This document shows, in pieces, positions 1-64,000 of a DNA stretch of 64,000 bases. The stretch's first letter is position 1. Each line of letters begins with the position of its first letter. This stretch comes from Ischnura elegans. Taxonomy: Eukaryota > Arthropoda > Insecta > Odonata > Coenagrionidae. Below the pieces are notes generated by a model. That model was not told where the DNA came from. It saw nothing but the letters and a program-made list of their open reading frames with translations, and did not search any database. Location of the stretch: contig NC_060257.1 in assembly GCF_921293095.1 (NCBI RefSeq), forward strand, positions 58,998,968 to 59,062,967, given 5' to 3'. A program made the position numbers and the translations under genes.

Positions 1-1490
1 TTAGCATGACATGTTTCCTTTAGTCTTGCAACTATACATTTGGAAACATTTATTCTTGCAACTAGCTGCAATTTGAATAAAAAAAAGATAAATAGTCCAA
101 CTGTAAAAGATAAATAGTCCTGTAGTTAGCGATTCATGTGCTGCTTTGACAGCTTGATGTCACGGAAACTGAGGTAGATTAAACGCAAAAGGTTATTGCA
201 CTCAGTTTTTCAATTCTTTGGTGCAGACACATATGAGATACGGAGGAAGGCGTCGGTCATCACCTACGCCAAGTCAACACGTATGAAACGCCGTCCGAAC
301 CCGTCCACCCACACACGCATTGTGTTTGCTCTCGGGGCGCTTGGAGAAAAAAAAGAGGTTCCGGAGGCGCGCGATCGAAGCTGGCGACTCTCTCTGGGGT
401 TGGTGTGCCAGATCGTCGGGGCCACTAGGTCGAGAGACTTAAGAATTCAGCAAAGAGAGCATGCGTGGGTGGTCGAGCATCGCGAAAACTGTACCAATAC
501 GATCGGCCGGGCGACGGAATCGGCGCATTCGATTCGGACACACCCAGCTCCATTTGACAACACGTAGTATATCGATTGGAGTACACATCATCCACGAGCC
601 CCATTTAACGCTGCGTGCAAACTCTTGTGGGTGAGATCGTTTGATGGGTGTTAAATCGTCACGTAGCCAGGTGAAAGGGGTACTTAAAGGGGTTTATCCA
701 CCTCCCCCCGAAATGTTTTCCTTACGGCGATTTCTCACTGTGCAGCCATGATGATGAAAACCCTAAGGGCACCTATCTTTTGGCTAATAACCCTAGAACC
801 TCCTATTAGCTACAATTTTAAAAATCTCTTGAATTAGTTAGAATCTTGGTTAGAATTAGTAGAAAAAGAAATTCAAATTCATATGAGTGCGAGGATGTGT
901 ATTGATCGAAAAATACACTATGGTGTATTTTTTCAAAACTTACGCAGCATTTTTTCTTACAGTACATCCGCACTGGAGTCGACTACTCCAAGTATACCTT
1001 TTGGCCTAGAACGCTACAACCTTGCTCTAGCCACAATGCTTAGAATACACATCTGTTCTAATTAACATGAGTTGAATTTGGAGATAAACGAATTTGAATT
1101 AATTCGAGTATGAGAATATTTATTGACCAAAATTCCAAAGGATTTATTTATCAAATATATGTGCATTTTCCTCATCTTATGCTTTGTTCAAAGTAAATGA
1201 ACTTATGTGGCGTAACCATGTAGTGGAATGCTCATAAATGGCGACTGTTTATTCAAAACAACAGCAAATCAAAGTGACATAACTCGACATAGGATAATCA
1301 TTAGGTGATAAAAAGCTAAAATTTATCTTGAAATTAACCCGTCACAGGGAAGATAGTTTTATCTATAGAGAGACATAAAAATTATAGTGAGTCTTTCAAA
1401 ATCGATATTACGAATGATGCACTATTTGTGCCGAAATTGAAGGAAAGTGTCATCAATCGGTCCGATTCACAGAAAGTCAAGTTACGCCAA
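1..1490. other. Intergenic, no gene recognised
   Basis: AT-rich except for a GC/CpG-richer block at about 240-620. That block holds a 123-codon open frame (196-567, +) whose composition is Arg/His/Thr-rich. It shows no motif, signal peptide or splice structure that I recognise, so it is not called as a gene. Confidence 0.5.
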
Positions 1491-1492
1491 GT

Positions 1493-1800
1493 TAAGTTGT
1501 TGTGAACGGGGCTTCAAGCTGCCGATTGCCACGTCCAAGGAGGCTGCATTGAGGTCGACCCGTTCCATCCCACAGAAGGCTGATTTCTGTCGCCTCTTCG
1601 GTCGCATTTTAATCGGTTTTCAAAAATGACCGCGGCGCGGTGATGAGTGCAAAGCGATCCAATATTTTGCATTAAAATGTTTGTCATTACGAGGAATAAC
1701 ATTGAAATGTTATGAATTTGATGGAGTGATATAGAGAGATATTTGATCACGTGTATAAATTTTGGTTAAGACCCCTAATTACGCCTTATTTCCCCGTGAA
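1493..1800 (-). repeat. Dispersed repeat, copy A
   Basis: Matches 10820-11070 in opposite orientation, and a short piece at about 20040-20100. Shared landmarks are the 'ACCGCGCxGTG' block, the 'CGACCGAAG(T/A)GGC' block and a flank reading 'TAATTAGGGGT'. Short frames in the two copies share the peptide CTHHRA, but neither continues as a gene. The family is not identified. Confidence 0.6.
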
Positions 1801-2459
1801 ACACGGATCACTTAGTCCGTCAGCGACGCGAGTGGCGACTTTTGTAAACTTATTTAAATGCGCGGAGGTTGACAACACATTTAGACACCGACCTGAAGAT
1901 CATCTTTTGTAATATTCGTGGTCACGTCGAACAAAGGAAGCGTACATAAATGTTTTCTTTCACAAAAAAGCAACCGGAAATTTTTGACAATGGCCATATG
2001 GCATGAAGAGGCTTGTGTGGGAGTCTTAAATGTAGTGATCCACCGCAACACGCATTAGTGAAGCAGTAAAGGTGCGACAAAGGGGAATGAGTTCGGGGGG
2101 GCTTTGAATTCAATTGTGTCGAAGAATGGTGAGATTAAGACGTGCGAACGATGAAGAGATCACTCGCATACAGATGGAAATGGAAGCCAGCGGGCTCTAG
2201 AGGCTGATGGGTTTGACAGAAAATCTAATCTGAACAGACAGAGAAACATCAGACATCGACAATTTAAGATATTTTTTTCAATTTAATAAATCAAAATTCT
2301 TAGGTCACTGTGAGTTGTATATATTAGGTTAGTTACCATCAATAAACAAATATAAAACATTGCAAAAAAGGTATGAAAAGACTCTCATTTCATCTTTTTA
2401 ATCAATTTACGACTGAATTCTATTTTGTTGAATCACAGACACACTTTTGTTTTACTTGG

Positions 2460-2811
2460 TAAAGCCTGAATCACACGATAATTTTATCCGTCATTTCCGA
2501 GTGATCACTACAGCGATCACTAGAGTGATCACTCGCAAATGGTCGTCGCCGGCAATTGTTTTTCGCGATCATTTCAATGATGAGTATTCCCATCAGTTTT
2601 TTCATCACTCGTCCGGTCGCTTTTTCCGTCGCTGAAACCGTCACTGAAACCACATCAGCCAATCAGAACGAATTCCCGTATGGAGCGATTACAGCGTAAC
2701 GTTTGACAAACGTGGGAACGACATTGATAAACCAACACGCGATATATTTTCGTTATGCGGGTCTTATGACAACGAGCTGTGATATCGGAAGTGATGCGAA
2801 AGGCGACGGCG
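2460..2811 (+). mobile_element. TGATCA-rich MITE, copy 1 (truncated by Transib)
   Basis: Starts with the TIR AAGCCTGAATCACACGAT next to a TA dinucleotide. It runs collinear with the complete copy at 21235-21698 until 2811, where a Transib terminus begins. The rest of the MITE is not seen in the window. The TA flank and TIR suggest a Tc1/mariner-mobilised non-autonomous element. Several TGATCA palindromes lie close to the end. Confidence 0.75.
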
Positions 2812-2849
2812 CACAGTGGGCTGAAATCGAAAAAAGCTGGACAAAACCT
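2812..2849 (+). repeat. Transib left terminus with RSS-like heptamer/nonamer
   Basis: CACAGTG (2812-2818) is identical to the consensus heptamer of V(D)J recombination signals. After 22 bases comes ACAAAACCT (2841-2849), which matches 7 of 9 positions of the RSS nonamer ACAAAAACC. Transib ends are known to resemble RSSs with a spacer near 23 bp. The matching right terminus is absent. Confidence 0.6.
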
Positions 2850-3109
2850 CGAAAATGGTTTTTTGGAGTATGGAAGTTGAAACTTTGCACAGTTGTTGCC
2901 AACACATTAGTGCATTTGTTGACGCAAAATGTTTTTCGTAGGTTGATTTTTTGTATAAAATACATAGCCTCAAAGTTGAACAAATTTGGCGCAAATTGCC
3001 CGCTTTGAATTTTTTTCGAAATTCAGCATGTTTAAACTAATGTCACACCTTTAGTAGGAATTCAATAGCAACAAAAATTTATAAAATTGTTAAACGGTTT
3101 GTTAGCATC

Positions 3110-3790
3110 GATTACCATCAACTTTCACGACTTAGTTGTTGTGTTTGTGACCAATACGATACAAAATGGCGGACCCTGTTTTTCGTCGAATTTTTGGGTT
3201 TATGTAGGATTTTAAAAAAAGGATCACCGAGTTACCTCGAGATATTTACACCACATATACAACAAAGTATATAGATTACGATAATCGGAAGTGCAGCTGC
3301 GACCACCTGCGACGCCGAAAGTAAGATCGATTTTTCGAACGTGCGGCACCGCCCGGAGCTTGCTGCTGGCCACGGGAATTGCCGTACTCGACGGACGTTG
3401 GATAGTGAATCATTTTAAGCAAATTTATTGTATAAAAGCTAAGATATATTATTACTACATTTATTTTCCTTTTGTTATAACCTGATTTCTTTACTCTCTT
3501 ATAATATTTATAGTCGATGCAGTACAAAATGGCGGACGCTAATTTCAGTAACATTTTTGCCCGTGTGTGGCTATATAAAAAGAAGGACACCGAGTTGCTC
3601 TCAGATATTTACATCGTAATTGCATCAAGCCTTTTAGAGTCTCCATCCACATAAATAATCTGCGACCGTTCGCAACAAACAAAATGAAAATCGATGTTTC
3701 TACCGTGCCGCGCAGTCCGCGGCTGCTCCCTGGGCGGATGGAATGTCGTGTGCAGCGTACATGATAAAGCGCTATGAAGTCTTTTCTGTG
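3110..3790 (+). repeat. Two diverged direct repeats inside the Transib left arm
   Basis: About 3160-3400 and 3528-3770 share 'ACAAAATGGCGGA', 'CACCGAGTT' and a later block around 'GTGC(G/C)G(C/G)'. They are the same ~240-bp unit in tandem, clearly diverged. The second unit is also present inverted at 6225-6450. Confidence 0.55.
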
Positions 3791-4103
3791 GTTATGTTTG
3801 ATTCCAACATAATTATTACTATTTCATTTCAAGTTGGCTTGTGATGACTTTAGGAAAATGAATTCGCTCCTCTATCAATTTATGCTGACTAGTGACTATT
3901 TACAAAATTCCCGAATGCAAACTAGCTGACTTCAAACTATGACAATTCCGCACGTGAATTGTACCCCTTGGATGGGTAAAACGGCTCTATTAGCCTGCTT
4001 CTAACCTCAAAGACGAAATAGATTTTACAACCAGCCGACCAGCCCACAGCTGGTTGGTATTTGCCCGTCCACCTCCTGCGGTAGTCGCGAAAATGGTCTT
4101 TTT

Positions 4104-4342
4104 ATGACCCCACGTTGCTCGTGTGCGGTCCCTTATACCTTTTTCGGAAATTCCGTTTCCAGAAAGAAATGCATATATGAATTTAGTTTTGAACATACAG
4201 TGAAAGAGGTTTGTTGTGCTGTGGTGATTTTGGATGCACGCGCTTTGGATATTGAGAACTTCGGGGAACCTCATCGGTTTTCTGCTTTAACTCCATTGGC
4301 GGTGTCAATCACTCATTCGCCAGGCATCTATCATCCAAACTG
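4104..4342 (+). pseudogene. Possible upstream exon of the Transib gene
   Basis: An 80-codon open stretch ends at a good donor (ACTG|GTAAGA at 4342/4343). It lies between the left inverted repeat and the recognised transposase exons. I do not recognise the peptide as a specific Transib region. A further piece near 4640-4775, ending TCGG|GTAAGT, may correspond to the segment before the second catalytic Asp but contains a stop. The exon carrying the first catalytic Asp was not found. Confidence 0.3.
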
Positions 4343-4818
4343 GTAAGATATTTTCATTTGTAGTTCTTTATATTTTGCCTCGTGCTATAAGCAATTTCCC
4401 TTTTTTTATTTACCATGAACGCCTCTAGAATTGACCCTTTCTTTAATTTTCATGTATGTTACTTGCTATTGGTAACTCGTAGAGCTGAAATAGAACCAGT
4501 GTTGTATTGTCAAATCCGGACGTAAATCCTTTGTTGAGAGATATGAATTTTTAATGAAATATCTGACGAAAATATTTCACGTGCAAGGTAATATTGAAGC
4601 TACGAAGGGCCTTAGTGACTGTCTTAAACGATATTTTTTGATTCGCTACCAAAGAAATGGGAATCCTGTAGTAGAAATAATGAAAGATTTTAGAGGAGAA
4701 ATATTAAGTGGCTGAAAGCACCTATATATGTACCAGAAAACGTTCTAGAATTGCCAAGAGCTTCTAATTCTTCGGGTAAGTATATTCCATAATACATTAC
4801 AACGACCACTCCAACCAG

Positions 4819-4952
4819 AGCAAAAAGAAATAAAGGAAATAGCCAAGGCAGAAGAGATGCACCTTAAGAAGCAAATAAAAAAATTGAGGCCGATTCATGT
4901 GGGAGATTACACCATCGGGTTCTCAATGCTTCTCACAATAGTTAACGGAAAG
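4819..4952 (+). pseudogene. Transib transposase exon with second catalytic position (Asp replaced by Asn)
   Basis: The exon lies between AACCAG|AG and AAAG|GTGGGC. It encodes a charged helix and then LLTIVNGK, joining in phase 0 to VCNALTETES of the next exon. In the Transib/RAG1 family this junction carries the second catalytic Asp (D708 in mouse RAG1), typically as an '...DGKV' motif. Here the codon at 4944-4946 is AAC (Asn), which should abolish metal-dependent catalysis. The homology is my recollection of the family; the Asn codon is seen directly. Confidence 0.6.
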
Positions 4953-5024
4953 GTGGGCATAACTGCCATATAACTGAAACGAAAATACTCTTTCATTCTT
5001 GATAGCATGAATTAATTACTTTAG

Positions 5025-5231
5025 GTCTGCAATGCATTGACTGAGACGGAAAGCATGACATGCTTTGTTTGGGGTGCAAAAATTTCGGAAATGCATCGAA
5101 TTCAAGAATTGAAAAGCCGACCTGTAAAAACGAAAAATCTGAAATTTGGCATTTCCACATTGCACTGCTACATAAGATTTTTTAAATGTCTTCTACATAT
5201 TTCATACATATTGGATTTTAAGCAGTGGCAG
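5025..5231 (+). pseudogene. Transib transposase exon with zinc-ligand and 'GISTLH' region
   Basis: Bounded by CTTTAG|GT and GGCAG|GTAGG; 69 codons, phase 0 at both ends. It reads VCNALTETES, then TCFVWGAK, and later LKFGISTLHCYIRFF. Family members carry a CxxC pair here (RAG1 ZnC2 equivalent). In this copy the first Cys (5061-5063) is kept but the second position is TGG, Trp (5070-5072), so the zinc site is broken. The Leu/His-rich helix that follows is typical of the family. Confidence 0.65.
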
Positions 5232-5320
5232 GTAGGTTGTAATTTCACTGAAAGACAACTTTTTCTTTTACCCTATGAAAATTACTTATCATATCATTCA
5301 ATATAACTTTCTCAACCAAG

Positions 5321-5479
5321 CCCGCGGAGACCAAAGCAACTGCTATTACACCGAAGAGGATTAATACAAAATACGTTTAAAGAAGAAATAGGTTTGATTG
5401 TTGATGTGACGAAACAGGGTGATGAACAACAAACGACGGCTCTTCTTTGAAAATCCCACTCTGTCATCTGAAATATTAG
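5321..5479 (+). pseudogene. Transib transposase exon, frameshifted
   Basis: Lies between TCAACCAAG| and TTAG|GTAAAA. Two frames must be combined: one contains EEIGLIVDVTKQGDEQ and the other RRLFFENPTLSSEIL. Both blocks occur in this order in Transib proteins (the second corresponds to the 'GN.AR..' region of RAG1). The frame change between them and stops near its start show the exon is decayed. Confidence 0.6.
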
Positions 5480-5599
5480 GTAAAAACATTTTAATTCATA
5501 TTATGATGAAAAGGCAGGTCTGACTTTACAACCTCGATTGGCATTTCTGTCAACAGCTGCCTTATAATTTTAGCTAAATCTCTCATGCTTAATTTGCAG

Positions 5600-6030
5600 A
5601 AATTGATGAAGAGCTTATCAAAAGATTTTCAACTATTTTGAGGGCTATTTCCAGCGATACACCCATAAAAGAATATCAATTCAAAGATTATTGCTTGGAA
5701 ACCGCTGTGCTCTTCGTCACTCTGTACACATGGTTTCACATGACTCCGACCGTTCATAAGGTCCTAATACACAGAGCATATATAGCTTCAGAGATGATTC
5801 TTCCTTTAGGGCAATTATCTGAAGAAGAAATTGAAGCACGCGATAAAGATACCAGAAAATATCGAGAAAGCTTCAGCAGGAAGCACTCAAGAATATCTAC
5901 CAACAATTACTTATTTCGCCGGCTCCTCCTGACCTCGGATACAGTAATATCCAACGCCGCATCCCTAATTACGAAGAAATCCCGAAGAATGCCGATAGAA
6001 GTGAGTAATTTACTTACTTACACTAAATGA
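5600..6030 (+). pseudogene. Transib transposase C-terminal exon (HxxxxH and catalytic-Glu region)
   Basis: Starts after TTTGCAG| at 5599 and is open to TGA at 6028-6030. It contains VHKVLIH, giving the HxxxxH zinc pair (His codons at 5755 and 5770; RAG1 ZnH2 equivalent). Then come LPLGQLSEEEIEARDKD and FSRKHSR. The Glu in IEARDK (codon at 5833) aligns with the third catalytic residue (E962 of RAG1, in ESGNK). This exon is the best preserved part of the element and the strongest support for the Transib call. Confidence 0.7.
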
Positions 6031-6224
6031 CGATGAGCCAGAAATCCTGCAGCCTGGAAATGAATCCGACAGTTCTTCAACCGACCCGGAGTGATACTAT
6101 TGCACGTACATGGGGAAAGTTCAATAGTTATTTAGATATTCATTGATAACCTTTTATCAAAATGAAAGGGCTGAGAAAAAAGCCTAAAAGGCTATACTGT
6201 TAATAATAACATTAAATACATCCT

Positions 6225-6450
6225 CAACAAAGACTATGCATTCATAGCGTTTTATAATGCACGCTGCACACGACATTCCATCCGCCCAGGGAGCAGCCGC
6301 GGACTGCGCGGCACGGTAGAAACATCGATTTTCATTTTGTTTGTTGCGAACGGTCGCAGATTATTTATGTGGATGGAGACTCTAAAAGGCTTGATGCAAT
6401 TACGATGTAAATATCTGAGAGCAACTCGGTGTCCTTCTTTTTATATAGCC
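6225..6450 (-). repeat. Inverted copy of Transib internal arm
   Basis: Near-identical reverse complement of about 3568-3790, including GGGAGCAGCCGCGGACTGCG at its core and ending at the 'TATATAGCC' edge. It defines the right inverted repeat of the Transib copy. The outer several hundred bases expected from the left arm are missing. Confidence 0.75.
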
Positions 6451-6850
6451 AAAGTCTAAAGCTGGGCTCACCCTCCTACATAGGAAGGAAAGATCATAAA
6501 TTCAAAATTAAGTTAAAAAAAACAGAAAACAGAAATTTTGAAAAAAATCCTTCCTGCACAGAGGAATAAAGGAGTGGAACGATCTACCTGAAGTTATTTT
6601 TAAGGTCTTCCCTGCAAATGCGAACATTTTTAGGAATAAGTATCCATCACTTATTGATTAATTACATAGTGGTTCAATAGGGAGAGTGTTAAATTGGGTT
6701 AATTGGGTCAATTTTCATTTGTTAGTTGTATTATATTAGAATTAATGAATTTTATGGAGTGTTTGAAATTGTGTTATTTGGGTGAATGTTCAATTGTTAG
6801 TTGTATGATATTAGCATTAATGTTTTATAATTTTTTTACTTTAGTGTCTT
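6451..6850 (+). mobile_element. 5'-truncated non-LTR retrotransposon tail
   Basis: Starts abruptly after the Transib inverted arm. Reading about 6540-6660 across small frame changes gives a typical C-terminal end of a Jockey/CR1-type reverse transcriptase ('...IKEWNDLPEVIF', '...NIFRNKYPSLID' then stop). An AT-rich 3' part with an internal duplication around TTGTTAGTTGTAT follows; the exact 3' end is unclear. Confidence 0.5.
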
Positions 6851-7115
6851 TTCTGTTTCTTACTTAGTAATTAGATTGGTACATTTGTTATTCATGCATG
6901 TAAATCTAATGCTGCCACCAGGTAATGGCCTACTTGCAGCAATATGTAATAATAATATCATCCCCATTCAGAGCGGGGGATACTTTAAAAATATACTGAA
7001 AGTTTGGGGAGGCTTCTTGTTATATAATATAAGCCCGTTGAAATTCTGCCGGGGTGAAATTAATTGTATTTAGTATTGTTAATTTCCGCTAATGAGATTG
7101 AAGCATTGCCTAAAT

Positions 7116-7322
7116 GTTGGAGTTTAAGTTAAAATGATGCAAAAATTTTATGCCGACGATAAAGCAAGCAATCTTTTTTTAATTAATGTTAAAGAATATT
7201 GTTTTTAATCTTTAATTTTGTTTATTGGACTTTCGTTTTTCATTTAAAGCCCTGAAGATGGTTTATAAATAAACCGAAACGTCGGCATAAAAGTGTTGCA
7301 TCATTTTGACCTAACCTCCAAG
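7116..7322 (+). mobile_element. Inverted-repeat element with hammerhead-like motif (Penelope-LTR type)
   Basis: Arms of about 45 bp (7116-7165 and 7278-7322) sharing AAAATGATGCAA and TATGCCGACG. Between them, 7252-7280 reads CTGAAGAT, then a GGTTTA/TAAACC stem-loop, then CGAAAC. This matches the layout seen beside Penelope-like fragments elsewhere in the window and resembles the hammerhead core (CUGANGA ... GAAAC). Confidence 0.45.
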
Positions 7323-7410
7323 ATACTTATGGTCATTAAAATTAGAAGTCAAGACAAGAAAAAAATCTAATTGTCTAATGAATGTTTGGAATTAATATGT
7401 CCATTATCAT

Positions 7411-7490
7411 GCCGGCCTCTACGGCGGCGGAATAAAGTCCTTACCTGCCACATCAGAGCTCGCGGGTTGGAGTACTGCCTAGGTAGATTG
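7411..7490 (+). mobile_element. tRNA-derived SINE head
   Basis: Begins GCCGGCCTC, has GGCGGCGG and TCCTTACCT, and a degenerate B-box around GCGGGTTGGAGTACTGCC. It is the same family as 10681-10780, which is in the opposite orientation and better preserved. Not a functional tRNA. Confidence 0.55.
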
Positions 7491-7737
7491 CCCCTATTCA
7501 CGGCATGGATTTTCGTATTCTTTTGATTGCAAGTTAAAAGTCCTGATGTAAAGGCCAAAGGTTCTGTTTTCCGTGGTACATTTTATCATGCATTTCTTCT
7601 ACCACCTAGCAGCTTCAAGCTTTGATTCAAATGCATGTCTAAATCGGAGATGTACTCAACTAAGTAACCGATAATTTAAGTAGCATAATCGTCATTTGAT
7701 CGAGAACGAAAATAATAATTTGTATGGGTCTGATGTA

Positions 7738-7975
7738 GTTTTAAGTATTCATCATCATCACTAACATTCACGTATACACATACACATTCACATACATAAC
7801 ACGTCAACAATCCTAACATTGGTGTGACGCAGCTCTCCATTCCTCTCTCCTATCCGATATCGTTTCCATAGCGACGTATTTATTCTGTTTTACATTCTTT
7901 ATGACCTACCTATGTAACTCATTCGGGGCCGTCCCTTGCCCTAATTCCTTTCCACCTGTCCTTCTTATATTGTTT
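7738..7975 (-). mobile_element. Non-LTR retrotransposon tail (family 2), copy 1
   Basis: Reverse complement of a C-terminal coding tail plus 3' UTR shared with 8255-8510, 14480-14950 and 18328-18430. Common blocks include 'CATTCGGGGCCGTCCCTTGCCC' split by small changes, and 'CTCTCCATTCCTCTC'. Coding is broken in this copy. Confidence 0.6.
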
Positions 7976-8254
7976 TCAGCAGTGTGTGAGCTCCTATGTG
8001 AAGATAAGACTGGTTCGGAAAGAGAGAAAGATAAAATATTTTTTTTCGTAATCCCAATGAAGAATGTTTTGACAAAAAATTTGAAACACACTCGGAGGCT
8101 ACTCAGCCTAATACGAGCATTTTATACATTTACAGGAGAATTTTTGTCTGTATTTAGCATATATCCCGGTATATAGCGGACCTTTTTTTCAAGCAATGCA
8201 AACAAAACAAGAAAATATAGTGATATAGGAAACTCAACATTACAATTTATAAAA

Positions 8255-8510
8255 TAATGATCATCATTAGTCAACTATCCTAAGATTGGTATGAAAATCT
8301 CTCCATTCCTCTCCTCCATTCACTAGCCTTTTCATAGTGGCGTGTTTCTTCTCTTTTACATCCTTTATAACCTGTCCTATGTAACTCATTCGGGGCCGTC
8401 CCTTGCCCTTCTTCCCTTCCACTAGTCCATCTACGGTTGTCTTCATGAGGCCATAGTGCTTCAAAATAGTGGCCAACTTAAGTTGTCCCGGCTTGACCTT
8501 AAGGTTTTTA
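8255..8510 (-). pseudogene. Non-LTR retrotransposon tail (family 2), copy 2, C-terminal RT-protein fragment
   Basis: The minus-strand frame 8476-8267 encodes a C-terminal tail containing LVEGKKGKGRPRMSYIGQVI and KDVKEKKHATMKRL. This 'EG.KGRGRPR..' signature is common at the C-terminus of polyproteins of animal non-LTR retrotransposons. The upstream reverse transcriptase is absent, so this is a 5'-truncated insertion. Confidence 0.65.
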
Positions 8511-9065
8511 GAAAACTTCTCTTTTCTCTCACTCTTCTTAACACTTCCTCATTACTTACACGGTCAATCCATTTTATCTTCATTATTCTTCGTTAGCACC
8601 GCGTTCTTGATTATTATTCTTCATCATTAATCATAATTATGCTTCGTATTAGCTGTAATATTCGCCGGCAATCTCAAATAATAACACAAGTGTTTCCTTG
8701 CGTGAAATCGTTTCATGGTAGGTTTTTCAATTTCGAATGCTCGCCATCTATTCTCTTTTCATCGAAGTGTAACTGTGCGCAACAGTGTGTTTCCTTTGTC
8801 TACTTAAGCGTAAAAATCCGTGTATTGTGTTCCAATAAGTTCTTCAGTTTTGCATTCCGTTTCCTTCCAAGGGTCTACATTATTCATACTAATATAGCAT
8901 TTCCTATTGCAGTCACAATGAGGGAGACTCGCTCTATGAATTTCGGAAGCATGGTCCATTCCGTTTGGCTGGTCGATGAAATTTCCATTTCGTGAAATCC
9001 AATATGAAACTCTTTCAATTTCTTGTGTGGGATTTCGCGGTGTGCCGACGACTCAGGGCAGATGT

Positions 9066-9130
9066 TCATCTACATCTACATAATACTCTGCGAGCCATCT
9101 GTAGGGTGCTTGGCAGGGGGTGATCAATCA
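9066..9130 (-). mobile_element. 3' end fragment of non-LTR family 1
   Basis: Reads CATCTACATCTACATAATAC, then a degenerate form of the 'GCCGCC...GGCGTGTGGCAGGGGG' 3'-terminal motif. The same 3' end occurs at 15400, 17850, 20650, 29290, 31270 and 51210. No coding part here. Confidence 0.6.
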
Positions 9131-9133
9131 CCA

Positions 9134-9168
9134 GCATTCGGCATGCAATTGATTTGCATGCCGAATGC
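9134..9168. repeat. Perfect 15-bp inverted repeat
   Basis: GCATTCGGCATGCAA and its exact reverse complement, separated by 5 bases. It sits directly after the family 1 3'-end fragment and would form a strong hairpin. No function assigned. Confidence 0.7.
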
Positions 9169-9516
9169 ACACCACACGGTCCAAAAACATTACTCATACT
9201 AACAAACTATACTATCACATTCATGAAAAGGCAAAACCTGCCTACTGCTCATTAAGTTAATCTGCCAAATCAGCTAGTAGAACAGAAAACGTGCTGTTAG
9301 AAATAATATGAAAATTCATAAAAATGCATTAGAGAAAACACTGCTCTTGAATTTACATAATAGGTTTTGTCTACCAGGTAATTAGAGTAGAACATCTCAT
9401 TAGGGATATTTCCGAGTAAATGTTAAAGAGATGTGTTTATAGTTTATATTTTCTTCGGTCACAAAGATTTTTTAGCTAAAAAAATGCAGTTAAACTCCGT
9501 TACCAAAACCCAGTAT

Positions 9517-10035
9517 CAGCCAATCAGAACGGATACCCGTATGGAGTGATTGCATCGCAACGTTTGACAATCGTGGGATTATTTTCTTTCGTTGCGAAAA
9601 GTGATCACTCTTGCGATCTCTTTTCGCGACCGGAAAAGTGATCGCTCAAGTGATCATTTTTCTGAATCACACGGTCCCTCCCGCCGTCGCCTTTCGCATC
9701 ACTTCCGATATCACAGCTCGTTGTCATAGGACCCACATCACGAAAATATGTAGCGTGTTTGTTTATCTGTGCCGTTCCCACGATTCTCAAACGTTGCGCT
9801 GCAATTTCTCCATACGGGAATGCGTTCTGATTGGCTGATATGGGGCTTTAGTGACGGTTTCAGAACGGAAAAAGCGACCGGACTAGTGATGAAAAATAGC
9901 GATGGTAATCCTCATCATTAGAGTGATCGCGAAAAACAATTGCCGGCGACGATAATTTGCGAGTGATGACTCGAGTGAACGCGATAGTGATCACTAGGAA
10001 ATGACGGATGAAATGATCGTGTGATTCAGGCTTTA
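9517..10035 (-). mobile_element. TGATCA-rich MITE, copy 2 with inverted partial copy
   Basis: 9581-10035 is the reverse complement of the complete copy at 21235-21698, ending with GGCTT and TA at 10034-10035; the opposite end lacks its last ~25 bases. Immediately left, 9517-9577 is a forward-oriented piece of the same family's middle ('CAGCCAATCAGAACG ... TCGTGGGA'). The junction joins two copies head to middle. Confidence 0.7.
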
Positions 10036-10680
10036 ATCTCGGTGACGGGATTAGTAAGAGTGGGAATTATTGAAAAACGAAAATGGTAATCGTTTAAGTC
10101 GTCTTCAGACGGAGGCGCAGTCGGCTATACTTTCGAGAAGAAGGTATTTAGCAGTTGAATTGGCACCTAACAGTCTCGGCTCCGAAGCGGTTGTTTTTCT
10201 GCAAAGTAACGGTCTACGGCTTCTTGTGAGAAGTAGGCCTCGCTGAACTGAAAAATGATGAAGTGATAGGGACCGGATTTTAACCTGATCCGAGCTCTAA
10301 AACATGGCAATGAAAAAATAAAATAAAAACTATTTTAAAAACACACTCCTTCTTCTAAAGACAGCATAAAATGCACTAAAAATTAAAAAAAAATAGCTTT
10401 GAATCATTAGGATAATAAAGCGTGGGGAACGATTAGGTTAATTAGAAAAGAGCCTGGTTGGTGAATAAGGATTGGCCCGAAATATCAATATCTAAAATTA
10501 ATTGAGCTATATCTCTTTATTGTCCGAGTTGTGAAAAGCTTTTTTATTTACTTTCTGGTGCATTTTATTGTTGTTGGAAGAAGTTTGTTTTAATTTTATT
10601 CCCGAACTACCGAATACAGCTCTCACAAGCCATATGATATTGGGGTACTTAACAAATTCAACAATTGCAAGTAACGAACA

Positions 10681-10785
10681 ACCATGCCCTGGAGAGGAAT
10701 AACTTACGCCGGTGGGACTTGAACTCGCGATCTCTTATTTAGAAGGCGAGGAATTTACCCCGCCGCCACCGAGGCCGGCATATTT
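10681..10785 (-). mobile_element. tRNA-derived SINE (minus strand)
   Basis: The reverse complement reads CCGGCCTCGGTGGCGGCGGG (A-box region) and GAGTTCAAGTCCCACC (B-box), then GGCGTAAGTTATTCC. It matches the head at 7411-7490. The RNA polymerase III boxes are recognisable, but no cloverleaf with a proper anticodon arm forms. Confidence 0.6.
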
Positions 10786-10819
10786 CAAACCTCCTTATAT
10801 TGATTCGAGTTTCACTTGG

Positions 10820-11070
10820 AAATAAGGTATAATTAGGGGTATTGACCAAAGTTTATGCAAATGATGATGTGATCTATCAAATTCATAACTTTTGAATGCT
10901 ATTCCTTACATTGTCATAAATTACACTGCAAAATATTGGGAAAAAAGTGAATCGCATTGCACTCACCACCGCGCTGTGGACATTTTTGAAACTCGCTTAA
11001 AATACGACCGAAGTGGCAACAGAAATCAGCCTTCTACGAGATGTAATTGGGCCTGCAGATCCCTTGGTTG
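10820..11070 (+). repeat. Dispersed repeat, copy B
   Basis: Inverted-orientation partner of 1493-1800; see that entry. A frame at 10892-11146 shares CTHHRA...IFE.RLK with copy A, indicating common descent, probably from repeat sequence rather than a gene. Confidence 0.55.
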
Positions 11071-11377
11071 GAATTTTTTCTTTCATTTTTTACCCACCTT
11101 CCAATGTCGGATCGGTTTGAAATTTTGCACACTCTCTTGCTTCTGATGTCAATACGATATTCAAAAATGAAACGTTTGAAATTTTGTTTCATCGCGCTTT
11201 GTATTAATTAACTAAAATTCTATTTCCATTTTATAAATTCACTAAAATTCTATTTCTAAGATGGGCGTGCCCCCACCTTAATCCGCCGGTGGATGAATCC
11301 ATATTTAATCAACAGATATAAAGTATCGACGCAGAAAATTCTCCACTGTGAGCAACGCGGCACTCATCATGCCGGAA

Positions 11378-12155
11378 CCCCGATATTTTGAGAAATAAAA
11401 AATATACACTTCAAGTGCATCCAAAATTATGTGTTTTCCCTAAGTTTCAGACCTCAACAATGAAAAATGACCCGAGAAAAAATTGAAACACGATTTTTAG
11501 TTTTTTAACCATTTCTCCAGTTTTTATTTTTATAAAATCGTTATCTTGATTTTAACATGTAAATACAATTACGTTCTACCATCCTGATTTTTTTCAAAAG
11601 TTTTTAACCGAAAACTCAACTTTTACATAAGTTTGAAAATTTCAAAATTAAATTAAAAAATTTAGTAAACAATAGACACGCCGAAAAAATATATGTTCTT
11701 ATCCCTACCCTGAAGTATAATCTAAATTTTTTTCAAATTTTTAAAATTGGCGGAACAGGGTCAAAAACACGAATAACTGTTTTGTGCCATTTGCATCTAT
11801 GTATTCCAAGAGGATATTTGATTTGATTGTAGAGAGGAACTATTGTTGATCTGTTTCTAATATTATTGATTAAGTATAAACATTAGCATAAACAATGCCC
11901 ATCACACTTACTTTAATCGGAATTATTGTTTATAACCATACTGTTAAGCTTTAATTTCCTATTTAATACGTGAAAATGGCAGAAGCGGTGATAATTGAAT
12001 TGTCTTTTCGAATATACATAAAGGCCGTTATACACGGTGCAAATCATTCCGCAGGTTAGCATTGAAAAAAATTGTTGAAATTGCAAGAATTAGAGCAGGG
12101 GCTATTTCCCCTTTCCCTTGAAGTGTATATTTTTTATTTCTCAAAATATCGGGGG
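11378..12155. repeat. Inverted-repeat segment with 'CCCCGATATTTTGAG' ends
   Basis: CCCCGATATTTTGAGAAATA at 11378 and its reverse complement ending at about 12155 form ~38-bp inverted ends. The plus-strand interior (11416-11680) is repeated at 34400-34690. A partial 'AAAGGCCGTTATACACGG' MITE end lies inside at about 12023. The element type is unknown. Confidence 0.55.
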
Positions 12156-12162
12156 GCACTTT

Positions 12163-12363
12163 TCACCATCTTAACCTGCTAGACCCTTTAACTAAATTGT
12201 ATTTCGCGCACTTCGCTCGTCTATCACTTAAAACCATGTCGTGCATCTTTTCAAATATTTCGGGTGTGTGCACTTCAACGTAGCGATTTTCATCTTTTTT
12301 TAATGTACGGCAATGGAATTCATTTACACAATATAACCCTTCACCGCATTTCGTATCATACAT
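12163..12363 (-). pseudogene. Cys-containing transposon ORF C-terminus (unidentified)
   Basis: A 66-codon minus-strand frame with KCGEGLYCVNEFHC near its start and SSRLRW then stop at its end. The stop lies 8 bases from the inverted terminus at 12155. At 34362-34382 another frame ends ESSRLR-stop next to the same terminus, so this is the 3' end of a transposon ORF. Upstream, another frame adds CNECN. The Cys spacing is loosely like the C-terminal zinc region of piggyBac transposases, but I cannot confirm that. Confidence 0.3.
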
Positions 12364-12994
12364 GATGCATTACACTCATTGCAGGTTATTTCTGAAGGGC
12401 ACAAGTCTTCCTCTCTAACGCATAGTGCATCCAAGAAGGTTGTAAATATACTGGAGGGGGCACCACTAGTTCCGAGCGTTGAGCGCAGTGTGGTAAGAAT
12501 GGGGGTGCTTGGGTAGGATAGCCACGCCTACTTTGACCAAAACATTGATAGCTAGAGTCAATGCTAACTATTTGGTGAAATATTCGGTCATGATCGTTGT
12601 TACGTTAAAATAAACTATCGCAAAAGAACACAGTAAACCTTTTTTCTATCATTATGGGAAGGCTTAGTGAGAATATGCCTCGAATATCTTTTCCCAAGGA
12701 AAAATTGTTGTCAATCACCACGGTTCCGCTGTGCAACTAGCTTAGCCGAAAATAACATTTTACAAGCGTTAAATAATCATTCCCCTGCACTTCTACTGGT
12801 AATTAATAAGATTACAAACAATTGAAATCTTACGATAGCGGGCCGGTCGCAATAATAGTACGAAAGTATGTTCACGAGGACATATTATCCCCACAATATG
12901 ACTATATGGACACTTAAATATACTTAGTAGTATGGCCAAAGATCGGAAAACTCCGATGACAGTCTAAAAGTATTTGTTGCATTTTCATTTAAAT

Positions 12995-13125
12995 TTTTTT
13001 TTCTCTCTTCTTATCTTGGCCTTGTTTAATATAAGTCATAATATTTCTTGGAGTTTAGGTCAATGTAAAACAAGTTATAGCCAACGTATCGTTTTATTTT
13101 CAATCATCATCAGGGCTATAAAAGA
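12995..13125 (-). repeat. Penelope-LTR-like fragment
   Basis: Shares 'CTTGTTTAATATAAGT' and 'GTTTAGGTCAATG(T/C)AAAAC' with the foldback at 30041-30242. On the minus strand it contains CTGATGATGATTG followed at a short distance by ACGATACGTTGG, i.e. a canonical CUGAUGA with a decayed 3' half. Confidence 0.5.
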
Positions 13126-13393
13126 AAAAACATGAACAATATAAAATACAAAGATAACAGCGATATACAATATTTTTACATAAAAAGTCACTATCGCTTT
13201 TTTTATACAATAATATAATTTTTTTAAAATATATAAACATATATATATATATACATATAAACAGAATAGAATACACAAAATATTTTGACATACCTCTTAA
13301 CTTTGAACATATTTTTTGATGTTATTAGATTTTTTGATGTATTGCCACACCTAGTTACCATTAATTTTGATTGTTTTTAACGATATACGTCTG

Positions 13394-13682
13394 ATGCTGA
13401 CCAGTAGCGAAGCCAGGAATTTTGTTCGGGGGGGGGTCCAAAACCAGGGGGGGTGGGGAAATTTTTGAAAAACAGAATTCTAAGTAATGAGTTTTTAACT
13501 AATTTTAACACTTTTCATAATCGAAAAAACTTCATTTGTTAAAGAAATATTTTGTAAATTCCTGATTTTTCAATATTTTGTTTCCTTTTATAAAGGAAAA
13601 TAATTGTGTTTTTATATTTCGGGGGGGGGGGGGGGTCCGGACCCCCTTGACCGCCCACCCTGGCTTCGCTACTGATGCTGAC
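13394..13682. mobile_element. hAT-type MITE with perfect 8-bp TSD
   Basis: TIRs CAGTAGCGAAGCCAGG and CCTGGCTTCGCTACTG bound 13402-13674 (273 bp). Both flanks read ATGCTGAC, a perfect 8-bp target-site duplication. The interior has G-tracts, including a run of about 15 G near 13621. Non-coding; hAT superfamily by TSD length and CAG...CTG ends. Confidence 0.85.
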
Positions 13683-14479
13683 GCCAATGCATTGGTGACC
13701 GTTACGCGATAAATCTTGTCTAATGTTACGATTCGAGTTTTACCATTCGCAGTGCGAATACCCTTTGAGAATCCCTTCTGTATATAACGTTCTCATCAAT
13801 CAGTAGAATCGGTGCGACCATTTCACGTGCATTAATCATGACACCTTGTTCTTCACTTGCTGTTGGCTGCTCATCTCCCGTAATAACTAGGTTTAGTCCA
13901 CGAACAAACAAGAAAAGAAAGAAAATTCCCGTCACTTATCCACCGGACGCCAATTTCATCTCGATCAGCGCGTCTTTTTGTCGATCACCTCGCGAAAGAG
14001 TGTAATGGCAACCGTAGCGTAACGTAATCGCTCACGCGAGCAGTGGTCACTTTTTTTCCCACAAAATCCATCTCCACTTCTCGGCCTCACGTCCCGCTGC
14101 CTTTTTCGACCAACTCCATTTAATGAACTCCACGTAATGGAATTGCGATCGCAGTCTTATTCCTGGGTATAAGAGAGTGATTCTTGGCGTCTGCGCTCGC
14201 GAACAATATTTGGATGAAAAAATCCGTGACCGCGTCATAAATTTGTTAGGTCTGATTAGATTAGCTCACATGTGGAAGGATTTTTTTTTGTATTTAGTAA
14301 ACTTTGGGAGCTACCCCTGTGTTTCATTAGAAAACTGATACGTATGCAATGTGGGAGTGGAAGTTAGCATAGAAATTATAGTTTTTTGTGTCGTTTCTTA
14401 TGGTTCTTTTGTTCACGCGAGCAGTCACTTTTTGTTCCCTACAAAATCCATCTATACGGTCTGATAAACCACTGCCTTT

Positions 14480-14950
14480 TTCAACTATCAACAATTGATC
14501 AACATTACTAAGATTGGTTTGACGCAATTCTCCATTCTTCTCTCCTATTAGCTCGCTTTTCATATCGACATATTTCTTCTCTTTTACATCCTTTATAACC
14601 TGGCCTTTGTAATTCAATAGGGGCCATCCTTTGCCCCAGTAGCGGATACAGAAAAAACTCAAGGGGGTGGGCGCAAAATATTTCTTTAGCTACCTTTACT
14701 TTTATCGCAATGAAAAATAAGTCGCATGCAAAGTTTAAGAAAGTTTTATTCTAAATAATTTTACACGTATACAAGAAAATGCCATCTTACGGCATAAAAA
14801 AAGTTCCAATTATGGTTCTGCAATAAATCCAATCTTTGTAATGTTAGGCAATGCGAGCGGCCCCGCAAGGGGTGGCGCGCGCCCCCTACGCCCCCCATAT
14901 GTATCCACCACTGCCTTGCCCTTCTTCCCTTCTCTTCTTCTGACAATCTT
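14480..14950 (-). mobile_element. Non-LTR family 2 tail, copy 3, interrupted by a MITE
   Basis: The minus-strand tail is the same as 8255-8510 (KGQVIKDVKEKKYVDMKSEL is legible). It is split at 'GCCATCCTTTGCCC | CCTTGCCCTTCTTCCC' by the MITE 14637-14913. The copy at 8399-8420 shows the uninterrupted site. Confidence 0.7.
14629..14921. mobile_element. hAT-type MITE 'CAGTAGCGGATACA', copy 1
   Basis: The element 14637-14913 starts CAGTAGCGGATACAG and ends TATCCACCACTG. Flanks are CTTTGCCC and CCTTGCCC (7 of 8 identical). A related copy lies at 62203-62485. The inside is non-coding with C-rich/G-rich ends. Confidence 0.8.
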
Positions 14951-14999
14951 GATTTCGATCGATTAATCGATAATTTCGATATTTTTAAGGACATTAAAT

Positions 15000-15115
15000 A
15001 CATAAGGTCTGACGATAATGTGCGATTATAACTGCCAGACACAATGGATCTCAAAATGGGTGAGATTGCGCAATCGCATTGTTGAATTTCGCTCAAAGCT
15101 CTCGTTTAATTAAGC
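15000..15115 (+). repeat. Fragment related to the palindromic MITE at 49.4-50.0 kb
   Basis: Shares 'AATGTGCGATTA', 'GGATCTCAAAATGG' / 'GAATCTCAAAATGG', 'CAAAGCTCTC' and 'TTTAATTAAGCTCAA' with 49630-49745. Only the central part is present. Confidence 0.6.
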
Positions 15116-15394
15116 TCAAATATTTTAATGGTCATGTAGAAACAGAGCGAGTATAACGCGACTTGAATTTTCATTGGATTCCAAAAGAAGGCATTGCCCT
15201 TCGCGAAGTATCCGATCAGTGGGATTCTTCCTTGTGACCTCGTGGACGTAAGTTAACCGTTCGAAATCCCTCGCGACTCTTTTCAGACGACTCATCTCCT
15301 TTTGAGTACTCCCCGTTGGCTCATTACCAGTTACCAGCCGTTGGTCCCGCGGAGGCTGTTGATCTAACCGACGCGACGACGACTACACAATACC

Positions 15395-16075
15395 CAGCAA
15401 GCCGCCTAAAAGGTGTGTGGCAGGGGGTGTTAAGACACCACCCGTCTATACATAAAAATGAAGTGGTCTAACGAAGTTAGGACTAGCATTTATTAAAGTC
15501 CTTTATGGTTCGGAGGAAAAATGAATTCCCATATCTATCCGTTCGGCAAAACATCTCTCTTAATTTGTCGCTTCCATCGGACCTGGAAATATAGTGTGGC
15601 TCTAATATTATGTTCTCCGTGTCGCTCATAAAGATATTCATTCCCAATTGTTCAAGCAATCTAAGCACATTTCTTCTACTTTCTCATCCAAATATCTTCC
15701 CACAATACGCTTGACGAATCCTAATTTCTTCACGACTATGCCGCAAATATTCCTTATATGTGTTCCCCACGAGAGGTTCGAGGTTATCGTAACTCCAAGG
15801 TACTTTACTTCGCCTGTTACCTTTATGTTAATAACATTCACGGCATGAACATGGTTATAGTTGGACGAATTCCGCAAGAAATGTACCACATGCATTTTCT
15901 CAGATTAAGTTCGAGTCCCCACTCTTGACTCCACAAATGAACGTTGTTTTAAGTCCGATGATAGATTTTCATAGTCAAAGTGATCACTAATTTCACGACA
16001 GATGACAGCGTCGTCAGCAAATAAATCTATTTTACTGCTAATGCGGGAGCAGTGATCATTAATGTCAAGTAGGAA
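15395..16075 (-). pseudogene. Non-LTR family 1 reverse transcriptase fragment with FADD box
   Basis: Reading the minus strand from 16075, the translation contains DLFADDAVICREIS, the catalytic F/YxDD motif of reverse transcriptase. Next, from 15895, comes VKYLGVTITSNLSWGTHI and GFVKRIVGRYLDEKVEEMC. From 15668 comes LRLLEQLGMNIF and the conserved tail CRTDRYGNSFF. A deletion at about 15668 removes the region present at 32200-32400 (FVRPHRKYAA...), and frameshifts are present. The 3' end carries GGCGTGTGGCAGGGGGT (as written on the plus strand at ~15410). Jockey/CR1-like by layout. This is the longest coding piece of the family in the window. Confidence 0.75.
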
Positions 16076-16249
16076 TTAGGAATTATAGAATGGAATGGAG
16101 GTGAGTGGGGAATATTTTGGCTCCATCTATTTCTCTACATTTTCATTTACAGAAGTAACGAATTCAGAATATATATTCGGGGCGTAAGAGAGCCTTGATG
16201 AATGGAGATAGATAGATAGGTTTTTTTAGATATTGATGACCCTCACCGT

Positions 16250-17740
16250 TCTACGAAGACGATGAAATTATCTCTGGTGTTATATTGGCACATATTAGAA
16301 TTACTAGCCACGACAGTTGTTTTGTAACTTGAGTAGAGAATTGTTTTGAATTGAGGAGAGAAAGTAACATTTTTCATGTATCAGCTAGGAATGGTCATGA
16401 TTTGAAGTACTGTATAATTCATTTAAAATGACCCTTTAAGTTATTTCGGATGGTAAGAACCGTTCTAACATTTTCCAGGGGTAATTTTTTTCCACGCATT
16501 ATACCATGCCTGACAATTGTAGCTGCATAAGGTCAAGTTAATTTTAAATAAGCCCTCCCCATTTTATTTCATATTAAGAATAATCATGCAATTTAAAAGA
16601 TTATGAAATTAGGTTAATACTATAAGCTATACCACAATTGTATGGGCTTCCTCAAGCATTGCCGTGTAGCGGCAATTGAATTATTTTCCAGATTAATCAC
16701 CACCCGCGATTTATTACGTTTCTCTCTTTATTTCCTTGCGAAGATTTTACGCACAAAAATTTGAACTTTCGCGTTTATTACCATAATCATAACACCTTGT
16801 TATTCACTTGCTTTTTACCATTACCCCGTCATAATCAACTATCATTAATCAAAACTCACATTATTGCTTTTTCATGGCCTTTTTGAGGGTATAAGGATAT
16901 GCGTTTTTCTTTATCGTGCTTTCCTCATCATTTAGACCATATGTCAACATCCGTAATAAAAACTGTTCCAATAATGAATTAAAGAAGCATTTATGACACA
17001 GCTATTAACAATTTCAGAGAAAAATAAGCAATTGCTACCCGTAATTTCATTCATCTTTCTCTAAATAATCTTGTATGCTGTAAAATGAATTTTAAAAAAA
17101 TTCAAAATTCCCTTTAAAATATTTTTGAATCTTTTATCCTCTATACTCAGGCCTTTTCCTTCCAAATGAAGTCTATCGTGCAATATATTTTCATATTTTC
17201 CATGTATAAATATTTTTTCCCAGATAATTCAGTTTTTTGAGCATTGATGTCCTGCACTGGGGTTTTATTGGTACATATCAGTATATCTAGCCACAAAGGC
17301 AGCGTTGTCGCATGAGTAGAGAATCACATTTTCCATATGTCATCTAGGAATGGTCGTCATTTGAAGTATTGTATAATATTTCCGGAAGAATTCTTTAGCA
17401 TTTAATGAAAAATGGCCCCTAAACTTTTTTTGGAGCTTAAGAACCTTTCTATCATTTTCCTGTGATGAGTTTTCCCCAGTTACTCCAAAGTTAGGTTCTT
17501 AAAAATTGTTTCCTTACTTCTTGGTTAATTTTCCCACATAAGTATTTTGATTATTCTCATGACGAAATGCTCTCTTCGCCTGAGCTATTCTGATGATAAT
17601 TTCTTTCTATCTAATTATACCTGACAGTAGGAGCTTCACAAGATTATGTAAAGTAATTTTAAATAAGCAATACCCATTATATTTCGCATTAAAAAGAATT
17701 ATGCGATTTAAAACCTAACGAAAATACGTCAGTACTAGTG
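16250..17740 (+). repeat. Diverged ~1-kb-offset duplication
   Basis: About 16250-16640 and 17255-17740 are the same sequence in direct order. Shared blocks: 'TAGCCAC', 'GAGTAGAGAAT', 'TCTAGGAATGGTCG' / 'GCTAGGAATGGTCA', 'TTGAAGTA(C/T)TGTATAAT' and 'AATTTTAAATAAGC'. The DNA between them and within them shows no gene. Confidence 0.6.
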
Positions 17741-17839
17741 CATGAATAGTGATTACTGCATTAACTCCTGGCAGCAAGCAGAATACAACATTAATAGTCA
17801 ATATTTTCCCCAATTCGGAGGGGACTCAGACCCCTGCAC

Positions 17840-18115
17840 GCCAATATATATGTCCTTGGTCCACGTACTACCCCGTAAGCCTACTCAATAGGCGCCTTGC
17901 GGGAGGTGTTAGGACACCAACCATTTACCTGCAAGAGAATGTAATAGCATTAGGCGCATGATGTGAGAAATTTGAATGCCAGAGTAAGAGATTTGAATGC
18001 TCGAGTTCGACCATGCGTTTATTATAGTTTTTCATTATTCTAGGGAAAAATGAAATCCTAGACTTATCTGTTCGGCAGAATATTATCCTCATTTCCACCA
18101 TTTTATCAAGTCCCA
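17840..18115 (-). mobile_element. Non-LTR family 1 tail, degenerate
   Basis: The minus-strand frame includes IFCRTDKSRISFFPRIMKNY, matching the family 1 C-terminus. The 3' motif near 17860-17920 is a mutated form of the GGCG...GTGTTAGGACACC block. Confidence 0.6.
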
Positions 18116-18327
18116 TATTGATAACTACGAAAGAAAATAAGGTACTTTATTTCATCGTGCATCGACGTAACTTGTACGATTTACGCTATCGCGCGTTGGT
18201 GTATCTTTTTCGTTAAGTCTTCGGGTTACATTATATTTAAACCGTTTTGCGTTCATGCAATTGTAAAACTGTGATAATCGTGGAATGATTTTTTCACCAC
18301 CGACGTGACGCTCATAAGGGTACATTA

Positions 18328-18430
18328 TCATCACTAGCCAACAATCCTAACATTTACGCTCTCCTATCCGCTAGCCTTTCATAGTGACGTATTTCTTTTC
18401 TTTTACATCCTGTCCTTCGTTTGGGTACGA
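18328..18430 (-). mobile_element. Non-LTR family 2 tail, short copy 4
   Basis: About 100 bp matching 8258-8400 ('CTCTCCTATCCGCTAGCC', 'CTTTTACATCCTGTCCTTCG'), without a usable frame. Confidence 0.5.
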
Positions 18431-20020
18431 TAGGGGTAAAGGCAACTTCTTCGAGAGTGATACAGAGGAAGTTCGACAAATTAAAATTAAAAAGCAATAA
18501 AATACAAATTGTCTACAATTCTTGTAGAAAAAAGGCATTAAGTTTTATTTGATGCAATCCGCTTTTTCGCGATTATTTTCCATTTACGGTTGTCATAGGA
18601 TTAGGAAAATTAGATACTCGTGTTTTTTTATTTATCTATCCGCTATCTTTTTCTCAGGGTCTCCAACTTCAATTCTTTTAGTTCAGTTAGGTTTTTCAGT
18701 CAAAAAACGTAATAAAACTGCAATTCTAATATTGTTTAATGGAAAATAAACATAAAAATTAATTACTTTAGGTTTTGGTCATTTATTAATTAAATATGTG
18801 ATCTCAATGCAGATTAATTATGGCAATATTAGGGATGGAAAATCGACGGTCTTAGCCCTTTCGTTGTTGAGTTGATGACGTCATAAACTTGTCTTATACC
18901 GTATTCCTCTTTTCTTTCTTATATTATTTATATCACCGATTCGCACATTTTGAGACCGCGAATTCTTAAATCTGATCTTTTTTTAAATATAAGCGCAGGC
19001 CTAGCGGAACGTGCTTCACGGCAAGCTCTTCATGGCTGCTCATAAAAATGTTTTGATACATAAATGTAATCAAGTCCAAAGCAAAAAGAACAATATTAAC
19101 CATTGTTTTTTCATAGTAGACTCGGCCATACCAATAACCGACGTCCGCGTATTGTCCGCGTAAACTTCGAATGCCAAATGAAATAATTCCAAAACAAGCA
19201 ATGGAATATCAATCATTTGGCAAGAGAAACTAGGGAGGAAAATATAAAAAAATACAGGAAGACCAAGAAAAAGATGGTAATTTGGAGCCGGAACAGGCTT
19301 AGTAGCCTAATCCCGGAAGGAAGAAGAAGAGAAGAAGTAGATTTACGGAACCACATTATAGAGGGGTCTTCTATCTTTTTTCGATGAAAGGGCCAAAAAT
19401 CGATTTCACACCCTCCGGTGGGTCACAATGTTCCACATCACTTATCCACCACATCAATTAAATAAAAAACACTTAATTTAAAAGCGCAACAATCTTTATT
19501 GGTTAAAAAGTTCAATCGATCAACGCAATTTTTGACATTGTTTATTTGTGACGTGTGTGTCGATATTTGGCTCGTGATGAAATATTTTCTTTAGCCTATA
19601 GGGGCCGCGCAAGAAATAAGGCGGCGGGCCGCATTGAGACCCTTGAGAAGGTTTGATTACTCCGGTTTTGCGAACGAGTTTCAAGACCGTGCGTCATAAA
19701 GATTCTTTTTATCTTTCGTTACGAAGAAATTCCACCCAGTCCACCGTGTTGACTTGGTCCTGTTTGACGCCTTCCGTTAAATTTTTCTCCCGCAATGGTT
19801 AACCTCCCTTTCCGAACCCAAACCTCCCCCTTAAATCCTCTCCAAGGCTTTCCCTTCCGCCCATTGTTTGCCTTCTCCACTTCCACGAAGAACATGCCTT
19901 TCCAAGCAAGACCACCTAACTTCTCATCCCGCTACCCATCTTTCCGTATGCACAGTCAAAAAGATTGGAATTTTCGGTATGACTGCTAACGGAAAGTACA
20001 CCATTTGAGTATTAGCAAGG
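18430..20020. other. Intergenic, no gene recognised
   Basis: A mix of AT-rich DNA and short GC-richer blocks (19600-19990). A Pro/Ser-rich 64-codon frame at 19795-19989 has no recognisable motif. Around 19240-19340 a purine-rich stretch resembles degraded retrotransposon tail sequence, but I cannot assign it. Confidence 0.4.
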
Positions 20021-20419
20021 GGATTGCATAGAGGCGGCCCAATTCCAATCCATATAAGGCTGATGTCTGTTGCCACTTCGGTCGCATTTTGATCGGTTTT
20101 ATTAAATAAATCCAGAATCGCTTCAACAACTTAATTTTAGTAGCTTTTCCTTCTATTTATTTTCATTTTAAGGACACATTTTAATATGCGTCACAGATTT
20201 GCCAATTTTCCACACAAGATTTTCATTTCACATACTCATCGAAAACTTCTCATGGTCAAATTGGTTAATGATTTCACTATACTATGCAATACTAATGACA
20301 CGTATTGATACCACTCGAGTAAATCATCGTAATCGTTTCTCATGCGTGGAGCTGACTTCTTTCAACATTAATAGGAATCCGATCGCCTTTGGCACCCAAG
20401 GCTAGCTAAGCGGTGCGCT

Positions 20420-20740
20420 AGGCTTAGATTGCTTGAACAATTGAGAAAGCATATCTTAAATAGCGACACGGAGAACATAATATTAGAGCCGCACTATAAT
20501 TCCAGATCCGATAGAAGCGATAAATTAAGAGAAATGTTTTGCCGAACGGATAGATATGGGAATTCTTTTTTCCCCCGAACCATAAAGGACTTTAATAAAC
20601 GCTAGTCCCAACTTCGTTAGGGCACTTAATTTTTTTTTAAACCTGTAAACGGCTGGTGTACTAACACCCCCTGCCACACGCCTTTTAGGGGACTTGCGGG
20701 GTATTATGTAGATATAGATATAGAAGCGTAGTTTTCTTTA
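20420..20740 (+). mobile_element. Non-LTR family 1 tail (plus strand)
   Basis: Reads 'CTTAGATTGCTTGAACAATT', then a frame with ILEPHYNSRSDRSDKLREMF and CRTDRYGNSFFPRTIKDFN. It ends with ACACCCCCTGCCACACGCC and a short GATATA-type tail. 5'-truncated; no other coding. Confidence 0.75.
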
Positions 20741-20922
20741 TATTGATGAATCCTGGCTCCCAGCCAATCAGCTGTCTTCTCGGGATTTCAGGAACTGTGT
20801 TGGTTTACACTACTTCATTTCTTCAGGTTTCTGTCTTGGCTTGCAGGGATTAGGTAAGGTAGGGAATATGGGAAGGGATTAGGGCACATTTAGGGGTTAT
20901 GTGTTTAGGTTTATTAGGAGTA

Positions 20923-21223
20923 ACGTAGTCTAGGGCGTACCCAGGATCATAACAAGGGGGGGCAAGCCATGGCCTAGGGGTGGAAGCCAAGTTGTGACAT
21001 TAGTTTATGAGATTATTTCCTTGAAAAAATAGTTTTATTTTAGTTACATATCTTATACTAACACATATCATTTTTTGTGGGTTTAAATAAATATTTTTTG
21101 AATACTTTCGTTTCAATTCAGTACTGTTTTTGCTTAAATACTTTTGCTATTTATGCTTCTAGGGTGGGGGAGGGGGGGGCAACTGCCCCCCTGCCCCTCG
21201 CTGGGTACGCCCATGGCGTAGTC
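20923..21223. mobile_element. MITE with 'GGGCGTACCCAG' ends and 8-bp TSD
   Basis: 20931-21215 (285 bp) starts TAGGGCGTACCCAG and ends CTGGGTACGCCCATG. Flanks are ACGTAGTC and GCGTAGTC (7 of 8 identical). Non-coding, with a G-rich stretch near its right end. The 8-bp TSD suggests hAT. Confidence 0.8.
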
Positions 21224-21234
21224 CCAAAGATATC

Positions 21235-21698
21235 TAAAGCCTGAATCATACGATCATTTTATCCGTCATTTCCGAGTGATCACTTTCGCGATCACTAGAG
21301 TGATCACTCGCGAATGATCGTCGCCGGCGATTGTTTTTCGCGTTGACTCCAATGATGAGGATTACCATCACTTTTTTCATCACTCCTCTGTTCGCTTTTT
21401 CCGTCGCTCAAACACTATATCAGCCAATCGGAACGCATTCCCGTATGGAGCGATTGCAGCGCAACGTTTGGCAATCGTGGGAACGACATAGATAAACAAA
21501 CACGCGATATGTTTTCATGATGCGGGTCCTATGACAACGAGCTGTGATTTAGTAAATGATACGAAAAGCGGCGGCGGGAGGGACTGTGTGATTCAGAAAA
21601 ATGATCACGCGAGTGAAAACTTTTCCGGTCACGAAAAGCGATCCCTGGAGTGATCACTTTTCGCAACGAAAGAAAATGATCATGTGATTCAGGCTTTA
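21235..21698 (+). mobile_element. TGATCA-rich MITE, complete copy 3
   Basis: TIRs AAGCCTGAATCATACGATCA and TGATCATGTGATTCAGGCTT are flanked by TA on both sides (21235-21236, 21697-21698); 460 bp. The subterminal regions hold repeated AGTGATCACT / GTGATCACTC palindromes. This is the reference copy for 2460-2811 and 9581-10035. TA target and TIRs point to Tc1/mariner-type mobilisation. Confidence 0.8.
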
Positions 21699-21999
21699 GT
21701 AATTGATTTTTTAGATGCATGTTGAAATTTAAATAGAGTGGCCTTCAGGAAAATTAAAATGGGAGTGAGCTTGAGATCGTTGCGGATTTGTCTATTGCTA
21801 ATGTACCAGCGGGCTCCTAATACCTTTCTGACTACCTTATTTTCACATGTTTGTATGCGTTTAAGATGGGTAGTGGCGGCGTGTAGCCATGCTAGCGAGG
21901 CATATATTAAAAGTGGATTTATCGATGAATTATATGAAAGCAGATTAGTTTTCAGAGCTGAAGAGATTTTGCTTTCGTCAGCGGGAAAAGAGCTGAGTC

Positions 22000-22075
22000 A
22001 ATAGGGTGGTTACCAATTTTTTTAATTGCCTGAATCGAAATATTATTACTTCTGGAGTACGCATTTTACTATCTT
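22000..22075 (+). mobile_element. 'AATAGGGTGGTT' element, left-end fragment
   Basis: CAATAGGGTGGTTACC followed by the same ~75 bp that opens the copies at 31570, 43384 and 44094 ('TGCCTGAATCGAAATATTATT', 'GGAGTACGCATTT'). It ends abruptly. Confidence 0.65.
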
Positions 22076-22086
22076 CGCCTACTTTG

Positions 22087-22314
22087 TACCCCGTTAACCT
22101 TCAAAATCTACTGTTTTCAGCGTGCCTTTGTCTCTGAAGTGCATTGATGAATCCAAGGGCGAATCCAGAATATTTTTCTGGGGCGTCGCACAAGGGTCTG
22201 ACAGTGAAACTATCTTCTCATATGTGGGATTCAAAACAGCATACAACAATTCATCAATGCACTTCAGAGACAAAAGCACGCTGAAAACAGTATATTTTGA
22301 AGGTTAACTGGGTA
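22087..22314. mobile_element. Foldback element with 60-bp arms
   Basis: 22093-22152 and 22249-22308 are inverted copies (GTTAACCTTCAAAAT...), extended by TACCC/GGGTA at the very ends. The ~95-bp centre is unique. Short mirrored frames on both strands are by-products of the palindrome, not genes. Confidence 0.75.
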
Positions 22315-23097
22315 AAAAGCAGGCGAATATAGTGCAATCGGCCGGCAAGGTTATGGCCACGATCTTTTGGGAATCGCACGTAATAATTTAAAACGATTTC
22401 TTGGAATAGGGGAAAACATCATGCATCGTAAAGCCGTTATTGGACGCGCATCTATCATGCATCGTTATTGGAATGGTTGAGCGAAGAAACCAAGGGAAAA
22501 CGTCCTTATTTAAAACGGAAAAAGATCCTCTCCAATCAAGGGAATTTTTGGGTGCCTTGTGAAATACTAAGATTTAAATAAATTCACCCAAAATAATTTG
22601 TTTTCCTTTCTTATTCCGAAGACCTATTTAACGACCCTATTATAATAAATGCAGTATCGCATAGTGTTTTCATATGCGCGAAGCACTGCTATTACTTTCA
22701 GAGCTTTATGACTTCCACGAAGGTAGTGCGTAAAGGAACGATCCTTTCTTCGCAAACCCAGAAGAAATACCGTTACTGTCCCCCTACGAGTCGCCGCAGT
22801 AAGAACTTTCCCATTGGCGATGATCATCCGCGAAGATGCGGGAATCCGCAAGGTAGCTGGGGACTATTCTCCGTCGGAGAAAGGCAAACTGGCGGATATG
22901 GCCTTACTCCCTAAAAAGGGGCGTGGTAGAGGAGGTCGCCCGTGATGAGGTGGGAAATTCGGTTCACTTCGATGATACGGTTCACCTGATTTGGTTCTCG
23001 GGAGTGATTCGTTCCATTAAATCGTTCGCAATGAACGGAAGCAATGGCAAATTACGATTCATGGGGTTGATAGCAATTTAATTAATGGTTTACATAC

Positions 23098-24150
23098 TAG
23101 GCCACGATGTAGAACACGTCTTTAGAAATATATTAGTAGAAAACCATATTGGAATTTGTTATAAACTTAATTCAATCGATAACATTTTTATCAAATAATG
23201 TAATAATTAAATACCTTTTCCTATGATATATCATAAAAATAATTTAAAATAAGATTATAAAGTTTAAGGAGAAGTTAGTTTTTTCACAAATAAAATGCTC
23301 AAATTTCATATTTTTTTAGTATTGCAATCCGACACCTTTTCATAATTTTTTCAGGCGAAAATTTTTTATTTTATCTCTGAAATAGATTTTTATTTTATAT
23401 ACTTGTGTAGTAGTACTTCTTAAAACAGGTAGTAAGCGGATACAATTTTTTACAGATTCCAGCCAATCATTAAAGTTTGTATAAAATAAACTTTATATTT
23501 CATTACCTTTCCCTATGAAGAACTATAAAAATAAGCTATTGTATGCATTTCTGTTTTACTTATTTTGTGAGATATCATTCCTTATGCTAACCGGTATAGA
23601 TAGTATTTATATTGGTTTGGGTCTCTAGAATTTAATAAGTAGAATAAGTAGATTATGGTAAATCATGATTCCGCTGATAATAGTAAAAAAAATAATAATT
23701 TACCCAATGATTTACTTGCATGGCCACGATACAGGACATGTCTTTAGAAATAAATTAGTAAAAAACAAATATAAAGTTAAGGGGAAGTTAATTTTTTCAT
23801 AAATTAAATATTCAAAATTCATATTTTATCAGTATTAAATTCTGATACGTTATCATAATTTTTTCAGGCAAAAATGTTTTCATTCTCCGTTTGAAAATGG
23901 ATATTCAGCGGATTGAAAAACGTTATAAACCTTATTTAATCGTTTATATTTTTATGAAATAATCAAAGAACTACCTTTCTCCATGTAAGACCGTAGAAAT
24001 AACTTTGAGGGGAAGTTATTTTTTTCATAAATTAATCGCTCAAAATATCTATTTTATCAGAATTAAAATCCGACAAGTTATCATTTTTCTTTCAGTCAAA
24101 AAGTTTTTATTTTATTTTTGAAAATAGGTAGCTATTTATTTTATACCCTT
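23098..24150 (+). repeat. Three diverged AT-rich direct repeats
   Basis: Units at about 23098-23420, 23718-23900 and 23995-24150 share 'GGCCACGAT', 'GTCTTTAGAAATA', 'AAGGGGAAGTTA' / 'AAGGAGAAGTTA' and 'TTTTTCAGGC(G/A)AAAA'. Each unit has lost different segments. No coding potential. Confidence 0.6.
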
Positions 24151-25500
24151 GTTTAGCAATATTTTTTCGAATTCGCTGTTTGGTAATATTTCTCTTATAC
24201 CTTTGTATTTATGTAGCAGTTTATTTTACAGATGTATGTAATTTTTTAATTTTCAAAATTAATTTTGGTGCAAGGGATATAGTTCGATTTTAATCAGTAT
24301 ACATTTTATATATATCTCTTACTTCACCGCTTAATGGTGATTATGTGATGCAGCCTTACAGATTTCGATAAAAAACAGGAAATGAAAATTTATTCATGAA
24401 AGGGCGTGATCTTGGAAGGTAGGGTAGATCGAATGAAAACCCACCTCTACGGACAAGTGAGTGAAATATATCACGAATCTTGGAATTATTTATTATATTT
24501 CCGAACATCTTACTGATTAAATTACACTTCTCGTGTTGAAGTTGTTTTATTGATGGAAATACTTTATTCTTTTCATTTTTAATGAAAACTTGTTTTTTTT
24601 TAGATTATGTTTTTAATCAATAGAAATATTATTCTCCCCATGCTATTTCATAAAATTGAGGCCTAGAAGGCTACAAAATACTTTTTCAATAAAAAGTGCG
24701 GAAAAAAACAAAAACGATGGAAGACGTGCAAAGTCATTTTGTAAAAAAACGTTAAAATTATACGAAGTAGGAGTGTTTCAATTAATTTCAGGATACTAAA
24801 CCCTTCATTGGCTATCTCATATGGAAGACGTATTTATACATCCCCACATAGAATATTAGTGTTCAGTGTGCTACTCCCTTAAATGCAGCCTGGAGGTACT
24901 TCAGCACGAAGTATTCTTAACCATTTACACTCCAATTAAACTAATTTAATAAATTATTATTAGTTGTCATTTAGGAACAGAATTATAAAAAAATCATGAA
25001 AATTATATTTCGTATATGTGATTACTTTTATAGCTTTTGTTATGTAAATAAAATATGGAAGTATTTATTGTAAAGTGATCGCATGACTTGTGTATACATT
25101 GGTCGTTAAGTAATCATTTTCACAATTGTTTATTTTCAACACCTATGTAGTAAGCTTGCGGTTTATTCGATATTTTCCCACACTCGCTCTCGGGTAACAA
25201 TTGCTCATTTTTTTCAAAAGATATCCATTACGTTGTTAAAATTAGTTTTTTGGTCAAGTAGGTACATATATTTGTTTTTCAAGCAATAGCAAAACTTTGT
25301 GTCGTGATTCCATTTGAGAACATGCTTGAAAATGAATTTAACATTTTGGTTGTGGTTTTCTTTCATAATGTCTCTTTATTAGTTGTACAATAAATAGGAT
25401 AAGTAAAAAAAATTTAAAAATCAGTTTGTAAGTTAGTTCGGTGTTCAAAAGGTTAAGCAATTCCCCTTCGTTTTGTCTTCTTAAGAAATGATCTAGTTTT
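24150..25500. other. AT-rich DNA upstream of the DUF4773 gene, no gene
   Basis: Nothing recognisable beyond simple AT-rich sequence and homopolymer runs. Confidence 0.4.
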
Positions 25501-25944
25501 TCTTACTTCAAAATTTTACCCGCTTCTATTTTTTTGTTGTACTATGGCGACCACCTATGAGCATCAGTCAATTGATTTTCATTCCAATTTTTTCCTGTCT
25601 ATTTTTCGTGTTATTTTTCTTTTCCTCCCCGCCCCCCCCGTTTGTTTTTTTTCGAGTTTTTTTTTTATAAAAAGGCAAGTCCATTACTTCTTCCTCATTC
25701 CTCGATTTCTTCTTTTTCGATGAAAATAATCAATTTTCAAGTTCGTCCCTTTATTAACTGCTTATGAGTGCGTCAACCGTTCCATTCAAAAACCTATAAA
25801 AAATTTCTGCTTCATTTTTTGTTTCCTTTCATCCGGTTAGTTCCTTCCTGCATTTTTTTTCCCTGTTGAGGGTTTTTTTGAGAAAAAGAATTAATCCGTC
25901 TTCCAATCCTTTACCAACTTACAATCATATGTGGATTGCGATTC

Positions 25945-26080
25945 GGGATTTCCACCGGGTCAGGTTCTCCATGACGGCCGACGTTTTGATGAATGAAACG
26001 TCATCAGTGCATGACGATGGACGTTCATCGAAACGTCGACCTTGATGGAGGACATGACCCAGTGGAAATCCCGAATAACC
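25945..26080. repeat. Palindromic Penelope-LTR-like segment
   Basis: 'CGGGATTTCCAC(T/C)GGGTCA' near 25950 recurs inverted near 26050-26080. The centre contains GACGATGGACGTTCATCGAAAC, written here as two halves GACGATGGACG and TTCATCGAAAC. The arm 'CCGGGTCAGG(T/A)(C/T)CTCCAT' is shared with 51495-51515 at the end of the Penelope-like element. About 0.85 kb upstream of the DUF4773 start codon. Confidence 0.5.
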
Positions 26081-26099
26081 CGCCACAATACAATACGCC

Positions 26100-26598
26100 G
26101 GGATCAGGGGCGGTCTGGGGTGATTGGGGATCCACGGCTGGGGCTTTCTGGAAAACTTTTGGAAATTCCATGCACGGAAATGGATTTTGACGCTATTCTG
26201 GCTCTTGATAACTAGATAAAATTTAATAAAAATGATCAATTTCGTATAAAAAATACTACGCATAAAAAGTGATAACGTTTCGTGGTTCCATTACCCATTT
26301 TGTGAATTTCATCCTTGAAACTGCCCTGAAATCCAAAAAGAAACTCTAAAATAACCCTCTCAAAAAAGCATCACAATCTCTTTTATCTTTTGACACCTAT
26401 ATTTAATTTAGTTTTTAGTATAATGTTTTTACACTGAGTATGCTGTGAATAAATTCACTAATAAAAACGCAAAATTCAATATTTGACAAAAAACATCGGT
26501 TCAGGTTATCTCAATCTTTTATTACACCTTTCAAATACGCTTTATGATAAACAAGGGCGTTATAGGTCCCCCCTGAGCTCGGGGCTCTCGTTGATTGC
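26100..26598. other. Upstream region of DUF4773 gene
   Basis: AT-rich, non-repetitive as far as I can see, with no gene. It becomes GC-rich at about 26560, leading into the promoter. Confidence 0.4.
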
Positions 26599-26902
26599 CG
26601 AACGAACCGTTCAATTAGAACGATTCGTTCGCTTGACGTCGCGGCTCTGATTGTAGGCGTGGCCGCGGATTGGTGTTGAGGACCCATCCTTCTCTCTCTC
26701 TCTTCTTTCTCTTTCCGCTCACAAGTGGGTCATCGGAGACGGGGATGAGTGGGAGGGGGGTGGTGGTGATGATGTTGCCCCGCATGGCGAGTAGGGGTTG
26801 TCCCGGCAGACGGCCTAAGCTTTTCCCGCCGGCCACTCTCCCAACAGCCTCCGTTCCCGCCTTCTTGTGTTCCCGCGCATCTTCGTGTCTTCGCCGCCCG
26901 CG
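26560..26902 (+). promoter_or_regulatory. CpG-rich promoter/5'UTR of the DUF4773 gene
   Basis: A GC- and CpG-rich island in an AT-rich region, ending at the start codon. Visible motifs: a 14-bp inverted repeat CGAACGAACCGTTC / GAACGATTCGTTCG (26599-26631, one mismatch); TGACGTCG at 26634 (CRE-like); AGGCGTGGCC at 26655 (Sp/KLF-like); reverse CCAAT (ATTGG) at 26669; and a CT-tract at 26687-26712. No TATA box is evident. The transcription start is not determined; motif functions are inferred from sequence only. Confidence 0.45.
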
Positions 26903-26996
26903 ATGGCCGCTCCGCCGCCGCCAAAGGTCCTCCTCTTCGCCGGCGTCCTGCTAGCGGCGTTCCTGGTAGCGCCCTCCGACTCTGCCGGCATCTTGG
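26903..26996 (+). CDS. DUF4773 secreted protein, exon 1 (signal peptide)
   Basis: The ATG at 26903 opens a 31-codon exon, MAAPPPPKVLLFAGVLLAAF then LVAPSDSAGIL, a classic signal peptide with cleavage predicted after SDSA. It ends at TTGG|GTGAGC, phase 1. An upstream in-frame ATG at 26867 would add MFPRIFVSSPPA; the internal ATG is preferred because it puts the hydrophobic core at the right distance from the N-terminus. Joining to exon 2 creates GAT (Asp-32) and keeps the frame. The complete protein is 279 residues over four exons; the exon 2-4 entries describe the domain. The protein should enter the secretory pathway. The family's molecular function is not established. Confidence 0.85.
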
Positions 26997-29009
26997 GTGA
27001 GCCACCAAAGGGGAGATGTTTTGTGGAGAAAAAAAACATCGTGTTCAATTCTGCTTCGTTAGAAACGACCCATTTTTTCGTATTCCAAAAAGTTCGTACG
27101 GTATTATTTTTTTTTTGCTCCGAACGGCCACCTATGGTTATCAACCGGTTCGTTTCCATTCAAATTTTTTCGTGTTTTTGTTTTTTTTCGAGTTTTTTTT
27201 CTTTTCTGTTTTCTTTTAACAAAAAGGCAAGTCCTCCTTCCACGTATTCTTCCTTTTCGTTAAAACAATCCATGTTTTAATCTCACCCCTTTATTTACTG
27301 CACAGACTACTTATGAGTATCATTTTCGCATTCCAAAACGCTCGTCCGCTATTATTATTTTTTTTTTACTACGAACGGCCACCTAAGGTTATCAACCGGT
27401 TCGTTTCCATCCGAATTTTTTCGTGCCCTTATTTTTTTCGTGTTTACTTTCGTGTTTTTTCAAACAAAATTGTCTTCTTTTCTTCTTCCCCACCCTCGTT
27501 TTCTTCTTCTTCGCCAGACACAATCCATGTTTTAAGCTTGTCCCTTTAATATCTGCACCAACTGCTACTGAATGTCAACAGGTTCTTTTCCATCCGAATT
27601 TTTTCGATTTTATGTGTTTTCTTGTATTTTGCTATTTTTTCCTGTTTTTTTAAACACAAAAAAGCAAGTCATCCTCTTCTTCTTCCTTCCTCGTAGTTTT
27701 CTTCTTCGGTAGAAACAATCAACTTTTTTCGAATTCCACAAGCTTTTCCACCTTTATTTTTTGTTATGCTCTGGCGACGACAGATGGGTATCATTCAATT
27801 TTCCATTCCAATTTTTTTTCCTTTTTATTTTTCGTGGTTTTATTCTTTATTCTTTTGTATTTTTGTGTTTTTAATATAAAAGGCAAGTCTTCTTCTCACT
27901 CCTTCCTGGTTTTCTTCTTCTTCATTGGACACAATCCATGCTTTAAAGCTCCTACCAATATTGACTGCACCGAATGCTTATGAGTGTCAACCGGTTCTTT
28001 CCGTTCGAACGTTTTCTAATACAATTTTTTTGTTTAATTTTTAAATCTTAAATTCTGTGTTTTCCATAATATGCAATTTCCCTTCTTCGTTTTCTTCTTC
28101 TTCGTAAGAAAACAATATTTTTTCCCATCACAATTTCCACTTCATTTTTTATACTTTCGCGACCGCTTATTGGTGTCACCCGGTTTGTTTCCATTCAAAC
28201 TTTTTTCTGTGGCATGTATGTCGTGTCTTTGTAAAATAGCCATTTCTCATCATCTTCCTTTTCCTTCCTCTCTTCTCCTTCTTGTTCTTTTTCCTTGGAA
28301 ACAGACAATTTTTCATAAATCATTACCTCGCCAGCATTTTATTTTTTCTCCATCCCCCAACGGGTGGCAACCGGTTCATTCCACACCGGATGTTTTTTTG
28401 CATTAAAAAAATAATTGTTCGTGTTTATTCAATCAAGCAATGTCTTCTCTTTATCTTCTGTACTCGGTTCTTCTTCTTTTGAAATGATCCATTTTTTTCG
28501 CATACTGAAAGCTCGACCCTTATGACAGACTCCGCCAACTGCTTTTGGGCGTTATCTGGTGCGCGCCTTCACTACTTAACACCCCATTCGTCCACCCACT
28601 AGTTTTTTCTGTCTTGCGTTCTTTTAAAGAGGAAAATCAAATTCTCTACTGTTCATTTACCACCTTACACTTAAAACTTTACTTATATGTCATGATGTAT
28701 GCCTCCATAAGTTTCCGAAAAAAAATTCTATTACTCCTATTATTCCTTTTATGCATTCATCCTGGCCACTAATCGTTACGTGCTTGGTTTAAAATATTTA
28801 AATAACTTGATAAGTACAAAATCGTCTGAGAACCGAACTACATTTCGATTGTCACTGAATTGCCTTACTTATGAAATTATTACGATAATTATTTTACGAG
28901 AAAATCGGCTGAAACCTATAAGATTACAATAAAGCCATAGGAAAAAACCTTTCGGTTTGATCTGAATTATGTATCACGCTTATTTAGTTGGCCGGCTGGG
29001 TATAGTGTA

Positions 29010-29340
29010 CATAAAGCTGGAGACCTGGAGGCTGCGCGCTAGGCTTAGATTGCTTGAACAATTGAGAATGGGTCTCTTTAAGAGCGATACGGAGAATATA
29101 TTATTAGAGCCACACTATATATCCAAGTCCGACAGAAGCGATAAATCAAGAGAGATATTTAGCCGAACGGATAGATATGGGAATTCGTTTTTCACCCAAA
29201 CCATAAGGGACTTAAATAAATGGCATTCCTAATTTCTTTAGAGCATTTCCCTTTTATGTGTAAATGGTTGGTGTCCTAACACCCCCTGCCACACGCCTTT
29301 TAGGCGGCTTGTGGGGTAGTATGTAAAGTAGATGTAAAGA
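29010..29340 (+). mobile_element. Non-LTR family 1 tail, best-preserved C-terminus
   Basis: The frame 28969-29232 contains LRLLEQLRMGLFKSDTENIL and SRTDRYGNSFFTQTIRDLN, the C-terminal part of the family 1 reverse transcriptase protein. It continues into the 3' end ACACCCCCTGCCACACGCC TTTTA GGCGG and a GATGTA-rich tail. The 3'-terminal CGCC-TTTTA-GGCG hairpin is conserved across copies. 5'-truncated. Confidence 0.75.
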
Positions 29341-29689
29341 TGATAATGAAGAAAAAATGACCAGTTACTCCGTGCATGTTTACTTTTGGCTGGGTTTCGC
29401 TGACCCCTTTACCAAACATGCCTTTGCATGACGAAGCCGCCAAAAGGGTCGGTGAAAGCTCGCAGAAAAATAAATTTATGGAGTGTAACCGAGAGTGCTA
29501 AACTATCAGAGAAAACGTGAGGAAAACGTGGGAAAACAGAGAAGAAATGGGACGATTCCACGGAGGAAGCATTTTACAGAGTAAATATGATGCACGTTGG
29601 ACGAAGCAAGAAAGAAGTGACCGTAGTTTAGCGCAGGCGAAGAGAACTTATAGTAAAAAGAAAATTCTGAGAATGCAAGCTTAGAATTA

Positions 29690-31090
29690 ACAATGTTTGG
29701 TTAAAATCAAAATATTAACAATGTTTATCTTTTATTGATTTTTCATTTTGTGATGTTTAGTTCGCATCAGCGAATTTAATGATTATTTTCATTTTTTTCA
29801 TTATTTGCAATTTGAAATTAAGTAAATATCAATAATTAAAAACGAGTGATTTGAAGGTCGTCACGAGTTGACTGGAGACATGAACATTTTTAAATTTAAA
29901 ATATAAATTTTCATTATTATTTTTTCCATTCTAAATGTTGTTCTTTTTTATTTTATTAATCAACTGTTAACAATGCTTGATTATTTTTTTATATTTGACA
30001 GTTAATTCGAATCAGCAAACTTAATGAATATTATTTTTTGTATTTTTTTCTCTTCTTATCTTGACCTTGTTTAATATAAGTTACAATATTTCCTGGGGTT
30101 TAGGTCAATGCAAAACAAGTTATAGCCAACGATTCGATTTATTTTAAATGATGATGATGAAACTGGTGATCATTTAAAATAAATCCAAACGTTGGCTATA
30201 ACTTGTTTTACATTGACCTAAACTCCAGGAAATATTGTAACTTATTATTTTTTGGCGATTTGAAGTTAAGAAAATAGCAATAATTAAAAACCAATGTTTT
30301 GAAGGAGGTCATAACGTAGAAAAGACTCATAGAAACAATTTATTAAAGCCTGAGTCATTCAATAATTATATATGGACCATACATGCTGTATCTGTTGATG
30401 ATTAGACATGCACAGTCCCATACGCTACAGCCAAGAAATGATTATGTTTCCCGTCTCTTGATTCCAATAATTATTAATTTCAACCCCCTTAAATAAGTAG
30501 CCACGTGCCAGACTAAAATTAATGAATTTGGAATTTCCGAGCCAAGGGTTGGCTCTACGTCCTTGAAAATGAAACGCTGACGTTGAAACCGATCGTGGTA
30601 ATGAAAAAGCTGCATGAAAAGAAAGAAAAATATTCAAAAACCAAAATTATCAATCAACAAAGGTATCAAAATTTTATGATTTCATTATTTTTTCAAATAT
30701 GAAGGTAAGGACAGATCAATAGTGTATAGGCATTTGGTCTCTGATAAAATTAGTTTTGTTTTTTTTTTCCCTGATTTCGAGGGCCTCCCAAATAATTCTC
30801 GTTCGAATTCAACAACTTTTTATTTAACTTTTCAGACTGCTCTCATTTATTGTATGATCTTCTATAAGGACTCTCTGAATATTCTCAAGCATATAAAAAA
30901 CCAACCCCTTTACAGGTCATAAGACACAGAGAAGACTCATAGACGAGTAATTAGTTGCGGCAGTGAGTTTGTAGTTGGGATGTCCGTCAATTACAGAATT
31001 ATTATTTTTTCAAATATGTAGGTAAGGATTGATTAATGGTTCATATTTGTCTTGTGCTAAGATTATTTTGTTTGTTTTTTTCTTTTAATA
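29690..31090 (+). repeat. Diverged tandem repeats interrupted by a foldback element
   Basis: 'TTCG(C/A)ATCAGC(G/A)AA' occurs at about 29760 and 30007. 'AAATA(T/G)CAATAATTAAAAAC' occurs near 29825 and 30271. 'GGTCATAA...AGACTCATAGA' occurs near 30310 and 30917. 'TTTTTTCAAATATG(A/T)AGGTAAGGA' occurs near 30690 and 31010. Together these mark several degenerate direct copies. No coding. Confidence 0.55.
30029..30254. mobile_element. 202-bp foldback with 12-bp direct-repeat flanks
   Basis: The insert 30041-30242 is a near-complete palindrome (arms contain GTTTAGGTCAATG and CAAGTTATAGCCAACG). It is flanked on both sides by TATTATTTTTTG (30029-30040 and 30243-30254). It interrupts a unit whose intact form is at 29790-29850. 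The related fragment is at 12995-13125. The long TSD fits retro-type (Penelope LTR) insertion rather than a small DNA transposon. Confidence 0.7.
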
Positions 31091-31254
31091 AGTCTGACTA
31101 ACCAAGATCGTACGGGTGAAGAATTGAATAACTCTACGACAATACTGAATACAAATACTACAAATAATGAATAGTGGGTATGATAGAAGAAACATGCAGA
31201 AGACACAATTTCTCGTAAACTTAAATCTTTGGCAACCAAAGGGGTCCCACATTT

Positions 31255-32420
31255 AGATTCTACCCTGCAAGCCGCCTAAAAAGGCGTGTGGCAAGGGGAT
31301 TTAGGACTCCGTTTATGCATAAAAATCAAATGCTCAAACAAAATTTCTACTAGAATTTATATAAGTCCTTAATGGTTCGGGGAAAAAATTCGCACATCTA
31401 TCGGTTCGGCAAAATATCTCTCTCAATTTATCGCTTCTGTCTGACCTGGAAATATATCTGGGGCTCTAATATGATGTTCTCCGTGTCGCTCTTAAAGATA
31501 TGTATTCCAAATTGCTCAAGCAATCTGAGCCTAGAGCGCAGCCTCCGTGTCTCTAGCAGCTCTCAGCCTAATAGGGTGGTTACCTATTATTTTTTTATTG
31601 CCTAAATCGAAAGATTATCCTGGAGTACGCATTTCACGCTTTCAGATTTTTAAATGACGATATCTATTTTTCGCTATTAATTGAAAAGTGAAAAATTTCA
31701 AGCGCGCGAAAACGCGATGGCTAAGTATGAATGCTGGGAAAAGCCCGTCTGACGTCATTCTGGACCCCGCTTTCACCGTGTGAGGTGACCTTCGGGCGAG
31801 GATATTGTGCGCCACTGCGATGCTGGAGGTAGCGCTTGGCTTAAATAAGGATCCTTATCAAACGACAGAAGCTTTCCGACCATAGGCAGTTTTAATAGGT
31901 GATTATTAAGAGATGTTTCCCTGAAGTCTGTGCATCATGCTTGCATTGGTAATGTCAGACGATGTAAAACTCCCATCTACTCGTATAGATACTAGGTCCC
32001 TGTGACGTCACGTGGAGTGGCATCGCATGGGCGCCAATCAGGCCTTGTTCAAATGCAGTTATAATTGACCATTGCCATTCGTCTAAACTGGGAATTCTAA
32101 AACCAAATAATTTTTATATTATGAATACACTAATGGTGGGTAGCGAATCGCATTCAATGCCTTCCGTTTTCTTTGATGAAGGAAACTACCCTATTCGCTT
32201 AGCATCTGAGCAACGCTGTCTGTACGCCTCCAGCAGTTTTTTTTTGCGAATCCCGCAGCTTTCCTTATTATTTTATTCAGTTCACGGATTACGTATTCCT
32301 GAAACAGATCCCATATATTTGCTGCATATTTACGGTGTGGCCGCACGAATGCGAAATAGCGCATTTTTCGTCCGAAAATCTTCCCACAATACCCTTTACA
32401 GTATTCAAACAAAATATCCA
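31255..32420 (-). pseudogene. Non-LTR family 1 RT fragment split by a TIR element
   Basis: The minus strand reads from 32420: YCGKIFGRKMRYFAFVRPHR and TDSVAQMLSE, then the 626-bp element 31570-32195. On the far side it continues with RLRAARDTEAAL-type sequence, LLEQFGIHIFKSDTENI and the 3' end GGCGTGTGGCAAGGGG. FVRPH.KYAA..WD is a standard block of Jockey/CR1 reverse transcriptases. The two halves join in order, so the TIR element inserted after the retrotransposon. Confidence 0.7.
31570..32195 (+). mobile_element. 'AATAGGGTGGTTACC' TIR element, full copy
   Basis: Left end AATAGGGTGGTTACC, right end GGAAACTACCCTATT; 626 bp, non-coding. Landmarks: 'GAAAGATTAT', 'GGAGTACGCATTTCACGC', 'CAAGCGCGCGAAAACG', 'GACGTCACGTGGAGTGGC', 'GCATGGGCGCCAATC'. 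Other copies: 43384-43875 (right-truncated), 44094-44757 (full length) and 22000-22075. I do not see a clear TSD. Confidence 0.75.
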
Positions 32421-32830
32421 GTCGAATGACGTCCTCATGCTCCTTTAATCTCGTTCTAATGGCTCTGCCTGTTTCTCCAACGTATACCTTTACGCACGTT
32501 TGGCTACTAAATTTATAAACTCCGTTTCTATCTCATTTTCTTCCTTTATGCTTCAAATAACGTAACTGAGTTGTCTCCGTGGTTTAAGTTCATTCTGTTC
32601 TTACCTCGTTTTTTTGTGAAATTATAGCCAATTCATCGGTGGCTCCCTAAATTTATAGCATGTTTGATCTCAGCGGTCGGTACCTTACCATATTATACCA
32701 AGTTTGGTATAGTGTTTATAATAATAGTCAATGTGATACTGTTGAAATCTCTCAAACCCTGAAGATGGAAAATAAGTTTTCGAAACTTTGGCGAGAGGGC
32801 TGATATGTTTTGTCAGTGGACTTAGCGAGT
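32420..32830 (-). pseudogene. Penelope-like element fragment, GIY-YIG endonuclease piece
   Basis: Minus strand about 32530-32420 reads GVYKFSS...VKVYVGETGR and AIRTRLKEHEDVIRLD, the GIY-YIG nuclease signature found in Penelope-like retroelements (compare 51631-52032). At 32757-32790 on the plus strand, CTGAAGATGG...TTTTCGAAAC resembles the hammerhead-like motif near other Penelope sequences. Only fragments remain; no RT is seen here. Confidence 0.6.
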
Positions 32831-33028
32831 GGACTTAACGAGAGGTCCCCGAAGAAGTCTTCCTGGGCACAAACCAGTCACGGCAGAGTCGCTGGAAAAA
32901 TACGAATACAGTAGAAGCCTAAGGGTGGTACTTTAAAGAATTTTAATTGGTTGTGCAAATATGCTCATTAAATTTCTTAAAAAAATAATTGCATTACTTT
33001 CGAATGCACCCTGTATTCTCAACTGTAA

Positions 33029-33262
33029 AGGCCGTTTTACACGGGGCACTTACTTGCACAATGTGACGTGTGTACGAAGGCGCAGTCAAAATTGCGTCGT
33101 TTAAAGCGGTGTAATGTTAGAACACAGGCGAGAATGCGTGGACGTGGGATGGAAAAATAGCCCCTGTTCTAATGTCGTTCATGCATTCGCGCAATTCCAC
33201 GCCATTTTAGAAATTAATGCAGATCTAACCTGCGCAATTCCGTGCCCCGTGTAAAACGGCCT
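33029..33262. mobile_element. 'AGGCCGTTTTACACGGGGCA' MITE, single copy
   Basis: TIRs AGGCCGTTTTACACGGGGCA and TGCCCCGTGTAAAACGGCCT; 234 bp, non-coding. Copies form a nested palindrome at 62535-63179. A partial end lies at about 12023. Confidence 0.8.
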
Positions 33263-33749
33263 GAGAAAGGTTTTTCTTTTTGCATCCTCTTCCCATCCGC
33301 TTTTCTACTGACTATTTCTTTCTTGCTTCGTCCATCGTGTCATCTTAAATTCATCCTCACGTTTTAACTTTTTTTATCCGGCTTCGCACGAAAAATATTT
33401 AGTTTTTGACGCTCGGAAAACAGAAGATCCACTTTGAACTCAGTGCACTTGAGAACTTTTCAATGTATTGGCGTGATATTTCATGCAATGAATGTGTAAA
33501 CTCTTTTTAAATGCTGGCCCCTAAGAAAAACTTTATAATGATTGCACTAGAGCAAAAAAGTATTGCTAAAGAAAACTCCAATACATTCGTTATTTCAAGA
33601 TTTACGCAAAATTTAAAGTCACCTTCGGCATCGTGTACATGCGCGATTGACGAATGTTGAAGTAAAAATGATTGGAATTAATTGCTCATCGCTTAGGAGT
33701 CCACACCATGTTGTAAGGAACAGGCCAAAAATTTCCACAGAGAGTAGAG

Positions 33750-33825
33750 ATTCCTCGGTAGCTTAACTGGCTAAAGCACTCGACCAAAAACTGGGTTCGA
33801 ATACCGGTCAAGGCGAATGATTTTT
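33750..33825 (+). mobile_element. tRNA-derived SINE head (second family)
   Basis: A-box-like TAGCTTAACTGG (33759-33770) and B-box GGTTCGAATACC (33794-33805) at near-tRNA spacing, in TCCTCGGTAGCTTAACTGGC context. Flanked by TTCCACAGAGAG and CTCTGTGGAA in inverted order. The anticodon arm is too short for a tRNA gene. Confidence 0.6.
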
Positions 33826-33900
33826 TCTCTGTGGAATTATAGCACAGTAATTGAACAGTAACCGTGACGGTTACGAATCTCCCAACGGTTTGCTCTGGAT

Positions 33901-34382
33901 ATGTCGCATCTTCCTGCCTCAGACATAATTTTGCCGAGTGCAGAACTCGTTGTCGGCTATTGGCGATTCCGGATCAAATCGGCCAGTGGGAACGGACGTA
34001 AGAGAAAAAGATTGACGAGGAAATTAACGCCTCGTTTTTTTTTCGTTTTTGAAGATGAGGAAGACACGTTGTTCGGGTTTGCTGGGTAGTCCGTTTTACC
34101 ACCACCAGGGAGTGCTGTAGGGGACGGAAATTGTTGGTGGTAGGAAGGAAATCAGGCCATCAACGATTATAATTTTGAACTGGACGAATCGGGGTCTACT
34201 CCGCACTATAAGGCCGGAATATTTTTCGTTCGGGCGATGATAACCTTGGTGACGGCTCTGAACAACTTCAGACTAGATTGCTGAAGGATATTACGCAGTA
34301 AGCGAAAGCGAATTATGCACGGTAGGCGGAAATCAAAGAAACCATGCCAAAACCCTAAAGAGTCCAGCAGGTTAAGATGATA
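33901..34382 (+). pseudogene. Unidentified transposon ORF remnant ending next to a 'GATATTTTGA' terminus
   Basis: A frame at 33901-34089 is rich in Arg/Lys then acidic (EDEEDTLFGFAG). After frame changes, the stretch up to 34382 ends KKPCQNPKESSRLR-stop. The stop is followed within ~10 bases by GTGCCCCCAGATATTTTGA, the terminus also found beside the ORF at 12163. The shared SSRLR ending and terminus show one transposon family. Family unknown. Confidence 0.35.
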
Positions 34383-34690
34383 AAAAGTGCCCCCAGATAT
34401 TTTGAAAAATAAAAAATATACACTTAAAGTGCATCCAATATTATATGTTTCCCCAAAATTTCAGGCTTCAACAATGGAAAATAACCCCCAAAAAATTGAA
34501 ACACGATTTTTAGTTTTTTAACCATATCTCAAGTTTTTATTTTTGTAAAATCGTTTTCTTGATTTTAAAGTGAATATTCTGTTCCTTTCTACCATCTTGA
34601 TTTTTCAAAAGTTTTTGACCGAAAACTAAACTTTTACACAAGTTTGAAATTTTCAAAATTAAATTAAAAATTTTAGTATGTATATCGTAT
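34383..34690 (+). repeat. Repeat shared with 11378-11680
   Basis: 'AAATAAAAAATATACACTT', 'TTTCAG(G/A)C(T/C)TCAACAATG', 'GAAACACGATTTTTAGTTTT' and 'CTACCATC(T/C)TGATTTTT' are collinear in both copies. Probably the 3' non-coding part of the same transposon. Confidence 0.65.
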
Positions 34691-35039
34691 AATGTATCGT
34701 ATCGTATCATAAGCCGTTTAAAATGAGAAAAAATTATAAAAAAGTTCAAATCGGAATTTTTGCAAAAATCGAGTTTTTACTTTCACTCGTAAGTCGTTAA
34801 GCGGGTTTTCCATAAATTTAAAAGCATATTTTCTGAAATAATACCAAAATTAATCACTGAAATTTTATATTTATCAGTCATCAATTTACTGAAATTATGC
34901 TTTTATAATTGAGTATTGTTCTTCACCTCTTATCTAATTTTATGGTGCGCGGAGTCATTTATTGCACTCGCGTGTCTACATTTTTGAGTTTTTCATAAAA
35001 CAAAAAATAGATTAGAATTAAGAATAAAATTTCCTTTAA

Positions 35040-35670
35040 AATGACATATTATTCATTATTGTGGAATGCACAGAAGTCCAGATATAAATTTTCAAAATAC
35101 AGCGGCACATCATCTGGGGTGAAGGAGACGAGGTACAAAAAAAAAACCATGCAATCGACCCCCTTTAAAATAGTCTTAAACCCTAGAAGAAATAGTTAAA
35201 ACACTAAATTTTCCATCTATTTTTAAAAAAGCCAAGGATAGATATTACTGGAAAAACGATCCTTATGGAACAAACGATAGACGAACATTTTAAGAACTGG
35301 CTGAGCGACCGGAAAAGGCCAAAGCCTCTAGAAAACTCTACTCTCGGCGTCAGAATGATGTGCCGCTGTACTTTGCAAATTTATATCTGTACTTCAGGGT
35401 ATGCCATAGTAATGAATAATACGTCATTTTAACGTAATTTTTATTCTCAATTCTGATTTATTTTTTGTTTAGTGAAAATTTCAAAAATCAAGACACGCGA
35501 GCGAAATAAATGACTCCGCGCACCATAAAATTAGCCGTTTTGTCAACTTCATGAACTTTGTAACTCAACCTAGGGAAAACTACTACGTCTACAGCATTCA
35601 TCTTCCGCTATAAGTTGCAAACATTAATGTAGATTAATAAAATGGCTTATGCGTATTTTTAGAACTGATT
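35040..35670. repeat. Satellite fragments of the 35.7-38.9 kb inverted repeat
   Basis: 35040-35120 and 35345-35440 are inverted copies of each other ('TGTGCCGCTGTA(C/T)TTTG'). 35348-35670 is a direct copy of 35928-36250. These are extra partial copies of the large arm. Confidence 0.6.
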
Positions 35671-38600
35671 TTTTCCTCCTGATGAGACATCATTTCCTTA
35701 GATGAAAAAATTGGGAAAATCGGGCAGCACAGCGAGGAAAAAGTATGGAAATACAAGAATGTGTACTTGTACAAATTAAAAAAAATATCACGTAGTTTCA
35801 CGGCATAACGCCTGAATTCAGACAACACTTCGTGTACGATGAACTTTTCGCGTGGAATTTGGCATATTCCCGGGCTTCCCGAAAGAATATGAAGTAACTG
35901 CAAATGCGACATCAGCCTACTGTCGGCGTCAGATGATGTGCCGCTGTATTTTGAAAATTTATATCTGGACTTCTGTGCATTCCATAAAAATGAATAATAT
36001 GTCATTTTAAAGGAAAATTTATTCTCAATTCTGATATATAATTTGTTTTATGAAAAAGTCAAAAATCAAGACAAGCGAGCGCAATAAATGACTCCGCGCA
36101 CCATAAAATTAGCCGTTTTGTCAACTTCATAAACTTTGTAACTCAACCTAGGGAAAACTACTACGTCTACAACACTCATCTTCCGCAAAAAGTTGGAAAA
36201 GATTAATTTAGATTAATAAAATGGCTTATGCGTATTTTTAGAACGAAAATTTTGTCGTTAAATAACAAAATGTTTAAACATTATCTAGTCCTAGTTTACC
36301 CCGAAAGAAAAAAAATGATAGAAACACTTTTTAATTTATTTGCAATTTTTATATGATCCGAAAATATATGATTTTTATGTAGTGCAGATTAAATGTGGGC
36401 ATTAAAAAAATCCGCCAGAGCGAACGAATGCTGCGTTGCCTCGTCTTACGCGCGAAAATTTGCTTCCTGCAGCTCGATTCTGTAAATGTGATATGGCCGT
36501 CACAAGCGGATTTCGTCAATGTATTCACGGCTTTGACGCTGGAGCGATTCTGAAACTTTTTAGTGACGTCACTCTCACAGCCGCGTCCGTGAAAGTATTC
36601 ACGCCCAAGAGGGCCCGTGGTAGCTTCGTCGCGGCAATGCGCTCTAATTTTTCATTATGAATTTACGCTGTGATTGATAATTAATAGCACATTATTCATT
36701 AATTACGATGGTGGCTATTTCATATTGTCACTTCCCATAAGTAATATGTATTAAAAACAAATAAAAGAAATGCGTAAAGTTAAATTTACATTCGCGTCCT
36801 ATTTAAATTGATTGGCCTTCATTGCGATTGAAGTTGGTGGGAAGTTAAACCTTGCGCTGAGGGTTTGACAATTATCTTATATTTGTGCATCTTCTAGAAT
36901 GTACAAGTAAAATACTCACAACTTAATGTTCATAATAATTTGGAGTAGAACCAATGGTAAAAGTATTGTGCGGTACTGAATGTTAACAGATTTATTTAAT
37001 ATTTGTTTCGTAAGTTCAAGCCTTCGATTTGTTTTTATTAACGAGAATGGAGGCTCTTTACATACCTCCGCTACTTTTGCATGAGCATCAATGTCGACGG
37101 AGGCAATAGATGCACATACTTCGGCGGCAGATACGCGATATCAACAATCCCTGCGAGACGTGAGATTGGCGATGGATCACTGAGTTCACACCACGATTAA
37201 TTCGTAGACGATTAGATGGCTTGCCGGGGCATACTTTAGTACGTTAAGATAAACATTGATCATCTATTCCATCTCTTCCATGCATTATTGCTGCCGTTCA
37301 GTAACACGACCAACATGATTCGTTTTTCTGTTGACACAATAGAAATACTAAGACATGTAAACATCTCGCCCTCTAGCAGTAACTGTTAATAATCTACTCG
37401 TATTCGCGCCATAAACATTTTCATCAGTATAAATCGTGAATAGTGGCATGTGCTTGCACAATCAGACACATATATGTATACGCACCACAGCGCATTTAAA
37501 ATTATATACTGAAATGATGAGAGCTCAAACGCATACGAGAATGAACCATTATTAAATAATAAAATAACACTTGTTATCATTCCGCGTAAGCATTAGCTCC
37601 ATACTATGAGGAAATAAGAGCTAATTGTGCAATTACGAGCCCGCTACGTGATAACTGACTTCGATACGCAGCACTTGACAACATATAAAAGAGGTAATAT
37701 ACAGTTTATAGCTACAAACTAATTAAGCAACCGTAACTTATCATTAATAGGTACTTTTAAAAGAAAAGACCTCACTCAAAATTGAGTAAAGAAGTATTAT
37801 TTACTTTGGGAGTGAATATTCCACGGCATTGTATATGTTTCTCTATGGTAACTGAAGTTGCAGTTGGCCGCTGAAGTAAGTTTGTATCGGAGATTCTGAT
37901 TCGTTCCTCGCGTCCGCACAGCTACCAACATAAGAAACTTAAGTGATCGTTCGCAATCCGTCAAACATCTCACGACACAGGCTTACAGGATCGCTTGAAC
38001 GTCTTTCACGGTGAGAGGCGTGAGAACTCCGCTGTGGTTCGAACCACGCGAAGCACAGGTATGACATTTACAGAATCGAGCTGCTGGTGACCCGCACTTG
38101 CCCCGCGCGGCCCCGTTTGGCTACACGGCATTAATAAAAGTTATTAACATAAAAAATATCAATAGTTTTATAGATTATGGATCATAAATATTGAAAAAAA
38201 ATTAAGAAGTGTTTCCATCAATTTTTTTCTTTCGAGGTAAACTGTGGGACTAGATAGTGTTTAAACATTTTGTTATTTAACAAAAAAAATACGCAAAAGC
38301 CATTTTATTAATCTACTAAATATGTTTGCAACTTATTGCGGAAGATGAATGCTGTATACGCAGTAGTTTTCCCTGGGTTGAGTTACTAAATTCATGAAGT
38401 TGACAAAACGGCTAATTTTATGGTGCGCGGAGTGATTTATTGCGCTCGCGTGTCTTGATTTTTGACTTTTTCATAAAACAAATAATATATCAGAATTGAG
38501 AATAAAATTTCCTTTAAAATGACGTATTATTGATTATTATGGAATGCACAGAAGTCCATATATAAATTTTCAAAATACAGCGGCACATCATCTGACGCCG

Positions 38601-38860
38601 ACAGTAGGCTGATGTCGCACTTGCAGTTACTTCACATTCTTTCGGGAAGCCCGGGAATATGCCAAATTCCACGCGAAAAGTTAATCGTACACGAAGTGTT
38701 GTCTGAATTCAGGCGTTATGCCGTGAAACTACGTGATATTTGTTTTTATTTGTACAAGTACACATTCTTGTATTTCCATACTTTTCCCTCGCTGTGCTGC
38801 CCGATTTTCCCAATTTTTTCATCTAAGGAAATGATGTCTCATCAGGAGGAAGGCCTTTTT
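35665..38860. mobile_element. Large inverted-repeat element (~0.8-kb arms)
   Basis: 35665-36495 is repeated inverted at about 38065-38855. Shared blocks include 'CCTCCTGATGAGACATCATT', 'GGGAAGCCCGGGAATATGCC', 'CCGCGCACCATAAAATTAGC' and the inner 'GCAGCTCGATTCTGTAAATG'. The arms are highly similar, suggesting a fairly recent origin or gene conversion. The ~1.55-kb middle (36500-38060) has no long ORF. Parallel frames at 35634-36005 (-) and 38612-38905 (+) exist only because the arms are copies. Whether this is a transposon with long TIRs or a local inverted duplication is open; no TSD was found. Confidence 0.65.
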
Positions 38861-39044
38861 TGGGAAACATTAGTGGTGAAACCAACGCTTTATTGTCTTG
38901 AGTGATGAAAACCTTATTTTTTTTACTTTCAAGTGCATTTTGCACTCCTGTTAGAAAAAGCGTGTTCATTAAGACTCTTTATTGTATTTATTATTTTTCA
39001 TTAAACTTTGGTCATGGTGCAATTCAGTTTTTCAGTTTACTCTG

Positions 39045-40380
39045 CCCAAGTAGCAAAATCTTATGTAAAAATTATTTTAAAATATATTGCGAGAACATTT
39101 TGAAATGACTTTAACATAATTTTGAAAACATATTAGCTCTCTCTGTTTCAACCTTACAAATCTTTTTTTCATTATTTCAAAATGATTTTAACTTAAGTTT
39201 AAAATATGTCTAACTCTTGAAGGAGCAATGAATTATACTTTTTTAAATTGTTTTAAAGTACGCCGTAACTAACTCAGTCTCCTTTTAAAATGACTAATTT
39301 TTATATTAATATGATATAAGTAAACACGTTTGAAAGTACGAACTGTGCCAGAAACAGTAAAAGAAATTTTCCCACCTAATAATTATTTTACCTACATGAT
39401 AGTTTAGCATGCATGAATATTTCGAATGAGGTAGAACAATTATCATGAGAAGTGAAGAATCTCCTTATATCCATGCTTCCTCTGAATATCCATCACTACC
39501 CAAGATGCATTTAAAACAAACAAGTTAGATATTCTTGCTGCGATTATGAGACATTTGTAATTCAATGAGTCATGTTTTCAGGGCTTATACGATTTCAGTA
39601 TGCAAAAAAGCTCATATTGAGAGTTTTTTTCAGGCGTTGCTTGATTGCATTCTGAGATCATTCAATGTCCATTTTTCAATGATATGCCCTCTTTTTGGAA
39701 TTTTTTTTCATAACTTCATTATTGTAAATTTCTAGAAATCTTATGGAAAACTGCCAAAAAATACCATTTTGTGGATTTCAAGAAGTCCTGGAAACAGCGA
39801 AATTCAAACTCACTTTTGAAAAAAGGGATTCATTTTTGGTGGAAGAAGTCTCCAAAATCATCTGTATTACTTTTTTTTATGTATAGCTACTTGTAGTTAT
39901 CTCACATTCACCTCAAAAGAATGATAATTTTTATACTGGTTTATTTAGCCCCATTGGTATGACTAAGATTATATACTTACCAATGAAAATGATATATGAG
40001 TGTTTTAAAAAGATTTAAAAATAATTACCTAATTATTTCAAAATATGTTAAAATGATTTCAACATTAGGTTAAAATGATTAGAAAATAATTATCAAATTA
40101 TTTTAAAATGTGTGTAAAATAATTTTGAAATTGTTTTAAAATAATATTCACATAATTATTTTTCTGTGAAGTTATAAAAGGGACATTTTATGCAAAAAAT
40201 AAGCCATTACTTCCTACATATCCATATATATACTATCAACAAAATGAGATCAAATGGTACAAGACTCAAAAAGATCAACACCCAATACATTATTTTAAAA
40301 TCTTGAAAAAGTCATGAAGTTAGCCATCTAATGATATTTTGATTTTAAATTTATTTTTCAATATTCTTTTGCTACTTGGG
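39045..40380. mobile_element. AT-rich element with 14-bp TIR CCCAAGTAGCAAAA
   Basis: CCCAAGTAGCAAAA at 39045 and its exact complement TTTTGCTACTTGGG ending at 40380. The interior is AT-rich with many degenerate repeats of the type 'TTAAAATGATT' / 'AAATAATTAT'. No ORF, no clear TSD. Confidence 0.5.
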
Positions 40381-41227
40381 TGAGACTAGGTTGAATTTGT
40401 CAGTTATTGCAAAACATAAGCATTTTTTGAGTTGAGCCTGAGGAAAAATTAACTCCAATTCATATTTTTTCTCCAACTTTTCAACAGCCATCAGTCAGTG
40501 TGAAAAACCAGAGATACTGTCTAATAGCAACAATCATTGGTACTTCATCATTTAATAAGTATGCATCTCTTCATTTAGGAATAAAAAGCTGCAATATGGT
40601 AAATACGTACGGATATTTCGAGATTTACCTTATTTTGAGCAAAAAACTCAAAGTCGATTGTATATTCTTTTATATTTAAATGGAGTATTTTTTTATATTT
40701 CCATCGTCATAGAGGAATAAATAACGCTATTAATTTTCCCCAGCTATATTTTTACTGAGGTATTATGCAGCCAGTAGAAAACTGTAGGGGGCCCTGAAAG
40801 AGGGCAAATTACCTTCCTTCCATGTTACTCCTGAGATTACCTAAAAATTATCATTAGAGGTATGTGAAAATAGCACTTTTATTTTTATTTTATAGCAATT
40901 TAAATTGCAGTTTATAGCATTTTGTAGCATCTTTTTTTTCTTTATTTTCATAATGCATCACTAGTAGTTGACGGCAAAGTGGGATGAAGCACAGTTATTT
41001 GAAAAAATAGGGAATACTTTAAATAATTATGGGGTATAACAGTAATAAATTTAGAAATTAGTCATAAAGCAAATGATTAAAATTGATATTAGTAGCCCGA
41101 TATTCATTTAAACTAGTTGAACATCAGCATTGACCAAGTTTCAACACTTTCTTCCTTCAACCGGTTAAGTCTGTCAGTCACAACTAGATTTTACTGGCTG
41201 AAAAACCTCTCTACATCCATGATGCGA

Positions 41228-41420
41228 ACCGATCTCTGAATTTTTTTAGGGTTTTCCTCCACATCAACTTTTTTTATAGACAACAGTTTCGCTGGCTATT
41301 CTGCCAGTGTCTTCAGGAGGAAGATTCGACCTGAAGACGCTGGCAGGATAGCCAGCGAAACTGTTGTCTATAAACAAGCTGATGTGGAAGAAAACCCTGA
41401 AGAAATGCAGAGATCAGACC
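41228..41420. mobile_element. Inverted pair of Penelope-LTR-like ends with hammerhead-like motif
   Basis: Arms of ~90 bp around a 12-bp spacer (41320-41331). Each arm contains CCTGAAGACGCTGGCAG / GATAGCCAGCGAAACTGTTG (mirrored): CTGAAGAC, a perfect GCTGGC/GCCAGC stem, then GAAAC. The motif is present once on each strand. Confidence 0.55.
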
Positions 41421-42387
41421 ATCGCTGCGGAAACCTACGTTCTAACACGATGCCTTACGTTACATTTGAACACTCCCATACAACAAATTTTGATCCAAAT
41501 ATTTCCAGTAGAACACTTAATCAGCAAGTTTAATGAGTGTAGCTTTGAAAACCTGTGAAGATCATATATTTTCCTTATTTGCCTACATTTGAGGGTATCA
41601 TTCTGTATCCATACACAATTTCTCATTATAGCAATGTTTCCTTTTTTATTTTCTCCATTAATGTGAAATATATAGACTATTATTTTTCATGAGTATTAAT
41701 CATTTTTATCGGCAAAAAGATTAAAATCCCTTTAGCGGCCTCAAAAAAATAAATAAGATTTTTTTCTATAATATCTTTAAAGTAAATGAGGTAAGAAAAT
41801 TTACTCTGTGCTCAAGTAGAATAATGGATAGGAATTCCTTTGGAAATAGGTTCATGAACAAATTCACTCAAATAATCTCTGTTATTATATTTGTAATTGT
41901 ATTATTGAAGCTTTAATTGAAGATTTATTTCTTTGAAAAGGAAAAACTATTTGCTATAAATTCAAATTCATTTTTTATGCTATGAGTTAAGAAATCATTT
42001 TATGCATATAAAACTTGCTTATAATGAATTTCAGATGACCATCATTCTCTTATGTTACAAACAGGATTTCATTATATCCATAATAAAGGATTTTGCCATA
42101 CATATCACAGGAGTAATGGCCAATATTCCATAAATCATCATTTTTTAAGCAACAGATCCTTAACATAAAACCATCGTCCAACCAATTCAATCAAACGGCT
42201 GCTAAGGAAAGGATTTTAAGATCAAAATAACAACTATGTGGTGACCACACGAAAGAACAACAGATGTTAAGATTTGTTCTAAATGTATTCCTTACTGATT
42301 CCAATTGGTCATGGTTAAGAAGTAAAGATGGCCATAATTTCTTTGTAAAAGGGGAAATAATTTGCCAAGGGACCAAAGAATAGTTAA

Positions 42388-42925
42388 TAATAATAATTTA
42401 TTTTGTCCAAAGATCTACAAGGAGATATAAGACACGTCAAAAAAAAAAGAAAGGGAGAAGGAGATTCATACAATTCAACAATATGCAAGAAACATATAGT
42501 AGAAATATTATATACAAGTATGTATTTTCACATATAATATATTTTAAAAACATGAAAATGATGCACTAGAATGTGGAGTCTGACAGGTATTCCATAACAG
42601 AGTAATAGCTCTTTTCCAGTGGGAATGCCTTCAACTTCCTTTTAAAGGATGCCAATGACTCACATTGATTTTTTAAATGGTGCGGGAGTTTATATATGTT
42701 CAGAGTCCCATTTCTCTTGGACCTAATTTAGTTCTATTTCTCCTCACTGTATTATAGTGAAGGCTTTGCCTATTTCTGGTTTCATAATTATGAAAACTGG
42801 AGTTAATTTCAAACATGTCCAGATTTCTATGCGTAAATAGTAGCAGAGATAATAGTAGCAGAGTTTGTAATAGCAGGGATTTTGTATCATCAAAACTCGT
42901 TACATAGCGGGAAATTAACATTGGT
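42388..42925 (-). pseudogene. Non-LTR retrotransposon 3' end (CR1/Jockey-like)
   Basis: Minus-strand frames give SSFHNYETRNRQSLHYNTVR and then PHHLKNQCESLASFKRKLKA, FPLEKSYYSVMEYLSD, a typical C-terminal end of CR1/Jockey-type reverse transcriptases. At the 3' end (plus 42388-42410) there is AATAAATTATTATTATTA on the minus strand, a polyadenylation-like signal plus a (TTA)n tail. 5'-truncated; an internal stop splits the frame. Confidence 0.65.
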
Positions 42926-43137
42926 TATCATAGGAAATTCCACAGGACCAGGGTCTCACTCCTCGTTATGCGGGATTTCATTACATGCGTGATCATTATA
43001 ATCAACTTTTATTGCACTTCCATTCATATTTTATGCCCTCCTTCATTATTTTCTGTCTAGGGCTGTAGAATTATTTTTAATGTTGATGCGTGAATCTGAC
43101 CTAGCTTCATGAGATTATCTATATTTTTTACTTTCAG

Positions 43138-43293
43138 ATGTGGTATCATGGGGATTGGACTATGTGATTGATATGACTCCAAAAGAGAAGAGGGATGGAG
43201 AGACAGAGGAAGCTCCAAGGAATTGCTTTTGCCAGAGTTCTCTAAATTGTGTTTGCTGCATGGAATTGCCACTGGTGGAGTTTACTGGGCCTG
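43138..43293 (+). CDS. DUF4773 secreted protein, exon 2 (Cys-rich N-terminal part of the domain)
   Basis: Acceptor TACTTTCAG|AT, donor CCTG|GTAAAT; 156 bp, phase 1 to phase 1. Encodes residues 32-84: DVVSWGLDYVIDMTPKEKRD, a charged linker, then NCFCQSSLNCVCCMELPLVE. The C-x-C...C-x-CC cluster (Cys 61, 63, 69, 71, 72) followed by a Leu-Pro-Leu strand is the opening of the DUF4773 domain as I know it from insect secreted proteins. The exon is symmetric, so skipping it would keep frame but remove five cysteines. Disulfide bonding is inferred from the secretion signal. Confidence 0.85.
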
Positions 43294-43383
43294 GTAAATA
43301 TATTCCCCGTGACAAAAACTTAAAACAGTTCAAAGAAGCTCAAGTTCTTAAAAGCACACCCACTTCCAAGGGTCTGCAACCAG

Positions 43384-43875
43384 AATAGGGTAGTTCCCTA
43401 TTATTTTTTTAATTGCCTAAATCGAAAGATTATTACTCCTGGAGTACGTATTTCACACTTATAGAATTTTAAATGACAATATCTATTTTTCGTGATAAAA
43501 TGAAAAGTGAAAATTTTCAAGCACGGGAAAATGCAACAATTAAGTAAGAATGCTGGGAAAAGCCCGTGTGATGTCATTCTGATTCCAGCTACTGATGTGT
43601 AAGGTTACCTTGGTGCGAGGCTATGAGCGCTGCTATGATGCAGGCTGCTAGCAGGTAGCAGAGTACCCTTCTAGTAAGTGGAGCTTGGCTTAAATAAGGA
43701 TTATTGATACCCTATCAAGCAAAGGAAACTTTCCGACCAAAGACAATTTTTCTATGCGATTATTAAGAGATGTTTCCCTGAGCTTTGTGCCTCATGCATG
43801 CATTGTTAGTACCAGACAAAGTAAACCTCCTGACTACTCATGTAGCACCTAGTTCCCTGTGACGCTAGCATAAGA
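43384..43875 (+). mobile_element. 'AATAGGGTAGTTCCC' element, right-truncated copy
   Basis: Starts AATAGGGTAGTTCCC about 90 bp past exon 2 and follows the 31570-32195 copy until about 'GTTCCCTGTGACGC', then diverges. Non-coding. Confidence 0.7.
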
Positions 43876-44093
43876 TCAATTCGATAATCAATCCATTGAA
43901 TCCGGAAAATCTGCTAGTCAGGGTCCAATCCACATTATATTGTCTACAAACGCTCCCAAAACTATGAAACTAATTTTCCGTTAGGTGCTAACTTGTACTT
44001 ATCAGTTATTTTATCTATAAATTGACATTAACAGAAAAAGCAACACTTATCCCCAAACCCGAGGGAAACATCTTAACTCTCCCCTTTTTTTGG

Positions 44094-44757
44094 AATAGGG
44101 TGGTTTCCTATTATTTTTTTTTGCCTAAATCGAAAGATTATTACTCCTGGAGTACGTATTTCACGCTCTTAGATTTTCGAATGAGGATATCTATTTTTCG
44201 CGATTAAACGAAAAGTGAAAATTTTCAAGCGCGCGAAAACGTGGCTAAGTAGGAATGCTGGGAAAAGTCCGTGTGACGTATTTCTGGTTCCAGCTATCGT
44301 CGTGTGAGGTGACTTTGGGGCGAGGCTTTGAGCGCTGATACGACGCAGGCTGCTAGCAGGTAGCAAAGTACCCTGCTAGCAGGTAGCGCTTTGCTAAAAT
44401 AATAATTATTAATAGCCTATCAAACGAAGGAAACTTTCCGAACTTAGGTAATTTTAATGGGTGATTATTAAGAGAAGTTAACCTGAGCTTTGTGCCTCAT
44501 GCATGCATTGGTAATATCAGACAATGTAAAACTCCTATCTACTCGAATAGAAACTATGTCCCTGAGGCGTCACGTGGAGTGACATTGCATGGGCGCCAAT
44601 CTGACCTTTTTCAAATGAGGTTAAAATTGACCATTAGCATTTGTATAAACTGGGGTTTCTAAAACCAAATAATTTGTATATCATGAATACACAAATGGTG
44701 GGTAACGAATCGCAATCAATGCCTTTCATTTTCTTTGATGAAGGATACTTCCCTATT
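44094..44757 (+). mobile_element. 'AATAGGGTGGTTTCC' element, full-length copy
   Basis: AATAGGGTGGTTTCC to TACTTCCCTATT; 664 bp, same landmarks as 31570-32195 with a small internal duplication of 'GCTAGCAGGTAGC'. Non-coding. Confidence 0.7.
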
Positions 44758-45604
44758 CTTCTGCACACTTCTGGAAACAGTTCTACTGTATGAAATTCAC
44801 ATTTATAACTCCACAGACTGTAAAAAAAAGCAAGATACTGGAGTTTAAAGATCTCTATTGTCCAAACATAGCAAAGCATTTTAATGCAAAAAAATGCATT
44901 AGATGTACTGTTTCTTTTAAAAATACTTATTGTATTTCTTTTGCTTAGCTTTGTTCTTAAATTTTTTGCACCTAAAATTAAGTTGCCCAACTTCAAGTGC
45001 TTGGTATTCCTGCAATTAATGCGTTGTGTGCGGATCACGAGAATCTCCGTTTTTCTCCAAAATTTTCAATAATGTCCAGCAGTCTCCTCGAACTTCTCCA
45101 AGTTCTAAATAAAGTACGCCTAACATGATTGTTAAAAAAATCATAGGCTGAATTTTAATGGAAAAAATGGAAAATTAAAACAAAGAGGTATGTAATCACC
45201 ATGAATGTGATATTACCAAGTTGCAAAATTAAGACAGGAGGTGATCGAGTCTCTGATCTTGACATTCAGCCTCTTAATATGCTCATCTCCTCTGTCCTGA
45301 ACCTATCAGAAATACTACCCTATTCTTCTGCAAACCTCTGGAAATAGTTCTAATGAATGAAATTCACATTTATAGCTCCACAGCCTGTAAAAAAAAGCAA
45401 GATACTGGAAATAATAATGGATAATCTTAAATCAGATTGTTGTCTTGTGGTCATGGATACACCTCAAAGTTTCTTTTTTTATATAACTCAAACTAATTCA
45501 GTCACCGCTTGACGACAATGGGCAAGTTGTCCATATTCCTATGCTTATACACCTCAAGTTCTTAAAAGTACTCCCACTCTTAAATCCTGCAACCATAGTC
45601 TCTT
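44741..45604 (+). repeat. Direct repeats flanking the AATAGGG element
   Basis: 44751-44846 and 45320-45411 share 'CCCTATTCTTCTGCA', 'GAAATTCACATTTATA' and 'AAAAAAAGCAAGATACTGGA'. 43340-43382 and 45551-45595 share 'CTCAAGTTCTTAAAAG' and 'CTGCAACCA'. This looks like an older local duplication that included the element's right end. Confidence 0.55.
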
Positions 45605-46044
45605 CTTTAAAACCCTGGAAATGGCTGATTTAATTTGATTGATTTGACAAATGTCATGTTTTATAAATGTGTTAGGGGCATTCAATAATTACATGAGGCG
45701 TTTAGGGGTCCAGCCAATTCTTTCCCAATGTCATGTGGTGGACAGGACGGGTCAGGGCAAGTATCATGTCATTTTTTTCCACAAGAAACAGTGTAAATGT
45801 GATTCTAGTCTATTGGTAATCTTAAATATTAGTCTTAACTAATCTTAAATAAAGATGATTTTTAAAAATCGATTTTTTTTAACGAACCCAACACAATGAA
45901 GCATAGATTAACAATGAAAATATCCATTTTGAAAAATAACAATCTCATGTGAGATTAGAGGCAGGGGGTCGAACCAAATCTCACAATATCTCACTAAGGG
46001 GGGAGGAAAGGTCCAAAAATTGCCAAAATCACCTCATGTGCAAC

Positions 46045-46900
46045 ATAATTTCCATTTCGCTAAAATTAGATTATGCCTCTTATGATTTCAGCTACAGTTT
46101 AAACTCCCTTCCCCTCAGACGAGTCTCCACCATCAAAGATTTAGGTGTCTTAATGGATCAAAAATTAAATTACTGTGAGCATATTACAAAAATTAAAAAC
46201 AAAGCTATGTCTCTCCTTGGCCTCCTCTACCGCTTCTCAGAAATTGTAGACCCGATAGCATTACGCGCATATTTTTCAACTATTGTCATTCCCGTTATAA
46301 TGTATTGCTCCCCCATTTGGACAATCTCAGCCCCATCCAATGTTTTGGCTCTTAAAAGTGTGACAAATTTTTTCACTAATATAGTTAAGTGCAGAGCCCC
46401 TCATCTTCGTAATATGTCCACTGATTCTGTTTTGCACACTCTCTATATCTAATATTCCAAATTTAATCTTAAAATCTGATTTAAAACTAATACATAGCAT
46501 TCTAAACTCTTCCATAGACTGTCCCGATCTCGTCTCCAATCTAAACTTTAAAGTTCCATGCAGACCCACTCGAACGCATTCGCTCCTCCATGTGCCCATT
46601 CCCAGATTGTCACTAACCAAACGTTCCATCCTCTCCCGCCTCTCTTCCCTCATAAATTCCCTTCCAGATCACATTGACCCGTTCTCCATTCCAAACCACT
46701 CCTTTACAAACCGCGCTCTTTCCTACCTTAATGTAAGCTCTTAAGGTCAAAGAGCTTCTTACTTCAATGCATTGTTATTTATTTAAATTAATTATGTTTG
46801 ATTGTGTTTGTGCTTTTATGTTTGTTATACTGTGCCACTATAAAATGGCAAACTATGCTGTATGTGGACAATTTGATAAATAAATAAATAAATAAATGTA
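46045..46900 (+). pseudogene. 5'-truncated non-LTR retrotransposon, RT C-terminal region
   Basis: The frame from about 46045 to 46452 reads LPLRRVSTIKDLGVLMDQKL, ...HITKIKNKAMSLLGLLYRFS and VIPVIMYCSPIW, the thumb/C-terminal region of Jockey/CR1-type reverse transcriptases (the 'LGV..D..L.....H' block). After a frameshift at about 46450 the tail continues (NLILKSDLKLIHSILNSS... to LSYLNVSS) and stops near 46742. The 3' end carries a (TAAA)n tail at 46872-46897. The catalytic domain is missing. Confidence 0.7.
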
Positions 46901-48347
46901 AATAATTTTGTGATATGTTTTGATTTGAACCAGTGGGTATCTCAACAAGACTTCACCAAAAATATTCCCACTTGCAAAAAACAAATTGTTGGTTCTGCTA
47001 AAATTAATGACATTATTGTAAAAATGCCACCCTCTACTGACTCCAAAACTGATGGCTAAATTGCGAATTTATTGGTAATCTGGTATGCTAATCCTTCTTT
47101 TTATCCCAAGATCTTTCTGACATGCATTTAAAAAATCTCCTAATTTTATTTAATCCCACTCATTGTTAAGTTTATAACCCAATAAGACTCCAGTAAAATG
47201 ATTTCTAGGAATAATTTACATCATATTGACACGTTGCGTAACGGGGTATTTAAATTCCTTAGAACGCCGAGATTGGAAATATGTGCCTATTAGTGCGTAA
47301 TGCCTTTGGTTTAAACATGGTTAAAAAGCTAATGTTTAGAATATAACTTTACCCAATCAAACGTTATGATGCATCAATTCATTATGAATAATGAACAACA
47401 ATTTAAAACGTACTAACGAATACGTATTGTACGATTTAAAATAGTTTAGGTTGACGCACCTAAATGACGAGAATCTTCGTCATCCGTCCGGAACTTTCGG
47501 AAAAAAAATGACGAGAATTCTCGCCATCTGGACGCAACGTGTAAAAGAAAGGAATATATTTAGCTTGCTAATAGCAGAATTACAAGTTATGAGAATGTTA
47601 ACGTTAACTATGGGAATCTCAAGAATTTGAAGTTGGGCAACTTAATTTTACGCACAAAAAAATGGTTTGTTATTTTTAAGAAAAACTAAATTCGCCATTG
47701 TATTTATTTAGTTTTTTTTCCTAAAAACTTCGTAACAATGGGGAATTTTTAAAGCATAGGATCCAATGTAGAATGAAACTGTCCAGGTAATGCATTTTTT
47801 TCATTTAAACGATTTGCTATGTTTGGGCTAATAGAAATTTTGGAAACACCTTAGTATTTTCCCAAATATTTTCAGCAGTCACCTCCTAAAGTGGCCACTT
47901 TTCTCCAATCCATCTGAAGGCTGCTGACGATAGAAACCGTTTTGAGCCAAATTTGGGAAAGATAGGATTTATTTCAAGTAATTCCATTGCTCCATGCATT
48001 AAGATTTAAATTAGCCTTGCAATATTTTTTATATTAAGAGTACAATATGAAACAACAACACTATGAAAATGAAACGGTGAGGGTTATTAGTCATCTGCAT
48101 CCCTAATTTCATGTTTCATAAATTTGAAATACATATTTATTTTAATATACGTACATATTTTTTTATGTTTTATGCCCCTGATTGCAAGCCTGTCTGTAAT
48201 CTGTTCCCACATAATATCAACATGCTGCCGTCAGCATAGTATTTTCTCAGCAGAACTGGACTCGCTGAAAAAAATAGATTAGAATTACACACATAAGTTG
48301 GTTACATTTGCTAATATGATTTGATTTTGTGTTATTTCTTTTTCCAG

Positions 48348-48440
48348 GTTGTGTTCAGATGAAATATTTGTCCGAATCGGAATCAATGGCAGTGAATGTG
48401 TCTTACGGAGGAAACGTTCTACACACAGATGTAATAAAAG
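48348..48440 (+). CDS. DUF4773 secreted protein, exon 3
   Basis: Acceptor TTTTTCCAG|GT, donor AAAAG|GTCAGT; 93 bp, phase 1 to 1. Encodes residues 84-115: GCVQMKYLSESESMAVNVSY then GGNVLHTDVIK. This is the 'GCV.L.YLPE...V.V..NG.VL....I' segment of DUF4773. Asn-100 in NVS is a candidate N-glycosylation site. Symmetric exon. Confidence 0.85.
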
Positions 48441-48714
48441 GTCAGTTAATAATTTGATTCTCATATGGTTTCAGTTTATTTTGGAAAAAAATGGATGAAA
48501 ATTTTTCACTTAGAATGTATGAAGAAGTATACAAATCCGGTAAGTTCCACACTATGAGGGTGAGTTTTATTGGAGATGCATATTTAAATCACATATACTT
48601 TGTTTAATTTGAGAGATAACAAATATTCAGAGCAGATATAGACATGTAAAATTCTGTAGCCTTAAAAACATTAAGAAATATCAATGAAAGAGCAGGAAGG
48701 CCACAATAAATGGA

Positions 48715-48775
48715 GGGGATCACTCAGGATTTGAACCTGCCTACTTCCTCAGATGTGCTGCTCACTGGCGTTGTT
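48715..48775 (-). repeat. Possible tRNA-like (SINE) fragment
   Basis: The reverse complement contains GGCAGGTTCAAATCCTGAG, a B-box-like motif. The A-box is weak. May be a SINE remnant. Confidence 0.25.
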
Positions 48776-48884
48776 GTGGTGGACAATAAAACACAATATG
48801 GGCATGAAAAATTTATGCACTATACACGCAATACAAGAGGGCCATACTCACAAAAAATTCTCAGGAAAGATGGAAAGAAAAAAC

Positions 48885-49000
48885 ATAAAACTTCACGCCA
48901 GGAGTGAAAAAATGTATCTACCACCATTAAGATCTGTCATGGCAACAAAAATGCTGTGAATTCACTAGTTTTTCCCTCAATACAAAACTCACAAAATATA
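48885..49000 (+). pseudogene. Decayed copy of the gene's own exon 4 end and 3'UTR
   Basis: AAACTTCACGCCAGGAGTGA and onward matches AAACTTCACGCAAGGAATGA at 50577-50596, including the TGA stop. It continues into the 3'UTR ('CCACCATTAAGATCTGTCAT' vs 'CCACCGTTGAGATCTCTCAT'; 'CAAAAATGC', 'AATTCA(C/T)TAGT'). Similarity covers about 110 bp and fades on both sides. It lies 1.1 kb upstream of exon 4 in the same orientation. It looks like a remnant of a tandem duplication of the last exon. Confidence 0.75.
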
Positions 49001-49149
49001 GCAGCACACAAACCTCAACTTGTACACCAACCTGTGGCAGATAGCCGACACAATATGTTACCCCCCAACAGGTTACTCTGACTAGTGACCATACCAGTAA
49101 TTTTTAAAAGTTACTCTTGCCAGTAATCATTTAATTAAAAGTAACTTCT

Positions 49150-50095
49150 ATGATGCCCTTTTATAACCAACTTCCCAGGGACCAGAAACGCTTGGTCTAC
49201 ATTTGTATAATAAATTGCCAAATGAGATAAAAGGCATTAATGGCAATAATTGCTTCATATCTAGAGTGAAGAAACTTTTGTGAAAAAATTGAATTAATCA
49301 ATTGAAGAATATATATAGGATATATCCAAATAACCTATTTACCCAGGTTATAACAGATACTGTTTTTTATCGTACAACCTAGATTATATACATTGTGTAA
49401 TTATTCTTAATATATACAGTGTATTTCAGGAGGTTGTAGGGAAAAAATTTAAAGTATTTTTTGTCTTATAACATGGGGTTGCAACTCCTTAGTTACTGAG
49501 CTGTGGCAATGCAAGCATTTTCATGAATGCCTTTTACATTTACTGTGAAAATGGTTCTTCTTGGGTAGTAAACCTTTTCGGAATTTTATTTAATGCTACG
49601 GATTTTTAAGAACAGTAAATAATTAATTTCAGACGAAAATGTGCGATTACAGTCATCTGAAACAATGAATCTCAAAATGGTGATATTGCGCAATTGTATT
49701 GTTGATACTCCCTCAAAGCTCTCTTTTAATTAAGCTCAATGATTAGTTGTTTCAGACAATTATAATCACACATTTTTCATCTGAACTTAAATATTTAATC
49801 TCCTTAAAAATCCAGAGTATTCAATAAAATGTTGAAAAGGCTGAATACCCAAGGAAAACCATTTTCATAGTAACTACAAAGTGCATTGAAAATAGTATTT
49901 TTGTTGCCATATCTCTGTAACTAATGAGTTGCAGCCCCATGTTTATAGGACAAAAAATAAATAACAAGTAGGTCACCCTAACACCTCCTGAGATATTCCA
50001 TATTCCTCCGCAAACACCCTATAATATAAACTTGAGGATTCCTATAGCATGTACTCATTGGTCTCAGGATAATAAAGATTGTTATTATTATTGTT
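49150..50095 (+). mobile_element. Non-LTR retrotransposon 3' end abutting the exon 4 acceptor
   Basis: About 49180-49282 encodes GLHLYNKLPNEIKGINGNNC then FISRVKKLL-stop, a CR1/Jockey-type C-terminus. Downstream DNA is interrupted by the palindromic MITE 49428-50001. At 50069-50095, AATAAAGATTGTTATTATTA resembles a polyadenylation signal plus (TTA)n tail, and the next bases are the splice acceptor. Whether the tail belongs to the same insertion is inferred. Confidence 0.5.
49428..50001. mobile_element. Palindromic MITE (~575 bp)
   Basis: 'ATTTCAGGAGGTTGTAGGG' at ~49432 and the complement of 'CTCAGGAGGTGTTAGGG' at ~49995. Inner arms share 'ACATGGGGTTGCAACTC' / 'ACATGGGGCTGCAACTC' and 'TTTTTTGTC(T/C)TATAA'. 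The centre contains two inverted blocks around 'CAAAGCTCTC'. Related fragment at 15000-15115. Confidence 0.65.
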
Positions 50096-50099
50096 GCAG

Positions 50100-50596
50100 G
50101 TCCCAATCCAGAGCCTTCATGCATGAACATCATATCTGATTGGGCACAAATCTGCGCACGTTTCAACGACCTTTCTCCTGCTGACGACGGGATGAGGGCC
50201 TGCTTGCAGTTCGAGCCTGTGCTTTTCGGAGAGATTCAGACTCAATATCCAGTGGGTTGCTTCCACATGGGACCTTCAGGACTGAACTTCAACACCACTC
50301 CACCACTGTCAGTGGTTGAGTCAGTCATCGGATCGGTCAACAGCAATGAGACCTCGAATGACAATTCCACCACCACGCAAGAAGGAATAAGCGAAGCAGC
50401 ATTGCTGGCTGCCGTCAATGAGTCAGCAGAGGAAGGCATTGCATTCTTTAGTAACCTATTAGGGCTCACATTTGGCGGAGCAAACAACGCAGACGGTCAA
50501 AACAGTACTTCTGAAGCTGAAACATCCGAAACCTCAGCATCTGTCCCACAGATTTCCACCGAGGCAAATTTACACGAAACTTCACGCAAGGAATGA
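50100..50596 (+). CDS. DUF4773 secreted protein, exon 4 (rest of the domain and C-terminal tail)
   Basis: Acceptor GTTGCAG|GT; open to TGA at 50594-50596. Residues 115-172 complete the domain: PNPEPSCMNIISDWAQICAR (the 'NPP..C......A.IC.RF' segment), RACLQFEPVLF and VGCFHMGP (the 'GCF.M' end). Cys 122, 133, 149 and 168 are present. Residues about 173-279 form a low-complexity tail rich in Ser, Thr, Asn, Glu and Ala, with several N-glycosylation sequons (NTT, NET, NST, NES, NST) and one hydrophobic patch (AFFSNLLGLTF). No transmembrane anchor or GPI signal, so the protein is likely secreted. No canonical AATAAA is visible in the first ~200 bp downstream. Confidence 0.85.
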
Positions 50597-51190
50597 AGAA
50601 ATGCGACTCCCACCGTTGAGATCTCTCATATTTACAAAAATGCCGTTAATTCATTAGTGTTTACCTCAGTATTTCATGATATTTAAATGTAAATAGTTTA
50701 TATTTATTTTAATACTTTTTATTATTTTTTTTAACTAGATGTAATTTTGAATTTCTTGCCTAAATATATAATTATTGTAATCATTTTACCCAGGTGTCAC
50801 TATTGTCCACAACTGTTGAAGGGGTTGGATGAAGATGGTATTAAAACCGCACTTCAAGCAATTAGCACACATAAAACAACTTTTATATCAATACTGTGGT
50901 CCAGGCAAAGGAATCGGCCCCCTCCCTCCCTGATAATGTGCTAATCTTATGCATGTGGCACTCACCTATCCAAAAATACATTCGGCTTGAACCATGAATA
51001 AGTGAATATTCTCCTTCATCAAAATATACATGAGTTTTATCCAAAATTTTACAAGTCCTTGTACCATCGCATTTCCAGCGGCAGATTAAGAAATGGAAAT
51101 TGGGGGTTCATAAAGAAGGTAGAAAATCTGTGAGGTGAGTGATGATAATTGCTTGTAAATTATAAAACAATGACTTCAAGTCATCACATA
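50597..51190. other. 3' flank of the DUF4773 gene
   Basis: Probable 3'UTR followed by AT-rich DNA. No further gene or clear repeat is seen. Confidence 0.4.
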
Positions 51191-51194
51191 CATC

Positions 51195-51426
51195 TCCATA
51201 CTACTCTGCACCTAAAAAGGCATAGAACATGGGGTGTTAGGACATTAGCCGTCTATTTATAAAAAGCAAATGCTGAAACATGATAATGAATAGCATTTAT
51301 GTAAGTCCTTTATGGCTTGAGGGAAAAACCAATTCCCATATCTATCCGTTAGGCTAAATATCTCTCTTAATTTATCGCTTCTGTTGGACCTGGAAATATA
51401 GTGGGGCTCTAATGTTACGTTCTCCG
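51195..51426 (-). mobile_element. Non-LTR family 1 tail, cut by the Penelope-like element
   Basis: Same 3' tail as 31255-31500 (minus strand): 'AAAAAGGCATAGAACATGGG', 'CCCATATCTATCCGTTAGGC', ending at 'ACGTTCTCCG' where the Penelope-like sequence starts. No usable frame. Confidence 0.65.
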
Positions 51427-52280
51427 ATTAATATAATTTTTGGTTTTTTCTCGGCGAACAATTGCAGTGAAGTTTTCTCGGGTTTCACACCGGGTCAGGT
51501 CCTCCATTTCTCCTTCCAACGTTTCGATGAGCAACTCGCCCATCGTCTTCAGGGATTCAGGAATCCAATACCAATTCCTCAAAATCTCGGGGTATATATA
51601 CATAATTCTGAGGTTGAGGGCGGTTCAGCGTCACCTGATTGGCTGCCAGTCTCCTCGTATTTTTAGGAGGTGGTCCCATATGTGGCTTAAATTATAGCCG
51701 CAGTCTCTGTTGATGTTATTTCTGTTTTTCCGAATCTGAATAGATTCTTTTACTACGCGGTCCCAGTATCCATGAGATCGAGAGAGCAGCTTCGCTTCTT
51801 TCCAGTGAATCATATGATTCTCCAGGATGCTGTGCTCAGCCACTGCCGATTTTTCCAGCTGTCCTAATCTTAGGTGTCTGCGATGCTCTTTCAATCTCGT
51901 CTCAATAGTGCGGCCCCTCTCTCCAATGTAGGTTTTTCCGCATTCACATGGTATGGCGTACACTCCAGCAATTTTTAGCCCGGATGGGTCTTTTGCCTTC
52001 ACAAGTTGATCACGTAATTTTGGTGGAGGCAAGTGAATGGTGTGGATGTCAAACCTCTTCAGGATTCTAGAGATTTTCCCTGATATGGTGGAAACATATG
52101 GGAGGTATGCCTTGGTCGTCGCAGTGGACTCTTCCTTTGGTGAAGTCTTGAAGGGGTAAAGGCCCTTTTTAGGGCCAAGTCTAAATGACGTCTGCTGAAG
52201 CCGTTCTGAGTGAAGGTTTTCTTCAGGTGTCCTATTTCTTTGCGGAGGTTATCCTTGTCAGCGATAGAGATGGCCCTGTG
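51427..52280 (-). pseudogene. Penelope-like element, linker and GIY-YIG endonuclease
   Basis: The minus strand 52032-51631 is a 133-codon frame: PPPKLRDQLVKAKDPSG, then GVYAIPCECGKTYIGERGR and TIETRLKEHRRHLRLGQLEK, AVAEH and further. GVY...TYIG with the following R..ETRLKEH and a downstream Glu/Asn-rich part is the GIY-YIG nuclease of Penelope-like retroelements, which nicks target DNA for reverse transcription. Upstream (52280-52033) the linker is readable across a frameshift (HRAISIADKDNLRKEIGHLK). At 51490-51562 a minus-strand CTGAAGACGATGGGC...GCTCATCGAAAC motif resembles a hammerhead core. The other half of the element (RT) lies at 57544-57960. Confidence 0.8.
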
Positions 52281-52573
52281 TATGAGAGCAGAGTCCTCTG
52301 GATGGCAGTTCTCTACACTACTACCTCATAGGGTCGAGTCGTTCCATACACTTCCACTATGGGAATTGAGACGTCCGCCATTTTAGTTCTTCCGTCTCTA
52401 TAGAGTCTTACGGGGGAAAGTGATATAATGCCAATTTTTTCATAAATACGCGATTCCTGTCGCATTTTCGGTAATTATAAATTATAATACATTTAATCTT
52501 GATGTTCTGGGAACACTTTACTATCAATTTGTAAATTTTAAATCGTGAAAAATAACAAATAATCGCGCTTCAG

Positions 52574-52810
52574 TCAAGTTTTGATTATTTTCACAGGACG
52601 TTTTTCTAGATATGAAACTCTCATATTTATGTCTGAAACAAGGTAAATTATTTCCAAAACTACTATTACTGCTCCCAGGGCTACTATATAGCGTTTTGTT
52701 CTCGTCAAAGGAATAATTTCAGATTTTGAAAAGTCCAATATCAACTGAGAGAGAATCGTTATCTTCAGATCGGAAGACATTTCGCATGTAATATCCGAGC
52801 AAACTTCCAT
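52574..52810 (-). CDS. Small ORF with a predicted membrane segment (unidentified)
   Basis: A 78-codon minus-strand frame. The N-terminal part is polar (MEVCSDITCEMSSDLKI); around residues 42-60 lies a hydrophobic run, YIVALGAVIVVLEIIYLV; a basic end follows. It lies inside the hAT-bounded segment near its left end. I do not recognise a family. It may be a genuine small gene, an exon, or chance. Confidence 0.2.
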   Translation of the reverse strand: MEVCSDITCEMSSDLKITILSQLILDFSKSEIIPLTRTKRYIVALGAVIVVLEIIYLVSDINMRVSYLEKRPVKIIKT

Positions 52811-53248
52811 GAAAACAGCGCAATGGATATTATACTAGGAATTTGAGGAAAAGTCTGGTCAATTTTTAGTGCCGACAAATCGGAAATATTATCCTACCCC
52901 AAAATTAGACAAGAAAAACTACAGAAGTCCCAAGCTGTCATGCAGTTTATGTACTTTTCACGAGAGCTGCAGATCATAAAAGATATCATCAAAGGAGGTA
53001 TATAATAGAAAAAAATCACATTTTTCCAATGCATATAATGTACACACACCACAAATGCTACATTTTAAGATTTCCAGAATGATTTAACAATTCCATCGAA
53101 ACCAAGATTATTTACATAATGCAAAATAAAAAATAAATCTTAAGTGCACAAGATATAAAATTTCTATTAAAATGGATTCAAATTAGTAGGAGAGAATGAT
53201 GAATAATTGATAACACCTGCCACACATCTTGCATTCTTCTCAATGTTG

Positions 53249-53295
53249 CTATGTTCCTTTACCACCAATGATATTGACTACTCGAATATCTGAAC
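53249..53295 (-). CDS. Candidate terminal exon of an unidentified minus-strand gene
   Basis: A good acceptor (TTTTTAATTACAG|GTTCAG) opens a short exon reading SDIRVVNIIGGKGT-stop in phase 1. Inside the hAT-bounded segment, downstream of the exon candidates at 57.4, 56.7 and 55.8 kb. The phase does not connect directly to 55735-55805, so a linking exon would be needed. Confidence 0.2.
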
Positions 53296-53627
53296 CTGTA
53301 ATTAAAAATATAAATGAAATTTCGAGCTTTATCACACCAAAATCATTAATTCATAAGTAATTTCAATGAACAGCATCTTAGTGATACATCAAATTCTCAC
53401 AATCAACAGTCATGATAAAGTTCTATAATGTGTAGATGTTTATTAAACATGCAATCACATAAGTTTCTATATCATCTTTCACGGTTTGAGCAATAGGAAA
53501 TTAATAAACATGCAATTTCAATTGGCAGACAACTTTCTGGAAATTAATTCTATTACCAAGATGGCAATCTTCCTGTCAGCATACAAAATTATAAAAAGGA
53601 ATAATATGACATTAACATTCCACAACA

Positions 53628-53909
53628 CTGTTACTCAGTAGCATAACTATGGGGGGAGGAAGGGAAAGATCCCTCCCCAAAGCCTCAGAGAAATAAAAAA
53701 AATATTTATAATTATTTTTTATATTGAACTGCATCGACTAAAAGTTAAATCTTTAGCGCCAAAATGATTTCAAATGTATTTCCAGGAATGTTATTCTTCA
53801 AAAATTTTCTTGGACTGATTCGTTGTCTGAGGGGGAGGGGGGGGGGTTGCTACTCCAGGCCATCCTATCCTTCCCAAAGCATATTCGTAGTTATGCCATT
53901 GCCATTACT
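53628..53909. mobile_element. hAT-type MITE 'CAGTGGCGTAAC', copy 1
   Basis: 53636-53901: CAGTAGCATAACTATGGGG to GTAGTTATGCCATTG. Flanks CTGTTACT / CCATTACT (6 of 8). Same family as 63514-63789. Nested inside the 5.2-kb hAT-bounded insertion. Confidence 0.75.
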
Positions 53910-54122
53910 CCTTCACGCAAATATTTCAACATTTATCAGATCATCTAAAATTATTATCAAATTGTATACATACAGTCATATTAAACTACTCCATTGCCTA
54001 ACCTCGAACATCGTATGCTCTCCCCCTTTAAAAAATATTTACATTTTAAAACATTCCAAACAGCGGAATAGGTTGATAGATTTCACATTTAATACGCATT
54101 CTCAAACGTATCCCATATTTTA

Positions 54123-54715
54123 ACCCCAGAATACTGTTCAGCAAAGAATTCATGTCAATGGTGAAGGTACCCCCAACTAATGACCCTCATTATAATGATG
54201 AACACCTATCTCCATCAACACCACCATGGAATGTGTCATACAGTTTCCTCTGGTATTACATCCATTATAATAACATTCAGACCAGGATTAAGCAGTCAAT
54301 AGTTATGGAAAAAAATTGACTGTATAAGAGGAATCTCAGAATAGTAGTGAATTAATGCACAGCAAGACCAAACTTGCCTATCAAAAGAACCACTAGTAAT
54401 TATGAAGAACAGATTTCAACCCCAGAAAACTGTTCAGTGAAGAGTTAAAGTCAATGCTCATGGTACCCTCCAATCAATGAGATGAACAACATTTACTTTC
54501 TCCATTAACACTGTCATGGAATACATATATATTCCTTTAAGTACAACATATAATGTAGTAATTTGCCAAGAAGGATTAAGTAATCCACACTTCTGGAAAG
54601 AAACTAACTTAAAAAGAGGAATCTCAGAATTGCAGTGCATTTATGCACAAAAAAACTAAACTTACCCATCAAAAGAAGCATTCTCAATTATGAAGAAGAG
54701 ACTTGGCACTAGAAA
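54123..54715. repeat. Tandem duplication (~295 bp x 2)
   Basis: 54123-54419 and 54420-54715 are diverged direct copies. Shared blocks: 'CCCCAGAA(T/A)ACTGTTCAG', 'GAGGAATCTCAGAAT', 'TGCC(T/C)ATCAAAAGAA' type and 'AATTATGAAGAA'. On the minus strand both units contain the peptide-like block LFFII...SFD in the same frame, and a good donor (GATGG|GTAAGT) occurs in the right unit. Confidence 0.65.
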
Positions 54716-55734
54716 AAGTTTGCAATGCAATGACCGAGTGGTTGAGGACATGGGATGAGTTGGGGAAAAGGTTGACATTATGGAGGACAGAGGAGTCTGA
54801 AGAGACAACTTGTTGGTAAGGCCAAATATCAACTTGGATTTGAGTATGGAATCATATTACTTGCAATATTTACTTTGATTAAACATGTTTTGTGCTTCAA
54901 TTCCCCCTCTCTACGAACGACTGTTGCACTTATTTGTAATTTGATTTCAGCATTAATCTCATGAACATAATAACATTTCATACATACTAATTTCCTCTTC
55001 AAAAATAAGGGGGTACTTCGTAACTGGAACTTTAAAACTTGACTGAAGGATTAAAAGCAGTGGCTTCATAGTATGTGGTTTAGAATACCATTGATTAAAA
55101 AATTCAACCATGTTGCAATGACCTAATGCAATTTTTTTTAACCACATGCTGAAGTAGAAAACTGAAAGTAAGAATTACAACTCTACAGCATGCTTAAAAC
55201 ACTCCGTTGTATTTAAACCATACAGTATAGTAGGCCTTTATAATGTATTCTACTGAAGACCAAATGATTCTTTGGTGTTCTATACAACAATTACATGAAC
55301 TAAACGAGAAACCCAAAAATTATATTTAAACATGAATTCTCTTCTGCATGTTAATCGATGAAGCCATAATATCTTTGGAAAAGAATGATGCCAAGCTGAA
55401 AATGATAAGAATTCAGCCAATCAGTGATGTATAAAAAAAGTAAAGCTTATACTACAATTAAGTTAAGTTCGAACTCAAAGAGAACCAATGCGTCTAATAT
55501 TTATATGCCACTTTCATTATGAGGTTTTTGGCTTTTACTTTGCAGTGCACCATTTTCCTCTAGGAACTCTAATGAATTACCTTCAACAAATATATTCAAA
55601 GCTACAGACACTAACCTCAACCCTTAAGAAACAAATAAATGGCAATGTGGTATCCTATTCATACATGCATGCTGGTGAGAAGGGGTAGTTGAACATTCAA
55701 TGCCAGGGTATTTCTTGTAAAATGTAGAACTTAC

Positions 55735-55805
55735 CCAATCAGTAATGTAGCATCGTGTGCAAGTTCTTCCTATGTTGCTCCCTTGCCAAATGACACTCTT
55801 GGAAC
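55735..55805 (-). CDS. Candidate internal exon (unidentified gene)
   Basis: Bounded by TGTTCATGCAG|GTTCC and GATTGG|GTAAGT. In phase 1 it reads SKSVIWQGSNIGRTCTRCYI then TDW, with a CxxC pair. The strong splice sites and open frame suggest a real exon of the same minus-strand gene as 56478-56703 and 57228-57442. The direct join from 56478 needs either an unseen exon or the alternative acceptor CCAAG|AGTGTC five codons in. Confidence 0.3.
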
Positions 55806-56477
55806 CTGCATGAACAGCAGCAGCAACATGCAAGTGGTAATGCAAATCAAATTTATTAATTTATTCCAATGGTAAACATTACTAATCACTAGAATATAGA
55901 ATCAACGCAAAAGGAAATGGCAGAAAATCCCCCTACGGCTTAGGATAAACACCATAAATGGATTTAGGAGTACAATATCCTTGGTTTATCACAACGTATC
56001 ACTAAGAAATGCATTTTAAAGAAGTTTTTATTGCAACAGAAATCATGATATCTCAAATATATCATTAAAACCATATTATTTTCACACAATACCGCATCAG
56101 GTCTTGAATAAGTTATATCTACACATTAACAATAAGCTCCCACTCCACTCTTGACAATCACTATTTATAAAACATTTATAAAAGCACAATTAAACACACA
56201 TGCGTAATAAAAGTAAATATATAAGTAAAACAATAAGTTCAAAAAAAAGTTTATATGAATAATGTACACACTGACAACAACGCATTGAAATTGAAATGAT
56301 GTACGAAGAAATAATCAAAAACTCCTAGTTTTCCATAGCCATATTTTTTAAATGACTCGCAATAATTAGGCATGAATAGTACCGTCCTGTTTGATAATCA
56401 CTGAAGCCATTTCAGAAAAACCTAATTAATTATATATTTCCATATTTTACAATTAGTTAATAAGCCCGAATACGTAC

Positions 56478-56703
56478 CACAAGTAAATATTCGGCCAAAG
56501 ATGTTGAAACTTCAAGTACACAGGAGCAGACAGCAGCATAAGCACTGGGCCACGACAAAAGTTCGGTGTTTATGTATTTTTCCGTTTTAACCAGCCCTAG
56601 GAATGTAATCCTCTTCACTGGACTTAAACTGGAATTAAAAATTCGGAATGAGTCAAGGAAAAGATTAGTCGCAAAAGCGACTCGTTGAGATTTTAATTGC
56701 ATC
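56478..56703 (-). CDS. Candidate exon 2 of an unidentified minus-strand gene
   Basis: Acceptor CTTAATTTTAG|GATGC and donor CTTGTG|GTACGT. The first base completes the AG|G codon left by exon 1 and the frame stays open for 75 codons: MQLKSQRVAFATNLFLDSFR, ...GLVKTEKYINTELLSWPSAY and AAVCSCVLEVSTSLAEYLLV. Phase agreement with exon 1 across a 0.5-kb intron is the main support. I do not recognise the protein; it does not look like a transposase. Confidence 0.4.
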
Positions 56704-57227
56704 CTAAAATTAAGCATTCACACTACTTCGAAATATAATAGTCATTCTTCTCATAAACTACACACAAATAAAGCAATGAAAAGTGGAGTTTCGTCCACTA
56801 ATATGTATCCAGATGCGCAGATTCTAGTCAAAAACGTAATTGCCTTTATTGTTGTAAATGACCGTAAGATTACTTCATACCGGCATTGACAAAAACAAAT
56901 ATTTTTATTGAATACAAAACTAGCAGCACTAATAGTTATTGTTACACTTTCTGGTACGTAGTAAAGAACTACGTCAATCGTCTCTGCAACCCAGACTAAA
57001 TATTATATTTTAATCACAAAATTTCACATATTCCATTGATGAATAGAAAAAACAGAAGCACAAAAACACTCGTCAAGAACCTCGCCGGATTATCCGACCG
57101 GAATACATATTTTTTAAAATTACTACTCATGCACAGTTCAAACCTAATAATTGAAATACGTGGATCAACGCTATTAAAAATTTAAGGTAATAGTATTAAA
57201 GGAACCATTAAGTGTAGAAAAACTTAC

Positions 57228-57442
57228 CTCACGTAGGCGGGAAGACGTTGTTTGGTGTCACTTGTCCCTTCGGCATATTTGAAGCCATTTCGCTCTTCTC
57301 TCAGTATTTTGAGGGAAACTAATATTTTTAAACACGTCCTTAGTGCTAATGGAGCAATTAGGAGCCGAACTACAACATATTGTGCCGTATTTCTACTACA
57401 AATAACGGAAAATCTTGCCGAGCAACTGCCAGACACATTCAC
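57228..57442 (-). CDS. Candidate exon 1 of an unidentified minus-strand gene
   Basis: The ATG at 57442 lies 93 bp inside the right terminal repeat of the hAT-type element. 71 codons plus 2 bases lead to a strong donor, GTGAG|GTAAGT. It reads MNVSGSCSARFSVICSRNTA and then LKILVSLKILREERNGFKYA, EGTSDTKQRLPAYVR. The Arg/Ser-rich, acid-poor N-terminus could be a mitochondrial presequence. The gene begins just inside the element end and runs inward, as a transposon's own gene or a captured gene would. No family is recognised. Confidence 0.4.
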
Positions 57443-57543
57443 TTTCTACATGTAAACAGCAAGTGCAGAGAACAAAGATGGTAGGATGCGACGACTCAAC
57501 TTTGTAGTGTATTATCAACAATCCAGAGGACTCTGTATGAGAG

Positions 57544-57960
57544 TTGAGAGCACTGACATCTTCTGGGAGGGATGATGATGGCTTTTCTCATTCAGGTTGA
57601 GGTCGGTGTGGGTTCTTTTTCTATAAACACTATGTCCCAGGGTTCTGTCCCGTTTCCAGTGAATTAATAAGTCCAGAAATGGAAGTTTTCCGTCACTTTC
57701 TTTCTCCATCGTAAATTGTATGTTTCGGTGCTGTCCATTCATATGCAGTAGAAACTCATTGAGAGTATCAGGTCCATGCGGCCACACAATAAATGTATCG
57801 TCAACATATCTAAAAAAAATGCTTTGGTCGGAGTGGGGCTGAATTGAGAGCTTTTCGTTCAAAATTCTCCATATAAAAGTTTGCAACAGCTGGTGATAAG
57901 GGCGAACCCATGGCTACACCTTCTGTTTCTCGAAGAATCTTCCCTCATATTGAAAATAGG
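57544..57960 (-). pseudogene. Penelope-like element, reverse transcriptase fragment
   Basis: Minus strand: a block MGSPLSPAVANFYMENF (about 57905-57855) and, in another frame, FFRYVDDTFIVW with the catalytic YVDD (codons at 57796-57807), then HRNIQFTMEKESDGKLPFLD and the end of the RT core. These are signature blocks of Penelope-like RTs. Frameshifts separate them, and the upstream part is missing at about 57960 next to a CCGGGA/TCCCGG hairpin. The coding region continues at 52280 after removal of the 5.2-kb insertion. Confidence 0.8.
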
Positions 57961-57965
57961 TTTCT

Positions 57966-57991
57966 AAAAACCGGGAAAACTCCCGGTTTTA
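57966..57991. repeat. Hairpin at the truncated end of the Penelope-like element
   Basis: AAAACCGGGA and TCCCGGTTTT separated by four bases: a perfect 10-bp stem. Confidence 0.5.
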
Positions 57992-58335
57992 AAAATCACC
58001 AAAGAACGACCATAATGTTATGGTGAGTGAAATAACAACGAAACTATTCTTGGCAGCCTCAATGTTTAAGGGGACAAGGCTGGATAAGAAGATGAAATAT
58101 GAAAATATTGTGAATCGAGTGATTCATTCATTGATCAACGTAACATGATGGAGGTATTGGGAAAATTACTACCAAAGGTTGGGTTTTGGAGACAACTAGG
58201 TCCATGATGAATCTTTCTCAGGCTTCTGCTCAATCATTGATTGTGTACTACTGAGGTCAGATGATAAACAAAGATATCTTACTGCCCAATAACTTTATTC
58301 AACAGCTCAACACGCATTTTGATTGCTTTACAATC

Positions 58336-58815
58336 ATCATCAGTAGAGATGCGTGAAAATCGCAAATGTGATAAATGCGATGCGTGCTAATAAATGCGAT
58401 GACTGGACTTTTACGATATTTTTACGCAAATTTGCCTTTTTGACGGCAAAATTCGTACATTTTGTGCCGAGCGCAGTTTAAATGCTCCGCCGACACTCAA
58501 CCGCTTAAAGCATGTGAGTGACCATGGCCAGCTGCTAGTTGGCTGGGATTCTACAGGGCTGTGAACTACAAGTGGGCACGGGCTAGCTACACCGCCGCCA
58601 CTATATGTGTTGTTCCTTAATTTATTATTGTTCTACAACATAATTATTTAAAATATTCTGTATTTTGTCATGTAACTGTGTTTCACTACATTTTATCGTC
58701 ATCTACCTCATTATGCAAAATAAAAAAATAGACGCTACAAAATGCGATAAACTGTTAATGAAAGTGCGATAAAATAAAAATGAAAGTGCGATTTTCAAGT
58801 ATCTCTAATCATCAG
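58336..58815. mobile_element. hAT MITE with TAGAGATG ends and perfect 8-bp TSD
   Basis: 58344-58807 begins TAGAGATGCGTGAAAATCGC and ends with the complementary GCGATTTTCAAGTATCTCTA. Flanks are ATCATCAG on both sides. TAGAGATG is a classic hAT terminus. Subterminal arrays of AAATGCGAT / AAGTGCGATAAAA motifs face inward from both ends, as expected for transposase-binding repeats. Non-coding; 464 bp. Confidence 0.85.
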
Positions 58816-59275
58816 GTACATGAGTATTTCGATTGCTTTACAATCATACTTGTTGTGAACTGTTACATAAAATATTGGGCAGGATGATACCTTTGTTTAC
58901 CATTCGATACGTTATTCCACGGTATCCCTCCATAAAAAGTTGACCTTTTCCTGAGGAAAATGCAAATTTATTCCATTGAAACATTGGACTAGCCCAGTCG
59001 GAAGCATGAGAAGGAGCCCTCACAGCAGTTCAAAGGAAAACATCAATTCCAACACAACTAAATTCATTTGCCTCATGAGGAAAGATTACGTAGATATGAT
59101 TTGGCTACTGAAGAGAAAACACCAATGCCAGGAAAGCAACTAATGGAAAGGTGGAAGGATTATTCTGAATTGGATGGACGAGGCAGATAATTTGTGGAGA
59201 TCCATTATGAGATACAAAGCAAAACACTTGGCACTTTCCACATAAAAATTTATTAACCTACAGTCAACAATCCCA
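58816..59275. other. Intergenic, no gene recognised
   Basis: Contains a second 'GATTGCTTTACAATCAT' and a purine-rich stretch at 59080-59230 that may be old retrotransposon tail. No convincing ORF. Confidence 0.35.
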
Positions 59276-59844
59276 TTTTTAACCCTAATACGGGCAACAT
59301 ATTTTTCTGACGTAATCGGGCAAGGTAAGTCTAATGGACTCTTTTAACTTATGCTTTTAATTTAAACTATTTAACAGTGAAAAATAGTACTTTTTGCATC
59401 AATTTGTAAATATTGTGCACTATAGAATCATTTAACATAAAATTGATTATTTTTTGTTTAACAAAAGTTTTACATTACTTATAAATTTCATACATAGTCA
59501 AACAGCGAGTACAGTGGACTCTTATGACTGATTCTTTCTGTTTTCACTACATAAAACACCAAATATTTATCGTCACATGTACATAGTGATAATTTTACAT
59601 CATTTTGACAATTCAAACCAAATATTTGTAAAATGCACATTACTTTTTACATTTCGTGAAACGGACTTACCTTGCCCGGATTTGTGGGAATTCAGGGGAA
59701 AAAAATATTTTTTAAGTTACTTTAATTCCTAAAGAAGTTGGAATTACTCTAATTTATAGGAAATATACAATTAGAAGAAGTAAAAAATTTACAACATGCC
59801 GACATTTCAACAACATAATAAAACTCGCACGCTCCGCGCGCTCG

Positions 59845-60290
59845 TTAAGGGGCTCCGCCCCTTAAAACCCCGGTTCCGGCTTCGCCGTCTACATTTGTGG
59901 TCGTTCGAAGACTTTTGAAGTTCGAATAATCTCAACACGGCTAGGGGCCGGCTTCGCCGGCCAGGGGGTAGGGAGGTGCCCCACTCATTCCTCGGAACGG
60001 CTTCGCCGTTCCTCGCTGAAGGGCGGCTTCGCCGCCTGGGGGTTTAGTGTGCCAGAGGGCGAGGGCATTTCGGAACTGTTTCACCGTTATTCGTTTAAGG
60101 GGCGGCTTCGCCGCCCAGAGGTGGGGGGAGTCCACAGCGGTTGCGCCGCTTGAACATCGGGGCGGCTACGCCGCCCGGGGGTTGCTGAAGCTCCCCCTCG
60201 CCTACGCCAGTTCCTCGTTGTGGGGCGGCTTCGCCGCCTTGGGGTTGAGGAGCCCCCCCGCGGCTGCTCCGCCTAGTCCTTATAATCGGT
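59845..60290. repeat. Cluster of perfect GC-rich hairpins with 3-base loops
   Basis: At least six perfect stem-loops: TTAAGGGGCTCCGCCCCTTAA (written as arms TTAAGGGGC / GCCCCTTAA, 59845), GGCCGGCTTCGCCGGCC (59946), GGAACGGCTTCGCCGTTCC (59994), GGCGGCTTCGCCGCC (60022), GGGCGGCTTCGCCGCCC (60100), GGGCGGCTACGCCGCCC (60160) and GGGCGGCTTCGCCGCC (60223). Spacing is roughly 30-80 bp. This is strikingly GC-rich against the AT-rich surroundings. Open frames across it are by-products of composition. Confidence 0.8.
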
Positions 60291-60309
60291 CTTCCCCGCC
60301 GAGAGGGGT

Positions 60310-61210
60310 GCCCAGGGGGATTCGGGGATTTTAATGTGTTATGCATGCGGTCACCAAAAGTCCACAGTGATCATGTAGCGATGATTTTAAAAGGTAGTGC
60401 AATACGGATTAATAGTGGCGACAAGTACCCATAAAAGAAGACTTAATGGCAAGTTTTTCATTTTTTTTTTCGGGGGGTTCCTACGGAATACCGGCGGTTT
60501 TATACTTGTGTTAAACCAGTGGTCACTAATAGTTCTCATAAATTCCGTGCCGATAAGTCCTAGGGGACCGGAAGAGTGGTCTTACGATTCTTTTCCCTGG
60601 AGAGGCTATTTATTAGAAATTTTTTGGGAGGTTTCACGGGGTTATCGGGGGTTTTAATAAGTGGTAGGGGCACCGGTTAAATTGTGTCGAAAACTATTCG
60701 GAAGGGCAACTTTAAAATTATTTTTTCGGCGATGTTCCAGGAGGTGATCGGGGGTTTTCTGGTATTTTTTCCCGTATGGTTTACGGTGGCTCGCCCTCAC
60801 CAAATATTCCGGAAGTAGTGCGGCACAATGTTTGCGAGAGGTTCCCAAATAGGAGACACATTTTACATTTGGGGGGATTTCACGGGGATACCGGGGGTTT
60901 AAATGTGTGTACTCCTGGCGGTCACCATCCATTCACATAAATTTCGGGGGGATGAGTCGTTGGGGGCGGTGGAATAGTCATGAAAATTACCGAAAAAGTA
61001 GACTTATTTGAAAATTTTATTTTTTTGGGGGGGGGGGGTGTATGTGGGTTTACCGGGGGTTTATAGGTTTTTACTGCCAGCGGTCATCAATCGTCCACAT
61101 CAATTCCGTAGCGATGAGTGGTAAGGATTGGAAAAGCATCGGAATTGTGACGAAAGGTACCCGACAAGGCTACTTATATGCTAATTTTAATTTTTTAGGG
61201 GGTTTCGGGG
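60310..61210 (+). repeat. Diverged tandem array
   Basis: Recurrent blocks: 'GCGGTCACCA' / 'GTGGTCACTA' / 'GCGGTCATCA', '(T/A)TCCACA' then 'AATTCCGT(A/G)(G/C)CGAT(G/A)AG', 'GGGGGTTTTA' and 'GGTTTC(A/G)(C/G)GGGG'. At least four units of about 150-250 bp, each starting with a G-rich/T-rich tract. No coding. Confidence 0.6.
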
Positions 61211-62040
61211 GGTTAAAAGATGACGGTACTATATGGTCACATTCATTTACTGTCATGTCTAAAAGAATTGTGCCCTATGACATCCATATTTCGAAAGTAA
61301 TACAATAAAAAGCAAACCAGTCCCTGAAAAATGTTAGCAGTGCCCGCCATTTTTATTTTTTCGCGGTTAAATCTATTAAATAATTATTAAACTGCTTATG
61401 TCTTCTGAAATAAAATGCTAAGCTGTATGTAACTACAAAGTTTGAAAGAAATCGGTTGAGTAAAAATTGACAAAACCTTGTGTTAATCTTTTGAAAATTG
61501 TAATTTTCGGTGATTTTCGGAATATTTTAATTTTTTTCTGAGTAACCAAGGACGACGAAAGAAAATTGTTACCTACATTTCGTAGACGATGTTATAAGCA
61601 TATATAATAATCATTTTCGTTATCCTATACCTTAAATTAAGTCGAAGGGAGTGGAAGTTATGAAATTTTAATAGAAAAACGAATATTTGGGCGCCATTTT
61701 GGCTGCAATTTTCTTAAAAAGAAATTAACAACATTACGTAGTTACGTGCCCACGTTTATCAGCTTTCAGAAAATGCATTAGCGATCTGTGTGGCACACAC
61801 CATTCGCGCGCAGTAAAATAAAAACCGAAAGACTGTCCCCGAAAAAAGCCCGATTTCGGCCATTTTGTCGTCCTAGCGACGACACGTGGCGGAAACTTCC
61901 GGTTTTCGGATTTTTCCTCCGGATCATTTCGGATTCCCCGCACGCGTGCCAAATTTCAGCTCTCCAGCACTTCTGGAAGTGGTCGGGAATTTGTATCCAT
62001 GAGTGAGTCAGTCACCACGAGGGCTGTATATAGATAGGAT
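61211..62040. other. Right part of the 2.8-kb element
   Basis: AT-rich with 'CCGCCATTTTT' (61348) and 'GGCGCCATTTTGGC' (61690), and a GC-richer stretch 61780-61960 with a GTCGTC/GACGAC inverted pair (61867-61883). No gene. Confidence 0.4.
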
Positions 62041-62202
62041 TCTCAAAAATGTGATGCGATGAGTCTAAGAGACTCGCCTTGCCCGCATTAGGGTTAAAAT
62101 CCTATCTTAATTAACCACCGAAAACGTTAAACAAGGCCACTAAAGACAGAAAAAGGGCGGTGGGAACAAAAGAAAATTGATTGAAAGCTGCCAGGTTGAG
62201 GA

Positions 62203-62485
62203 AGTGGGGGTAGCAGTAGCGGATGCAGACAAAACTCAAGGGGGGGGGGGGGGCGCAAAAGACATCTGAGTCACCTTTACATTTATCGAAATAAACAATT
62301 ATCAAGTCACATGCAAAGCTTCAGAAATTTTTACTTAAAGTGATTATACACATATTCAATAGACAATGCCATCTTATGATATAAAAAAGTTACAATTGTG
62401 GTTCTGCAATGTTTGGCAATACGGGTGGCCTCGCAAGGGGGGACGCCCCCTGGGCCCCCCAACTGTATCCGCCACTGAGTGGGGG
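62203..62485. mobile_element. hAT-type MITE 'CAGTAGCGGATACA', copy 2
   Basis: CAGTAGCGGATGCAGAC at 62214 to TGTATCCGCCACTG at 62477. AGTGGGGG flanks both sides (62203-62210, 62478-62485), with three extra bases TAG before the left end. Same family as 14637-14913. Confidence 0.8.
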
Positions 62486-62534
62486 CAGGATAAAGAGAGA
62501 GAGGGTTGGGTAAAGGGCCGTCAGCCATGCCTGA

Positions 62535-63179
62535 AGGCCGTTTTACACGGGGCACGTACTTGCACAATCTGACGTGTGTACGAAGGCGCAATCAAAATTG
62601 CGTCGTGTAAAGCGATAAATTGCTAGAACACATGCGAGTATGCGTGGACGTGGGATGGAAAAATTGTCCCTGTTCTAACTTCCTTCATGAATTCGCGCAA
62701 TTCCACGCCATTCTATAAATTAATGCAGCTCTAACTTGCGCGATTCCGTGCCCCGTATAAAGGCCGTTTTACACGGGGCACGGAATTGCGCAGGTTAGAA
62801 CTGCATTAATTTCTAAAATGGTCTGGAATTGCGCGAATTCATGGACGAAATTAGAACGGGCAATTTCGTCCATGAATTCGCGCAATTCCAGACCAGTTTA
62901 GAAATTAATGCAGCTCTAACCGGCGCAATTCCGTACCCCGTGTAAAACGGCCTTTATACGGGGCACGGAATCGCGCAAGTTAGAGCTGCATAAAATTCTG
63001 AAATGGCGTGGAATTGCGCGAATTCATGAAGGAAGTTAGAACAGCGACAATTTTTCCATCTCACGTCCACGCATTCTCACATGTGTTCTAGAAATTCACC
63101 GCTTCACACGACGTAATTTTGATTGCGCCTTCGCACGTACATCAGATTGCGCAATTCCGTGGACCGTGTGAAACGGCCT
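62535..63179. mobile_element. Nested palindrome of 'AGGCCGTTTTACACGG' MITEs
   Basis: Outer arms 62535-62760 and 62954-63179 are inverted copies of the MITE at 33029. Between them, 62761-62953 is a second foldback, itself nearly a perfect palindrome with its own AGGCCGTTTTACACGGGG ends. Total 645 bp able to fold into one long hairpin. Confidence 0.8.
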
Positions 63180-63513
63180 TGAGACTACGTTTGGGGACCG
63201 TGTTTTTTTTTACGACGCAGTCAAGCACCGTCACCGGAGAGAGGTGGGAAATGCTAGGGAAGGGAAGAAATGGAGGGTGTTTTGGGATGCGTAAGTTGGG
63301 TGTCAGGAAGATCAGCAAAAGGCTGTAGGAGAGAGTAAACGAAGGCATTGGAAAGAAAGATTACTCAGAATGGGGGAACGGGTAGGAGTCCTACAAGAAA
63401 GTTCATTGCTAGAGTAGGAAGTGCCTCTTCATTACGAAAAGCCTGCAAAATAAATTGGTGGTAAATACAGCCCAATATTTAAGATACTCGGTTTCACTTT
63501 CATCTTCGTCGCC

Positions 63514-63789
63514 GCTGCTGTCAGTGGCGTAACTATGGGGGGATGAGGGGATAGATCCCCCTTCCAAAGCCTCTGAGAAATAAAAAATTTATTTAAAACT
63601 ATTGTCTAGTTTTGAACTTTAATAACTGCATCTGCTTAAAGTTAAATTTTTAGAGCCAAAATGATGAAAATTGTATATCCAGGCATGTCATTTTTCAAAA
63701 ATTTTCCCGAAAAAATTGCCGGGCGGGGGGGAGTCGCCACCCCATCCCCCCCCCCAAAGCATATTCATTGTTACGCCACTGACTGCTGT
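63514..63789. mobile_element. hAT-type MITE 'CAGTGGCGTAAC', copy 2
   Basis: 63522-63781: CAGTGGCGTAACTATGGGG to GTTACGCCACTG. Flanks GCTGCTGT / ACTGCTGT (7 of 8). Same family as 53636-53901. G-rich/C-rich near both ends, non-coding. Confidence 0.8.
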
Positions 63790-64000
63790 CATGTCTAGTA
63801 CCGGCCGCTGCTTCTTCTCCACTGTTTGCAGCTTAGAAACACGCTAGGCACCGATTGAAGCCCTTCGCACATTCTCTGAGGAATTCAGTTCGAGCCCCTA
63901 CCTTACGATACAGCGCTTCCAGGACGAAAGACAGCCAGACACCGCACCTCTTGTGGATATATAGCAACGTAATTACGCGAAAACTTATTGCATAGAATCG

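Follow-up and report, generated by a model that had tools for sequence, protein, structure and literature searches.

The window, a 64,000-nucleotide stretch of the Ischnura elegans genome, contains a mobile element whose features are listed in Table 1. An earlier sequence-only reading described its boundaries as secure, and they are: the terminal inverted repeats (TIRs) are complementary at 15 of 15 positions and the 8 bp target-site duplication (TSD) is without mismatch. That reading also proposed that the insertion interrupts a reading frame; when the flanks are rejoined at one TSD the empty site contains a 199-aa frame spanning the junction, and the claim stands, 'Penelope-like' being that reading's own label for the frame.

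Table 1. Features of the element and its target site; positions are those of the window.
Feature	Position	Strand	Remarks
Left TSD, TATGAGAG	52281-52288	.	Perfect relative to right copy; unlike TSDs of other copies read
Non-autonomous DNA transposon	52289-57535	.	5247 bp
Left TIR, CAGAGTCCTCTGGAT	52289-52303	+	15/15 complementary to right TIR
Left subterminal motifs, ACACTAC (52315-52321) and GTCGAGTCGT (52333-52342)	52315-52342	+	Inverted at right end; seen directly in the letters
Two diverged direct repeats, ~300 bp each	54114-54704	+	74-81% by segment
Extra-length point	54725-54730	.	Extra bases in other copies; absent from window copy and copy C99
Possible exon-2 remnant, FKSSEEDYIPRAG, after acceptor-like TTCCAG	56590-56628	-	Weak; present in 10/17 copies, altered in 7/17
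Splice-donor-like junction G/GTAAG after THAP exon	57223-57228	-	Invariant in 17/17 copies
Relic of N-terminal half of THAP domain, ending in TGA	57258-57392	-	Pfam PF05485, E 6.2e-4
Right subterminal motifs, ACACTAC (57504-57510) and GTTGAGTCGT (57491-57500)	57491-57510	-	Read directly
Right TIR	57521-57535	-	15/15 complementary to left TIR
Right TSD, TATGAGAG	57536-57543	.	Perfect 8 bp
Bounding end sequence of family elements, CAGAGTCCTCTNNAT

The search for further copies with the same TIRs that the sequence-only reading had proposed was run on the I. elegans assembly ioIscEleg1.1. The 29-nt right end (≤3 mismatches) has 447 matches genome-wide, with none for the reversed control, and 16 other copies were fetched and compared with the window copy (n = 17). 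All 16 have CAGAGTCCTCTGGAT at the left end (with one mismatch in two copies), and 15 are flanked by perfect 8 bp TSDs that differ from one another; the TSD of the sixteenth is offset by one base. Mobility is thus borne out by the ends, the TSDs and the many copies. One of them, C99, shares 99.7% identity with the window copy but has a different TSD, and its flanks match nothing in the window; because two such similar copies occupy different sites, movement was recent. The copies compared are only ~3–4% apart.

The common form is 5.6–6.2 kb, larger than the window copy. Eight of the 16 other copies have ~660–680 additional bases at the extra-length point, by our reading a decayed LINE-like frame, and the remaining copies except C99 have other extra lengths. 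Five copies of 9–11 kb were considered as autonomous members and rejected, as the extra sequence is a nested retroelement in three (two LTR-type and one LINE) and tblastn shows no transposase in the other two.

The sequence-only reading saw no transposase within the element, and the searches agree. A Pfam scan of 25 stop-to-stop frames from the element interval revealed no catalytic transposase segment, the matches being the THAP relic, one DUF match below the cut-off (E 0.0044) and three at E 0.14–0.2. Frames from 30 P loci and one intact hAT transposase were used in tblastn, which likewise recovered no core, with a best E of 0.19 in the element proper. Among the copies read no P-type RNase-H transposase was found between these ends, nor was any copy found to combine THAP with a transposase core within them. 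Since the TIRs come with TSDs of constant length at numerous sites and no core was found inside, the element is a non-autonomous TIR DNA transposon.

The recognisable coding sequence is the THAP relic near the right end, which spans half a domain and scores 20.9 bits, below the Pfam cut-off of 23.9. Its TGA is at the same place in all 17 copies, an arginine occupies the position of the expected THAP cysteine before the donor in all 17, and one copy carries an additional in-frame stop. The sequence-only reading placed a gene starting just inside this end and running inward; there is an exon there, but it is decayed. The donor of that gene model (GTAAGT after 57228) is kept in 17 of 17 copies, but its exon-1 frame (57228–57442) is interrupted by one or two stops in 15 copies, so that just the window copy and the nearly identical C99 have it open; the frame with homology is that of the THAP relic. 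Neither the exon-2 frame of the model nor the exon-2 remnant FKSSEEDYIPRAG alone has a Pfam match, and the gene model is not confirmed.

Relatives of the exon shed light on its origin. A sister family has a near-identical TIR and a very similar end, including the subterminal motif GTTGAGTCGT, and at the corresponding place a THAP exon 55% identical to that of the window element; scanned independently, this exon matches THAP at E 4.2e-4 and 21.5 bits (below the Pfam cut-off). Compared by blastn, the sister end resembles the window element over the terminal 66 bp and over the exon but not in between. A stop-free version of the exon, with tryptophan at the stop and 15 places listed, is carried by another repeat and matches THAP above the cut-off (E 8.1e-6). 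The sister exon differs from it at 10, 10 and 18 sites in codon positions 1, 2 and 3, which fits formerly coding DNA. The stop-free places were considered as an autonomous partner, but the two that were fetched are copies of a 3.57-kb repeat with other ends. Of the 150 exon relatives listed, those read are all repeat copies, including one sister copy. Pattern searches gave two matches for exon 1 without the TGA and one for variant ends.

We conclude, with a probability of about 80%, that the window element belongs to a high-copy family of non-autonomous cut-and-paste transposons, and that its THAP exon is the relic of what was probably its own transposase. Against this count the sub-threshold THAP scores of the window and sister exons, the weakness of exon 2, and the lack of any hit, even at E 10, in phmmer and in profile searching of solved structures. 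The ancestral element would have had a first coding exon ~140–310 bp inside its right end encoding the first half of the THAP domain, probably as the N-terminus of the transposase. The catalytic part has been lost, and the TGA in the THAP exon predates the split of the copies read. The TIRs and subterminal motifs were kept, and a transposase acting on these ends in trans presumably mobilised the copies, although no such enzyme was found. What looks like a captured host gene is thus in all likelihood a decayed gene of the element itself, a fairly ordinary case. It also shows that a probable THAP transposase can leave its first exon behind as a relic in a non-autonomous family of high copy number.

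This corrects an attractive reading, in which a hAT element transduced a host gene. THAP domains are found in host genes as well, and an element with these ends could have taken up exon 1, perhaps with exon 2, from such a gene and amplified it. Such Pack-TIRs do occur in animals, where 208 of 370 are hAT-associated, although the survey recovered none from its insect reference genomes (PMC8277862). We regard such a capture as unlikely. Because the sister family has the exon at the corresponding place, beside a near-identical TIR, the exon was probably already in place when the two families diverged, as expected if it is the element's own former transposase gene; moreover, the two stop-free relatives fetched are a repeat and not a host gene. 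The description of the sequence as host-type is unsupported, and the 'self gene' that the sequence-only reading offered as its alternative is the better-supported half. It is more doubtful still, indeed very improbable, that the broken exon is in use, encoding a short DNA-binding repressor. Conservation of the donor and of most of the frame across the 17 copies examined speaks for it, as does the stop-free version on another repeat, but copies so little diverged would be alike in most respects anyway, and the TGA, the arginine in place of a THAP cysteine and the second stop in one copy all argue against it.

As to superfamily, the evidence somewhat favours P over a THAP-bearing hAT. THAP is the DNA-binding domain of some hAT transposases (the THAP12/P52rIPK-like kind), and CAG(A/G)G ends and 8 bp TSDs, both present here, are hAT-like features. 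The hAT TSD consensus is nTnnnnAn, and the TSDs of the 17 copies do not conform to it, with T at position 2 in two and A at position 7 in eight. P transposases likewise bind DNA through a THAP domain, and both P elements and P-derived MITEs have 8 bp TSDs (PMC1562414, PMC10983969). The TSD length fits P and hAT alike, and the half-domain relic lies where P elements have THAP, at the N-terminus of the element gene. We give about even odds to a P-superfamily partner or ancestor with the THAP exon as the first exon of its transposase. By eye, at least 14 of the 150 THAP matches listed have a listed P RNase-H match on the same strand no more than 5 kb away, and no THAP match was seen so near any of the listed DUF4371 hAT matches on its own strand; one (C19:9690196) has a DUF4371 match at a distance of 1.5 kb on the opposite strand. 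However, although P genes are abundant in the genome, none is tied to these TIRs among the 150 of 678 first-look candidates scored, with positions compared by eye and short flanks: none of 30 P loci (~1.5 kb flank each) carries CAGAGTCCTCTGGAT at ≤2 mismatches, and comparing the loci with one another brought out no P termini. The only P element with both ends read, nested in another copy, has the TIR CACAGAGTATACAG and an apparent 7 bp TSD, and a certain P identity is therefore rejected.

A hAT partner, perhaps THAP-bearing, is a substantial possibility at somewhat below even odds. On the 5' side of an intact 733-aa hAT transposase, which has at least eight copies of that length among the matches listed, there are a 34-bp sequence agreeing with the left end at 29/34 positions and a 17-bp sequence that matches the sister end throughout; none of 1000 shuffles reached either score, while the right end does not stand out (23 of 1000). 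However, 21 places match the whole of a 491-bp query starting 135 bp before the 34-bp sequence, which therefore lies inside the hAT repeat rather than at its end and looks like a nested mini-element, and the 733-aa protein has no THAP match. It is thus not accepted as a proven partner.

Non-autonomous hAT elements share with this family a TIR starting CAGAG and an 8 bp TSD, but carry a BED or TTF finger where the damselfly element has a THAP relic, and their nTnnnnAn consensus is missing here. Pack-TIR elements (PMC8277862) are also TIR-bounded with exon-like sequence inside; in contrast, this family numbers hundreds of copies, its sister family holds the exon at the equivalent position, and among the sequences read no parental host gene came to light. 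Also close in kind are P-element MITEs and internally deleted P elements, such as Anopheles P-MITEs and zebrafish Pdre, which are non-autonomous, keep transposase-family ends and have 8 bp TSDs, with interiors unlike any P sequence in the P-MITEs (PMC1562414, PMC10983969). P-MITE lengths are 205–2450 bp, whereas the damselfly element is 5–6 kb and keeps a THAP-exon relic; no P master with these ends was found, and the Pdre2 end is CATACCTGTCAAC as against CAGAGTCCTCTGGAT. The TIR-plus-THAP family offers a modest lead on the relation of P-type to hAT-type elements. There is an outside chance that it represents a lineage joining hAT-like ends to a THAP-type transposase, whose exon was captured by an unrelated foldback-like repeat (TIR CCCAGATAACACA) and is stop-free in recent copies; if so, the stop-free copies might yield truncated THAP proteins that compete for binding or act as repressors.

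The element boundaries proposed in the sequence-only reading stand, because the 15-bp TIRs are perfect, an 8-bp TSD (TATGAGAG) lies on both sides of them, and fusing the flanks at one TSD yields a 199-aa open frame over the junction. In the whole 64-kb window the exact TIR 15-mer occurs at the two TIR sites only, and allowing ≤3 mismatches raises the count to four, versus 0.94 expected.

Coordinates of the features discussed (positions in the window unless a contig, C, is named)
Feature	Coordinates	Strand	Remarks
Element	52289-57535		
Left TIR	52289-52303		
Right TIR	57521-57535		
Exon 1 of the sequence-only reading	57228-57442	minus	
THAP relic	57258-57392	minus	other frame of the same exon; 44 residues, Pfam PF05485
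Possible second exon	56590-56628		
Locus of intact hAT transposase (L069)	C5:83192500-83195700		DUF4371, Dimer_Tnp_hAT
P element (L061/L059)	C12:91845300-91859299		apparent 7-bp TSD CTTCCAC
Family copy at hAT repeat	C1:6315220-6321625		
Family right end in hAT repeat	C4:76017301-76017874		

A search of the genome (1,722,721,009 bases in 110 contigs; the window is contig 12:58998968-59062967) gives 985 first-look candidates for the left 612 bp of the element and 432 for the right 406 bp, and the best 40 of each, which were scored, are 95-100% identical. A 29-base right-end pattern is present at 447 places (233 + 214) with ≤3 mismatches, and its reversed control at none. Further copies with the same TIRs, to which the sequence-only reading had looked as a check, are found: both TIRs are present in all 16 other copies fetched. 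The 8-bp TSDs differ between copies and are identical on both sides in 15 of the 16, the other being off by one base. Copies are 4.4-11.1 kb long, with a common form of 5.6-6.2 kb; five measure 9-11 kb and consist of the element plus extra stretches, where in three of the five Pfam identifies retroelement genes (LTR-type in two, LINE-type in one).

A near-twin of the window copy, on the unplaced 19-kb contig C99, is 99.7% identical along its length; its flanks have no match in the window, and the two share the absence of 660-680 bases present at one point in eight other copies. We judge from these comparisons that movement of the family is recent, because the near-identical window and C99 copies have different TSDs and K2P is low, at 0.0008 (right 1200 bp) and 0.0023 (left 1300 bp) for this pair and at a median of 0.029 and 0.041 respectively over all pairs of the 17 copies. 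As far as the copies read go, it would have proceeded without a transposase in cis. The absence of a visible transposase from the interval, as first reported, is upheld by both searches: a Pfam scan of 25 stop-to-stop frames in the element finds no catalytic part, only THAP, one DUF match (E 0.0044, 10 bits under its own cut-off) and three matches at E 0.14-0.2; and tblastn with the RNase-H-overlapping frames of 30 P loci gives a best E of 0.075, which falls in a LINE nested within one copy, the best for the element itself being 0.19, while the intact 733-aa hAT transposase as query gives a single hit (E 4.3). In appearance this is an ordinary non-autonomous DNA transposon family that carries an unusual relic.

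That relic is read in another frame of the exon first proposed; the frame proposed is open only in the window and C99 copies and has one or two stops in the other 15 of the 17. The THAP peptide matches positions 2-40 of 87 of the Pfam profile (E 6.2e-4, 20.9 bits, not reaching the 23.9-bit cut-off). The THAP exon was broken already in the common ancestor of the 17 copies, because all carry its TGA; all also have a donor-like GTAAGT after it. The possible second exon is weak: 10 of the 17 copies have it in a form that reads like a THAP continuation, the other seven have it altered, and on its own it has no Pfam match. The THAP assignment is supported by a sister exon, a stop-free version and the codon-position pattern. 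The stop-free version, in another repeat with W in place of the TGA, scores over the cut-off (27.0 bits, E 8.1e-6) and differs from the sister exon at 10 first, 10 second and 18 third codon positions; 13 of the 26 codons that differ are synonymous. The sister family (L066; end CAGAGTCCTCTATAT) has 369 first-look candidates; of the 40 that were scored, 39 cover the 357-bp query in full. Its similarity to the window element is confined to the terminal 66 bp (79%) and the exon (72%), with none between them. Its peptide is 55% identical to the window THAP peptide, matches THAP independently though under the cut-off (E 4.2e-4, 21.5 bits), and stops at a TAG a few codons beyond the position of the window stop.

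The repeat carrying the stop-free exon is 3.57 kb long (L062 and L064 on C15, L063 and L065 on C12; 98.7% identity between the two copies read), has ends CCCAGATAACACA...TGTGTTATCTGGG, tandem or foldback-like termini and an apparent 2-bp TSD (TT; AT), and includes a stretch, THAP exon and all, matching 1.68 kb of the family (87%). The stop-free exon is at 15 or more places among the matches listed. Two related THAP exon groups (L067, L068) lack the family TIR in the 0.9-1.0 kb read.

The element contains the subterminal motifs ACACTAC and GTYGAGTCGT, and the sister family shares the second of these. We infer that ends and motifs were kept as a transposase would need, and that the element would be mobile whenever a source outside it supplies that enzyme. 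The THAP relic would be what remains of an ancestral gene's 5' exon; the simplest candidate is the transposase gene, with transcription starting at the right end and running inward.

We give about an even chance (0.5) to a P superfamily lineage. The relic would be a P-type binding domain, as THAP is described in two papers (PMC1562414, PMC10983969). At least 14 of the best 150 THAP matches lie, by eye, within 5 kb of a listed P RNase-H match on the same strand, whereas none among the matches listed is so close to a same-strand DUF4371 match and one is near an opposite-strand DUF4371 (lists being the best 150 of 2278 THAP, 678 P RNase-H and 205 DUF4371 candidates). The hAT TSD consensus is nTnnnnAn, which the family TSDs lack. 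However, the single P element read at both ends has ends unlike those of the family, and no family TIR is present in short flanks at 30 P loci.

A hAT lineage is a somewhat less probable reading. Ends of hAT type start with CAGAG, as does the window TIR, and a 34-bp sequence adjoining the intact hAT gene is identical to the left end at 29 of 34 positions; but this sequence is internal to the hAT repeat rather than at its end, because the whole query matched at 21 places.

The genome is very rich in both THAP and P-type transposase sequences (2278 THAP and 678 P RNase-H first-look candidates). The P element on contig 12, with TIR CACAGAGTATACAGAGAGGA, a 728-aa P frame and what reads as a THAP-like frame, is nested ~65 bp inside another family copy, outside the 16 fetched. 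The intact hAT transposase has at least 8 copies of its 733-aa length among the matches listed, and the 5' region of its locus contains an inverted repeat; three CAGAGTCCTCT-like motifs are located at its arms or between them, an arrangement resembling a mini-element enclosed by an inverted duplication of its own flank. By coordinates, a family copy on contig 1 is apparently inside such a 5' region, and a recent insertion is suggested because that hAT repeat matches L069 at 100% identity in its right flank; on contig 4 the corresponding region of a further copy of this hAT repeat contains an exact family right end.
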